64,000 nucleotides of DNA from Malus domestica (taxonomy: Eukaryota > Streptophyta > Magnoliopsida > Rosales > Rosaceae): contig NC_091669.1 of NCBI RefSeq assembly GCF_042453785.1, positions 33,187,001 through 33,251,000 on the forward strand, read 5' to 3'. Numbering within the stretch: position 1 is the first letter of the stretch; the number at the start of each line of letters is the position of its first letter. This document shows positions 1 to 64,000 of this stretch, piece by piece. The notes under the pieces were generated by a model. That model worked only from the letters and a program-made list of their open reading frames with translations, did no database searches and had not been told where the DNA came from. The translations under genes and the position numbers were made by a program.

Positions 1-1000
1 TTTCATGGCTAGTGAGATTTTTCACCCCTTTTAAAATCTCCAGCGTACTCATATGAACGCAAAAAATATATAAACTCGTAAATTTAGAGTGCAAATGATT
101 ACAAGTGAAGTGTGAAAACCGACTCAAATTGAAAATACTAGGTCATTTGATTTGTAATGTGATGTTTGTATAGTAGTTAGCATTGGTTCTGTTTAACATT
201 GCATTGTGCTATCTATTTGTCTTTGTGCATGAAAGCGCCAAATCCTTCTTTGAAAAAGCAATGACCAAAAGTCTTCTATTTAGATATTGCTGCTATACAC
301 TGTATAGTGCCCGCCTACAAATTAACAGGGTTTTAATGGTCCCCTCTCAGGCTCTTCCTATTCTTTTCCCTCGCGTTTGTTTCAAGTTTTCAATTATAAA
401 CGAAAGCAAATCATGACAGCTTGCTCTTAGCTCTTTGGTGGACTTGTTGGTATATATCATATATGTTTGGTAAATGAAATAGACAATGAGAGTAGGAATT
501 TTACATTCGGGAAAGAAAGGACATTGGATGTGCTTATAAAAGATTGAGTTACTTCCAATATTACCAATTGATTTTATGAAACCCCAACTTTCTTCAAGAG
601 GAAGTCAGTGAGAAACCAAAGTCAGTCCACTCAATACAAACCTTCTCTTTGGCCTATCGTAGCCTTTTATTGTGTTTAGACTCTTATGATTGGTAGATAA
701 AATGTAGAAGTCAGCATGTAACCAAGAGTAGATCACTTCATAATTCATTTATACAAGCTCAAATATAGCTGGATACTATTAAGATCCATTAATTTGGATA
801 GAAAGATTACAAGCCCAAATTTTATACTTCAAAATCTATTGGGTTGAAATATTCGAGCTTGAGAGAGAGGGGGGCTTCTGATTTTATAAATTGTGGAATG
901 AACGAACAATGACAAACTGCTGTAGTAAAACTGTAAACAAAAATTAATTTCTAGGCACTCAATTTTATGTTTATTTTCGGAAGGGATATATAGAATGCAA
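1..1000. other. AT-rich sequence, no gene seen
   Basis: No open frame here has a recognisable domain, codon bias or splice context. The short frames are about what AT-rich sequence gives by chance. No terminal repeats or target duplications were found. Confidence 0.5.
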
Positions 1001-1002
1001 AC

Positions 1003-1183
1003 CAAGAGCACATTTGATCATCCATGAGGTTGAATCCAACAGGTTACTGGTTGTGAAAGGGAGAAAGATTGGTATAAGTGTAATAATCAGTATACCAACA
1101 TTTACACTTATCTCAATTTTTCTTCCATTCAAAACCAGTAAGATGTTAGATTTCAACTTCATGGATGAACAAATATGCTCTTG
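1003..1183. repeat. Imperfect inverted duplication with coding-like arms
   Basis: The left arm (about 1003-1085) and right arm (about 1104-1183) are reverse complements at roughly four bases in five, with a spacer of about 18 bases. The right arm, read on the minus strand, lies inside the broken host frame 1146-1421. The left arm, read on the plus strand, gives a similar peptide; both contain IHEVE followed by a variant of GRKI. An exon end was therefore duplicated head to head. A transcript would fold into a long hairpin of the kind seen in young plant MIRNA loci, but no known miRNA was recognised. Confidence 0.6.
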
Positions 1184-1421
1184 TTTTGGATTCCATCGAG
1201 CCAAGGTAGACTCCAACCGAGTCCCAAGGGACGTTCTTCGTCATGTATTCCTCCACTGCTTCATTTGAAGCTTGATGTAAATGTTTTAATTTTGCCTCGT
1301 CTTCTAAATGATCCAATATCTTAGTCGCGCCTTCCATATTGCAGTTGTGGCATGCAACCGTAAGTGTATCTGATCTTACAATCTTGAATTGATGAGGTTT
1401 GCTGATCCATCCGCGGGAGGT
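1146..1421 (-). pseudogene. Host coding exon, 3' portion, separated from its 5' portion by a retroelement
   Basis: This is the downstream part of a minus-strand coding exon. Taking out the LTR element (1427-7175) and one 5-bp target duplication makes the frame from 7340 down to 7176 continue here without a break, to a stop at 1146-1148. The two parts total about 146 codons. The stretch includes an ACHNCN motif, then an acidic, helix-prone region. I do not recognise the family with confidence. The 5' part has a weak NYN/PIN-like look (a D-x-D-F-type motif, then leucines and a glycine turn). The end of this part overlaps the inverted duplication, so the true exon end is uncertain. The insertion should inactivate the gene unless it is spliced around. 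Confidence 0.6.
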
Positions 1422-1426
1422 TATTC
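1422..1426. repeat. Target-site duplication TATTC (left copy)
   Basis: TATTC directly precedes the 5' LTR and recurs at 7176-7180 directly after the 3' LTR. This defines the LTR element boundaries exactly. Confidence 0.92.
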
Positions 1427-1879
1427 TGTTGGATTTATTCCGATGTAAATCAACCTTAAATGATCTACAATATATAATAGGAATGTAATATTGGAGATTA
1501 ATGTAGATATTGTGATTTATTTCCTAAAGATATCAATCTTATATTAGGTGTCTTGTAATACAAGTAAGATTGATGGAGTCCTTGATTTTATGTGATTATG
1601 ATACCTAACTGATAGGCTAAAAAGTGGGATTTGGGATTCCTTTATGGATGGAACCTTAATGCCCTAGCCAGTATAAATACCAAGGTCCCTGCAAACCCTA
1701 GAGACACAACAAACACTTCCCATAAAGTAGTTGTATCCAGCTAGGTGCTTTGTAGAAGACTTTGGTGTTGCCGCATCCTTCATCTTCTTCGTTTGATCTC
1801 CAATGGCTATCGCTTCATGATCAGGTCAGCTAAAATTCCTTCGTTTGTGTTTTAATTATATAACCACATAAAGTTTACA
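1427..1879 (+). repeat. 5' LTR
   Basis: Starts TGTTGG and ends TTTACA, the usual TG...CA form. A TATA-like box (GTATAAATA) lies at 1671-1679. The sequence is nearly identical to 6723-7175. Confidence 0.92.
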
Positions 1880-1881
1880 TG

Positions 1882-1894
1882 TGGTATCAGAGCC
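1882..1894 (+). promoter_or_regulatory. Primer-binding site (initiator tRNA-Met type)
   Basis: TGGTATCAGAGCC lies two bases after the 5' LTR. This is the classic plant Copia minus-strand primer site, complementary to the 3' end of initiator methionine tRNA. Confidence 0.88.
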
Positions 1895-4390
1895 TCTGAT
1901 TATATAATTAAAACCTATTAGGTTTAATATTGGATTACATAATATTCTGCGTGTGTTTAATCCAAGTTGTGATTGCATATGTTTGGCAACACCACCATGC
2001 CGGACCTCCTTGAAAACGGGATCAGTACGTTTCCGCATATAGTTGCATATACTTGGCATATTAATATGATATGCACAGCACATATTTTGCATCAGTTCCT
2101 ATTGTCTTAGAGACCGAAATTATCAGTTAAATAAAACGATTACATAATTGGATATTCTGTTTCTGCGAGTGATGTCTCTTGAGTTCAAGTTTTGCTTCCA
2201 CCGCCACCACCCTTCAAAATTTCAAACCCAAACGTGGGCCTTTATTTTAATTGAAGCGCTTAATGATGATATTGAATTAACTATAAGAAAGAAAGATTGA
2301 AATAGTTAGTTCATTATTTTATTGAATTAGTTTTAATTGGAAGACTTCTTTAGGCTTCCTATTTCAATGTTCATGTTAATGTTTTGGTTCAATTGAAATA
2401 GTCATGTGTTCTAACTTTGCACTGGAGAATTTTTTGAGACGATCAATGAACCCAATGATAGAATCTCATGATCAGAAAGGGTTAGTTAAATATAAAAGAT
2501 CAGAATCAGATGGAGGTCGGTTAAAGAGCGGGTAAAGCCAACAAACCGTGCCGAGGCATAAAGACAACGTCGTCCAACGGAAGACAAGTCATGGACGTCA
2601 CCTCCCAAGCGTCTCAACTCAGCAAACTCGGTAAAGTCCTCTATCAAAGTGAATGGTGTTGATCATTATATATGTCAAGTACGAAACAGTCGATCATACA
2701 TATGGTTAGTTTTGATTATTAAGTTTTGAACTTGATAATTATAACAAAGAGAAAATATATGCTTTGAACATGATAAATTCTTATTTGCATATGAAAAGCC
2801 TACCGAGAAGCATATGTAAATATGCATAAATTATTTTACTTGTTTTTTAGACTATATTATGTCAAAATAGTCTGGGTGTTTCGGCACTAGTACATGAGTA
2901 AGTCTATTGCTCTATTTTTTATGGGTAATATGAATTCATGGAAATATTTTCATTCAGTTGTGTTACATGATAATGTGTAGGAAATATATATAGACCGAAT
3001 GTAATAGCCATGTCATTGGTTGTTGTTGGAAATAATCAATATGGATTAAAATTTTAAGTTTTGCAAACATGTAGTAAAATGACATATGGTATATTTCTTT
3101 TTAAGGGGATTGGATTGTCCTATATTGCTTGAGATGATCCTATGCAAAGACACAAATATATGATAAATCTGGCAGATTAGCATTAATAATGCAGTAAAAT
3201 TATTGTTATGTCCAGAATATATGCACTATGTACTCGTACTTGGGTATGACTGGGGATTAATTCAAGTAATGTTTAATGTCATATTAACTCCATAAGGAAT
3301 CTGCATGACTAACCAAAATTAGTTTTGTCTACAATTTTGCTTTCTTATCTCAGTATAGTCATTTAATTGTACATGACTAGTTAATTATGAAATTGATGCA
3401 TAATTTGTGGATTGACTGAGAATGACATAAAGCATCCAGTGGCAAGAACAAGAACAAGAACATTATACAAATGAATGAGGTATGCAGTAATTATGTGACA
3501 ATTCTCATTTGTATTTTATCTATTTATATGAGAATTATGGTTGGCCATGTGATTATATATATGTTTATAAAGAAGTGGTGAACATATGAAGGCATGCGGT
3601 ATGTATTTCATTCAAAGCATATGACTAAAATTGATAAGCATAAGTTTTCAAACTTGTATATGGTTTGTTAGTTTTTCCTATGCCTAAAGAATTTAAACAA
3701 TGTTTTGATGAGTCAATTTTATGTGCCATAAGGGGAGAAGAAAAGAAATTATTCAAGGCTAATGTATGGCATGTATTGGGGTTTTTTCTTTTGGAAGAAA
3801 AGAATTTTTGGTTGTTCCTTTGCTTAATTTGGTATTTACAAGGCTAATGCACGATTGTGAAGCTAATGTTTTAGGAGTCTTGTACTACAGAAATAAAGGT
3901 ACAAAAGGAAAGGAACTCGTTTGACTTAAGAGAGCATTTAAGTGATATCACAATTTGGCTTTTGAATTAAAAGCGACTATATTGTTTAAAGTGTTTCCAT
4001 TTTGAATCTATTAGCTCCATCATGTTTTCTCATACGTGTTGATATCCTTGTGGTGGAAGATTGATATTATAGCTCTTATACAACTTGATCTATATGTGAT
4101 TAATCTCCTTTCAAGTATGTTGTCAGGTTTTTTGAGATTAATTGGATATCGAAGGGAGTCATGAAGGAAATTATTAAATTAAGGCCATTTGTTGGCAAGA
4201 CTCGAAGCTTGAATCATGTTATCATAATTTTATCACTTACAGCTAATTAATCCATGTGACGTTTGTATTGTTTTAGGCTGGAGATGATCAATGTCTTGTC
4301 AACTAAGCAAGCCGTAGCGGCTTAGTTGATGCTGGGACTATGGTTTTAAGTTACTTTGATCAGCGTTGCATCTTAATTAGAATAAAAGGG

Positions 4391-4595
4391 ATAATCTTCT
4401 TGCCCGTAGGTGTGGATCGTTTCCTTTGTTTTAATTAAGATGGCATAGTATGGGTTTTATTTCACAGGAGTTTGTGAAAACTTCATCTTGCCCGTAGGTG
4501 TTGAAGTTTTTTATGAAGGTAACTCTTGTGACATATAATTCAGTACTAGAAACTAATTAATTTGCTTGCCCGTAGGTGTAAATTAATCTAGTTTC
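4391..4595 (+). repeat. Hairpin triplet 1 with shared 16-nt loop
   Basis: There are three stem-loops. Hairpin 1 (4391-4420) has a weak 7-pair stem. Hairpin 2 (4477-4510) has a perfect 9-bp stem. Hairpin 3 (4549-4595) has about 15 pairs and one bulge. Each encloses exactly 16 nt: TCTTGCCCGTAGGTGT in the first two and GCTTGCCCGTAGGTGT in the third. The stem sequences are unrelated to each other, so the loop is constant while pairing is kept by different bases. They lie inside the coding-free LTR element. Confidence 0.82.
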
Positions 4596-5418
4596 ATGAA
4601 GTTTATTGGGGATAAAGTTCCATGCCATCAGTTACAAAATCCCATTGAGCCCCATAATAGGTTGTGGTTTTAAGGCATGGAAATCGGTTGCATCATAACA
4701 TATTTTGTGTCTATTCATGAGACTTGTTGATGCAAAGTATTGGACCCATGAAGGTTAATCAAGGATTGCTAAGGTACACATTATTTAAGTCTTATGCTTG
4801 TAAATCTTTTCAATTTGAAATATGATGTCATTTTAGATGATGAAATTTGACTACTAGAGTTTCCCTTGGACATCGAAATTGAAATGATATGAAATTGAAT
4901 TGTTATGGATGTATAAATTCATGATAGATGCACATGATTGTTTCTGGCAGATTGCATGTCTTGATTTAAATTGAGTGAATGATACGTCTAATGATCACCA
5001 AACGACCTGAATTTTTTATATGTTCAACATATATATGTCTATTATGTGTCTGCAAATTTTCGTAAATTTTTGCCATGTAGTATAATTATGGTGAATTTAC
5101 TAGTAACCCATACCGTACAGACAGTTTTTCTGGCAGATTGTTTTTTGTTTTTTTTGAGACGTCATTTTAGACAATTAGTTTTACTTAAAATGGCCCTATA
5201 TTTTTATTTTATGAAGATTAGTATGTCTATTTTGATCTGTAAAATTTTGGTAGCAATTAAGCTTGTAAATTAATTATGATAAATTCTAAAGTAAGTGTAA
5301 CTCATTGCTGAAATTCTTTTGATAACTTTATGTTGGTTGTGATGTCTATTTAATTATGTCTAAAATATGAAGAAAATTTGTTTAGGTACATCCTTGAAAG
5401 AATATATGAATGAGTGTT

Positions 5419-5510
5419 TGCCCAAGTGGGAGAATAAGTGAAAGAAAATTGGGCTTCACACTTATTAACTTATTTGCAATAAGTGTATAAACTCTAAAAG
5501 TTTAGAGTTT
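5419..5510 (+). repeat. Palindromic segment with internal purine-tract-like copy
   Basis: A perfect 10-bp inverted repeat with a 2-nt gap lies at 5489-5510. A 9-bp stem with an 11-nt loop lies at 5458-5486. GCCCAA and TTGGGC can pair around 5420 and 5449. AGTGGGAGAAT near 5426 resembles the purine tract before the 3' LTR. It may be an internal priming or structural signal, or chance; no function can be assigned. Confidence 0.45.
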
Positions 5511-6179
5511 TGAGCATTAAGTGGACTAGCATAAAGTGTTATTCTATCTTCCATGAATATGTGTTTTGGTTGATGAAATTAGAATTATGCCATGACTCGA
5601 ATGACAATAATATGTTTAAGTTGCAGAATGAGTACTTGGGGTATGTGTATATTTTTACTTGAAATCATTTGGATGCCTTGATTGATTATTTGTTAATCTT
5701 TAGAAAGAATTTTGAGGCTCGTGGGGACTTAGCGCAAATATGGAATTATTAATGCAAATAGATGGTTGTGAAATGCATGGTTTTGTACAAACAGCGGTGA
5801 ATGTCTTAGTTTTACCTTTCATCGAGATTATGCTATTTAAGGTGTTAAGGAAAGGTTAAAGAAAGACAATTTTGTAGTGATATGCATTCATTGACTAAGT
5901 AAGGGTGTTCCCACAAGCATATTTCAAAAGTATGATTTAAGTAGTGATTTGCAAATTAAGTGACGATGTTGCAAATCAGTGGGAGCTTGAGTTTCATGTA
6001 ATTGATGCCTTACATTTGCAGATGACCTATAAGGTATGTATGGTTGATTGAATCCATTTATTCAGTTTAATCTCTAGTTGGATTCATGTAGTCACATGTT
6101 TATGTGTTGGTCAATTATCAGATGATGATATATCTGATATCCAGTTAAGCAAATTGCATTTTAAGTCATAAAAGGATGG

Positions 6180-6383
6180 TTAATCTTCTTGCTCGTAGGT
6201 GTGGATTAATTCTTTTGGTTCGACTTAAAATGGCATGACATGATTTATATGTTGTATTAGTTGTAAGAGTTTTTTCATCTTGCTCATAAGTGTTGAAAAA
6301 TTCTCTCACGAAAGTAACTAATATGGTATATGAACTAGTGTCAAAAACATGTTAATTCATCTTGCTCGTAGGTGTTGAATTAA
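6180..6383 (+). repeat. Hairpin triplet 2 with shared 16-nt loop
   Basis: There are three more stem-loops: 6180-6209 (7 pairs including one G-T), 6271-6300 (7 pairs) and 6352-6383 (8 pairs). Loops are again 16 nt: TCTTGCTCGTAGGTGT in the first and third, and TCTTGCTCATAAGTGT in the second. Order and spacing match triplet 1 and the flanks are distantly similar, so the triplets are old duplicates 1.79 kb apart. Stem sequences differ from their counterparts, yet pairing is preserved. Confidence 0.82.
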
Positions 6384-6712
6384 TTATGTTTTATGAAGTT
6401 TTTTGTTTGCAACTGCAGTAAAAGTTTGCATGAAAGAGGACCTGAGATGATAAAAGTTGAGACACATTCAGGTAATTAAATTTCATCTTTGCAATCATAA
6501 TTTGACGGTGTTTCATGTGGATGAGGATTTTAGCATGTGTGATTATGAAGGTTTTAGGTTGTGTCAACCTTACAACCTTGTTAGTTCCATGTTAAAAGAC
6601 TTATTTGACAGAAACTTGTATCAAGGATAGGATGTTATCACAACTACATGGCCATTAAAGTGACATTAATCTCCAATTTCAAGTATAAACATAAATATTA
6701 TATGTGTAGACC

Positions 6713-6722
6713 AGTGGGAGAA
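6713..6722 (+). promoter_or_regulatory. Polypurine tract before 3' LTR
   Basis: The purine-rich AGTGGGAGAA ends directly at the 3' LTR, as expected for the plus-strand priming site of an LTR element. Confidence 0.75.
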
Positions 6723-7175
6723 TGTTGGATTTATTCCGATGTAAATCAACCTTAAATGATCTACAATATATAATAGGAATGTAATATTGGAGATTAATGT
6801 AGATATTGTGATTTATTTCCTAAAGATATCAATCTTATATTAGGTGTCTTGTAATACAAGTAAGATTGATGGAGTCCTTGATTTTATGTGATTATGATAC
6901 CTAACTGATAGGCTAAAAAGTGGGATTTGGGATTCCTTTATGGATGGAACCTTAATGCCCTAGCCAGTATAAATACCAAGGTCCCTGCAAACCCTAGAGA
7001 CACAACAAACACTTCCCATAAAGTAGTTGTATCCAGCTAGGTGCTTTGTAGAAGACTTTGGTGTTGCCGCATCCTTCATCTTCTTCGTTTGATCTCCAAT
7101 GGCTATCGCTTCATGATCAGGTCAGCTAAAATTCCTTCATTTGTGTTTTAATTATATAACCACATAAAGTTTACA
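6723..7175 (+). repeat. 3' LTR
   Basis: This is a 453-bp copy of the 5' LTR with one base difference. It is followed by the TATTC target duplication at 7176-7180. Confidence 0.92.
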
Positions 7176-7340
7176 TATTCTTGAATCGGTTACGATAACA
7201 ATCGTATTATGTAAATCCAATAGAATATTAGTAGTTCCGTGTTCTCGTAGAAGGCCTAAAAGAGTTTGAAAATCCTTCTCTGAATCATTAGCTATGGTGA
7301 TTACTTGTGTCGAAGTTTCTTTTTCTTTTTGCGCTCCACT
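7176..7340 (-). pseudogene. Host coding exon, 5' portion, interrupted by LTR element
   Basis: Read on the minus strand, a pyrimidine tract and AG (7341-7342) form a good splice acceptor. An open frame of 55 codons then runs to the insertion point. It includes the motif IANDSEKDFQTLL and then a leucine-rich, glycine-turn segment, weakly reminiscent of an NYN/PIN-like nuclease fold. The frame joins 1421-1146 exactly when the LTR element and one TATTC are removed. The plus-strand bases looked organellar at first, but the frame continuity argues for a nuclear exon. No upstream exon was found. Confidence 0.6.
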
Positions 7341-7469
7341 CTCTTAAAAAAAAAAACTGTAATAAAGCATGTTAACAAAATAAAGAATAAGAGTACAAAG
7401 CATATCTCATAAATAAAGAGTACAAGCATAACCTCATACATATACATAACAAAACAATTCTGCTATAAT

Positions 7470-8340
7470 ATATACTAGCTAATGAATTAAACCCTCCATC
7501 GCTCTAACCCTAAACTACCCGCCAAGGCCCCCCTCGCTCCCTTCTCAACCCCAAAGCCCTCTCTCTCAAACACAGTGATAAACCTAAACTGCCCACAAAG
7601 CCCAGTCCCTTCCTCTCTCTGACAAAGCCATGAACTGCCGACTGAAAGCCAAATCAAAGGCCAAGTCCCTGGTGGGATCAGTATCCTCGAATTGGAAGAA
7701 TTCAGCCCAAGCGGCGAAGCTCCTAGGTGAGTTCCGGACTCGTTTTGGTATGCTTTTCGTTTTTCTTTTAGGGTTTGTGAGGAGGAAATAATTTCGATTT
7801 TGCTGATAACATGCTTTGATCGTTTGAGCAAACATACTAAAGAAAATTTGGTTTTTGGCTGCTGTGCGTGAATTTAATTAATTCATACCGAATTTTTTGT
7901 GTGCATAAAACTATATCCCTTTTAATATATCGTATATGTATCTTTTAGGGTTTATATAATAGCAGCTAGATGTATTGTGTTGACCTGGGTAGAATTCTGA
8001 ACAAATTTCGCAGGAGTGGATTCAAATGGATTTTCTGTAGACATGGTTGCAGAGTTCATAGCTGCAGAACTCCACTCGGAGTGCTTGCCATTTCTGAACC
8101 CGTCACATGAAGGCATGTGGTGCAAGATCAGCCTGTATGAAGGTCAGTTGAAATTCTAAGCCAGCTAAGAAAGTCGTATCATACAGTGCAATGTGCATGG
8201 CTGATAACTGCATGTGCATCATCCGAGCTAACTGTAGGGAAAATGCCAGTTTTTAAAGAAAAACAAAAATGTGAACCGCTCCGGAGACCGAAGAGTAAGG
8301 GTTCGGTTGTAAGCTTGTGCAAAACCAGTGGCCTAACAAA
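7470..8340 (+). pseudogene. Tandem gene copy A (exons 1 and 2 of a zinc-knuckle gene family)
   Basis: Candidate exon 1 is 7630-7726: ATG, a basic start rich in Lys and Arg, ending in KLL before a GTGAGT donor. Candidate exon 2 is 8014-8142, after a CAG acceptor and before GTCAGT; its frame encodes 43 residues including AELHSECLPFLNP. Exon 2 leaves phase 1, which matches the zinc-knuckle exon near copy C (15808-16199). This suggests the ancestral order was exon 1, exon 2, zinc-knuckle exon. No zinc-knuckle exon follows copy A, so it looks truncated. The downstream sequence near 8240-8300 recurs after copy C (16510-16610), supporting tandem duplication. The exon 2 domain is not recognised. Confidence 0.5.
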
Positions 8341-8350
8341 ATAATAAAAA

Positions 8351-8709
8351 GGTTTTTTTAGCCAAAATGGTCATTGAGATTTGTCCAACTTCTCACTTTG
8401 GTCCTTGAGATTTAAAATCAATAGAAGTAGTCCATGACCATCAATCATTTTGGTCATTCGGTGAACAATTATGTAAATAATGATCAAAATAACAAAATTA
8501 CCCTCAATATAATAAACAATAGGTCAAAATGATTTGGCAAAAATTAAGGGTATTTTTGTCATTTTATTCTAATTTTTTGGAGATTTTTCATGGAATGACC
8601 AAAATGATTGATTGTGGAAAAACTTAGGGACCAATTCTATCGATTTCAAATCTCAGGGACCAAAGTGCGGAGTTATGTAAATCTCAGAGACTATTTTAGC
8701 TAAAAAGTC
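8351..8709. mobile_element. MITE with long inverted repeats
   Basis: The first 80 or so bases and the last 80 are imperfect reverse complements (ends near TTTTTAGCCAAAATGG and its complement). The flanks TAATAAAAA (8342-8350) and TAATAAGAA (8710-8718) match at 8 of 9 bases. A 9-bp duplication suggests a Mutator-type MITE. No coding sequence. Confidence 0.65.
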
Positions 8710-8869
8710 TAATAAGAAATCCTTTATGGATTTCTATGGAATTATAAAGATTATCTTTATTGTCTAAATAATTAGTTATAAAGGTAAAGTTATCAATTTA
8801 TCAGTAAAAATTTAACTGAAAAGGTTACGTAAAAGTGAATTAAAAATCGAGTGCTAGCGAAGGTCTCAA

Positions 8870-9327
8870 ACTTGTAGAAAATTTATGAAGATGCCTATAA
8901 ACTACAGGGGTGTTATTGTAATTAAACCCCAAAAGTTAGTATATAAGGGAAACCTCTTATCCCTCTAACCAATAAACTACCGGCCAAAGCCCCCCTCCCT
9001 CCTTTCTCAATCTCGATGTGGCCCAAATCTAACCTCAAAGCCCTGGCTGGGAGAGATTTTTCAGTGTGATAGTCACACGAAGTTGTGCATCACGTGTCTC
9101 CATATAAATTGTGGGATATGTATGTTAAAAGGTTAATAACTTAAAAATTAAAATTTTCTACCACTTACATAGAAACACATGGTGTACCATTTGTGTTCCA
9201 GTCATAACTAAAAATTTCTCCCTCGCTGGCTCTATTTCTCTCTAAATAGCCATGAACCGTCAACTAACAGCAAAATCAAAGGCCAAGCTTCACGCGGGAT
9301 CAAGATCCTGGTAGGTGATGAACTCAG
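8870..9327 (+). pseudogene. Tandem gene copy B, promoter and exon 1 part, cut by Copia
   Basis: A TATA box (TATATAA at 8940-8946), a pyrimidine-rich leader and an ATG at 9252-9254 open the frame seen in copy C (MNRRLTAKSKAKL). The frame is broken after GATCCTGGTAGG, and a Copia element interrupts the copy from 9328. The sequence resumes at 14344. A 170-bp MITE sits in the leader at 9051-9220. This copy cannot make the full exon 1 protein. Confidence 0.55.
9051..9220. mobile_element. Mutator-type MITE (170 bp)
   Basis: Terminal inverted repeats begin GAGAGATTTTT and GAGAAATTTTT. The 9-bp flanks CCTGGCTGG (9042-9050) and CCTCGCTGG (9221-9229) match at 8 of 9. Tandem copy C has the empty site (CCCTCGCTGGCTC near 15203), which confirms the boundaries. 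The right end shares GACTGGAACACA with the Pack-MULE at 52663-53823. Confidence 0.82.
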
Positions 9328-9728
9328 TGTTGATGTGTAACCCTTGAGCTAATATCTTGGAGCTAAAGTTACAAATTTTGAATTTCCTTTTTATGTGATT
9401 TATTTTTTTTTTCTGGTGTAATCTGAGTCATTGGATCATAGTCCAAGTGGTCTCTTCTCTAGCATAGGATCTAAGTGATAGAATAAGACAAGTGGCATCA
9501 TCTCATAGGATGATAGTAATGAATGGTTGAGATTGTATTGTGTATTGGTGAGTGAATGATCTCCCTTCCTTTACATACATAACGGTTACAAAATGTATTT
9601 TGTTGTAAAGTGGAAATCCAAGAGACATATTCAATCATCTTCTCTCTAAACACCATTGTTGTCTTTGTTTTTCAAACTCTAACACAGAGAACTCCACTGA
9701 AATACATATAAAAACACCAACTCTAATA
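9328..9728 (+). repeat. Copia 5' LTR
   Basis: A 401-bp direct repeat of 13948-14343, preceded by the CTCAG target duplication. Confidence 0.9.
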
Positions 9729-9851
9729 TGGCCTCAAAGCCATGTTCGGTTATCTAAACTGGGCGTAAATCTGTGAGAAGAAAACTGAAAATTGATTCGA
9801 GCTGAAATCGAGCTCATTCGACGATCGAGGTGGTGTGATTTCTTGAATCCG

Positions 9852-10766
9852 ATGTCTAATATGGCAAGATCGGGCACTGCTGAGCTTCGCACGCCAGTTT
9901 TCAATGGAGAAAATTATGAGTTCTGGAGTATTCGAATGAAAACCATTCTGAAATCTCATGGGTTGTGGGATCTCGTTGAAAATGGGTTCAATGTTTCAGA
10001 TCCAAAGAAGGAGAAGAAGAAGATAGAAGAGATTAAGGTCACTGAAGTGGAGAAGCCGACGATAGCTGAAATCTTGATGAAGGATGCTCGTGCACTTGGG
10101 TTGATCCAAGGTGCTGTCTCAAACCAAATTTTCCCCAGAATTGTGAACGAAGAGACTTCAAAGGGTGCTTGGGACATTCTGAAGCAAGAGTTCAGAGGAG
10201 ATAAGCAAGTAAGGAGCGTAAAATTGCAAGGTTTGCGTCGAGAATTTGAATATACTCGTATGAAAGATAGTGAATCCTTATCTGTATATCTTACTAGATT
10301 GTTTGATATAATGAATCAAATGAAGAGTTATGGTGAGGATCTGTCTAGAGAGAGAGTTGTGCAAAAAATGTTGATTAGTTTGCCTAGATCATATGATCCT
10401 ATTTGTTCTGTAATTGAACACTCTAAGGACTTTGAAACTCTTGAGGTTCAAGAGGTAGTTGCTTCTCTGAAAAGTTTTGAACTCAGATTGGATAGACATG
10501 CTGAAAACTCTACAGAACGAGCTTTTGCTAGTCTAAATGTTGGAGGTAAAACCCCTAAGGGAGTAGGTTATTCTGGAAATCAAAAATTTCAGAAAAACTG
10601 GAAATCCAAAGGAAAGAAATGGGATAATAAGCCCAATTTTGTTCACAAACCGAATGTCTCTAATGATGGAAACAAAACAGCTTGTAGACACTGTGATAAA
10701 TTGCATTAAGGCAAATGTTGGTTTGAAGGGAAGCCTAAATGCACAGGTTGTGGGAAACTTGGGCAT
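9852..10766 (+). pseudogene. Copia gag with internal stop
   Basis: The frame is open from 9792; the likely Gag start is the ATG at 9852. The N-terminal part has the plant Copia Gag hallmarks: FNGENYEFWSIRM near residue 20, and the UBN2-type helical domain. A stop at 10707-10709 falls just before the zinc knuckle, where related elements have a tyrosine codon. The zinc knuckle itself (CTGCGKLGHVFRDC, CX2CX4HX4C) lies past the stop, in the same frame, near 10740-10785. The role is RNA packaging in the virus-like particle. The stop would truncate the polyprotein. Confidence 0.85.
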
Positions 10767-12160
10767 GTGTTCAGAGACTGCCATGGAAATAAAAATATAC
10801 AGAAGGTGAACTATGTAAACCAGGTTGAAGAAACTGGTACCCTGTTCTATGCATGTAATGCTATGACAAATGTGAAGGTGAATCACTCATGGTACATTGA
10901 TAGTGGTTGTAGTAACCACATGACAGGTGATGAAAGGTTACTAATCAACATTCAAAGGAATCTGACTTCCAGGGTGAAGATGGGAACTGGAGAAATTGTT
11001 CAGGTTGCAGGAAAGGGGACTCTTGTGATAGAGACCAAATTGGGAAGAAAGCACATTCAAGAAGTGATGCTTGTTCCTGGACTTGAAGAGAATCTGCTAA
11101 GTGTTGGACAGATGATGGAACACGGGTACTATCTAGTGTTTGGAGGAAATGTGGTGAATATCTTCGATGGTTGGTCACTGGATAATCTTGTTGTTAGAGT
11201 GCAGATGACAAGGTGTTTTCCTCTTACAATGATGCCCGCAAATCAGTTAGCCTTGAAAGCAAGTGTGACACACTGTATGCAGATATGGCATAAGCGTTTA
11301 GGGCATCTAAATAACAGAAGCATCAAAATGCTTGAAGATCAAGAAATGGTTCATGGATTGCCTCATTTGGAGAAAACCTCTATTATGTGTGAAGGTTGCA
11401 TGCTAGGAAAGCAACACAGAGAGTATTTTCCATCAAAATCGGCTTGGATAGCTAAACTTCCATTGGAATTGGTTCACACAGATATCTGTGGACCAATGCA
11501 AACTGAATCTATCTCTGGAAATAAGTACTTTCTGCTGTTCACTGATGATTGTACTAGGATGTCATGGGTATATTTTCTCAGGAACAAGTCAAGTGCATTT
11601 GATTGTTTCAAGAAGTTTAAAGCAATGACAGAGTTGCAGTGTGGATATAAAGTGAAATGTCTAATGAGTGATCGGGGTGGAGAGTTCTTATCAACCGAAT
11701 TTGACAATTACTGCAATGAACTTGGAATTCAGAGGCAATTAACCATGGCATATTCTCCTCAACAGAATGGAGTAGCTAAGAGAAATAATAGGACTGCGGT
11801 GGAAATGGCAAAGTCTATGATGCATGAAAATGGTCTTTCTTATGCATTTTGGGCAGAGGTTGTGAACACTGCAGTCTACATACTTAATAGATGTCCCTCA
11901 AAGTCTCCTAAGAAGATAACTCCATTTGAAACATACACTGGTAGAAAACCAGGTATTGCACATTTGAAGATTTTTGGGTCACTATGCTATGTGCACATTC
12001 CTTCAACACTAAGGCATAAGCTTGAAGAAAATAGTTGCAAATGTATTTTTGTAGGCTATGGAATCTGTGAAAAGGGGTACAGGGTGTTTGATCCGAGTTC
12101 CAATAAGATCATCCTGTCTAGAGATGTACTCTTTGATAAGAATGCCTCATGGGAGTGGAG
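10767..12160 (+). pseudogene. Copia protease and integrase
   Basis: Same frame as gag. The protease active site WYIDSG lies near 10890-10905. The integrase zinc-binding HHCC part follows (HKRLGHL and CEGCMLGK, about 11290-11410). The integrase core has aspartates in TDDCTR and SDRGGEF. The third catalytic position, usually glutamate in NGVAERKN, reads NGVAKRNN here (about 11770-11790), a Glu-to-Lys change that should abolish activity. A frameshift near 12155-12165 moves the rest of the polyprotein to another frame. Confidence 0.85.
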
Positions 12161-13960
12161 AATACTGATAAGAGTAAAATACATGTCCCCATGTTTGTTG
12201 AGAATCAAATGGCAGATTGTAATGAAGGACAGAAGCAAGTGGAAGTATGTGAACCAAGTCAACTCTTGGATGCATCAACTCAAGTGGAGGATGTTATTAC
12301 ACCACTAAGTGAGAATGTTTTTGAAAGCTCTCAAACAACTAACCACACACCACAGAAATGGAAAAGTGTTAATGAGATCATGGCTCAGTGTAACATGTGC
12401 ATTGTAGAACCTGAAAACTATGAAGAAGCTATTCTAGATGAGTCATGGAAAAATGCAATGAAATCTGAGCTTGAAATGATTGAGAATAATAACACATGGG
12501 AGCTAGTTGACAGACCATTTGACAAGCCAATCATTGGTGTTAAGTGGGTCTATAAAACCAAGCTGAACCTTGATGGATCCGTACAGAAGAACAAGGCCAG
12601 ACTGGTGGCAAAAGGCTATTCCCAAAAGCCTGGGATAGACTACAATGAAACATTCGCTCCAGTTGCAAGATTGGATACTATTAGGACCTTGATAACACTT
12701 GCTGCACAGAAGGAATGGAATCTATATCAGTTGGATGTAAAGTCTCTTTTCTGAATGGAGCTTTGAAAGAGGAGGTTTATGTTGAGCAGCCACAAGGTTT
12801 CGTGAAAGAGAGTGAAGAAACCAAGGTCTTTAAGTTGAACAAGGCTCTGTATGGGTTGAAGCAAGCTCTAAGAGCCTGGTATGATGAAATAGATTCCTAT
12901 TTTAGCAAGGCAGGTTTCAAGAAAAGCTCTAGTGAAGCAACACTTTATGTTAAAACTAGTGAAGCTACAGGTATCATTATAGTTTCACTCTATGTGGATG
13001 ATATTGTATATACTGGAAGCTGTCCAAAACTACTTGAAGAGTTCAAGAATGACATGATGCAGCATTATGAGATGACTGATCTGGGGTTACTTCATCATTT
13101 TCTTGGCATGGGAGTAGTACAAACAGATAAAAACATTTTTATCCACCAGAGGAAATATGCAATGAAGCTTATTGAGAAATTTGGGATGAAAGATTGCAAA
13201 TCAGTGGCAACACCACTAGCTGTGAATGAGAAGTTATGCAAGACAGATGGTAGTGAAGTAGCAAATGAAAGTGAATATAGACAAGTTGTAGGTAGCTTGT
13301 TATACTTGACTGCTACAAAGCCGGATATAATGTTTGCTTCTAGCTTACTTGCTAGATTCATGCATAACCCCACAAAGAAACACATGGGAATAGCCAAAAG
13401 AGTGTTGAGATATATTCAGGGCACTCTTGATTTTGGAATTGAATTTGTGAAAAGGAAGACAACTACTCTAATAGGGTATTGTGACAGTGACTGGGCAGGA
13501 AGTGAGGATGACATGAGAAGAACTTCAGGATATGCATTTACATTAAGATTCGGTATGTTTTCATGGGCATCAATCAAACAAAACACAGTGGCATTGTCCA
13601 CTGCAGAAGCAGAATATGTCAGTACTGCAGAAGCAACATCACAGGCTAAATGGCTAAGGTTTATGCTTGAAGATTTTGGAGATGAGCAAGTGGAAGGCAC
13701 ACCAATCATGTGATAACACTTCTGCCATAGCAATGGCAAAGAATCCAGTTCTTCACCAGAGAACTAGGCACATCAATCGGAAATTTCATTTCATCAGGGA
13801 AGCTATCCAAGCAAAGGAGATTGAACTTGTTTACTGCAAAACAGAAGACCAGATTGCAGATATACTAACCAAGGCTCTGTCAAATGATCAATTTGTTTAC
13901 CTAAGAGATCTACTTGGTGTGAAATCAGCTAAAGGGTTAGAAGGGAGTGTTGATGTGTAA
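12149..13960 (+). pseudogene. Copia reverse transcriptase and RNase H, frameshifted
   Basis: The reverse transcriptase opens with WKNAMKSEL and GVKWVYKTK (about 12450-12560), continues past a frameshift near 12745 (around QLDVKS), and has the YVDD active site at 12991-13002. RNase H motifs (DSDWAGS, and the STAEAEY region) lie at about 13480-13620. A third frameshift near 13700 separates the C-terminal part (DNTSAIAMAKNP through ADILTKAL). All domains of a Copia pol are present but cannot be made as one protein. Confidence 0.88.
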
Positions 13961-14343
13961 CCCTTGAGCTAATATCTTGGAGCTAAAGTTACAAATTTTG
14001 AATTTCCTTTTTATGTGATTTTTTTTTCTGATGAAATCTAAGCCATTGGATCATAGTCCAAGTGGTCTCTTCTCTAGCATAGGATCTAAGTGATAGAATA
14101 AGACAAGTGGCATCATCTCATAGGATGATAGTAATGAATGGTTGAGATTGTATTGTGTATTGATGAGTGAAGGATCTCTCTTCCTCTACATACATAACGG
14201 TTACAAAATGTATTTTGTTGCAGAGTGGAAATCCAAGAGACATATTCAATCATCTTCTCTCTAAACACCATTGTTGTCTTTGTTCTTCAAACTCTAACAC
14301 AGAGAACTCCATTGAAATACATATAAAAACACCAACTCTAATA
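13948..14343 (+). repeat. Copia 3' LTR
   Basis: A 396-bp partner of 9328-9728, preceded by a purine-rich stretch (GGGTTAGAAGGGA) and followed by CTCAG. Confidence 0.9.
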
Positions 14344-14980
14344 CTCAGCCCAAGAGCCGAAGCTCCAAGGTGATTTCCGGATTCATTTTGGTATGCTTTT
14401 CATTTTTTGTTTTAGTGTTTGTGAGGAGGAAATCATTTCCATTTTGCTGATAACATGCGTTGAGTTTGAGCAAACATACTAAGTAAAAAATTTGGTTTTA
14501 GGCTTCTGTGCGTCAATTTAATTAATTTGATACCTAATTTGTTGTGTGCATAAAACTCTATCCCTTTTAATATATCAAATATGTATCCTTTAGGGTTTAT
14601 ATAAATAGCAGCTAGATATATTGTGGTTACCTGGGCAGAATTCTGAACAAATTTCGCAGGAGTGGATTCAATTATATGTATATATGTAAATGTGCGGCAT
14701 GCGTATGCTAGGCTTTGTCATTCAGATGCTTTTTAACATACACATAAATACATACATACATATGATGGGCTTTGTTAATTATCTTTCGAATTCGAGATTT
14801 AATTTGGATTAAACTTGCACAGACGAAGATGACAAAGAAGACAATTTATGTCTATAGCGTTTCAGAAGAAGATATTTCTTTAATGTTTAATTAAATTTTT
14901 AATATTTTCTTTTTCTATTGAATTATAAAGATTTTCTTTATCAATAATAAGCTATAATTGTCAATTTATCAGCAAAAATT
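14344..14980 (+). pseudogene. Tandem gene copy B, continuation after Copia
   Basis: The sequence resumes at CTCAGCCCAAGAGCC, matching the end of exon 1 in copies A and C, followed by a donor-like AAGGTGATT. It then follows the same intron as copies A and C to the CAG/GAGTGGATTCAA acceptor near 14660. After that exon 2 is lost and AT-rich repeats follow. A short open stretch near 14820-14880 (DEDDKEDNL-like) may be an exon remnant. Confidence 0.45.
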
Positions 14981-14999
14981 TGACTGAAAAGGTTACGTA

Positions 15000-15680
15000 A
15001 AAGTTTGAGAGGTGTTAGTGTAAGGTTTCAATCTTGAAGAGATTTTATGAAATCGCCTATAAACCTCAGGGGAGTTAGTGTAATTAAACCCCAAAAGTTA
15101 GTATATAAGGGAAACCTCTTATCCCTCTAACCCATATGCTACCCGCCGAAGCCCCCCTCCCTCCCTTATCAATCTCGCTATGGCCCAAATCTAACCTCAA
15201 AGCCCTCGCTGGCTCTCTCTCTCTCTGAAATAGCCATGAACCGTCGACTGACAGCAAAATCAAAGGCCAAGCTTCGCATGGGATCAGGATCCTGGCAGGT
15301 GATGAACTCAGCTCAAGAGCCGAAGCTCCTAGGTGAATTCCGGACTCATTTTGGTATGCTTTTCGTTTTTTGTTTTAGGGTTTGTGAGGAGGAAATAATT
15401 TCGATTTCGCTGATGACATGCTTTGAGTTTGAGCAAACATACTAAGCAAAAAATTGGTTTTAGGCTTCTGTGTGTGAATTTAATTAATTTGATAACTAAT
15501 TCTTTTGTGTGCATAAAACTCTATCCCTTTTAATATATCGTATATGTATCTTTTAGGGTTTATATAAATAGCAACTAGTCATATTGTGGTTACCTGGGCA
15601 GAATTCTTAACAAATTTCGCAGGAGTGGATTCAATTATATGTATATATGTATATTTGCGGCATGCATATGCTGAGCTTTG
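15000..15680 (+). pseudogene. Tandem gene copy C, promoter and exon 1
   Basis: A TATA box (TATATAA, 15102-15108) and a CT-rich leader precede an ATG at 15236. The frame gives MNRRLTAKSKAKL, then SWQVMNSAQEPKLLG, where the copy A donor would be; here the bases are CTAGGTGAAT. The first two-thirds match copies A and B. The acceptor CAG/GAGTGGATTCAA recurs near 15622, but exon 2 beyond it is lost, as in copy B. It may still be transcribed into the zinc-knuckle exon downstream. Confidence 0.5.
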
Positions 15681-15807
15681 TTAATTATCTTTATCCAGAT
15701 GCTTCTTAACATACACAGAAATGCATGCATACATATGTATAGATACATACTTATATATGATATATTATTAATTTTTTTCTCTATACTTTTCCGTAAATTA
15801 AAAACAG

Positions 15808-16199
15808 ATAAGAAGAAAGAGAAAAATGTTGTTCAAGACTCTCTGACTGAACTCAACGTCCAACTTGAGGATACAACTTCAGAGAAGAAAACTTGTGAGC
15901 CTGAGAAATGTGTCAACAAAGTTTGTCGTGTTTGCCTCAAGGTTAGCCACTGGACCTGTGAGTGCTCCTACCTCCGTCGTGTCCTAGCTGGCGTATCTGA
16001 GGTTGGCAAGGGCTATGTAATAGTTTGTTTGCGTTGTCCTTCAGTGCGTAACAGGTGCAAGCATAATATCAGCCGTGCTGTTTACGTGTATTGTTATATA
16101 TGTAAAGTGTGGGGTCAGCACATCACTGGTGAGTGTTCGAAGATCCCAAGACGAATGAAGGAGGATACAAAGGAAAATGCGTTGATCCTGTATCTCTAG
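15808..16199 (+). CDS. Zinc-knuckle protein exon (terminal)
   Basis: After an AAAACAG acceptor the frame is open to a TAG at 16197-16199, about 130 codons. It begins with a Lys-rich acidic linker and then has two CCHC-type zinc knuckles: CRVCLKVSHWTCEC (CX2CX4HX4C) and, further on, CYICKVWGQHITGEC (CX2CX5HX4C). Between them is another Cys/His-rich stretch (CLRCPSVRNRCKH). Such knuckles bind single-stranded nucleic acid or protein partners. The exon starts in phase 2, which fits the phase-1 end of exon 2 in copy A. No transposon signature surrounds it. I cannot name the family; a rearranged, perhaps non-functional gene is equally likely. Confidence 0.5.
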
Positions 16200-16518
16200 T
16201 GATATGATCCTGCTGAAGCGGAGGATTGGGATGTACGAATGCTGGAGCAGTTGTATCGTCTAAGGACGTTATTTCATGGTAGTTACTTAATTTTCTCTCT
16301 ATTTTCTTTAGTTTGGGCACTCTGTATATGCCATGTTTGTTTTGGAATAAGCTAGCTCCGTCGCCATTCATGGCTGGCGATAGCAGATAGATACTATGTT
16401 GCTCGATCGTACTAGTCTAGGAAGTTACAATAGCTAGCTGCGGCAGTTTGATATGTACTCGATTGTTTTTTTGATCACTGCTTGTGCATCATTCGACCTA
16501 ACAACTGTAAGCAAAATG

Positions 16519-16605
16519 GCAGTTGTTAAAGAAAAACAAAAATGTAAACCGCTCCGGAGAAAGGACCAGTTGTTAAAGAAAAACAAAAATGTGAACCGCT
16601 CCGGA
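16519..16605 (+). repeat. Two tandem copies of a 45-bp unit
   Basis: The unit runs from CAGTTGTTAAAGAAAAACAA to CCGCTCCGGAG and occurs twice here. A single copy lies after tandem gene copy A (about 8249-8284). This marks the shared downstream flank of copies A and C. Confidence 0.7.
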
Positions 16606-16619
16606 GTAAGGAGAGGGGA

Positions 16620-17390
16620 GGCATTTAATAGAAAAGGGCAATGCTAGGTTTCCAAAATTTGTAGACTAAATTTTGGAAACTAAAGGACATGAAAATCGTG
16701 GTCCAGCTTCGTGTGCTTTGGTCTTCTTGGGTTTTTTTGGATTAAACTTAATTCAAATGGTTTGTGTTAAGGAAATCGTGGTCCAGCTTCTTGTGAAGGA
16801 ATTTTCAGGGATTGTCATGGTCATTGCAACTCTTGTTTTGGTGGTTTCTGCCAAGGAATTGGTCATTGCAACTCTTTTTTTGCATAATTATCAACAATTT
16901 TTATTGGTCTAGAATTTGCACATCAATTGGGTTGGCATTGTCTTTGGTTGGAAAGTGGTATTTTTGCTCTCCAATCGACTGATTTTGGTCTTCTTTGACC
17001 TCTTCATACACAATAGTCTATTTGTTTGGACCGCATTCAGAAGATGACTTTCAACAACTCTCACATACATTGTGAATGGAAAGTTGTTGCGGAAAAATTT
17101 GCTAATATGGGTCTCTTCTCCAACTTTGGTATGGCATGATTTCGCTCCGTTGATAGCTCATGCCGATTTGTTTTCGAACTATATTGGCTTTCTTGATTTC
17201 CGCTTCTCAAATTTATGTACATCTCGGTATACATGTTTGTCTCACTTTTTTATTCTTAACCTTATGATGTTGTTCGATCTGTTTTGCAAGTTTAGACCAT
17301 TATGTTTGGCTTTGGAGGGGTTATGTTTTATATCCCCCTCTTTTCTTGTACTTTATTGTTTTCATTGTTAGAAGGGTAAATTTTAGGTCC
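16620..17390. other. No gene seen; short perfect inverted repeat
   Basis: The only clear structure is a perfect 12-bp inverted repeat with a 7-nt gap at 16649-16679 (TTTCCAAAATTT and its complement). The rest is AT-rich and repeats phrases such as GAAATCGTGGTCCAGCTTC (16691 and 16771 areas). No coding evidence. Confidence 0.45.
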
Positions 17391-17393
17391 TCT

Positions 17394-18330
17394 TTTTTTC
17401 ATATGCTTTTTTATTCTCTTTTTTTTTCTTTTTTTTTTTTGTCACGAAGACAACTTTCATTACAATAAAAATTAGTATAAGGCCCAAAAAGGATCGGGTA
17501 AACAACTACAGGCAAAGTAAAAGGCTTAAGCAAAATGAGAGCAGCAACCCAAGATACAACAAGAGGCCCACACAAGCTTAGGCTTGAAGGCAGCAGAAAA
17601 CAAACAATAAAAATCCCTAATCTCCAACAGCAAAGACCACATCACCGCCGCCGTCACATCCTTGAAGAAAGTCAAACTCCGAATCGAGAAAGTAGACATC
17701 AAATCCAAGTTCCCTTCACAAAACCCTGCAAACATATACAAACAAAGTAACATATGGGAAGAAGGTGAGGCTAAGGGGTTATGTAAAATACACAACACTT
17801 GGCCTCGATGGAAATCCGGCATGCTGGTTGAGGGAGGGGAAGTGAGGGAAGGAAGTGGATCTGATATCCAATTTATGGTTAGAGCCTGTCAATCCAAGCA
17901 CATGGTGGGATGGGCATAAAGTATCATAGCTAGGGAAGAGGGAGGAAGGGAAATAAAAGACAGAAAGCAGTAAAAGCAGGCGAAAAACGCCGGATAATGG
18001 AGAAGAATCCCTAGATAGTTGAGACCCGGATCAAGGAAAACTGAGATTAAACTCAGGGAAGAATCGAGAATTAAAAAGGAAGGGAGAAAACTGGAAAAGA
18101 TGAAGGAAGAGGGAGGAGCAGAGGAGATGAGGGGAAGGAAAAGAGGGAAAGTGCAAATGAAAGAGAACCCGAGAAAACTCAAAAGGAAAAGTAGAAGAGG
18201 GAGGAAAAGAAGAAAAGAAGGAAGGAAGGGAGGATGCCTCCGGCACCCAAGCCAAAGGCTAGGGCCGACAACGAAGTTGTTGGAACTCTTTCACAAAGAG
18301 AATTTTAGAGAGAGAAAATGGGAAAGAGAG
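17394..18330 (-). mobile_element. Retroposon-like segment with poly(A)-like tail, minus strand
   Basis: Read on the minus strand the segment ends in a long A-rich tail (T-runs at 17394-17441 on the plus strand). Its other end is a pyrimidine-rich block on the minus strand. This layout fits a non-LTR retroposon or processed copy. A phrase from its 5' side (GGGATGCCTCCG-type) recurs near 50902, so the family has more than one copy here. No reverse transcriptase frame and no target duplication were found. Confidence 0.35.
18053..18232 (+). repeat. Long polypurine tract
   Basis: About 180 bases with very few pyrimidines on the plus strand, built from GGAAG, GAGGA and AAAAG words. The frames across it are low-complexity Lys/Arg/Glu peptides and are not credible genes. 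Such tracts can adopt triplex DNA. Confidence 0.6.
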
Positions 18331-18689
18331 ACTCGATTGTATAACAGTGAAGTAAGCTATCAACCCAAATTAAGATTCTTGATTTGCTATACACAGATCT
18401 TACCTTAATTAATAAGAGAATTGTTTCTAATAATAAATAAAGACAATGAATAGTTTGCATATCACATACAAATTTAGAGTAATACAAATTTAACGAGGAT
18501 CTATTATAGCCAAACTCTTTATCTTTTGGGGGACCCAAATCTACAATAACATTACTTAGTAGATACTCGTGCTGATAGTGTGAATTTACATCCCTTTTGT
18601 ATCTTTAGGATGCGACAACCACCAACGAGAGAAAAAATAAACGAAATCTCAAATTTACATCTTTCAGTAATATATCGTATTGTGATTGT

Positions 18690-19010
18690 GTATTTGGCAA
18701 CCACATATAACATTGGGCCAAGCAATTCTACCACAAAAAAATAAAAAAATAACCCAACCCAACTGACAGCTGGCCCCAAATAGCTTTTGAGGCCCATCGA
18801 CCACCAAGCTGCCTACCCTCTTTTCTTCCCGTGTTTTTCTCTGTAGTCCGTGTAGGCAAGGGTGGAGGACCTGAGACCGACGCACGCAGCAGCAGCAGCA
18901 GCAACAGCAGCTCCCTGTCATTTGTGTGTGGATTCAGCTGCTGTATTCGTAGCAAATAGCAAGTCAAGGAATCCAATTTCCCAAGGGTAGGTGTGTGTGT
19001 TTATATGACT
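18690..19010 (+). promoter_or_regulatory. FRS promoter and leader, duplicate of the CMC2 5' region
   Basis: This block matches 24590-24715 plus 25177-25310 upstream of CMC2. Shared features are TGGGCC (18714-18719), GGCCCA (18791-18796), AGCTGCCTACCC, and GGAGGACCTGAGAC followed by a CAG-rich leader. TGGGCC/GGCCCA are site II elements bound by TCP factors, frequent in plant promoters of mitochondrial and growth genes. A (CAG)n run lies at 18886-18911. Transcription of the FRS gene probably starts in this block. Confidence 0.6.
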
Positions 19011-19232
19011 ATGATCCTCACGTATATCTGCTTCTCAATTTTTGGGTCTTCCTTCTCTGTAGCAATCGTATTCCAGATTCAAAACCCATTTCGTCAATTT
19101 CCCCAAATTTCGTGTTCTCAGTCGAAAATTTGAGTTGGGTATTTTTTATATGACCAATATGTCAGGATAAAAAAAAAGGTTGGTGTAGTTTCTGCAGGTG
19201 TATGTAGATTTGGAGTCAATTGGGTGTTAAAT

Positions 19233-19290
19233 GATGTATCCTCCATTGACGTTACACAAGCACCAAGTGACTCCTCCTTCCCCTTTGCTT
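19233..19290 (+). pseudogene. Relic of CMC2 exon 1
   Basis: An ATG at 19234 opens a frame reading MYPPLTLHKHQ, nearly the CMC2 start (MHPPLTLHKHP) at 25408. The cysteine and splice donor that follow in CMC2 are lost. With the upstream similarity, this shows the CMC2 5' end was duplicated. In the FRS transcript it could act as an upstream frame. Confidence 0.65.
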
Positions 19291-19349
19291 TCTTCATCTT
19301 TATTTATATTTTTAGATGTATAAATTGCACATCACTTCAATGGAATTTT

Positions 19350-19600
19350 GAGTCCTGAGCCTCCGTCTAACATAAGATGAGATGAGAGAAAATCGATTAA
19401 GATGATTTTGAGACCTAAACCAAAGACCAACTGATACTCCGGTTAGAAGATGCTATTATGAGACGGAGGCTCAGAGCAAAAGGGTAGAGGAAGACTTATG
19501 AAAGAGACCATAAGAAAAGATATGGTGTACTTAGTGCTAACCGAAGACTTGGCGCAAAATCGAGCGCAATGGAATATAGGCTTGGTTGTTGTTGTAACAT
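19350..19600 (+). mobile_element. RTE-type LINE 3' fragment
   Basis: The block from CTCCGGTTAGAAGATG to GAGCGCAATGG matches the 3' coding end of the RTE element at 41770-41920. It ends in a TTG-repeat tail (GGTTGTTGTTGT near 19584), the normal RTE 3' end. The fragment is 5'-truncated and non-functional. It lies in the FRS leader or first intron. Confidence 0.65.
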
Positions 19601-19948
19601 TTTTTTAGTCAAATGATAACTGGTATTTATTAAATTAATCGAATGCGAATCGATACATTGACATCTTCAGCTAAGATATTGATTTTGGTTTTGGATCATC
19701 TCTATATGTGTAGTTGGGCTATGTAGTACCATAACTAAAGATTTCTTCATCTATTTTCTGTTGTTATTTTCGTATTAGGCGCATATGTGTTAGTTTCAGT
19801 TTATTATGCTAACTTGGGCTATCTAGTAAAAGTTTTGTCCTCCTGTCGTGTATTCATGTACTGGGTTGATTCTGTAATTAATACTCTTTCATTTCTTTCA
19901 TATCAGATAAGCAACCATTAGAGTTACACTAATCTGAAGAATGACAAT

Positions 19949-22900
19949 ATGATGTCTGAAGACGCTGGACTTAGGAATGACAATATAATGTTAGTGGTTT
20001 ATGATGATGCTTCGGATCAACGATCTTTGTCTTTGGATGATACCAGCAGCACTGAGGAATCGCCTGATGAGACCAGGCTTTCATTGGAGACCACAAATGA
20101 TCTAACTCCATATATTGGACAAAGATTTTCTACTCATGATGCAGCTTATGAATACTACAGTGAATTTGCTAAGAGATGTGGATTCTCAATCCGGAGGCAC
20201 CGCACAGAGGGAAAAGTTGGGGTAGGAAAAGGAATTACAAGACGCTACTTTGTATGTCACCGGGCTGGAAACACCCCCATCAAAAACTCCAGTGAGAGTA
20301 AACCTCAAAGGAACAGAAAGTCCTCCCGATGCGGATGCCAAGCTTACATGCGGATAAGCAAGACAACAGAATTAGGAGCACTGGAATGGCGTGTCACAGG
20401 TTTTGCAAACCACCATAATCATGAACTCTTGGAACCAAACCAAGTTCGTTTTCTTCCTGCTTACCGAACTATTTCTGAGTCTGATAAGAGCCGGATACTT
20501 ATGTTTGCCAAGACAGGAATTTCGGTGCAGCAAATGATGAGGCTCATGGAGCTGGAGAAGTGTGTGGAACCGGGGTGTTTACCATTCACTGAAAAGGATG
20601 TTAGGAATTTACTCCAGTCATTTAGGAAATTAGATCCAGAAGAGGAGAGTATTGACTTGTTAAGAATGTGCAGAAGTATCAAGGAGAAAGATCCCAACTT
20701 CAAATTTGAGTACACCCTCGACTCAAACCACAGATTAGAGAATATTGCATGGTCATACGCATCATCAGTCCAGGCATATGAGTCATTTGGTGATGCCGTG
20801 GTGTTTGATACTACTCACCGCTTAACTGCATTTGACATGCCACTTGGGATATGGGTTGGAATAAACAATTATGGTATGCCTTGTTTTTTCGGCTGTGTGC
20901 TTCTACGAGAGGAAAGTTTAAGGTCGTTTTCGTGGGCGTTAAAGGTAAGAGTGACACTATGTTTATTTTTCATCTTCATAAAATCTGTCACATCACTTGT
21001 ATACTTTACAGAGGGATACCGTAAGGATATCTTGGACATACCCGTTGATAGGTACTTAAGTTTAATTTGGACTTTGACTAATACATTGTTGGATGGACTT
21101 GGATTGTCTGCCCTCCCATTTCAGTGCCTTCCTCGTGCCCTCCTGTTTGTGTGGTCACGGTTAAGCCACGTCAACATTTTATATTACTATTTCCTTTTGT
21201 TTTATTATTTTTATAAAAAAATAATATAAAATGTTGACGTGGCTTAACCTTGACCACACAAAACAGGAGGGCACTGAAATGGGAGGGCAGACAATCCAAG
21301 TCCTTGTTGGATACCATAAGTAACTTGGTCTAGCAAATGAATTAGGATTCTCTTTTGTGACACAAACAAAAGCCATGGAAGCATGTGACAGTGTAAACCA
21401 GGGAAGCATGTGACAGTTTAAACTTAGTTTCTGAAATAAAGGGTTTCAATAGGATAGGTGGGAGGTGAGAAAGCTTAAAGTGTAATATTAATGATTGGTC
21501 AACCGTAAGAGATGTTGCTTAGGTGATTGTGGTTCATACTTCAAGCAAGGGACTGATTCTTTTTTTCCTTTTTTTCTACTTTAGATTTGAATCATTTTTG
21601 GCAGTTTTGTAGTACAATTGTATAATGCGAGGGAGCAAGTCCTTATCAAATTTATGGCAGTTTATCTAATGAAGTTGGGGACTTTTCTTACCCCCTAGTA
21701 AATGCCAACAATCATCTCCTCTTATGTGTTCAGTATATCAGTCTTTTCCTGATAACCAGTTTGAACTAAAACTTTTATGTGTTGAAATATTCTTATACTC
21801 ATGATGAATGTCTGGCATCTGCAAAACTTCATCACTCCCAAGTTTACTTTGGTTTTCGTTTTTGTATGAAGGCATTCCTGAGCTTCATGTATGGGAAGGC
21901 ACCACAGACAATATTAACTGACCAAAATGTGTTTCTGAAAGAAGCAATAAGCATGGAAATGCCAACTGCTAAGCATGCACTATGCATATGGATGATAGTG
22001 GCAAAGTTTCCCTCCTGGTTCAATGCTGTTTTGGGTGAACGTTACAATGAGTGGAAGAGTGAGTTTTACCGCATATACAATTTGGAGTCCATAGAGGATT
22101 TTGAGTTAGGATGGAGGGACTTGGTAAATTCTTTTGGGCTTCACTCTAACAGGCACATAGTCAACTTGTATGGCCTACGTTCGTTATGGGCATTACCGTT
22201 CTTGAGAAGCCATTTCTTTGCGGGAATGACTGCAATTGGGCAGTCAAAGTCGATTAATGCATTCATCCAACGATTTTTGAGTGCACAGACCCGACTTGCG
22301 CACTTTGTTGAACAAGTATGTGTCCCATTGCTCAATTTACAATTAAATTTGAAGGTCTGGTTATACTCTGATTCATTTTAGTGTCTTGCTTGGTCAAATG
22401 TAAAGGTAGCTTGCAGATGATATTAACATATGAAGATTGATATTTCAGTATTAGGCTATTTATTCAAAGTGGTTTTGTAATTCTACCTTGCCTAAGATTT
22501 TGTAGTACATCAGAACATGGAAATTTGTGTGTTTCCGTGTGTCAAACAACATCAAAGCACACACGATTTTAACAGGTCAAAAACTGTAACTACAGAGGAA
22601 GAAGTGTTGAGCTACAGTAATATTTCTTCCTGTGGTCAATGTGTTATCTACCTTTGACCCGGACATGCTAAAACTTAAAAAAAAATTCTTTGGAACCTGA
22701 GTTTTGTCAATTAGTCCGTTTAAATGTGCAATTTTTCAGCTTATATGGAGGTTCTATATGGTACACAATTCCAATTATGAGGGTAAAGTGGAGGTTGATG
22801 AATGTTAACCTGCTGAGTGCTGACTGTACTGTAAACAATGTTTTCCTGTGATTGCTTCACGCGTGAATGACAAGCATAGCTCCTTCTACTGATTTCTCTG

Positions 22901-23883
22901 TGTGGTTTACACCTATCACAGTTGATTTTCTACACTTGTATGAAAGTGTTTTTGGATGGAACATAATTTTACCTGTCATTAAGTTTGTGGGAAGTAGTAG
23001 TCTACTTTTGGAAAACCTATTTTGCTGGTATTTAGGAAATAAACTTAATCAAGAAATAGAGTTAGCCTGAAGCTTATTTAATATACATGTTGGTTAATGC
23101 GCATTTAGGTGGATGTATTATAGGATGCACATTTAAGGAGCCATGTCTCTTTGTGAAGATGCATGAGGCATATCTTATGATATATGAGGCATCTCTTTTT
23201 TTTTTTTTTTTATTTATTCTTTTGTGTTTTTGTCCTCAATTGTTTACTTCGGTTTGCATGAGCAGGTGGCTGTTGCTGTGGATTTTAAAGATCAAGCTGG
23301 AGAACAACAAACAATGCAACAGAATCTCCAAAATATTTGCCTTAAAACAGGAGCGCCCATGGAATCCCATGCTGCCTCAATCCTTACACCTCATGCTTTC
23401 TCTAAGCTTCAAGAACAACTTGTTTTGGCTGCCCACTACGCATCTTTTCAGATGGAAGATGGTTTTCTTGTGCGACACCACACAAAAGCTGATGGAGGTC
23501 GTAAAGTGTATTGGGTTCCTCGGGAAGGCATCATAAGTTGCAGTTGCCATCACTTTGAGTTCTCTGGAATTCTCTGTCGGCATGCTCTTCGAGTTCTATC
23601 CACAGGAAATTGCTTTCAGATCCCTGATAGATACATTCCTGCACGATGGCGCCGGATCAGCATGCCTTCTGCAAAACTCCTTCAGAGTTCCCCAAATGAA
23701 CATGCGGAAAGAATACAGTTATTGCAGAATATAGTCTCAACTCTTGTAACAGAATCTGCCAAGTCTAGGGAGAGACTAGATATAGCAACTGAGCAAGTCT
23801 CCATTCTCTTATCTCGTATACGAGAGGAGCCTGTTTCGTTGCAAAGTACAAGAGAGATTTGTTCTACGCATAGGAATATTTGA
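19949..23883 (+). CDS. FAR1-RELATED SEQUENCE protein (FRS10/11-like)
   Basis: Coding exons are 19949-20944, 21872-22315 and 23266-23883; all junctions are GT/AG and phase 0, giving 685 aa. FRS proteins are transcription factors derived from Mutator-like transposases and act in light signalling and development. The FAR1 zinc-finger DNA-binding domain spans residues 68-160 (CGFSIRR, YFVCH, SSRCGCQA, HHNHEL). A MULE transposase-like domain follows from about 255, with Asp in VVFDTTHRL and ILTDQN. The SWIM zinc finger is at about 571-587 (CXCX9CXH). A second in-frame ATG lies one codon in. Intron 1 of the coding part (20945-21871) holds a 209-bp MITE. No terminal repeats or 9-bp duplication flank the gene, so it is a domesticated host gene. 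Naming within FRS10/11 is from memory of the family. Confidence 0.93.
21095..21303. mobile_element. Palindromic Mutator-type MITE in FRS intron
   Basis: The two halves are almost perfect reverse complements (ends GGACTTGGATTG and CAATCCAAGTCC). A perfect 9-bp target duplication TTGTTGGAT flanks it (21086-21094 and 21304-21312). The left arm carries an extra 11 bases or so (TTCCTCGTGCC). In the FRS pre-mRNA it would fold into a hairpin of about 100 bp, a likely source of 24-nt siRNA. Confidence 0.92.
22316..23265 (+). other. FRS intron 2, no other feature seen
   Basis: 950 bases between clear GT and AG borders. It is T-rich toward the acceptor, with a run of T near 23198. No transposon ends were recognised. 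Confidence 0.6.
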
Positions 23884-24590
23884 TTCATACCTAAAACAGA
23901 TAGCGTAGTCCAAGTTCTCATGGACAGCGACGCTTGTCAAGGTTTGCTAAAGAATGTAAGTCGGACAGGCTTGGAAGCTACAATTTGCATCAGAGGCTTG
24001 GAAGCTGGTATGTCGGATAAAGTTGTTGCTTGACCTTTTTTGTAGTTGTTTTGGTACCCATGTGATGATGGTTGTTTCGTATGCCCTACTCTGGCCGATG
24101 GATGAAGAAATTTCTGCTTGTTGCCAGTCGGGATAAAAGAATGCGGATACATAGAGGCACGGTTGTTTTGAAGCAATGGACGGATGTTTCTCCCTCAGTT
24201 GATTGAGTCGGAGTGTCACGCGGTTCCTTGTCTTCACGAAATAGGGACACCAGACGAAACAAGGTTGGATTGGTTACCAACAACTGGAGCACCCTGGAGA
24301 TATTTGGAATTGACAATAACATGCAGCGGTGCACGCCAACTAAAATCAGGCAAGAGGCTTGTAGCTCGAAGCGATAAGAGCATTTACTCATGTATTTGAT
24401 GTTCTTTGTTCGATCCCGCACTCCCAATATCACTTGTATCAAGAAAGACATAACTAAGAATCAAAATCGAACCTCGGCAACTTCGAATGGATGCCACATC
24501 TTATATCTGCATCTTCTTCAGTTTGACGAAAGAAAAAAAAACCCAACAACCTGTGAGTAAAACAGAGTTGGTGTTCACAATAGAAAACAG
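23884..24590 (+). other. FRS 3' UTR and spacer
   Basis: Transcribed-looking sequence of mixed composition follows the FRS stop. Open frames on either strand here have no recognised domain. No clear polyadenylation signal was chosen. Confidence 0.4.
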
Positions 24591-24715
24591 CTCTTAACCA
24601 CATATAACAGTGGGCCAAGCAACTCAAGCACAAAAACACAGCCCAACCCAACTTACAGTTAGACCCAAGCAGCTTTTTAAGGCCCATTAACCAGCAAAGC
24701 TGCCTACCCGTGCTA
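24590..24715 (+). promoter_or_regulatory. CMC2 promoter with site II elements
   Basis: TGGGCC at 24611-24616 and GGCCCA at 24681-24686 flank a block duplicated upstream of the FRS gene. Site II (TGGGCY) elements are typical of plant nuclear genes for respiratory-chain proteins, which fits the CMC2 role. A MITE (24736-25151) now separates this block from the leader. Confidence 0.55.
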
Positions 24716-24735
24716 CGTTGTTATGCCCTTTATTC

Positions 24736-25151
24736 GTTAATTGCATTTTACATCACAAAGTTTAGACGTCATTACCAAAATGGGTCACAAGATTTCAATT
24801 TCCGTATATTACACAACGGGATTTCAAAGTTGTACCAATTCAACCTCTCTTTAAGTTTCACATTCTAATTAGACTTTACAAAGTGGTTTAATTGATGCAA
24901 TTCGAAAATTAATATTAAGGACTTTTAACGAAACATTTTCGGTACTGTTCACTTTTAATGAAAAATTAAATTTTTACCATTTTCTGGTACTATTCATTAT
25001 ATATTTATTTGTCATTTTTCATTAAAATTAAAGTTATTTTGACATTTTTATTAATTTTCCTTTAATATTAATGGTATTAATTTGCGAAAATTGAAATCTC
25101 AAAACCTAATTTACAAATGGCTTCAAATGTTTTGGTGTAAAATGCAATTAA
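24736..25151. mobile_element. MITE inserted in the CMC2 promoter, with nested MITE-like core
   Basis: The ends GTTAATTGCATTTTACA and TGTAAAATGCAATTAAC begin inverted repeats of about 75 bp. It lies exactly where the FRS copy of this promoter is uninterrupted (near 18822), which confirms it as an insertion. The AT-rich centre has its own weak repeats (ACTGTTCACTTTTAATGAAA), suggesting nesting. No clear target duplication. Confidence 0.7.
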
Positions 25152-25407
25152 CCCCTATTTTTGTACCAGTGATATGCATTTTTCTCTGCAGTCGGTATAG
25201 GCAAAGCGTGGCGAACCTTAACCCTCTAGTTTATGCGAAGCCTGAAGGAGGAGGACCTGAGACAGACTCACGCAGCAGCAAATCGCAAGTGAAGGAATCC
25301 AATTTCCCATTTCCTCAATTTGCCCAAATTTCGTTTTCCTTATCGAAAAATTATAGTTTCTGCAGGTTGCTGTAGATTTTGATTCAATTGGGTGTTACAG
25401 ATTAAAT

Positions 25408-26750
25408 ATGCATCCTCCATTGACGCTACACAAGCACCCCATGTGTGCACAAGTGAGTTCTCCCTCCCTTTTGCTTTGCTTCTTTTTCTCTTTATTTTTT
25501 ATCAAATTATTTATATGATTTCGGGATTGGATCGTCTCTGTTTGTGTAGTTTGGGAGTCATGTGATTCACTGCCTGAATTGCTTCGGCGTCTCATAGATT
25601 GTATTCAACTTAATGGGAAACTGAACCCGTAACTAGTTGCGTCTGTCTGTGCCAAATTGCCAGTACAATTATAAACAAAAAAAGCATTTGAAGTGTTTTT
25701 TGGAAGATATGCTTCTAAGCATAAGTGCTTTTTGAAAAAGCATTTTCAAACGGGTAGTCTAAGGGCTCGTTTAGAAGTGATTTTAAAATAACTAAAAGCG
25801 TTTTTGATGAAAATGTTTTTCGAATCAATCCATAGTAAAAATGCAATTGAATCCTGGAAAACGCTTTTTACAAGAAGCACATAACTAGTCATTCTTGCAA
25901 AAGCACTTCAATTGCTTTTGGAACCCAAAAACATTTTTTCTAAAAGCGTTTTCAGTTATTTTTAAAGCACTTCCAAACGAACCTAATTCATAGGAGGCTT
26001 GCCAGTGTGTAGCCCAGCTAATGTTTGATTTCAAATGGAGAAAAATTGACAACTTATAGACAAGAGTTGTGTAACCTAATTCATTCATGATATAAACACG
26101 TATGGAGCTACACATACGCAACCAAATAGATGAGTTATGTATCAGGATTTGTACAGCCAGTTCTGTTATAGCTGGATACAGTTTGGGGTTACAATTTATG
26201 AGGTTAAGGGAAGATGGTTTTGATCAAACATCTCTCGTAAATCTGCCAAGAAAAGTCATGAAAGTTGTTATCTTGACACGAAAACTACCGTCAAGACTCC
26301 TATTTTGAGGTCTCAGATGGTTTCTGGTGTAGGAAGTTTCAGTTTTTGCTATTCAAGTTATGAAATTAAGCAGCAAGTTGATATATTTATTTTATTTCTC
26401 TTTGTGTGCGGGTGTAGATCATCGAGGAGTTTCAGAAGTGTCATGTAGATCATCCTATTGCAAAATTCTTTGGTGAATGTACAGACCTCAAAATACAGCT
26501 CGACCGTTGTTTCCGACAGGAAGTAAGTCTTAGTTATCCGAGTCTTTTTATTTCAAAAATAGAAACCGATAATTGTTGTAGAGTCTTGTTAATTATTTTG
26601 GGGTTTGGGGTAATAGTTTTGGAATTACTGCAACAGAAAGCTGTGAAGAGGAAGGCAAACTTTGAAGAGAGTAAAAAACTCAAGGAAAGGCTACAAACTT
26701 TGAGGAAGGAAACTGCTGAGATAACCACTGAGAGTTCTGTACAAGCTTAA
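25408..26750 (+). CDS. CMC2: CMC2-type twin-CX9C protein, cytochrome c oxidase assembly
   Basis: Exons are 25408-25452, 26418-26522 and 26637-26750, phase 0 with GT/AG borders, giving 87 aa. CMC2 proteins are small soluble proteins of the mitochondrial intermembrane space needed to assemble cytochrome c oxidase. They are imported and oxidised by the MIA40 pathway. The sequence starts MHPPLTLHKHPMC, as CMC2 family members do. It has a twin CX9C motif: Cys at residues 13 and 23 bracket AQIIEEFQK, and the second pair brackets TDLKIQLDR. A basic helical tail follows. The length matches the plant family. Intron 1 holds a hAT-like MITE. The start is fixed by homology, and the exon 1 relic upstream of FRS supports the exon border. 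Confidence 0.94.
25762..25986. mobile_element. hAT-like MITE in CMC2 intron 1
   Basis: The ends GGGCTCGTTTAGAAGTG and CACTTCCAAACGAACCT are imperfect inverted repeats; inner parts also pair (AAAATAACTAAAAGCG). This end type is typical of small hAT-related MITEs. No convincing 8-bp duplication. A related partial copy lies just before it (25680-25750). Confidence 0.6.
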
Positions 26751-27144
26751 TAGCAAACCGAGGCATTCTTTCAGCGACGGAAATAAGGCGCAATATCAGG
26801 TATACTTCCACAGATTACGCTTCCACGACATTGATGTGTAAGAGAATGTTTCAGAATAATTTGGAAGTTTGAGGAATATTATCTGTCGAAAATAGAAGTA
26901 TGATTCATTATCAGTCATAGTTTCAATGGAACTGTGTTATATGTTGAATAATACATGAGCAGCTTCTTTAAATTGCAAATCTTTGTCCTCTTGAGATATG
27001 TATGCTAAATCGTAACTAGAAGTTTAATCTACGTTACTTGGGAAAACTTTGGCGAATGGCATCGCTTGAATTTCAATCCACGATCACCACTAGTTTCGTT
27101 TCACTGCTTTCGCAACGACATTTTAAAGGATCGCCTTACCTTGT
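26751..27144 (+). other. CMC2 3' UTR and spacer
   Basis: No gene or repeat seen between the CMC2 stop and the hAT target duplication. Confidence 0.4.
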
Positions 27145-27152
27145 ATCACCAA

Positions 27153-28032
27153 TAGGGATGGATAAATACCCATTGATTATGGGTAACCGCGGGTTATCCG
27201 TCCATTTAAATTAAACGGTTACGGTTATGAGTAACCGTTTAGTTTTAAATGGTTATGGGTATAACCGTTTATCCGTGAAATTTAAATGGGCAGTTATAGG
27301 TGTTAATCGCGGTTATAAACGGATAACCATTTATCGATTTATTTTATATATGTAAAATTAACACAAACCATGTTCCCTATCGGACAAAACTTAGATCAAT
27401 GTTATTGACTATAGTGCATGATTTCTATAGCTAATATAATATAGTTTTCCTTAACCACTTTAAATTTTATGGTTCATTATATATATTTATGTTAATATTT
27501 TACATTCCGAGTTAAATAACCCAATAATACTGTTTTTTAATGGTTTTCGTAACCCAATAATACTTAGCAAATTGTATATTACCCTCATTGTTAACAATTA
27601 AAAATATCATCGGTAAACTATTATTTCAATTATTGGAATGGTATAAGGGTTTTCAAAAATTAAAATGCAGAAATGTATGATGAATGTACCTATAACGGTG
27701 TTTAATTATTAAAAAAAGAAAATTATGACAAATTTTTCTTTTTTAATTTTCAACTTGTTAAAAAAATACGTAGACGGGTGAAAATGAGTAAATGGTAAAA
27801 AAGAAAGGATAAACAGGTTAATAAATAATAAATGGATTAACGGGTATTAAATGGTTAAGGTTAAATGGGTACACGGTTATGGGTATGGTTAACTGTTTAT
27901 AAACGGTTATGGGTATGAATATAATCGTTTAGGCAATTACCCAATGGGTAAACGGTTATGCGGGTATGAGAATAAATAGTTATTGATAAATAACCGCGGT
28001 TACCCGTCCGCCATAACCGTTGTCTATCCCTA
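27153..28032. mobile_element. Non-autonomous hAT element (880 bp)
   Basis: The ends TAGGGATGGA and TCTATCCCTA are inverted repeats. A perfect 8-bp target duplication ATCACCAA flanks it (27145-27152, 28033-28040). Both subterminal regions are full of GGTTATGGGTA / TAACCGTTTA motifs, likely transposase-binding sites. No transposase is encoded. Confidence 0.93.
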
Positions 28033-28444
28033 ATCACCAAGAGACTCGAACAAATGCCACAATGCAGAGCTTTAAATGGGTGCTCTAGCTTCATCAGAGA
28101 CTGGCCAGCACGTTATGGGCAGAATTTATGCTAACGGAAGCAAAGAAAATTAAAAAACTGAAACAAGATCAAAGATAATTTTGAATCACTCCGAAGGCTG
28201 CACACGCGTTCTTTATTTCACAATACGAAAATCCTTGTGCAGGAAAACATTCTCAAAACTTAAATCCTCAACAACCCTTTACGATTTAAGTTACAGTAGG
28301 AAATTAAAAGACAAACCCTAGATCGAAAGGTTGAAACACCATTGGAATTTGTATCACTCCTGTTCTCCATTGGACCATTGCCAGTTACATCTCCGTCATC
28401 ATTGTTCAACTCAATTAAACTAGCTTTGGATGTGCTTTGATTTT

Positions 28445-29029
28445 TCACTTTTTGCTTAATTTGCTGGATTTGAGAAGGACGATCTCGAGGAGTCCATCAT
28501 GCCGGAAATGGGGAGAAAAGAGACGGGGATCAACAGGTCCGGGAAGAGTGAAAGAAACGGCAAATGGTCCAGGCGGGCATAGTTGCTGGACTCTCATATG
28601 GTACACAGTTGATGAGTTTCTCAAAAGTTCAACACCGTTCATGACTCCTTGTATATGAACCTTTCCATCACGTTGGATAACACATTTTACGTTACCTGCG
28701 CTAAAGATAAACCAAATTTCCCACCAATTATCTCCTACTTCATAGTTGGTCAATGAAATTCGCAATCTCGGACTACATTATGTTTAGCTGACACACGAAC
28801 AACTACGAGGATTGAGGATTGAGGATTGAGAATTGAGAACTGAAAGTGAAAACACATTACCTCGATTCGTTCGGAGACCAGGAAGTGCAACTCGAGCAAG
28901 GTACGCAGCTTCGCTCTCGCCAATGTCGACAACACCGCCACTACCTTCCTTTGCAATTGATGTTCCGGTCAAAGCAACGCCCGACTCCTTCGAACGTGGA
29001 TGACGATTCCCAACATTTTCTGCTCCCAT
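28445..29029 (-). CDS. Alpha-crystallin/HSP20-like protein (IDM2/IDM3-type)
   Basis: Minus strand; exon 1 is 29029-28861 and exon 2 is 28695-28445, joined at a GT/AG intron in phase 1; 139 aa. The start is the first true ATG (29029); the upstream frame has only GTG. After a polar N-terminus the protein has VDIGESEAAYLARVALPG, then RDGKVHIQGV in exon 2, then QLCPPGPFAVSFTLPGPVDP. These are hallmarks of the plant alpha-crystallin family that includes Arabidopsis IDM2 and IDM3. Those proteins join the IDM1 histone acetyltransferase complex, which opens chromatin for ROS1 DNA demethylation. The assignment rests on remembered family motifs; the exact orthologue is open. Confidence 0.75.
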
Positions 29030-29040
29030 CTTGATCACTG

Positions 29041-29775
29041 ACACTCAGATCAGATTTCATTCAAATATTTAGAATGCACCACAGTAGGAAAACATAACAA
29101 AACAATCAAAATTGTACAAAAATGCAAGTCGTGGGTTGCCCACGTGATTCTGGCCTTCCTCTTCAACGTACTGCGTCGGATTCAAACTCTTCCCTCCCAT
29201 TGGCATAGATTATTGTAGAAAATTATAATTCCGCAATCCAAAATTGTGTTATGAAATTTCATACCGGCGTCGCCGAAACCGAGGGAAAATGACGGAGAAT
29301 CTTCCAATACATCAAAAAATGGATGGGTTTCTGAACAATCCAACACCCCAGGTCCTCGGATTGGTGGTCGGAAATGGGAGATACGCTCGGGTTCGTCGGG
29401 TCGCGGCAAAATTAATCCGGACCGGATCCTAGTGTTTTGGACGGAGTGAATTTTGAAAAGCAGATTTTCCAATTTGAAAACGGGCCGGGTCTAGATTTGG
29501 TAACTAGGAAAATGGGTTGGGCCAGCACACAATTTTGCGTTAATTGTAGTGAGAAAGGAAAGGAGATAAAATTGGAATTTAATTAGGTAATTTGTTTGAG
29601 GTTATAAAATTTATTTTAGTACTACCAAATCAACCATTGGTTGGTGCATGCATGCTACTTACTGTATATCAATTGTACAAGGAAAGGAATAAATTGCTAT
29701 TTAACTCGGAGTAATTTGTTTGAGCCTTTGAGGTCACAAAATATTTTTTGAATGGAAGGTTTAAAATTATCAATA
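29041..29775. other. Upstream region of the IDM-like gene
   Basis: The promoter of the minus-strand gene should lie here. Frames at 29182-29472 on the minus strand and 29244-29432 on the plus strand overlap without recognised domains. No core element was chosen with confidence. Confidence 0.35.
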
Positions 29776-29778
29776 TTA

Positions 29779-30408
29779 GAGCAGCTCCAACGTATGCTGG
29801 AACCCAATGGACAAGTGACGGGAATGACCCACACGCCCCAGCAACAACCTCCAGCCCATGTGAGCGACTGGGGAGGGAAGGGGCCCGAGTGAGAGGCCCG
29901 GCACGAATTGGTGGCACGAGAGCCCGAGGGGAATGTGATGCATGGTTGATGTCAGCCACGATATAAAATTAATAAAAAAAAGTAAAAAAATTAATAAAAA
30001 GGTAAATAATTAATAAACAAAAAAAGAAAATAATTAAAAAATCCCAAAAAAAATAAAAAAATCCAAAAAAAAAATTTGATTTAGTTTTTCTATAAATATG
30101 GTATCATTATCTTCCAACTTACACCATAATTTTATATTTTCTCGGATACTTTGGGTTGTAATTTCTTATTTAATGACACGTAGTACAACAAGACCGATTG
30201 AAAATCATATCCGAAATTACAAATAAAATTATTTTTTATTATTTTATAAAATAAAAAATACTAATATTTTATTGCCTATTGCCATGACTATTCAGTTTAG
30301 GGTGGAGATGCAAAAGACAATTACTGTTCAGTGAAGGCAGTTACAGTTCACTTGAGGCTATTCAATAGTGAGTTGCCCAAGGGGGCCGTTGCAACGCTAG
30401 AGCTACTC
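29779..30408. mobile_element. Harbinger-type non-autonomous element (630 bp)
   Basis: The ends GAGCAGCTCCAACG and CGCTAGAGCTACTC are imperfect inverted repeats, flanked by TTA on both sides (29776-29778, 30409-30411), the usual PIF/Harbinger target duplication. The 5' part is GC-rich and the rest is A-rich. No transposase. Confidence 0.75.
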
Positions 30409-30796
30409 TTAGGATTGAGTCAACAGCGTCAAATTCACTTGTTTATTTATTTGTCGCTCATACTCATTTTAGGAATAAGAGAAAAAATAAATAAATCCAA
30501 CCCATGAAAACCATCCAGCCCAACCCATCCTAAAATGGTTTGGGTGGGTTGGTTTGCCTATTTTCTTGTGTAAAAGGGGTTGTAATACTGACAACCCGAG
30601 CCTATTGAGCTAGGCAAAGAGATGAAGTCCAACCTGACCAACCCACCCAATGGTCACCCCTATTAGTTAAAGTGAAAAATTGTTTCCATTGACATATATT
30701 AGAAATAAAATATTCATTACCACCTATGTCAAATATGAAATAATTTGCTGATCTTAAACAAAGAGAAGTAAATATTATTTAAAATACAAAAGAAAA

Positions 30797-31994
30797 TGGA
30801 TAAATTACATAAAATCACCTCAACTATGAGTCGCATATAATCTCATACTCCATATTTTGAACATTGCAATGTTATACATCATCTTATAACTTTGTCGCAA
30901 TGTCATACCTTCATCAACCTTTCTGTTAAATGCTGACGTGGTAGGACTGGAGCCCACTCATTCGTTAACTGAAATAAAAAATTAATTAATTAATAATAAA
31001 TTATTCTTATTTATTTAACAATTAAATTTCATTAAAAACAAATAATTTTATGGACCCCATGTTTGTTTAACAATTAATTTAATAGAAATAATAATTTTGT
31101 GGCCCCCACACCCAATCTCTATTTTTCTCCTTCAAGCTCTCCCTTCTCTCTTAACTTGCGTCTCTTTCTTCACCCCTCAGCCACAAGTTGCACTGTTGTA
31201 ACCGCATGTTGCACTGCTGCAGCCTATGCTCCATTAAACCTCCAACCTTTACCAAAACACACGAAATTTATCTCAAAATGGAGATCACAAAACAAGGAAT
31301 AGAAATATACCATTTTTAGGCCAAGTTGTGGTCGGATAATGGCCTGAGCTTGTTAGCCCAAAACTGGGCTTGTGGTTTCTCACGAAATTGAGGCAAATTC
31401 GAGCCTCCCGTGCTCGAATCCTAACCTCAAGATGAAGGGGAAGTGATATGTGGCCTTAGTCTCGTCCAATCCGACGAGTAATTGACATATTTTTCATCGA
31501 AAAATCGTGAGGTGGTGGCGGCATCCATTTGTGTTAGTGTACAGAGTGAGAGGTTAGAGAAAGTTGGGAGTTGAGCGTTGAGGGAGAAAAGAAGAGAGAG
31601 TGACACGGTTGTGGATGTGGTCTGGAACGTGGCTGTTCTTTGGGGGTCGGCTTCTCTGTGAACATAGAGAAGAAAGAGACGGTGATAGTTGGTAGAGAAA
31701 AGAGATTTTAAGGGAGAAAGAGAGAGATTGGGGATGGGGGGCCCACAAATTTTTTTTAATTAAATTTAATTGTTAAATAAATAACAATAATTTATTATTA
31801 ATTCATTCATTTTTTATTTCAGTAGACAAATGAGTGGGTTCCACTCTTGCCACGTCAACATTTAACAGAAAAGTTAACGGAGGTATGACATTGTAATAAA
31901 TTCATAAGATGGGGTATGACATTGAAATGTTTAAAACATGAGGTATAAGGTTGTTATGCAACTCATAATTGAGGTGGTTTTGTGTAATTTACCC
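30797..31994. mobile_element. Foldback Mutator-like element (1.2 kb)
   Basis: The ends GGATAAATTACATAAAATCA and its partner (31975-31994) start inverted repeats of well over 250 bp. Similarity continues into the CT-rich (left) and GA-rich (right) interior. A perfect 9-bp duplication AAAAGAAAA flanks it (30788-30796, 31995-32003). Interior frames are low-complexity. No transposase. Confidence 0.88.
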
Positions 31995-32196
31995 AAAAGA
32001 AAAAAGATTGTTTGTAACTGCAAGTAATTGTGCTCCAAAGAAGCATTGGACTAGTATGGTTTGCAATGTTAAGTGGTACCTTTCTAAGAGTGTATCAAGG
32101 CTTCCATTGTACAAAATTCAATTGTACCATGTTTATATCGCACTTGAAACCGCGCCTTCGCCTTCGTCTTCGCTTTCCACAACACTGCTTTCCTAA

Positions 32197-33941
32197 GGCC
32201 ATCTCCAACCGAGGGCCGGCCAGAGGGCTCATTTTAGCCATCTGACCCTCCAATAAATTAATATTTTAATGACCAGTATAAGGCCATATTTGCTTCCATC
32301 TCCAACCGAGGGCCATAGGGTTTGTTTTAGCCCTATCACAAAAAATCGTCTCCAACCGAAGGCCAAAAGGCCATAGGGCCAAATATAATTTATTATTTAA
32401 AAACTACAACTTAAATTCAAATCCAACAGCTAAGTGACGTCAGCTAGCCGTTGGATTTGAATTTTTTTTTGCTATAAATATGGTGGATATTGGGCTATAA
32501 TTCACACAACTTTGAATTCAATCTCTTTCAATTCAAGTTTGCAATAAATTCCAACTTTAGATCCTCTTTGGATTCCAATTGGGGGCCCTCATCCAATTCC
32601 AAATTGGAAGAAAAATGAGCGCAAATGAGACGAGAAGATGAAAAGTCTGATGAAGAAGTTCAAGTAAGGCGTAACAAACAAAACAGAGCAGCAGCCATGG
32701 CTGAGGACATGGTGTGTCAGCCAACTAAGGAACAACCTCAATGGGGTGGCTCTGTTGCTGGTCACTTTTACAAACCACGAGAAAGAATGATGACGCATGC
32801 CAATCTGATGAACAACTACTTCAACCTCAACTCGGTGTACACAGAAGATGATTTCAGACGTCGCTTCCAGATGAGGCATCATGTCTTCGAGCATTTACTT
32901 CATGATGTCCAACAGGTCAATCCATACTTTCGACAAAAGCAGGACAAAGCAGGCCGCCCTGGTTTCTCACCTCATCAGAAGGTTATTGTTGCACTCTGAA
33001 TGATGGCCTGGCTCCCCAGCTGATTCAATAGATGAAACCCATGGTATGTCTGAGTCTACATGCCTTGATACTCTTGAACATTTATGTGACACAATTGTTC
33101 ATGTTTACAAAGACGAGTACCTTCGCGAGTCAAATCAAGAAGATCTGAATCGATTCCTTCGCAAAGCTAAAGACTGTGGGTTTCCGGGCATGATAGGGTC
33201 ATTAGACTGCATGCATTGGGATTGGAAGAATTGTCCCACTAGATGGCAAAGAGGCTTTAGCGAAAGGTCGAGAAAGTTAATTGTTTTGTTAGATGCGGTT
33301 GCCTCATATGACACATGGATCTAGCATGCTTTCTTTGGAGTCCCTGGATCCCAAAATGACATTACAGTTCTTGGGCGTTCACCCCTCTTCAAACGCCTGA
33401 CAGAAGATAAAGCACCTCAACTTGACTACTACATCAACGGTCGTCAATACAATATAGGGTATTACTTGGCTGATGGCATTTACCCAAAGTGGGCAACACT
33501 TATCCAATCAATTCCAAACCCTAGGAATGACGCGAAAAAGTTGTTTACCTTACACCAAGATGCATACCAGAAAGATGTTGAGAGAGCTTTCGGTATTCTA
33601 CAAGCACGGTGGAAGATCATCAGCGAATCGGCAAGAAGGTGGAGTCGAGAAAATTTAGACTCCATATGTCTTGCATCATATTACACAATATGATAGTGAA
33701 GGATGAGCGAGATGGGTATATTGATGGAGAATCCGATGACAACCAAGAAGATCCAAATAGGTCAAGAATGGCTTGTGCAAAAATATATGATGGGCCTAAT
33801 TTGCCTTTCAATCCAAGAACTGGTAGTATCTCTATAAATGAGTACATAAGGCTCTATAGAATGATACGCTCCCGTGCCACAAACAAGTACCTACAACAGG
33901 ATCTTGTTACACATCTTTGGGCCAAAAGAAGCATGGAGTAA
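32197..33941 (+). mobile_element. PIF/Harbinger transposon, 3' end not found
   Basis: Begins GGCCATCTCCAACCGAGGG after TAA (32194-32196). The terminal motif CATCTCCAACCGAGGGCC recurs near 32300 and, altered, near 32345. A Harbinger nuclease-type transposase follows. No matching 3' inverted repeat was found up to 36000, so the element is 3'-truncated or rearranged. Confidence 0.75.
32625..33941 (+). pseudogene. Harbinger transposase (DDE_Tnp_4), broken
   Basis: The first frame (32625-32996) has the N-terminal part with DDFRRRFQMRHHVFEHLLHD, typical of plant Harbinger transposases. Stops and a frame change follow. 33046-33324 has GFPGMIGSLDCMHWDWKNCP with the first catalytic Asp. After a stop the frame continues with SQNDITVLGRSPLF (second Asp). 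33466-33693 has VERAFGILQARW (catalytic Glu), then shifts again to 33609-33941 ending WAKRSME. The DDE triad is visible, but at least two stops and two frameshifts prevent a protein. Confidence 0.88.
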
Positions 33942-36014
33942 GCGTTTAAGTTTTATGTTGTTAAATGTTTTTAAAAATGTTCCGAAATGTAAGGAGTGTA
34001 GTGTTGTTGATCCAAGGGTTGCGATGACTTGATCTTGGATGGATGGATGCTGCAAAGTTTTAGCTCTTGACAATTAAGGATCGGCACGGGTAGTAGTGCT
34101 TGGTGATTCTTCGAAGGTTTGGTGAAGAACGCAGAGAGCTTTCTGAATTCTTTTAAGTGATTGGGGATTTGGGTGCTTGAACTTTAGCAACGTTTGGATG
34201 CTTGAATGATTTATGGATCCTCTTTTCTTTATCTTGAAGCCTCTTAATTATAGACTCTTCAAGCCTTGACTACAGATGGATTTGGCCTTGATTGTGGGCT
34301 TGATTAATTGACGAAAGAACCAAGACTCGATTTGTGAGCCGGTTCGTGATTTGACTCCGTCAATTAACATTTGATTTAATTAAATTAAAATCAAATAAGT
34401 CCCTTATGCCAAGTGTTGACACTTGTCATTCTTGATGACTCGTCGGATTTGATGAATCACGTGCCATGTGTACAATTTGTGAGACACATAGTACATGCCA
34501 CATAAGCACTCGCATGCCAAAATTTAATGCATTGGTGAATATTTAATTTCACTGAAATTTCGATGTCTACACTATGATCTAATTTATTGCTCTTCACCTT
34601 AAAGTAAAAAATCTTAGATTCAAATCTTGTAAATTGAAGTTTGATACCATTATTTATTTGTCCTTCCTTAGTGTAAATATGTATCATTGTATCAACAAAA
34701 GGAAATAATTGGTGCTCAACTTCTCACCATATTCTACCATTTATGTGGGGGTTCTGAGAGATTATTGGTACTTCTCTCCGTAATGTTGTAAAAACTACAA
34801 CCTCTCTCCCAAATGATAAATTTGATACTCATTCGTCGTAGATTTCTTGTGGAGTACATATTTGTAGGGACAACGATCGGCCTACTATTTACTCTGAAAG
34901 ATTTTTCTCCCTAATAATTCTTCAGTTAATTCTGTAGTGTGGAGTTCAACTATGGTGTCCTAGGGATGTTAAGTTTTAAGGTTTCTTTTTTTCAGCCAAA
35001 CAAAAATAAAATTGAGAAATTGGAAACTTCGTGCACAATAATACACGTTGATGGAGCTTCAACCATGACAATTGAATGGTAATCATGAGCTTATAATACT
35101 GTTTTCTTTCTAATGTAAGGATACGCTAACTTGTTCATTTGGACGAATAAACATCTGCTTTCGAAAGAAATCGAAAAATTTCTTGGGATGGTGACCTAAT
35201 GACAGGGGAGCCAACGACCGAAGCCCCGATAAGTTCGACCCAATGCTTTATTTCTATCCTAGTCCTAGACTAATAATACGATAACTTCAAATCCAATTGT
35301 TGAATCAATTGATACTTGTAATAATTTTGAGACGAAATAAAAAAAGTGTTTCGAAAGACATTGTTTCTTTCGTTCTCGTATTAAATCTCACCAAAGTAAA
35401 CTGACTCATTTTCTAATTTATTGCATTTACTAAAAATCCTTACTTCTAGGCATGTTTTATTTTATTTTCTTAAGGTTCAGCCTTTAGCCCCATCGTTAAC
35501 CAAAAAGACCAAAAAGGATATTCACCTTCCCCATGAAAACAAGTAGTACGTAACATTCACTACAACCATAATTTGTACCTAACATTAACCTTTCTAGTGG
35601 ACCCAAATGCCCATTTCTATTGAATGTTTTTATTCAATTCTGATAATGGTAGCTGCTGCAGGACCAAATTGCATCCAATAATGCAAACACTCTCATGAGA
35701 CGAGAATGACTCAAATATATGACACAGTGACGTCTTCTATAAAGACATGTATAAGTTGTTTTGTCTCCATATTGGCACAAAACGCCATATGATAATATGT
35801 CTGTATCATATAAGTTGTTTTTCCGTGAGAAAACTTATACCATTTATTTTAGGGGGTGGAAATGATAGAGACTAGTTTACAAAAAGTTAAATACAAACAA
35901 CAAATATGCTTTCCTTGTAACGTGGAACTTCATTTTCCCACAAATTCCAAAACTCCGTTAATTTTCTATGCTATATATTAATTTATCTGAACATCTTTAT
36001 TCTCCCTAACTATT
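33942..36014. other. AT-rich intergenic sequence, no gene seen
   Basis: No frame with a domain was found. The part from 34010 to 34500 (GATTTGATGAATCACGTGCC and AATTAATTGACG-type phrases) has the look of a retroelement LTR, but no partner copy or target duplication is present in the window. Confidence 0.4.
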
Positions 36015-36023
36015 TTAATTAAC

Positions 36024-36736
36024 GGGAGACTTTAGATGCGGTCCCTATTTATGCACAATCTTTGACTGAAACCTTGTTGTTTTTCAATTTTTGATCCAAG
36101 TCCCTAAAATTAATTGATAATTTATTTCTATGTACGTTACTATATTTTTTAAATTAAAAATTAAAATTTATAGTTGTTTATAGTAATGAGATTTTAAATA
36201 AAAAATCATAATTTGTGGGATTAAAAATTTTAAAATATAAATATACTATTGTGTGTGTGTGTGTGTGTGTAAACATGGGTACATTCATAAAAAATAACCA
36301 AAAAATTATTGTATCAAAACATGGGTACATTCTTCAAAATGGGTACATTTAGCCAAAATAAAAATGGGTACAAATAAATAAAAAAATATGGGTACAATAC
36401 AAATAAAACTTTAAAAAATATGAGCACAAAAAGAAATTAATATATGGGTACAAATTAAAATTGAAAGGAAAATTGGTACAAATTAAAAAATGGTTGCAAA
36501 TTAAAAATGGGTACAAACTAAAAATAAAAATATATGATAAAAAATTTAGCCATAAATATAAATATACTAATTGTAACATTTTTAATATTAAATGAATATA
36601 TTTAGAAATAAAAAATATTTTATTATTGAAATAATTAATGATATTATTAATACAAAGGACCTTGATCAAAAATTAAAAAGTAATAAGGTTTTAATCAATA
36701 GAGTAGTAAAAATAAGGATGAAAACCTAATTACTCC
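36024..36736. mobile_element. Mutator-type MITE rich in ATGGGTACA repeats
   Basis: A perfect 9-bp duplication TTAATTAAC flanks it (36015-36023, 36737-36745). The terminal parts pair, most clearly CAATTTTTGATCCAAGTCC (near 36090) with GGACCTTGATCAAAAATT (near 36657). The centre has a (GT)n run (36251-36270) and at least seven copies of ATGGGTACA with variants up to about 36520. The long minus-strand frame here is low-complexity. It ends 48 bp before the next gene's ATG. Confidence 0.82.
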
Positions 36737-36745
36737 TTAATTAAC

Positions 36746-36753
36746 TCTATAAA
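36746..36753 (+). promoter_or_regulatory. TATA box of the 36784 gene
   Basis: CTATAAAG lies 31 bp before the ATG, right after the MITE target duplication. A second TATA-like TTATAAATT lies at 36771. The first implies a very short leader. Confidence 0.45.
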
Positions 36754-36783
36754 GCTACAAAAACTCAGTATTATAAATTCATC

Positions 36784-37464
36784 ATGCAAGGGAGAGAGCC
36801 GAGGGGAAGCTTCAACGACATCGATGAATTGGCAGTAGTAAAGGCAGCTGCATGGGCCTGGTTCGAGCGCGGTTCGTGTTCCGACAGCAAGTCGACCGTG
36901 CCGGAATTCGATTTAAGGAGGACTTGTCACGCTCCATATAAACCGTCCAGGTACAAGCTAGAAGCTATGGAAAATATAGCCAATATTAGTAGTAAAGAAG
37001 GCACGGAATTTGTCAAGTTAGAATCTCCAAGCGTTACTACATCTAGTAACTCGCTTCTTGATACATATGAAATTGAAAGTATTTCTCGGAAATTGGATCA
37101 ACTTATAGAGTTCAGTGGTGACAGAGACAAAGTTCACAAGGGTTTTCTAGTTGGAGATGTTCTTGGTACAAAGAACACGAAAGAGGGCGGGAGAGGTTCG
37201 TACTCTGATCTCGAATACAGAGATAAATCCTCTTTACCAGTGAAGCTACAAGTCCACGAAGACGTTCGTCAACAAGAAAGTTTGCCGCTCATGGATGGTA
37301 ACGCGAATCGGAGGAAGAAAAAGAAGAACGTTAGAGGAGGGTTTTGGCATAGGCATGCGGCGATATGTGGCAATAGTGAAGATGTTCTTAACACACAAGC
37401 TTTCGTGGTTAGTCGTCGGCGGCCAGAAAAGGGTGTATATGTACGTACCGGTACCGGTGGTTAA
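36784..37464 (+). CDS. Uncharacterised plant protein, 226 aa
   Basis: A single open frame from ATG to TAA with balanced composition inside AT-rich surroundings. The N-terminal part (SFNDIDELAVVKAAAWAWFE, then PSRYKLEAME by about residue 62) looks like a conserved plant family of unknown function; I recall similar starts but no named role. The middle is polar. Near residue 180 a basic cluster (NRRKKKKNVRGGFWHRH) could be a nuclear localisation signal. No signal peptide or membrane segment. The codon use and TATA box support a real gene. A MITE sits directly upstream. Confidence 0.7.
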   Translation: MQGREPRGSFNDIDELAVVKAAAWAWFERGSCSDSKSTVPEFDLRRTCHAPYKPSRYKLEAMENIANISSKEGTEFVKLESPSVTTSSNSLLDTYEIESISRKLDQLIEFSGDRDKVHKGFLVGDVLGTKNTKEGGRGSYSDLEYRDKSSLPVKLQVHEDVRQQESLPLMDGNANRRKKKKNVRGGFWHRHAAICGNSEDVLNTQAFVVSRRRPEKGVYVRTGTGG

Positions 37465-38657
37465 GGCGGCGAACTTTCGGCCGCGGAGGCTTTGTGATCA
37501 GTTGGAATATATTAAGTTTTGATTGGTATGGTCGTTGGTTGAACTGTCTACAGCTATACCACCACATGTATTCCTTCAATGCAGGTTGTTGTATAAATGA
37601 TGATTTTATTTTACTTTCTCGTCAATATAATACAAAGACAACCGGCATCCATAGATTGTAAGGATTTGTCATAAAGAGATTAAAAAATGATGATTCGAAA
37701 GTGTTTTGATCTTTTTCAAATTTCTGTTGGTCAGTTTTACTGTTTTTGAAATGAGTTTTAATGTGATTGACGATCTTTCTACTCGGATTTGGCCTGAAAA
37801 ACAAATAATTAATTAGCTACGGATGGAGACTGAATTCGAGCAAAATGCTCGTCAATCATATACTCTCGCAGCGAGAGAGACTAAGATGCTTAAGGCTGTA
37901 AACAGTTGTCAGGAGTTTTTTGAGCATGCGTGAAGCAATCTACAAAAGATCTTTGGCTATATACCTTGAGTGAAAACCCTTATTCAAATGTGTAGGTATG
38001 AATATAAGGCCCTCTAAAATTGAAACTTTTTTATCATCAGATCTCTGTAAACATACTGCCCAATACAAACGAAATGAATATGATAAATAGTAATTAAGTG
38101 GTTAAACAATTTCTAATTTGCAGCGGTGATCCTTAACCTAGAGATAAACTGTTCTGATCTTTAAACCTAAAAGGCAAAGAAGAAATTGTGCTCTTTAAGT
38201 TTTGAAAAAATAAATGGATTAAGGTGTAACATGTCATCACCACTTTAGTGTGTAAGAAGTTTGTTGCGTATCCCAAATAAGCAACGGAAAAGTAGGAGTG
38301 TAGGAAGTTTCCTTTAACGCACAATTTTGACATGTAGAGTGGCAATTTGTGATAGCAAATAATGTTTGCATAATTTCATTTTGTGTTTTGTCAAACACTA
38401 GCTAATCCGAAATTATAGTGAATCGTGTCAAATGACACAACACTGATTAAATGTCGTTGGATAGTTTGCCAAAGGGGGCACATCTGCTATGAATGAAGGG
38501 GTGTAAGCTACCCCCAAATGGTTGAACAACCTCCCTTCTCAACATCCTAAGATTTGGGGGCATGGCTACCAAACAGTCAATGGCCTCTTTTCTACAAACT
38601 ACAAGGTTTGAACAAACTAGAGAAAATAAAAATATTTGAAGAAGAATTTTGGGGACA
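37465..38657. other. Intergenic sequence, no gene seen
   Basis: Likely 3' UTR of the 36784 gene, then AT-rich sequence without repeats or coding signs. Confidence 0.45.
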
Positions 38658-38677
38658 TTGTGATAGTTATGGTGGGT
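38658..38677. repeat. 20-bp direct repeat (left), LINE target duplication
   Basis: TTGTGATAGTTATGGTGGGT occurs here and at 46359-46378, just outside the LINE-bearing block. It is the likely target duplication of the original LINE insertion. Confidence 0.8.
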
Positions 38678-41600
38678 TAACTCCGTCTGTGTAAGTTTAT
38701 CTTACATTGCCGGTCCCAAGCCCAGATAAAGAAGGAGGGGGAGGGCGTCAGGTAATCGACAGCCGGCACTCCTAGTTTACGTCGAATCATTATGAAAATG
38801 AATTCAGAACGAAATCGCGCTAAAGCTAGGGCGTCACCTGTAAGTGGCGCGCTGTGTGGCCCGAGCACAGTGATAAGTGAGCAAGGCTCGTTGTATCTCC
38901 ATCGGCACCCGGATGCAGTGTTAAATGAGCAAGGGGGCCATAGAAACTTCTTTTCGAACGACTCCACTCAAAGTTGTTTGGGAGCATATGCTCCTATCAA
39001 CTTTACACATGACACACAAAAGAAGTACTTTGATCATATTAGACAGGGGAGGTTGAAGAAGTTAGGACAGAAGAGTAGAGTTCAAGAGAGTAGAATGCGT
39101 TTAGGAACGTGGAATATAGGAACCCTAACGAGAAAATCTATGGAAGTAGTGGAAGTTATGGTGAGGAGAAGGATAAATATTATGTGCCTACAAGAAACTA
39201 AGTGGGTTGGTCTTAAGGCAAAGGATCTAGAAAACTTAGGGTTTAAACTCTGGTATTCGGGCACAAATAGAACAAGAAACGGTGTTGGCATCATCGTGGA
39301 CAAGACCTTGACATAAGATGTTGTAGATGTCAAGAGGGTAGGAGATAGAATCATGGCAATCAAGATTGCAATAGGACAAGAACTCATCAATGTGATTAGT
39401 GCGTACGCACCTCAAGTAGGGTTGGATACGAGTTCGAAGGAGAAATTTTAGGAAGACCTTGGAGACTTGGTGTAAGGAATTGCTCAAATGGAGAAGTTAT
39501 TTATAGGAGGAGATTTAAATGGACACGTGGGCAAGGAGACAGGCAACTATGGAGGTTTTCATGGTGGCCATGGTTTTGGGGAGAGAAACGAGGATGGGGA
39601 AGCTATCTTGGATTTTGCAATGGCATATGATCTCTTCTTAGTCAACACATTCTTTAAGAAGAGAGAAGAATATATGATCACCTATAAGAGTGGGTCGTCA
39701 AAAACACAAATAGATTTTCTTCTAATGAGGAAAGGGGATCGTATAACTTGTAAGGATTACAAAGTTATACCGGGAGAGAGCTTGGCTAATCAACATCGCT
39801 TGTTGGTGATGGATGTACATATCAAAAAAGTGAGAAAAAAGAACAAGACTTGGAAGTGCCCAAGGACTAGATGGTGGAATTTAAAAGGAGAAAAACAAGT
39901 CATTTTCAAAGAGAAAGTAACCATCCAATGTGTGTGGGATAGAGAAGGGGAAGCTAGCCAAAGGTGGGATTGCATGGCTAGTTGTATCCGAAAAGTAGCA
40001 AAAGAGGTATTAGGAGAGTCCAAGGGCTTTGCTCCACACCAAAAGAAATCTTGGTGGTGGAATGAGGAGGTACAAACAAAGGTGAAGGCTAAGAAGGAAT
40101 GTTGTAAAGCCTTATACAAGGATATGACCGATGAAAATGGTGAAAGGTATAGAAGAGCGAAGCAAGCGGCGAAGAAAGCTGTGAGAGAAGCTAAGTTAGT
40201 GGCTTATGACGATATGTATAAGCAACTAGATACCAAAGAATAAGAGTTGGATATCTATAAACTAGCTAGAGCAAGGGAAAAGAAGCCAAGGGACCTAAAC
40301 CAAGTGAGGTGCATTAAGGATGAGGATGGAAAGGTTCTTGCTACAAAAAACGCGGTCAAAGACAGATGGAGAGGTTATTTTCATAATCTTTTCAATGAAG
40401 GACATGAAATGAGTACTTCTTTAGGGGAGCTGAGTAACTCAGAAGAGTGTAGAAACTACTCCTTTTATTGTTAAATCAGGAAGAAATAAGTGGTTGTAGC
40501 TTTGAAGAAGATGAAGCATAGAAAAGCAGTGGGCCCAGATGATATACCGATCGAAGTGTGAAAAGTCTTGGGAGAGACAGGTATAGCATGGCTCATTGAC
40601 CTTTTCAATAGGATTTTGAAAACGAAGAAGATGCCAAATGAGTGGCAAAAGAGCACTTTGGTGCCTATCTACAAGAATAAGGGTGACGTACAAAATTGCA
40701 TGAACTATAGGGGTATTAAGCTAATGAGTCATACAATGAAGCTCTGGGAGAGAGTCATTGAGCATAGATTGAGGCAAAAGACACGGGTTTCGGACAACCA
40801 ATTTGGGTTCATGCCAGGACGCTCAACCATGGAGGCAATCTATCTCTTACGAAGATTGATGGAAAGATATAGAGAGGGGAAAAATGATTTACACATGGTC
40901 TTTATAGATTTGGAAAAAGCGTATGATAGGGTCCCAAGAGACATTCTTTGGAGGATTTTAGAGAAGAAAGGAGTACGAGTAGCATATATCCAAGCTATAA
41001 AGGATATGTATGAAGGAGCAAAGACTGTCGTAAGAACTCATGAAGGACAAACCGAAAGCTTCCCTATAACTGTAGGATTACATCAAGGCTCATCCTTAAG
41101 TCCTTACCTTTTTGTGTTGGTAATGGATGAGTTAACTGGACATATTCAAGATGATATTCCTTGGTGTATGCTTTTCGCAGACGATATAGTGTTGATAGAT
41201 GAAACTCAGGAAGGGGTAAATGTGAAGCTTAACCTTTGGAGAGAAGTGTTGGAATCTAAAGGTCTTCGCCTAAGCCGATCAAAGACATAATATATGAAGT
41301 GCAAGTTCAGTGCAAATGGACGTCAAAATGAGTTAGGGGTGAGGATCGGAGATCAGGAAATACCAAAGAGCGACTACTTTCGCTACCTAGGATCTATCTT
41401 TCAAAAGAACGGAAAATTAGATGGAGATCTCAACCATAGAATACAAGTTGGATGGATGAAGTGGAAGAGTGTATCCGGCGTGTTGTATGACCGTCGTATG
41501 CCACTAAAGCTCAAGGGAAAATTTTATAGGACGGCAATAAGGCCGGCGATGCTGTATGGCACAGAATGTTGGGCGGTGAAGCATCAACACATACACAAAA

Positions 41601-41950
41601 TGGGTGTAGCAGAGATGAGGATGCTTCGTTGGATGTGTGGGCACACGAGAAAGGATAAGATTAGGAATGAGGATATCCGAGGTAAAGTAGGAGTAACCGA
41701 AATTTTAGGAAAGCTGAGAGAAAATCGGTTATGGTGGTTTGGACATGTGCAAAGAAGGCCTACTGACGCTCCGGTTAGAAGATGTGACTACGGGATAGAG
41801 GTTCAGGGCCGAAGGGATAGAGAAAGACCTAGGAAAACTTTGGAAGAGACTCTAAGAAAAGACTTAGAGTACTTGGATCTAACGGAGGACATGACACAGT
41901 ACCGAGCACAATGGCGTTCTAAGATTCATATAGCCGACCCTACTCAGTGA
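38678..41950 (+). mobile_element. RTE-type LINE, coding region complete but with stops
   Basis: A non-LTR retrotransposon of the RTE clade. From 38792 to 41948 one frame encodes an apurinic-type endonuclease and a reverse transcriptase with no frameshift. It is broken only by stops: about 39314, 39448, 39475, 40241, 40472, 40559 and 41288. Endonuclease motifs are LGTWNIGTLT, CLQETKW and FIGGDLNGHVG. Reverse transcriptase motifs are [24 protein letters not shown], and FADD at 41174-41185. The C-terminus reads RRKTLEETLRKDL through HIADPTQ. The TTG-repeat tail is missing at 41950, where an LTR element begins; a tail occurs at 46345-46360. Confidence 0.9.
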
Positions 41951-42211
41951 CTTGGATTTTTCAAGTCTCCAACTGAAAAATTTTCCTCACTCGAGAAATT
42001 AAGGGAACACTACCTCAACTTACATGCTTCACTCACAAAGCTTCAACATACAAGCTTCAACAAAAGAAAAATTCAAAAAATTTAGTGAATAAGGCTTTGG
42101 TGTATTTAACACAATACGTTGAAATGAAGCAAAGCTTATTTATTGATATCTCCAATAAGTTACAAATATGTACATATACATGAGTCAAAATAAACAAACA
42201 AGAGGGGGCAT

Positions 42212-42892
42212 TCACAAAGGTTGCTTAGGAGAAGTCTCAGCAGTTGGTAAAGCCCCAGAAAGAGAAGGCACCGGAGGGTGATCACTCGGAGCCTCAGTAC
42301 TGGACAGAACCCTAGAAGGAAGAGGCATCAGAGGCTGATCATTTGGAGCTTCATTACGCGGTACAGCCCCAAAAGACGAAGGCAATAAATGCCTTTGGAA
42401 TAAACCCACAAACCATTTATGATCAAGTAAAATCTGACCATCAGATTCCTTCACCTGGTCAAGCTTCCTCTTCATGTTTGTAGCATAGTCATGTGCGAGC
42501 CTGTGCAACTGTTTATTCTCATGCTTGAGCCCTCTAATCTCCGGCTTGAGACTCATCACTTCAACCGCCAATGATTCAACTTGGCGGGTTCGAGTAAATA
42601 GGCGTTGGGCCATATTCGACACAGAACCTGCACATTGAACACTGAGAGCCAGAGAATCCTTAACAGCCAACTCATCAGACCGTTTAGAAAGAAGTCTGTT
42701 ATCTTTGGGAGTGAGAATATTCATGGCCACCACCGCAGCAGTCATATCATTCTTCATCACAGAATCCCCAACGGTAAAAGGACCAGTAGGGGATAAGAAT
42801 GATGGGCGCCATATGTTGTCTGGAGAAGGCGCGGCTGCCTTTTCACAAAGGTTCAAGTCAAAACGACGGTCGGAAGGGCCAGACATTTTCAA
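42212..42892 (-). CDS. Transposon-associated ORF, 226 aa, antisense to the LTR
   Basis: Uninterrupted frame from ATG (42892) to stop; a second ATG two codons in starts MSGPSDRRFDLNLC. The N-terminal half mentions no known domain. The centre (about residues 105-160: SLAVEVMSLKPEIRGLKHEN and on) is a probable coiled coil. The C-terminal part has three Pro/Ser repeats of the form APxDxPxxPLPS-xVLSSTE. I recall this protein type as recurring in apple repeats. Its strand is opposite to the LTR promoter, so it would need its own promoter. Antisense ORFs are known in other plant LTR elements such as Grande; homology to those is not claimed. Confidence 0.5.
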   Translation of the reverse strand: MKMSGPSDRRFDLNLCEKAAAPSPDNIWRPSFLSPTGPFTVGDSVMKNDMTAAVVAMNILTPKDNRLLSKRSDELAVKDSLALSVQCAGSVSNMAQRLFTRTRQVESLAVEVMSLKPEIRGLKHENKQLHRLAHDYATNMKRKLDQVKESDGQILLDHKWFVGLFQRHLLPSSFGAVPRNEAPNDQPLMPLPSRVLSSTEAPSDHPPVPSLSGALPTAETSPKQPL

Positions 42893-43065
42893 AGGTGTTG
42901 AAGAGAGAAGAGGTCGGACAAATCAAGATCTTAAAAGTGCAAGAATAGAGCTTCTATTGGTGCAGATTCAAGTGTGCTTTGGAACTTAATGCCAGCCTCT
43001 ATAAAAATCTGCACTCGACAGAGGTTAAGAAATCGAAGAGGCGCTTGTTGAGAAATCGAAGAGGT

Positions 43066-43260
43066 GTTTGCTTTCTCAAAAGCTGGGCTGCTCAAAGACC
43101 ACGAGGGCCGATCTCAGAGATCGAATAGGCGTTTGCTTTCTCAAAAGCTGGGCTGCTCAAAGACCACGAGGGCCGATCTGAAAAATCGAAGAGGCGCTTG
43201 CTTTCTCAAAAGATGGGCTGCTCAGATACCACGAGGGCCGATCTCAGAAATCGAAGATGC
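43066..43260 (+). repeat. Three tandem 65-bp repeats
   Basis: Units start at 43066, 43131 and 43196 and carry CTTTCTCAAAAGCTGGGCTG and ACGAGGGCCGATCT. They differ by a few bases each. Inside the LTR element. Confidence 0.8.
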
Positions 43261-43689
43261 ACCTGCTTTCTTAGCCTTGTCAGCACCTGTCACATGCACA
43301 CTCAGCTTTGCAGAAATTACGGGCAATCTGTCGAAGATTTCTGGTGGAGTAGAAAGCACGTGAATCTTATTGTTCAATCATCCATTTTCCACACGCAACA
43401 TCAGCTCATGGGTACCACAGATAACTTTGCTAAAGATCTCTGACAAAATTTAGACACGTGAAGCTTGCAGCTCCCACTACATCGCTATGACCAAGAAGGG
43501 TAAAAGAATAGCAAAGAAACAGCACTAACAAAGTTTAGACGCATAAATTTTGAAAGTTTAGCTACCATATTATTACCCACAAGGGTAAAGAAACAACACC
43601 ACTGCTGGATAATTGGAAAGTCCCTGTGTGTCAACCTCTGTGCTCTATGGCAAGGTAGACTAGCAAAAATGCCCAACCTTTACTCACAT

Positions 43690-43960
43690 TCGAGAAAACA
43701 CTCCCAACAAGATTGCTTGCTCCAAATTTGAAGAGGCACCGCCCTCCGAATCTCAAGAGCCAGACTCCTAACAGGATTACTTTCTCAAAAATCGAAGAGA
43801 CACCGATCTCCAAATTTCAAGAGCCAGACTCCCAGCAGGATTGCTTTCTCAAAAATCGAAAAAGCACCGTTCTCTGAATCTCGAGAGCCAGATCCCCAAC
43901 AAGATCGCTTGTTCGAAAACCGAAGAGGCATCACTTTCTCAACTTTGAGAGCCAGATCTC
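43690..43960 (+). repeat. Tandem repeats of about 73 bp (3-4 units)
   Basis: Units share CAAGAGCCAGACTCC-type and GCTTTCTCAAAAATCGAAGA-type phrases, diverged more than the 65-bp set upstream. Likely related to it (both have CTTTCTCAAAA and TCGAAGAGGC). Confidence 0.7.
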
Positions 43961-44309
43961 CTTGGATAAAGCTTGTCTGTAATCTTCACACGCAACATCA
44001 GCTTTCCAGATACCACAGACCACTTTTTCAAAGTGCTCTGACAGAGTTAAAACACGTGAAGCGGGCAGCTCCCACTACAATGCTATGACCAAGAAGGGTA
44101 AAGGAATAACATTACTACTTGTTGTTAGGGAGACTCCTATATATGTCGACCTCCATCCTCAATTGACAGGCAGACCTGCAAAAATGCTCAACCCTTCCTT
44201 ATATATGAGAGGGCACTCCCAACGAAGCCTCTTGAAATACTCAGCTTTCTTTCCCCCCGATAATACCTCTGCAAACAAGCTACACCAGAGCAAGAATATC
44301 TCATATCAT

Positions 44310-45180
44310 CAGGGTTAAAAGCAAGAGTATCTCATATCATGCTTTTTCCCTGTCTTTTCCTTTGGCCTTATTCTTACTAGCAAGACAATGAGAAAGAGAG
44401 CAATCAGTCAGCACTTGGAATCAAGCTTCTAGTCAGAAACTGACTGATTGGAACCCCTTACCTGATTACTTACCTGGCATTGCTCTCGAGTACTCATCTT
44501 CAACATCTTATGCTTCCAGAAAAGATACCACATCTGTCTGAGGAACAGATAGGGCAAGTGAGAAGGATACAAGGAAGCATGTGGAGACAAGCGTAACAGA
44601 ACACGTGCCGATACATCCACTACTTTGTCAACAGCAAAAGTATCCCATATCAGCAGGGTCGAATGTACTCTAGATTTAATGGACTTGTTTTGACCATCAA
44701 ATTCTTTAGTCGGCCTTATACTCTGGAGAAAACCAGAAAACCCTCCAGCCCATTTCAAGAATAAGCCTGTGGAAAGTTACTTCTTCAAAAGCAAAAGTAT
44801 CTCATATCATCTCTTGTCCTTTTCTTCTCTTTATCCTTCATGCTGCCTGCAAGATAAGGAGAATGAGAACAATCAGCCGGAACTCGAAATCCAACTTCGG
44901 ATCTGGGACTGATTGCTTGGAGCTCCGATTGCTTACCTTGTCTGTCACCTCTTTCAGCAGATCTCCTAGCTCGGCGACTTGGGGGACTCCTACTACATGG
45001 TTTGTATCGCGCTTGACCACGCCTGAAACTACAAGTAAGTTTCAAGTGAAATTGATACATTACCTTGTGCATCTCCACCAGTTAAAGATACCACCCCTGG
45101 ACGGAGGAAGAGTACTTCCAGAGAAGATGCCACATCTACCTATGAGACAGATAAGGCAAGTGAAGACGATACCACACTTC
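44310..45180 (+). repeat. Two diverged copies of a repeat of about 450 bp
   Basis: AGCAAGAGTATCTCATATCAT near 44323 and GCAAAAGTATCTCATATCAT near 44791 each begin a block. Each runs through an AATCAG-rich part to a GATRCCACATCTRYCTRWG phrase. Internal duplication of the LTR element. Confidence 0.6.
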
Positions 45181-45260
45181 GGTACTTAGAAGTTTCGTGA
45201 TTACTCAGCAGCTTGGATCTTGCAAGTCCCCAACCGAGGAGCTTCCCATCAAACCAGGAG

Positions 45261-45362
45261 GCCAATCACAGAGCGACACGTGTTGACATCAGAAGCCAAT
45301 CATAGCGCAACACGTGTCAACATCGAAAGCCAATCACAACACGACACGTGTCAATGTCAGAA
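45261..45362 (+). promoter_or_regulatory. Triple CCAAT plus G-box module in the LTR
   Basis: Three 34-bp units start at 45261, 45295 and 45329. Each has GCCAATCA followed by ACACGTGT or GACACGTG at fixed spacing. CCAAT boxes bind NF-Y and CACGTG binds bZIP or bHLH factors. The TATA box follows 20 bp after the last unit. The layout is that of an enhancer upstream of the LTR transcription start. Confidence 0.75.
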
Positions 45363-45679
45363 CAAGGCTAGAAACTCTCTTCTATAAAAGGAGATCATTC
45401 TCCCAAAATATTTCCTAATGTCATTTATACTAAATCATTCACTTATACCCACTAAAGGAGAGCTTGAACCTATGTTCTTGTGTAAACCCTTCACAATTAA
45501 TGAGAACTCCTCTACTTCGTGGACGTAGCCAATCTGGGTGAATCACGTACATCTTGTGTTTTCTCTCCTGTCTCTATCCTTTTACATACTTATCCACACT
45601 AATGACCGGAGCAATCTAGCGAAGGTCACAAACTTAATACTTTCTGTTGTACCAAAGTCCTCACTGATTTTATGCATCA

Positions 45680-46358
45680 ACAATCCTTAAGTCCTTACCT
45701 TTTTGCATTGGTAATGGATGAGTTAACAGGACATATTCAAGATGTTATTCCTCGGTGTATGCTTTACGCAGACGATATAGGGTTGATAGATGAAACTCAG
45801 GAAGGGGCAAATGCGAAGCTTAACCTTTGGAGAGAAGTGTTTGAATCTAAAGGTCTTCGCCTAAGCCGATCAAAGACAGAATATATGGAATACAAGCGGG
45901 ATGGATGAAGTGAAAGAGTGCATCCGGCGTGTTGTGTGACCGTCGTATGCCACTGAAGCTGAAGGGAAAATTTTATAGGATGGCAATAAGGTCCGCGATG
46001 CTGTATGGCACAGAATGTTGGGCGGTGAAGCATCAACACGTACACAAAATGGGTATAGCGGAGATGAGGATGCTTCGTTGGAGGTGTGGGCTCACGAGAA
46101 ATGATAAGATTAGGAATGAGTGGGTTGGACATGTGCAAAGAAGGCCTACTAACGCTCCAGTTTGAATATGTGACTACGGGACAGAGGTTCAGGGCCGAAG
46201 GGGTAGAGGAAAACTTCGGAAAACTTTGGAAGAGACCCTAAGAAAAGACTTAGAGTACTTGGATCTAACGGAGGACATGACACAAAACCGAGCGCAATAG
46301 TGTTCTAGGATTCACATAGTCGACCCCACTTAGTGAGAAAATGCTTTGTTGTTGTTTG
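45680..46358 (+). mobile_element. RTE-type LINE 3' fragment
   Basis: Matches 41094-41950: [20 protein letters not shown], then YADD instead of FADD, then the C-terminal part. It has an internal deletion of about 150 bp near 45895, another near 46120, and stops. It ends with a TTG-repeat tail (TTGTTGTTTGTTG) and the 20-bp direct repeat. It overlaps in content with the left LINE, so it is not simply the other half. Confidence 0.85.
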
Positions 46359-46378
46359 TTGTGATAGTTATGGTGGGT
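46359..46378. repeat. 20-bp direct repeat (right), LINE target duplication
   Basis: Same 20 bases as 38658-38677. Confidence 0.8.
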
Positions 46379-46579
46379 GGCAATGCCGCTGACCCTCAAT
46401 ACATGGAGTAAAAAGCTGCATTGACATTGCCACCATCATAATTAAGGTCCAAATTCAAGGGCATTATGGCCCCTAACAGGTGGAAAAATTACCCTATGAC
46501 AGATTAATGTCAAGATGGAAATGATAGCCGAGCTTTTGTTTTTTTTTCTACATTTTTCTTTATTTCTAGTCATTGAATT

Positions 46580-46681
46580 TAAAAGGTCGTACCCAGTGCA
46601 CAAGGCTCCCGCTTTACGCAGGGTCTGGGAGAGGTGAATGTCGGCTAGCCTTACCCCCATTTTATGGAGAGGCTGCTCCCA
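46580..46681 (-). mobile_element. Au-like SINE, 5'-truncated
   Basis: Read on the minus strand, the segment runs from GGGAGCAGCCTCTCC to GCACTGGGTACGACC and a short T tail, the 3' body of the Au SINE family of plants. The tRNA-related head with boxes A and B is missing. The target duplication ATTTCTAGTCATTGAATT (46562-46579 and 46682-46699) is a perfect 18 bp, so truncation happened at insertion. Confidence 0.88.
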
Positions 46682-46699
46682 ATTTCTAGTCATTGAATT

Positions 46700-47087
46700 G
46701 ATTAAATTAAATTGGTAAACGAACAAGATTAAACAGGAAGATGTATGAAAAAAGGGACAAAGATTAAGCAAGGTGTATCCAAGGTTATCAATTGCTAATA
46801 ATGCACTCAATTAACAAGAATTACAAGTGAAATGGCATTTAAACCAACCAGCCCTTTGAAAAATATTATTCATATAAGAAACTTATTCAACACAACGGGC
46901 AGAATGATGAGGCAATGAAGCAACAGCATAGTAGAGTTTAAAGGACAAAGCTAACTTAGTTTGAAGCTAAGGACGCACAAGGATCCATCCAAAAGGATCT
47001 GGTAAATCACATTTCCAACCTCAATGAAAGACGATTACGTTGTCACAAGACTTATAAATGCACGCGTGTAGGTGTGGCTGCGTGTGC
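46700..47087 (-). other. Glutamine synthetase 3' UTR and spacer
   Basis: Sequence downstream of the minus-strand glutamine synthetase stop. The nearer part is likely 3' UTR; no polyadenylation signal was fixed. Confidence 0.4.
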
Positions 47088-49559
47088 TTATGCCTTCAAC
47101 AGAAGGGTGGTTTCTGCAATCATAGATGTGACAACGTATGGATCCATGTTCGATGCAGGCCTCCTGTCCTCGAAATAGCCCTTGCCAGCTTGTTCTGTGT
47201 CTCTACCAACACGGATAGAAGCACCGCGGTTGGCAACACCCCATTTGAATGTATTGATATCAGCAGTTTCATGCCTTCCTGTCAAACGGCGCTCATTGCC
47301 TTCTCCATAGGCAGCAATGTGCTCCTTGTGCCTGAGTCCCAACTTGTCAATTGCCTTCTTGATAACTTCATAGCCTCCATCTTCTCTCATGGACTTGGTG
47401 CTGAAACAGCATAACATTACAAACGTCATCATATGAGAAAGCAATGCTAACCGTAACATAGTTTGATCAACAGATGCAAATCCTTCAACAACGAATAAGT
47501 GGCATTATACCTGTAGTTTGTGTGAGCACCAGCCCCGTTCCAATCACCCTGGATTGGCTTGGGATCAAATGACAGAACCACCCCAGCAATCTCGGTGATC
47601 CTCTGTTCGCATAGAAACAAAACTTCATTGACCAACACCGTAAAGTAATACCAGCATTTTATTATACAATCAAGCATGCTAAGTTACCTCCAAAATATAA
47701 CGAGCAGCCCACAGTTCATCTCCAGCAGATATGCCGACAGAAGGGCCAACTTGAAATTCCCACTGCATTATTTGATTAACGGATTGTATTCAGAAATACT
47801 TTTAACATTTGGGCAGAAGATAGGACATTAAAGAAAGATAAAAAATATATATATCTGATTCTTTTACCTGGCCAGGCATCACTTCACCGTTGATTCCACT
47901 AATGTTGATGCCAGCATAAAGGCAGGCTTTGTAGTGTGCGTCAACAATGTCGCGCCCGAAGGCCTTGTCAGCGCCAGCCGCACAATAGTACGGTCCCTGT
48001 TCAGCAATAAACAACATAACCAAGTTATGTTTTTTGTAAAAAAGTAGAATTACCATCACATAAGAATATATGTCCGGAGAATCCTTAGAAGTTAGCAATT
48101 CCAAAGTCGGAATTAGGTAAACTATTATGAGCATAAAATATGACGGAAATCCTCAGAAAACAGAGCGTTCCATTACCTGAGGGCCTGGGAAACCACCAAC
48201 GGGCCAGCCGAGTGGCCACTTCACATCTTTCTGCAGCAAGGTGTACTCCTGTTCAATTCCATACCAGGTTACTTCAGCAACAACATCAGGATGGCTGAAA
48301 ATCTTTGCAGCTGCAGCCCTCTTGTTAGTTGGAATTGGTTCCCCAGCGGGTGTGTAGGCATCGCATATCACCTAAGTTGATCATCATTGAGAAACACAGA
48401 TAAGTTCAATAGCTCACAGCATACCAATCTCAACTGAATTAAAGGGGGAAAATAACAAGATAGAAGATTATAAAAGGTAGGAGATCGTCGATAACTCACC
48501 AAAATGTTGTTGCCTCTCCTGAATGGATCCTTGAAAATGGCTTGAGGGCTGATTCGTTTCAATAAAAAGACGACATATTAAAACCAATAACCGCGATTAA
48601 ACAATATAAACATACAACTATTAAGAGGAAAAATGGCAAGAAAATTACAAGAAAAAAAGAAAAAGAAAGAAAGCTTACTATAAAATAACCTCACTATCTT
48701 CTCCAGGAGCTTGATTTGTGCTGGAACCATCATAATTCCACTTGGGAAGCTTTGAAGGATCACTCACTGACCCTGGCAGAGTCTACATACAGACAAAAAC
48801 AAATATTACTATTTCAACAAATTAATTAAGAACAAATCAAGATAACAATTAACCAATCAAGATAACAAGATCAAAGAGAAGGAGAAGATTAATTACCCTT
48901 GCTTTGCTTCTGATATCCATTCCAGATCCACCAATCCTGTTCCAGTAATTCATAAGTATTGAGCAAAGTAATCAAAGAAGGTAAATCCCAAGTAAATAAC
49001 ATGATTAAGTTGGGAAGGATTAACAAAACCAAACTAAAAAAGATAGTGACACTCAATAGGAAGCATACATATACACATCTATGAATAAATAATTGGTCAA
49101 TTTTAGAAAAAAAAGTAGAAAACCTTGGAACTTCAACAACCGAATTAAACAAGATGAAAGCAAACAAAGAATAAAAAGTTTACTCCAACAAAGTAGAAAA
49201 ACAAGAAATTAAAACAGAAAGCAAAGTAAACCAAAAAAGAAACAGGAGTTATTTCTCTGCAGAAAAGCAGAAGACAGAGGCTTTTACCATCTGACAATCA
49301 ACCCTCCAAGCGGTCGATTACAAGAACGAAACACAAAACCAAAGCCAACCCATTAACGTATCCATCAAAACAAGCAAACCCATTTGCATACGTATAAAAT
49401 GCGTATAAATACACAGAAATACGTATACCATTTCCATGTATGGAAAAACAGAAGATTAAAAGAGTAAGAGGATAAAGGGGCTGACCATATGTACTCTGCG
49501 ATGATCTTCTTAGTGCTGTCTGAGAGGTCGAGGTTGATGAGATCTGAGACGAGCGACAT
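47088..49559 (-). CDS. GLN1: Cytosolic glutamine synthetase (GS1), complete
   Basis: Nine exons on the minus strand: 49559-49486, 48936-48897, 48782-48679, 48548-48500, 48371-48177, 47996-47868, 47762-47688, 47602-47511 and 47400-47088. Every junction is GT/AG and phases match; total 1071 bases, 356 aa, the standard GS1 length. The enzyme makes glutamine from glutamate, ammonia and ATP, and is the main route of ammonium assimilation and reuse in the cytosol. The beta-grasp part has WNYDGSS. Metal-binding glutamates lie in WYGIEQEY and [23 protein letters not shown] is the ATP-site loop and RPASNMDPY holds substrate-binding arginine. It begins [13 protein letters not shown] with no transit peptide, so it is cytosolic rather than the plastid GS2. 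No defects seen. Confidence 0.97.
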
Positions 49560-49700
49560 AGTTGCAGAGAAACACAAAGACTTGAAGCGAAGACTCTCTC
49601 TCTCTTTCTCTCTATCTCCGCTCTTTCAGTGAGTGATTGTATTCAAAGAGAAGTAAACAGGGAGATGGGTGTGTGCTCCTTTTTATAGTACGGTCTCTCG
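49560..49700 (-). promoter_or_regulatory. GS1 leader and TATA box
   Basis: Read on the minus strand, a TATA box (CTATAAAAAGG, 49679-49689) lies about 120 bp before the ATG. The leader is rich in GA repeats (49593-49619), common in plant leaders. Confidence 0.7.
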
Positions 49701-49704
49701 GTGC

Positions 49705-49971
49705 TGTGAACGTAGAAGGAATCTTAAATTATTAAAATTTTCCCCTTTTTTTTTATAAAAAAAGGGAAAATAATTGGTAATTTTTGTAATTGAATAAGTA
49801 CTGGAAGAGATTTAACAAATAATTATATTTTTACTAATTTTGCCGTTTCAGAGAAAATTATGATTCTGATAAAGTTTTGGGTAGCGAGGAGAATCAAATC
49901 AGAGGGGTCCACGTTGTTCGAGATATATGGACAAATGTTCACCTGATAGCTGCTTCTTTGGGTCTTAATAT

Positions 49972-50005
<34 letters not shown>

Positions 50006-50430
50006 TGTTAAGTACTTGTTATTATTATTCTAAAAATTTTACTTTCATTTTAAATTTTTTATAATTAACAAAAAATACACTTGTAATTAGAATGAGATTT
50101 CTTTTATTAGAAATTCCAAAAATAAAAATAAAATGTTCACATAAAAAATAGGTTTCTGGATGGTTAGTAAATTCATTGTTTTTAAGTGGACTTTAATAAG
50201 AAATAAATTATAAAATAAAAAGAGTCTTTTACCACACGTATACTCGTCTAACAAAAGAGCAGCACAGATAAAAAGGATTTGGCTGATACTTTTGGAAACC
50301 CTAATTTGTTTGTATTTGTAATGCCTTTCTTAGCAATTCTTTTTTTAATATTATGATATTATAAAGGAGAAAAAAATATTTTTAAAAAATAAAATGTGTA
50401 AAATAACCTTATTTTGGCTAAGCCACATAA
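49705..50430. other. AT-rich spacer with (AT)n(AG)n microsatellite
   Basis: Far upstream region of GS1. A compound AT/AG microsatellite lies at about 49970-50003. No gene seen. Confidence 0.5.
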
Positions 50431-50435
50431 CACTT

Positions 50436-50513
50436 GGATATGGCATCCATCTTCGGTTTTTCGCTCGAGGAGAAAAATGGATATGGCATCCATCTTCGGT
50501 TTTTCGCTCGAGG
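50436..50513. repeat. Two tandem 43-bp units
   Basis: GGATATGGCATCCATCTTCG and the following TTTTTCGCTCGAGG occur at 50436 and again at 50479. Confidence 0.8.
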
Positions 50514-51004
50514 GTCGTAGCATAGGTTTGGGTGGGTATCAATTATAGGGATGGAAGGTAGATGAAGGGGATGGGTGAAAATGAAGGTTTGGGTTTGTAA
50601 AAGGACGACAAGTAGATTGAAAGGGTGGGAAACTAGTAATATTAATCAGTAAGATTGCCGAAAAACACCAAAAATGGATGCCATCGACTCTTAAAACGTC
50701 AAATGAAGAAATGATTGAAAGCAGAGCACGAGAAAGGGATAGCTTTTTAGAAAGAATGAGGAAGAAATGTCGGGATAAAAGTGGGAAGAAGGAATCAGGA
50801 AAAATGGGAAAATTCAGAACAAAGAGTATGAGGGGGTAAGTGCGGGATGAGAATTAGCAAGAGAGAGGATGATGGAGGAGGATTAGTAAGAAGGGCAGTG
50901 GGATGCCTCCGATGCTAGCAGAATGAATGAGAGGCGATTTGGGGTTATTAGATCTAGGGTTTTACAAAGAGAAACAACGAGCGCTAGATATAGACTCATT
51001 ATAA
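50514..51004 (-). other. Purine-rich repeat related to 17900-18330
   Basis: Composition and a few phrases (GTGGGATGCCTCCG, TTTTACAAAGAGAA) resemble the retroposon-like segment at 17394-18330. No coding evidence and no boundaries. Confidence 0.3.
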
Positions 51005-52510
51005 AGGTGCGTTTATTGAACTAGACTATCTCACATTAGACTGATTTCAGGGACTAAGTTGAACTGACTTAGAATAAACCATGCTGGATTGATTTAGTGA
51101 AGTGTTTGGTGCAGTGTCGGACTAATAATTATGATAATAAAAAGCAATTATCTTTTGTTTTCTTGTTCCTTTTCTAGAACTCTCTATCTCTATTTCAAAA
51201 GCTTTCCCTATTTTTCTCCATGTCTCTTCCCTCTCCCTTTTTTCTTGTCCAACGCCCACTTTATCTATCTCTTGATTCTCTCATCGGTCTTCTTTGTCTT
51301 GTTCGATGCCACCATTTTCAATTCCAATCTCTAGCTCTCTCTCCTTCCTCCCTTTTTCTCTAGTCGCTCGGATCTTGTAGCTCAAGATCTACAAGGACCC
51401 AAAACTCGATCCATCCAAGAAGTGTTTCGAGCAAGAAGATGTGGTTACAGAGGATTTCAAGAAGTTCTGGTTGCACAGAAGGTGTGAAGCAGATGCAAAA
51501 AAGTTTGGCGAAGTTCTCTTAACAACCCTCTATTTTTCGAGATGTCTCGCTAAGACCACCTAGTGAAGTATTTAATCAACACTAGTCTGACTAAGTTTCA
51601 TTAATATTTGTCCTTAGTACACCAAACACAGACTAGTAGTTCTAGCTAGGGATGGGCACGGGCCGAATCGGGCCCAAATTTAAAGGAACCGGACATTTCC
51701 TGTTGTAAATAGTAATGGGGCAGATTGAGCCGAGTAATAGGATTTCAGCATTTGAGAACTGGATCTAACCCGACTCGTTTGAAACAGGCCGAAACTGGCC
51801 GGGTCCACAGGACCAATATCATTTTTTTTGTCAACCATGGAAGGGACGACCTTGTTGAGGTTGTCTTCCTCATCACAAAATAGAATCGGTCGTGTGAGAA
51901 GAAGTTTTCCCCACTTGAAGTTATTGTCTTCCTTAGTCTTCTTTCTTAGGACGTGCGACCTCGATGGACTTGTTATCGTCCATTGGAGTCTAATCCTGAA
52001 TCGTGATGATAAGATCGTCGATCAAGTTAAAAACGTAGCGAAATCATCCGATTCGAACTATATTGGGTGGTCAGCAACCGAGTTGTTCCCTTCCGTCTTC
52101 TTCGACCTAGAGCCTCACAATCTTTGTCTTCTCCGATGGTGAGGTGATACGTGACTCCTGTGGTTAAGACGACAGTGATTGTTTGGGTGAATACTAGATA
52201 TGTGGTGTTGTCGTTGTCGAGAGGGAGAAGAGTGTGGGTGGAGTGAGTCCCAAGTCGAGGAATCAAGTGGGAGTCTGGTTTGAAGTCCAAGAAGAAAAGG
52301 ACTATGGATAATGGATTAGGGTTAGAGAATTACTAATGGTTGTTATAGTTAGAAACGAGTCGTTCGGGGTCCCGTTATTCCAAATACTAGAACTCGGCCC
52401 GCCCCTTAATTACCCACTCCTACTCTCGGTTCCTATACCTGTTTACCCACCCCTAGTTCTAGCTAAAGTCAATCTGGACTAAAAATATTTAACAAACACA
52501 ACCTAAAAGT
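51005..52510. mobile_element. Possible outer inverted-repeat element, interrupted by hAT
   Basis: GGTGCGTTTATTGAACTAGA near 51006 can pair loosely with TATTTAACAAACACAACC near 52487-52504. Internal phrases such as GTGTTTGGTGCAGTGTCGGACTA (51100) and AGTACACCAAACACAGACTAG (51616) also pair. The hAT element at 51647-52455 splits it. Boundaries are uncertain. Confidence 0.35.
51647..52455. mobile_element. Non-autonomous hAT element (809 bp)
   Basis: The ends TAGGGATGGGC and ACCCACCCCTA are inverted repeats. A perfect 8-bp duplication GTTCTAGC flanks it (51639-51646, 52456-52463). Its ends resemble those of the hAT at 27153 (TAGGGATGG). The 104-codon frame inside (51828-52142) has no recognised domain. 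Confidence 0.9.
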
Positions 52511-52662
52511 GTATTTAGTGCATCCAATTCCTTCTCCTCATTCCAAAAATGTAATTATACAAATTGTTGTGTACGACATAGGACAAGACGAGAGCACCAA
52601 TGTCACCAACATGTGTCCTTGGAAATGTAATTGGTTGATAATTCAATTAGGTTCACAATCAG

Positions 52663-53823
52663 GAGAAAATTTTCCATGATACTGGAACACACACCTCAGC
52701 ATGACAGGTGATGTTCCTTACCAATAACTTATGGACACCTGTATCCTTATAGCATAATAATTTAGTACATCTAAATTTTATTAAAAAAATCAAAATAAAC
52801 AACATGTGCACAATTCCCAAAATTTCTAGTCCCAGTCTGCTACAACGTTCCATCTCATCCTAACTATTTTCCCTCCATTGTTACCGGCAAAATCTTAAAC
52901 AAAGGGTTCTGAGATAAAAACCATTTCACCTGCTTGCTGGGTTTGGCGCTCTTTCTCTTAAAAAAGTAAAGAGAGAGAAAGGAACAAACTTAGAGATGGA
53001 TATGGGCATAAGCTCAACCTTTTCTCTCTCCCTTGTTCTTTTTGTGTAATGACCAATGTTTTTCTTCTCTTCTTCTCTGAAGAAGATGGTTTTGCAAGAA
53101 GAACCCCAAGAGCTCCAAAACCCTCCAATGGCATTTGATCCTTTATTATTCTGCAAAGAAGGATTTGAGGAAGATTTGGGAGACAATGGTAGTGAAGAGG
53201 AGGGCGAGAACTGTGATGGGTTTTCAAAAAAGCAATCATCTTTCCCTTTGATTTTCCTGGAAAGTGATATGTTATGAGAAAATGATGAACTTTCCTCTCT
53301 AATCTCCAAAGAGGAACAAACCCATGTGTATTTTGGTGGAGAAATCTCAAATGGGTCTTTGATGGCGGCTCGGAATGAGGTGGTTGAGTGGATTTTGAGT
53401 GTAAAAGGTACACTATAGCTTTTCCTCTTTGACCGCCATTTTGGCTAAGTGTAAAGGCACACTATTTCTCTTCCATCAATCCCCTTCCCAACAGAAGTTA
53501 ATCTTCAAGCGATGTCAATCGGTTCAATCTTGTTCCCCTGCACAAGAAATGGAATATTGCAAACTCTTTCCTTCTCTGTCCACACTGCGCGCCCGATTCG
53601 ACAATCTTGATCTCATCAAGATCCGGGGAATTTATTCAAAGACGGGGTTGGGGAGAGAGAGGGGTTGGGAACCGTGCATGTCTTGTTTATTTTGATTTTT
53701 CTATTAAAATTTAAATGTATTAAATTGTTATACTATAAGGATACATGTGTTCATAGGTTATTGGTAAGAAACACTACCTGTCATGCTGAGGTGTGTGTTC
53801 CAGTCACATGAAAAAAATTTCTC
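52663..53823. mobile_element. Pack-MULE carrying a D-type cyclin fragment
   Basis: Terminal inverted repeats of about 155 bp (52663-52820 and 53668-53823) begin GAGAAAATTTT and GAGAAATTTTT. The 9-bp flanks CACAATCAG (52654-52662) and CACAGTCAG (53824-53832) match at 8 of 9, a Mutator signature. No transposase is encoded. The interior is a captured piece of a host cyclin gene and perhaps a second fragment (53429-53660). The TIR motif GACTGGAACACA is shared with the MITE at 9051-9220. Confidence 0.9.
53086..53408 (+). pseudogene. Captured CYCD3-like cyclin exon 1 fragment
   Basis: From ATG (53086) the frame gives MVLQEEPQELQNPPMAFDPL, then LLFCKE, which contains the LxCxE retinoblastoma-binding motif of D-type cyclins. 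After a stop at 53275-53277 the same frame continues ENDELSSLISKEEQTH and then SLMAARNEVVEWIL, the start of the cyclin box. In functional family members the stop position is a tryptophan (TGG to TGA). The similarity ends near 53408. If transcribed, it could give RNA matching the host cyclin gene. Confidence 0.88.
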
Positions 53824-53832
53824 CACAGTCAG

Positions 53833-54650
53833 AGCAAGGGCCCCACATCAGCTCTAGATCTCCCAATCGAATCCTTTTGCTTGGGACTTGGTGTAAAAAG
53901 ATAAGATTTTCTTAATCAATTAACGCCCCCTGCTTGGCTTCTTAGGAAAGAACTTTCTTTTCTTTCTTTTTTTTAAACTAAGAAAGATGGGGTGGATCTC
54001 ATAATGATCTAGTAATAATATGGTTTAAATTCTCTTTTCACAAAAATTGAAAGTGAAGAGAAATACTATAGTACTAAACGGCAATTCAAAATTGATTAAA
54101 AAAGAGCAAAAAATACAAGGTTCTTTTTTTTTTAAATTTTTTTTTTTCGACATTATGATAAAAAAAAAAGTTGGGTGAAAGAAATGGCAAAGAGGTTATA
54201 TGACTTGTTTAGAAATGCATTTAAAATTGAAAGTATTTTTGGTGATAATATTTTAAAAACTTATTCTTAATAAAAATGTAAGCATTTTTGCATTTTTAGA
54301 ACCAAAAATATTTTTTTGGAAAAAACGTTCAATCATTTTAAAAACATTTTTAAACGAAAACATAGTTACTTGCTCGAACCCAAAAGATAAAAGTTAGGGG
54401 CCTTTTTATTTTTTATTTTTTACAAATGGTACAATAATTGAAGGGGTTCAACTAAGATTCGAAGTTAAGCAACCAACAAGGGTAAACCACAGTATGTAAG
54501 TTTTATTTCTATAGTATAACACATATGTAAATTCCTTATTCCAATAGAATTACAATTCTAATATAATAATATTAGTTTAAGATATATGGTAGAATCTCAT
54601 AAGAATATGCCATATATGATAGAATTTACACACTCACATTCCTAAATTAA
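53833..54650. other. AT-rich spacer with a diverged MITE
   Basis: The block 54200-54370 has pairing ends (GACTTGTTTAGAAATGC and AACATTTTTAAACGAA), similar to the hAT-like MITE at 25762. No gene seen. Confidence 0.4.
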
Positions 54651-56830
54651 TAGTGACACACTCAAATCCTAGAATCAAGGCGTGTTGGCCGTCACGTGAG
54701 CGTGACGTAACCAAAAGTGCGATGCGGAAGCAAAAGATAAAAGAATTACAAAGGAATAAAATCCATCTACTAACAATAATAACCAACTAGCATACTAGAG
54801 TGAGTTTAAGTGTGAAACACATATGTTCAGAGCATCAGTACTAGGTGCAGTCAAGTAGGACTATAACTAAATTACAACGTCCGAAGGTGAGTCCTACATT
54901 TATGTAGTCTGTCAGTACGCCGTGGGAATCCTCGTGGGCCATCAACGCTGCTAACTAGAACCTGGAGGGGCGCAAAACAAGATTGAGTGGGTCAGTAAAA
55001 CAAAACTTTTCGAAAACATTTCATTTAATAACATTTCTAACCCCTCGCTGTAAAATATGTATACTTTCCCAGAAAATAACATAATAAGCATATAATTCTT
55101 TAAATATCTCAAATCACCAATCTTTATCGAAAACCAGAAAGTATGCCATGCTATAAACGTCAACAACAGAATAAGAATGCATCAATATAACAGGTGAAAT
55201 AATGAATCAACCGGAGACCCTGCAGCTGTCATGTACGGTTAATTTTATAACTCAATATCCAATCCAACCGGAGTCACCACTGTGACCTGTACGGCATTAC
55301 TCTGCACATAAATCGGAACTACCTGAAGTAGTCTGTACGACAAAAATGGTGTAAGAATACGCTCTAGTGCTTCTCTCATCAACAGCTGTATAATAATCTA
55401 AAGTCACCTACAAGTCGGAACCACCTCTAATGGTTTGTACGACATGTCTAAACCCTCTAATGGTCTGTACGATATGCACCTACTTGGATCCAAGGTGAGC
55501 GTGTGGTGCGGGGTGAATAATATAAGCACTAACACCAGGGGTGCAGGTTATGAGCTCTCAACACAATTCACATCATCAATAAATCATACGAACAATATAA
55601 CTCACCTGATACTCACATGTGCGTCTACAGCACCATTTAACATATATATGCAACAATTACTAATTCATATATTTCATATATATGTATGCATGGCGTTTTA
55701 AAACATACTTTCATTTAAATTCAATTTCTGGGAAAAATCAATAGTATATAGGTAAATACAGAAAATACTGCCCACTCACTGGTAAGTCGAAGGGTCGTAA
55801 CCCCCGTGACGCCATTGAACGCGCTCGTCCTCGGGATAGGTCTCACCTATATGCAAAACGACTAAAAAAACGTTATTTAAAGCACACAACCAATAATACG
55901 TAATAACTTCTCATACGATGCTCAAATTGGGTATATGAATATACTACAGTGACATACTCGACGTCACGGACGTCGAGGTATTTTTAGAAAAAATTTCCAA
56001 CACGGCACATGCCCCCACTCGTCGAGAAGGGCACGGACCCACGCGCGTCATCTTCTTCCTCCAGTCGCCGGACTGGTTTCGCCGGCGCCGGAAAACTGGA
56101 GATTTTTCAATCTCCATGTTCTCCGTCAATTCTCAACCATTTTTTTCAAACTTTACATCAAAATGAAGCCCTAAGCATGTAGAATCACGTTATACTAATT
56201 TAAGGCTAAAAAACATACGAAATCTCACCGAAGAAAATCCAAGAAAACCGGCCAGCTTCGAACCCTACGATCCTGACGTCCAAAACCTTCAAACTAAGTA
56301 CTCGGAGCTTCCTTGTGACATCACTAAGCTCCCTGTAAGCTTAGAATTCCCTGAAAATCAACATTTCACGTGTGCATGAACAGTGACATCAAACTGGGGT
56401 TCGGATTTCACATGATTTCGAGGGTTTCCAATTCTAAAACTAGTACCAATCGACTCAGGAGGTTGCAAGGATGAAGGAACTCACCTTTTTGACGTCGATC
56501 CGTGAAGATTTGAGGGTTTTGGTCCTCGTCCGTACAAGTTCGAGAGGGAGAGAGGAAGAGAACTGCAAGGGAGGAGAGAGAGAGGGCACGGGTATGAGAG
56601 AGGGCTTGTCCCGTGTGTGTGTGGTCCACCCAAAACAATCACAATCCAATTCCTTTAGGTCCCTAACCACACAATTTGCATACCATTTAATCTACTTAAT
56701 TAAATTTTTCCAAGAACTTAGGAGAGTATACATTTATTCGAATAACATGTCAGACGTACCTTAATAGCCTTTAAGGGCAATTTAGTCATTTCACATCCAC
56801 GATAAATAAATTTCGGGACGGGTTGTGACA
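54650..56830 (-). mobile_element. Unclassified repeat with promoter-like end
   Basis: Read on the minus strand it begins TGTCACAACCCGTCCCG (56813-56829), a sequence I recall from many plant repeats. It continues with a CT-rich leader and a splice-donor-like AAAAAGGTGAGTTC (near 56480), as in a transcription unit. The far end has GTCACGTGAGCGTGAC near 54690, a near palindrome. A set of small hairpin units lies at 55211-55474. No frame with a known domain. It could be part of a large LTR element; no second LTR was seen. Confidence 0.4.
55211..55474. repeat. Five hairpin units with constant flanks and variable stems
   Basis: Units lie at 55211-55238, 55268-55296, 55313-55342, 55415-55444 and about 55450-55474. 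Each starts CGGA (lost in the last) and ends TGTACGG or TGTACGACA. Between these lies a short stem: GTCAC/GTGAC, ACTAC/GTAGT and AACCA/TGGTT in the three best. Loops are 4-7 nt. Stems differ in sequence but keep pairing. The first and last units pair only weakly. Confidence 0.65.
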
Positions 56831-58160
56831 AATAGAACTGCAACAAATTAAACTTTTTTTTCAGTGATATTGTATTATTGAAAACTAGAATAAATTGTAC
56901 GCCTAAATTTATAATAAATAGGTAAATAAACTTTTCATGATATGGGTGGTGGAAGTAGAATTGCCAAAACCTTTAGAACGTCCAACATGTAAAAGTCTAG
57001 GTCTTTGTGGCTTGTTTGTTCCAAGATTTTATTGACATTTTGGCTTCAGAAATAGAGGCTCAGGACCTTGAAAATTTGCTATCCCATTACTTTCATTTGG
57101 TCAGTGGTCACTATGCACACTCTCAGTTAAAGTTAGAAGGCTTATATTCTGCAATGGCTTACGAAACTTAAACTTAATTTCATATTTTTCTTTCAAAAAT
57201 AAAAATCGCAATTTTATACTTTATCGATTTTTGTTCCACTTTGACGGTTTTTTATCTATCATGTTAACTTTGTTGATGTGGCATCCATATGGTAAACATG
57301 AGGTGGATATTTCAATCAAATTAACCACTAACTATTTAATAATTAAAAAAAAAATGCTCATTTTTCTTAATTGATGGTGATGCTTAACATCTTACTTATA
57401 ACATACTTCGATTCGGAATGTCCACCTGGACTCTCGAATTGCGATGTGATGGCTGTCATCTAGACAAGTGACGAAGCTAGCACATCGCAATTTGGATATC
57501 TATGTGGACATTACAGTTTGGGATGTGTCAACTTATTATCGTGCGATGATTTAAATTTAGAGATTTATGTATAGACATAAATCTCAAATTTTAAACTCAA
57601 TCAATAAGAGTAAATAAGGTGATACGCATTAACACTAATTGAGAATTATGGACGAAAATGCACCCTAATTAAAACTTATTGCTTCCCCATCTCCCCCTCC
57701 CCCATCACCCACCTACATTTCTGCAGGAAAGGCGACTGGCATAGGGAGTAAAATGGCAGATTTGTCGTAGTAGATTTTCCCCATTCATCAGACTGAATTC
57801 GTCATCTACGTTTGTCTAGTTGTTGGTCACGCGTCCCTATCTAACGTGTAGGTGATAATGTGGATAAAGTTGATTGTTTTGTTTCTGCTTCAAGTTCCAC
57901 AAGTAAATAATACCTTCATTTTTTGTTTATTATTTGCCAATTAATATTAATACAATTTATCAGCGTTTATAAGTAAGAGATTTTAAATCTAAACTTACCG
58001 ATAGAAAGTTTGATAACAACTTAAAACATCTTTAATGGTTTTGTTAAATTTTTGTTAGTTTAGCAAGTAAGCAGGATCAAAAAAATTACTTTAGTTAGTG
58101 TCTAACTTTTCATCTTCAACAACACTCTCAATTTTAACAAACATTGAATATTTTATGAGT
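56831..58160. other. Intergenic sequence, no gene seen
   Basis: AT-rich. A few phrases (GTTGATGTGGCATCC near 57275) resemble ends of MITEs, but no pair of ends was found. Confidence 0.4.
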
Positions 58161-58161
58161 A

Positions 58162-58679
58162 GTGTTATTCACACACCTAATTTTACTTATAACACACGCT
58201 TGTTAATTTTTATCTCTTGATATTTTTCAATTCATTCGATCGGATGATCAGGAAATGAGAGGGGTGTGCGAGGAAGGACAAAGCTATTAAGGGCCTAGGG
58301 GAGGCATCCGCCCCCACTCAATTTTTTATTTTTTAAAAAAAATTGTGTACTTTTGCATTCCACTTCTCAAGCCCTAATTAAACTACAAATTGCATTTCAA
58401 TTCTAATGTCAGCCATAATTAAATTAAAATAAAAAAAAATAGGTAAACAATTAAAATAGTCCACCGTTTTGCATCTTAGTGCCCTACTCAACATGAAAAC
58501 GCGTCGAGATAATATAATATGTTGTATAAAAAACTTTATGAATTAATATGTAATTGTTTTGTTCAATAAATTTTTACCTTTTTAATTGTAACTTTGTTGT
58601 TTGAGGATGCCTCCATTCGTACAAATTTCTGGTTTCGTCCCTGTGTTTGATAGGTAAAAATGGGTGTGTGAATAACACC
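58162..58679. mobile_element. MITE with GTGTTATTCACACACC ends
   Basis: The left end GTGTTATTCACACACCTAAT and the right end (complement of GGGTGTGTGAATAACACC) pair over about 40 bp with mismatches. No clear target duplication. No coding sequence. Confidence 0.65.
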
Positions 58680-59169
58680 ACCCCATTTTATTATCAATCA
58701 TTTAAAAGAAAAAAAAAACTCAATCAACTCATTTTCTAAAACCGCATTTTCTCTCTTCCTTTTTTTCTTGATTACCAGTTCACCATTAAGTGTTAGAGTA
58801 AAAAAAACGAGTGTAAATAGCACTATTCGTATATTATTCGAAGGTGACATGAATTAAAATTCAAGGATTGTCAACACAATCTGGGGTCAGTGTCACACAC
58901 CGTTTACCTAAATATTGCGCAAGCCACAATCGATGAATCTTGTATGTTGCTTAATTAATTAGCATATAATATATATTCATGCCCGTGGTTATGAAGTAAG
59001 CAAATATTGACACCCTTTCATATAATATTAATTCTCAGTATAAAGAACTTGCAATAACTTTTGATTACGTCTTTCATTGCGTGATGCTATTTTGCGGTAG
59101 TTTTCATGCCTATATTATTTCCTTCTGAAATTGCCTCGTAACATATATTATGTTGTGTTTATGCAGTGA

Positions 59170-59485
59170 TATCCTCCTGAAATTGCATTTTAGTCTGATT
59201 TTACTTTTTTAAATTGAATTTGTCTCACTTTTTTTCTTGAAGCTGTCAAAATTGAGTCATTTTACCTTCGTCAATTTTGTTAGGGATGTTAAATGAAAGA
59301 GCGATTTGGACATTCCATACTGGCAGACATGAGTCATTGTGCTTGACAAGGTATAAAATTTTCACTACCCTGAACCTCTAAAGTTGTCAAATCACTGCCA
59401 GCGTGAACATAAAAAGAGTGAAATGACTCGATTTTGACAATTTCAAGAAGTAGAGTGAGATTAAAAACTGTTTTAGGAGGCAAAT
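59170..59485. mobile_element. Palindromic MITE
   Basis: CTTGAAGCTGTCAAAATTGA on the left pairs with TCGATTTTGACAATTTCAAG on the right. The similarity extends outward to TTTTAGTCTGATTTTAC and GAGATTAAAAACTGTTTTAG. Target duplication unresolved. Confidence 0.6.
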
Positions 59486-61050
59486 CAATGAATAAATGAA
59501 TATTTAAGCATCTCTAGTTTTTTCATTAATTTGTAGTTTTCTCATAACTATATTGTTTCTGTACGTTTATTTTGTGCATACCTAGTGCGGGAGCTTTTGT
59601 CCACCCTTAATACCAAATTCAAGAATAAACGACTATGCATTATTTAATCACATGGTGACAAGAACATTTATATATGTATATTCATAATATATCAACTTGG
59701 TTTTCATGAATAATAAATGAGAAAATTTGTGCGCGCAATGTCTAGTTGTAGCATACCATTCTCTGTATTTAGTTAGTCAACATTTGATACGCATAAACAA
59801 TAATTAAGCATATATAAGTTTATCTCACATCATTTAGGGTAGTTTATTGCTAATTTAAAGGTCGTTCGTTGACAATCTCTATAAAATACAAAAATATTAG
59901 TAACGGAGAAGCTGTTACAAGTTAATTTGTTAGTATTTGATGAGACATTTCTCATGTTCTAAACTATTAATTAGGTGATAATTATGATAATTTTTTGTTT
60001 AAAAACTAGTGACAAGATTATTCTTTAATCTAATACACGTCTTAATCATATTGTAATGGAGATCAACAAAAGATCGAAGAGGTGTTCTTAAGTTTTCATG
60101 AAAGGGCACATAATTACAATTTATTACTCATTTTTTGTCAGAAATCTACACATTTGATGACGCGCATGCGGAGCATTAGACTTTGATTCCCTTTTTGTTT
60201 ATCACATTGAAGAAAATTAAACTAATCCTAATCACGCTCTTTTCTTTCCTCTCCACTTGAACAAACCCTAATTGAGTAAGACTTCCGTTATTGTTAATCT
60301 ACTTATATTTCAAATTTATCTTGCTAACTCTTTTTTTTTTTTTATAAACCGAAATTGATATACGTGGTACTAGTGGATCATGAAAATAAATTAAGACATG
60401 CCGTCAAGAGTTAATTACATAAATATGGCCGCACTTGGTGAGCTAGATGAGAAAGGTTGTGACCAATTAAAATAGACTTGAGTCCAGTCCGCTATTTGTT
60501 GTGTCAAAATGTGAGATGGACATAACTATATATGATGAGTTATGAATCCACAATAGAGTGAGTTATCTAACATATTTTTATACATGAGTTATAAATATTG
60601 TCTTACAAATTCCTGCCAATCTAATCATATCTTTAAGTTCCAATCCTATCAGCAAATTTAACGAGCCAGTGTTTTATGGTTGCAAAACATATGTAGCAGA
60701 CCCCTCTCTTCGCCACTCGTTTTATTAGAGGCTAACCTTACCCAGTCACCATTAAAATGTAAGGCAACCATAAGGTCAACTAATCAAATTTTGGCTAAGA
60801 TTAGAAGTACGACCCGCTCAATGCCTCAAATATATGTGAGGAAAAATCGGTCCGTATTTTTTGACATTAGGAGTTGTCTCAATCATTTTCTTGTTGTTTA
60901 CTATTAATACAAAGTAGATATTAACAATTAGACAAGTGATTTTGGCAGTTCAATTTCCTAGATACACACACATATACATCTTTTCAACGTTCCACTCAAA
61001 TTGCTGTTGCAGGTACAATAACGACGATATATTTACAGCCATATCGTCGA
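59486..61050. other. Intergenic sequence, no gene seen
   Basis: AT-rich with T-runs. No frame, repeat ends or RNA gene was recognised. Confidence 0.4.
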
Positions 61051-61054
61051 CATC

Positions 61055-61204
61055 GATCACATTTTAACAATTGCAACTTTGTAATAGCAATGGTATCAAC
61101 AAAAAAAATTAGATAAATCTAAAATTATGGATCACATTTTGACAATTGCAACTTTGTAATAGCAATGGTATCAACAAAAAAAATTAGATAAATATAAAAT
61201 TATT
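61055..61204. repeat. Two tandem 75-bp units
   Basis: GATCACATTTTAACAATTGC starts at 61055 and again, with one change, at 61130. The units are nearly identical (three or so differences), so the duplication is recent. Confidence 0.85.
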
Positions 61205-61940
61205 AAGACAATCATTGTAGCGAAGACAATGAACGAATACGGTTCTACAAAAAAACCTCAAACTCTTAATCTGACGGCCATATGATTTTAGATTTGAGTG
61301 ATTTATGGTAGACGTGATCTTTGAAGGAAAACCTAAAAGATAGACGATTTAGATCGTTGAAATACAATACGAAGTGACTGCCACACAAAAATGTTTGTAA
61401 AACATTGTATGAAAAATTTATGTCACGAATCCGCCTGTGTGTGTGTATATATAGACATTCACACGCATATGTATATGGTCCATTTCGCTTTCATGCAAAT
61501 CTTTTTATATTTGCTCAAAGCATAAAGGAATCACATTGTGCCCTAAGCTAAAGTATTTTATCGTGCATTTCGGCGTAGTTGATGGATGACAAAGCTGACC
61601 TAGACAGGCCTAGGTCTAGGCCTTGTTGTTGCACTAGCAGTGGCAATGGCAAGTAGCCACACAGTTTTTGGCGGATGGCCAAATTGCTGAGGGACAGTGT
61701 CACTTGCGGACTGCACCTGCTGGCCTCCTAGTTGTTGTGTTCCTATTTATTGGCCTATGGGAATTGGCATCTGGTGCCAAATTTGGCAGGCTTTGAATTT
61801 GTATACATATCTTGTAAAATATACTTGCCGACATTGGTGGGTTGTTGATGGTTACAAGAAGGCGCATTGGGTGGTTACCATTTCCTATACAAGTTGTCTA
61901 TCCATCAATCTGCAATAATATTCTATGCATGCATGGAACA
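61205..61940. other. Intergenic sequence, no gene seen
   Basis: Includes the palindromic CCTAGACAGGCCTAGGTCTAGG near 61599. Frames at 61697-62039 have no recognised domain. Confidence 0.4.
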
Positions 61941-61944
61941 TATT

Positions 61945-62830
61945 CTTACTCAAATAATGTCATGTATTTGCTACTATATCCATTCAATCTATGTACCATA
62001 ATTTTCCTTTTGAAGCCAAACATCTTATTTTCAACTTAATAGGATGCTCCTAATCTTCAAGATATGTATGTTTGGGTAATTGGGTTCCTAACAAAGTGGG
62101 GCAATACCTTAGTGATGATAGCTCGTTTTTCTCTATATTCTTTGATCACATGATGAGTATATTACTTATGAAAGAGTGTTATTTACAGTTGCTAGCTCCA
62201 TCACTTGTTCGGTCACTTGTTCGTTTGAATTACGGTGTTATGTATTTTAGCTTACAATCAAGCGAAACTCAATTTTTGTATAATAATTAAAATAGGTTTA
62301 TGGTTTACAATCCAAAACCTTACAACTGTTTAAATGTCAAACCACATAAGAAAAACCTCAAACAACAAAAAAGAGCTACACATACAAAAATAAATCACTC
62401 AAATAATGTCATGTATTTTCCACTATATCCATTCAATCTATATACCAAGATTTCCCTTTTGAAGCAAAACATCTTAGAAACAACGGTACAAACTTACTAG
62501 GATTCTCCTAATCTTCAAGATATGTAGGTTTGGGTAAATTGGGTTCCGAACAAAGTGGGGCAAGACCTTGGTGATGATAGCTCCTTTTTCTCTATATTCT
62601 TTGATCACATGATGAGTATATTACTAATGAAAGAGTGTTATTTACAATTACTAGCTTCATCGCTTGTTCGGTCACTTGTTCATTTGAATGCCGATGTTAT
62701 GCATTTAACTTATAATCAAGCGAGACTCAATTTTTGAATAATAATTAGAATGGGTTTATGGTTTACAGCCCAAAACCTTACAACTGTTTAAACGTAAACA
62801 TTATTAAAAACAGAGTATATAAAAGAGAAT
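61945..62830. repeat. Tandem duplication of about 450 bp
   Basis: ACTCAAATAATGTCATGTAT starts copy 1 near 61947 and copy 2 near 62397. Both continue through ATCTTCAAGATATGTA, GATCACATGATGAGTATATT and CTTACAACTGTTTAAA. Identity looks near nine bases in ten, with indels. The shared frame differs by stops, so coding is unlikely. Confidence 0.8.
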
Positions 62831-63530
62831 GTGGGCTCTAGAAAAAACAACAAAAAAGAGTTACACTTACCAAAATAAATCACTCAACATTCAACAACTA
62901 CATAATCGTTAGAAATACACTCCATAAGCCATGATTAGTTCATACAAAAGAAGAGACCTCGGACTCGCAATCTATGACGTGCAATCTGATGCTTAACTTG
63001 GTGAATTTAGTTCACAACCTGATTCTGCACCAACTAACCATGGTGCCTCAGGTCCAAAAACTAATTGCAATATTGTGTCTATAACTTTCCCCGTAATAAA
63101 AACTTCTATATGAGAACTCTGGTTTGATTGCGTTCAGTATCAAATGTTTATTAGCTACCTACCCAATGTGGGTAGGGTGTGCTCTATAGGTCTAGTACCA
63201 AACTCAACGGCCTCATACAATCAATCAATTTAATACCTGACTTAGTTACAAGTTCAAGCTACCAAGCTTTGCGTTTGATCGCATTTAGTGAATTTACTCT
63301 CTATTGAGCACACTTACATACTTGATGCCTTTGCAGTAATGACTTGAGACCATCACTTTCTCAAATTGGAAGACATAATATATCTTGATCTTTATGAATC
63401 ATCAATGCTCAATTGACTATCCTATGATTAGGAATATTTAAGATATGAGTACGAGTAATGTTCTAAAATTCGTTAGGTGTTACTCAGGAGGAGGAGATGG
63501 ATCTAGAGCCGAGACAATTTTTTTATTATA
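62831..63530. other. Intergenic sequence, no gene seen
   Basis: Mixed sequence without repeats. It may hold distal CAP-G regulatory elements. Confidence 0.4.
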
Positions 63531-63537
63531 ATGTTCT

Positions 63538-63650
63538 CTAAGCCCATATATAAAATAGGGCTCTTTCTATTGGGATTTGAGTTGAATCTGAAGGCATTGG
63601 GCCATTGGGTTTCAACAACTAATAACTTGGGCTTGGGCTTGGGCTTGGTA
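63538..63650 (+). promoter_or_regulatory. Site II element cluster upstream of CAP-G
   Basis: AGCCCA at 63541, TGGGCC near 63598 and three direct TGGGCT hexamers at 63628-63645 form a site II (TGGGCY) cluster. TCP factors bind such clusters in promoters of proliferation genes, which fits a condensin gene. It lies 160-260 bp before the ATG. Confidence 0.6.
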
Positions 63651-63803
63651 TTGTCGACTTTTCCTTTCTCTTTTAAATAAACAGAGGCTCCCGCTCGAAT
63701 TCAAAAAGAGCAATCATTCCCTTGAGTGACGTGCCAAATAATCGTCAGATCCATTCCATTTCCTCAGAGGCTGAGACCGACCGACTCGCAGTCACAGAGA
63801 GCC

Positions 63804-64000
63804 ATGGCGGAACCGACGGCGGAAGACGAGAAGCCCTTGATGCTCAAAATCGCTCAAATCTTCGACGACGCTCGGACTTCCAACGCCAGCCACAACCGCA
63901 AGCTCAAGGAGCTCTCCGCCCTCCGCTCAAAAACGTCGTCCTCCTCCCTCTTCTTCTCTGCATTCTGCAAAACTCTACTTCCCCTCTTCTCCTTCCAGAG
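63804..64000 (+). CDS. CAP-G: Condensin complex subunit 3 (CAP-G), 5' partial
   Basis: The ATG at 63804 opens a frame of 65 codons that runs off the window. CAP-G is the HEAT-repeat, non-SMC subunit of condensin I, which compacts chromosomes in mitosis. The N-terminus has IAQIFDDARTSNASHNRKLKEL and then FFSAFCKTLLPLFSFQ, matching plant CAP-G starts. The context is a CT-rich leader and site II promoter. Only the first few percent of a protein of about 1000 aa is visible. Family memory supports the name; no sequence search was run. Confidence 0.88.
   Translation, partial: MAEPTAEDEKPLMLKIAQIFDDARTSNASHNRKLKELSALRSKTSSSSLFFSAFCKTLLPLFSFQ

Follow-up and report, generated by a model that had tools for sequence, protein, structure and literature searches.

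The window analysed here is a stretch of 64,000 nt from Malus domestica (C9:33187001-33251000), and searches for related sequences covered 651 Mb of the genome in 19 contigs. An LTR element that is non-coding lies at 1427-7175 of the window and carries six hairpins in two blocks of three, which we call triplets A and B. The designations C and D refer to types of coding element that are described below. The features are as follows.

1422..1426 (left copy) and 7176-7180 (right copy), + strand: target site duplication (TSD), TATTC
1427..1879, + strand: 5′ LTR, 453 bp, with 1 mismatch relative to the 3′ LTR
1882..1894, + strand: primer binding site (PBS), TGGTATCAGAGCC
4367..4445, + strand: hairpin 1, triplet A (D-type); inner 34 nt 4389-4422, loop core 4399-4413
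4463..4530, + strand: hairpin 2, triplet A; inner 34 nt 4477-4510, loop core 4487-4501
4549..4595, + strand: hairpin 3, triplet A; inner 34 nt 4555-4588, loop core 4565-4579
6157..6232, + strand: hairpin 4, first of triplet B (C-type); inner 34 nt 6178-6211, loop core 6188-6202
6254..6324, + strand: hairpin 5, second of triplet B; inner 34 nt 6269-6302, loop core 6279-6293
6341..6396, + strand: hairpin 6, third of triplet B; inner 34 nt 6351-6384, loop core 6361-6375
6712..6722, + strand: polypurine tract (PPT), CAGTGGGAGAA, preceding the 3′ LTR
6723..7175, + strand: 3′ LTR, 453 bp

We take the PBS sequence TGGTATCAGAGCC to be a match to initiator tRNA-Met. The initial annotation described the element as young and devoid of proteins of its own, and both statements hold. 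The LTR pair of the window copy differs at 1 position in 453 bp. TSDs of 5 bp flank all eight copies checked (the window and L002-L008), in which the LTRs differ by 1, 0, 0, 0, 1, 0, 14 and 21 mismatches respectively, so the family has been mobile very recently. The longest stop-to-stop frame within the element is 92 aa, and five of its ORFs gave nothing above the Pfam cut-off. A tblastn search of the window with Copia reverse transcriptase and integrase pieces found matches at 11271-13894 (+) alone, outside the hairpin element, and none within it. The presence of coding remnants is not supported.

Large retrotransposon derivatives (LARDs) are mobile elements with two LTRs, a PBS, a PPT and a long non-coding internal domain. 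The window element resembles them in its mobility, its near-identical LTRs, TSD, PBS and PPT, and its long non-coding interior that lacks gag and pol. It differs in possessing a defined hairpin element, present twice, that is common to coding relatives in the same genome.

A search with the LTR gave 337 candidates, of which 40 places were scored and ten that appeared unpaired were opened. Three of these are solo LTRs with clear TSDs (L032, L033 and L038) and one is nearly so (L034); single LTR ends lie beside a PBS or PPT at L031, L036, L037 and L040, and two of the ten places are ambiguous. L037 was the one place of the ten that was traced further, and no helper was reached from any of them. 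L037/L041 was discarded as a helper because its similarity extends over ~117 nt and is followed by antisense Copia. Among 94 windows of 120 nt, the lowest + strand folding z scores are found in the LTR and around the PBS (about 1667-1966 and 6947-7066; z = -5.35, -4.53 and -4.08), with the hairpin blocks no lower than -3.84.

The loop motif CTTGC[CT]C[AG]TA[AG]GTGT begins at 4399, 4487, 4565, 6188, 6279 and 6361. The initial annotation proposed six hairpins with one constant 16-nt loop. The loop is indeed shared, but it is not open; it is itself folded. Within the 15-nt core C1 pairs with G14, and beyond a UU bulge the pairs G4-U13, C5-G12 and Y6-R11 form a mini-stem that is capped by a YRYA tetraloop. 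The stems pair as was proposed, but the hairpins are longer, with outer stems extending from 4367-4445 for the first to 6341-6396 for the last. When the loop is taken as 16 nt, five hairpins have unbroken inner stems of 10, 8, 9, 7 and 9 bp. Hairpin 1 has no unbroken stem of at least 5 pairs at any offset tested; six of its seven innermost positions pair, and its long outer stem has a folding energy of -30.2 kcal/mol (z = -4.55, with 0/200 shuffles as stable). The z scores of hairpins 2-6 are -2.74, -3.33, -1.71, -1.89 and -3.33, so that two of them are not strikingly stable alone.

A covariance model built on 52 sequences, the six of the window among them, scores these six hairpins at 45.4-51.4 bits and the next best place in the window at 15.8 bits. 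The loop pattern CTTGCYYRYARGTGT matches 475 times across the genome and its reverse 8 times. The two blocks are homologous as triplets (a score of 67 with the loops masked, against at most 36 in 200 shuffles), so the six hairpins are not independent. Neither the whole window nor 4300-6450 contains an Rfam family at its gathering score. The best hit, 19.3 bits against a cut-off of 56, is far too low for a microRNA precursor or other known RNA family, and the earlier suggestion that the hairpins mimic a host RNA ligand finds no support.

A DNA search with 4391-6383 returned at least 65 matches (198 candidates, 40 scored), falling mainly into two groups, subfamily A being 90-100% alike and subfamily B about 80%. 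We examined 28 copies, comprising the window and L002-L008 (A) and L009-L028 (B). These contain 148 loops, six in each A copy and five in each B copy; none of the 20 B copies read yielded hairpin 4. Loop positions 1-5, 10 and 12-15 are each identical in at least 147 of the 148 loops. Positions 6 and 11 are C-G in 94, U-A in 30, U-G in 16 and unpaired in 8. The tetraloop is YRYA in 147/148, and its third base is U in all 48 A loops and C in 93 of the 100 B loops. Single old copies have private loop changes, as expected after insertion. Two pairs of close B neighbours are inverted, namely L017 (C10:2206621-2208332, -) with L012 (C10:2211621-2213331, +), and C3:5909122-5910961 (+) with C3:5913489-5915292 (-); these could be due to chance, nested insertion or inverted duplication.

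The arms pair with their own partners. In the six window hairpins 40 of 42 positions are paired, where the mean on permuting arms is 26.0 and 1/720 permutations is as good. Taking 11 hairpin classes, each represented by its commonest arm pair, 73 of 77 positions are paired compared with 46.1 when the arms are shuffled (0/50000 shuffles), which confirms that the stems differ in sequence yet pair. For 52 distinct hairpins 92.8% of cells are paired against 72.5 on shuffling, with a covariation score of 0.554 against 0.214 (0/500 for each). Double-changed pairs (9/13) and pair types were not above shuffles in this set (309/500 and 389/500), nor in a further shuffle test (443/500 and 477/500). Hairpin cells contain 69 G-U and 17 A-C combinations. 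This excess indicates that the structure belongs to the sense-strand RNA and not to DNA, and speaks against a DNA cruciform or an antisense RNA.

Comparison between orthologous blocks is less decisive. With structures derived from the alignments, the number of paired cells was reached in 0/400 draws of a tree-based null in all three alignments, and double changes in 188/400 (block A), 1/400 and 0/400. When the fold of the window only was imposed on the orthologs, the count of paired cells was not significant, being equalled or exceeded in 58/500 and 141/500 draws of the null, and double changes were matched in 79/500 and 7/500 draws. Two chance loop-like matches, in L020 and L022, were excluded as rows, and L020 was left out of alignment A2 owing to an insertion. 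Stems vary little inside orthologous blocks. Variation in the first block is lower in paired (0.038) than in unpaired columns (0.150); the values for the second block are 0.089 and 0.113. Covariation within orthologs is thus weak, and the main structural evidence is the comparison among hairpins rather than among orthologs. The compensatory stems of the initial annotation are strongly supported by the arm shuffles, supported by the tree-based null with alignment-derived structures, and mostly not supported by the window-only fold on orthologs.

We considered whether the hairpins are a functionless by-product of tandem duplication. The homology of the two triplets, the low variation of stems in orthologous blocks and the insignificance of the window-only fold would be in keeping with this. 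Against it stand the cognate pairing among divergent stems, the excess of G-U over A-C, and a geometry of the triplet that is constant in the leaders of ten coding elements (below). We regard such an origin as most improbable.

Between subfamilies A and B, ten loop positions differ at 0/50, the five others at 16/25, the inner stems at 10/84 and the rest of the blocks at 36/229. Because both classes of loop position were chosen from these very loops, the contrast of 0/50 with 16/25 is partly built in. The whole loop (16/75) does not differ from its surroundings (36/229; P = 0.29), and the inner stems are no slower. Between A and B the signal of selection is only the pattern of change inside the loop. 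The 16/25 differences lie in the tetraloop and its closing pair, and are identical across three loops; in the first block all three loops have CGU in A and UAC in B, on three unrelated stems. As gene conversion over 15 nt between stems of this kind is unlikely, a shared reader acting in trans would be the simplest account of this joint change. The hairpin blocks are not a conserved island, since 100-nt windows over 3300-6700 are 76-98% alike between the subfamilies (five B copies). In the same five copies the non-coding regions 3301-3600 and 4701-5500 are 0.87-0.98 alike (0.81-0.86 for 5101-5200), more so than the 3′ LTR (0.76-0.85, windows from 6801), and other selected RNA features may be located there.

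The triplet is also found in coding elements. From about 100 listed (contigs C1-C4) of the 475 pattern matches, 15 places were picked. Seven match the element (L048-L051, L053, L057 and L062), L061 matches the covariance model only (28.4 bits), and seven look like chance matches to the motif (L052, L054-L056 and L058-L060, L056 and L059 being mutual copies). L050 and L051 are divergent non-coding copies in which hairpin 5 has a single-base bulge. In L048 and L049 the triplet lies behind an LTR and PBS and ahead of gag. Their LTR pairs are 99.8% and 100% identical, the gag match lies in an open frame of 1401 aa (L048) or 367 aa (L049), and the pol frames downstream are 1111 and 1063 aa from stop to stop. 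Both gag sequences belong to PF14223, and the pol pieces downstream of L048 (L063) contain gag_pre-integrs, rve and RVT_2. Both L048 and L049 are coding Copia elements, probably autonomous, and in both the triplet is flanked by the PBS and gag.

A further 20 leaders were selected by gag and not by loop, from at least 154 gag matches (1889 candidates, 150 scored) and spanning 51-99% identity. Ten of the 20 contain the triplet, making 12 of the 22 leaders read when L048 and L049 are included. Measured back from the end of the leader stretch, which falls within about 10 nt of the gag match, the loops in these ten lie at 258-273, 170-181 and 92-101 nt, or about 265, 175 and 95 nt ahead of gag. Leaders with the triplet are L065-L071 (C type, gag 79-99%) and L072-L074 (D type, gag 70-71%), and those that lack it are L075 (gag 69%) and L076-L084 (gag 51-61%); among the 22 leaders it is thus limited to elements with gag at least 70% alike. 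An adjoining PBS was seen in L048, L049 and L070. In L075-L084 no loop word is common to hairpins beyond the best of 10 shuffles, by a crude test that also misses L070 and L071 and is marginal or equal for L074. On this basis the triplet is not supported as a general feature of Copia leaders. In L064 a frame at about 5170-5715 (+), past the 3′ LTR of the D element, is one that we take to resemble the TIR domain of plant resistance genes.

All 24 loops in eight of the ten leaders fit the motif exactly. L070 and L071 lack one base of the UU bulge in all three hairpins, another joint change within a triplet; here the covariance model finds parts of the triplet only (25.3 and 14.9 bits; 26.8 and 15.0 bits), and the assignment rests on the loop pattern with 2-3 mismatches. 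The tetraloop is CACA in 17 of 18 hairpins of six C1 copies (CAUA in 1) and CGUA in all 12 hairpins of four D copies. Two C2 copies have CAUA in 3, UAUA in 2 and CCUA in 1, the last departing from YRYA. When 21 hairpins from seven of the 12 coding copies were tested alone, 148 of 168 positions were paired compared with 96.6 on shuffling (0/20000); beforehand the missing bulge base of the C2 hairpins, which MAFFT had put at the left end, was re-registered by script.

The two triplets of the non-coding element have different ancestries. A tree of 32 triplets with loops removed, from 10 of the 28 non-coding and all 12 coding copies, separates triplet A plus D from triplet B plus C (99/99, unrooted); triplet A of both subfamilies groups with D, and triplet B of both with C. 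The 3′ end (6421-7064) and the first 342 nt of the LTR each match C at 72%. The LTR end plus PBS match D at 81% over 73 nt, and this is ambiguous on closer look, so that assigning each subfamily a single helper by this segment was dropped. The split of the tree suggests that the non-coding element is chimeric, combining two leader elements but no gag. Less simply, C and D may each have lost one triplet from an ancestor that had both. The element shares triplets, the type of PBS and PPT, and a C-like 3′ end with coding relatives, but the coding leaders are only 63-71% alike to the triplets of the window. Its actual helper could be a copy outside those read, or one since lost. The tetraloop UACA of triplet A in subfamily B was found in no coding copy read.

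The distance to the coding elements provides a measure of constancy in which the positions are chosen independently of the non-coding copies. Eleven loop positions are invariant in 30 C1 and D coding loops, and changes were counted over four triplet pairs between two non-coding and two coding copies. These positions changed at 3/121, compared with 285/830 outside the loops in the triplet (P = 2e-16), and the remaining loop positions at 24/44. For the whole loop the value is 27/165 (P = 2e-6 against the same 285/830), so relative to the coding elements the loop has not been lost at the neutral rate. The loop scaffold was thus kept although roughly one-third of the remaining triplet positions changed, and the remainder of the tetraloop changed faster than the sequence around it.

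On balance we favour the view that the triplet is a cis-acting 5′ leader element of one Copia clade, most likely a packaging signal (psi), and that the non-coding element parasitizes its coding relatives as helpers. Coding and non-coding members share the triplet while there is no gene to translate in the latter, which suggests that the shared need is for a cis signal in the genomic RNA. Since the three tandem hairpins display the same bulge and YRYA-type tetraloop, one RNA could be bound by several molecules of Gag, and the RNA of the protein-less element could be packed by the Gag of its coding relatives via the triplet. Packaging by Gag would account for where the triplet lies in the leader, for its repeated hairpins, for the unchanging scaffold and for the way the tetraloops drift together. 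The position between PBS and gag in coding members and the conserved RNA structure, weak when the window-only fold is applied to orthologs, are those of a psi element. A point against packaging is the distance of 2.5 and 4.3 kb between the PBS and the hairpins of the non-coding element, unlike the arrangement in the coding leaders. The initial annotation proposed a structure that is read through its loop by a factor in trans, and listed several functions; the selected RNA structure and constant loop are supported and packaging fits best of the candidates, with Gag the probable reader.

The third loop lies about 92-101 nt before gag with constant spacing, and the triplet could instead control translation or ribosome entry at the gag start codon, surviving as a relic in the non-coding element. 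That the whole loop and inner stem are no slower than their surroundings between the non-coding subfamilies would agree with a relic. The non-coding element has nothing to translate, however, and yet its helper-constant loop positions have changed so little (the 3/121 above); moreover it carries two triplets and was very recently mobile. We think a role in translation quite unlikely.

A trans reader of the constant loop could equally be a host RNA-binding protein, rather than Gag, with a role in export, RNA stability or the evasion of silencing. If such a protein were conserved, one would expect the loop to stay constant, so the fast change of the tetraloop, in concert within lineages, counts against this, as does the restriction of the motif to elements with gag at least 70% alike in the 22 leaders. 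This reading we consider unlikely. Contacts between RNA molecules are very unlikely in our view. Dimer signals occur in the leaders of retroelements, and tandem exposed loops might serve in genome dimerization or pair elsewhere in the element. The loops, however, are not palindromic as read from the sequence, and complements of at least 8 pairs to three subfamily A loops number 18, 21 and 11 in the element against 22.4, 27.7 and 16.0 in shuffled sequence. Pairing of these loops to the element is thus not supported, their complements being no commoner than in shuffles.

Returning to packaging, the element carries a D-related triplet (4367-4595) and a C-related triplet (6157-6396), with a C-like 3′ end and a mostly C-like LTR, and the two triplets might let its RNA use two helpers or compete better. 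A more elaborate scheme is possible but doubtful. The fixed bulge scaffold would bear a specificity code in the tetraloop that co-evolves with Gag, and a two-key parasite would have fused the C and D signals and re-coded the loops of one subfamily jointly, thereby exploiting either helper or outbidding both.

To our knowledge, how plant LTR retrotransposons choose RNA for packaging, and why protein-less elements are so common in plant genomes, are poorly known. The parasite and its coding relatives have in common a 15-nt core with three to six copies per RNA and defined tetraloop variation. Such a compact motif allows the packaging question to be put to a direct test using a single Gag protein and short RNAs, and provides a sequence handle for parasite-helper pairs in Rosaceae genomes. 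The open-licence literature, screened by title and start of abstract, yielded no description of these hairpins. If our reading is correct, the triplet would be a plant Copia packaging signal with a defined structure, and of a type undescribed as far as literature searches show.

The psi stem-loops of retroviruses are structured RNA near the 5′ end that is thought to be read by Gag. The coat-protein operator of MS2-type phages comprises a stem, a bulge, a short stem and a tetraloop ending in pyrimidine-A; the likeness to our hairpins is an analogy only, there being no sequence relation and a different life cycle. For Ty1, the part of the source consulted (PMC8396678) describes a pseudoknot and places the proposed packaging region at +230-580. 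The triplet is like the retroviral psi and this region in being structured RNA near the 5′ end with Gag as the putative reader, and unlike them, so far as the Ty1 excerpt goes, in having three tandem hairpins with one constant loop. Retrozymes are plant non-autonomous retrotransposons with hammerhead ribozymes (PMC4918200). The present element is likewise non-autonomous with an RNA fold, but has no Rfam family at the cut-off. According to the sections of PMC3735527 consulted, BARE2 of barley is a Copia element that cannot make Gag, rides on BARE1 and is packaged in particles, and conserved dimerization and packaging signals are cited there. The window element is similarly a Copia relative without Gag. 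BARE2 keeps further coding sequence, where none was found in the window element, and those sections describe no hairpins with a repeated loop, whereas the window element has two triplets of different ancestry.
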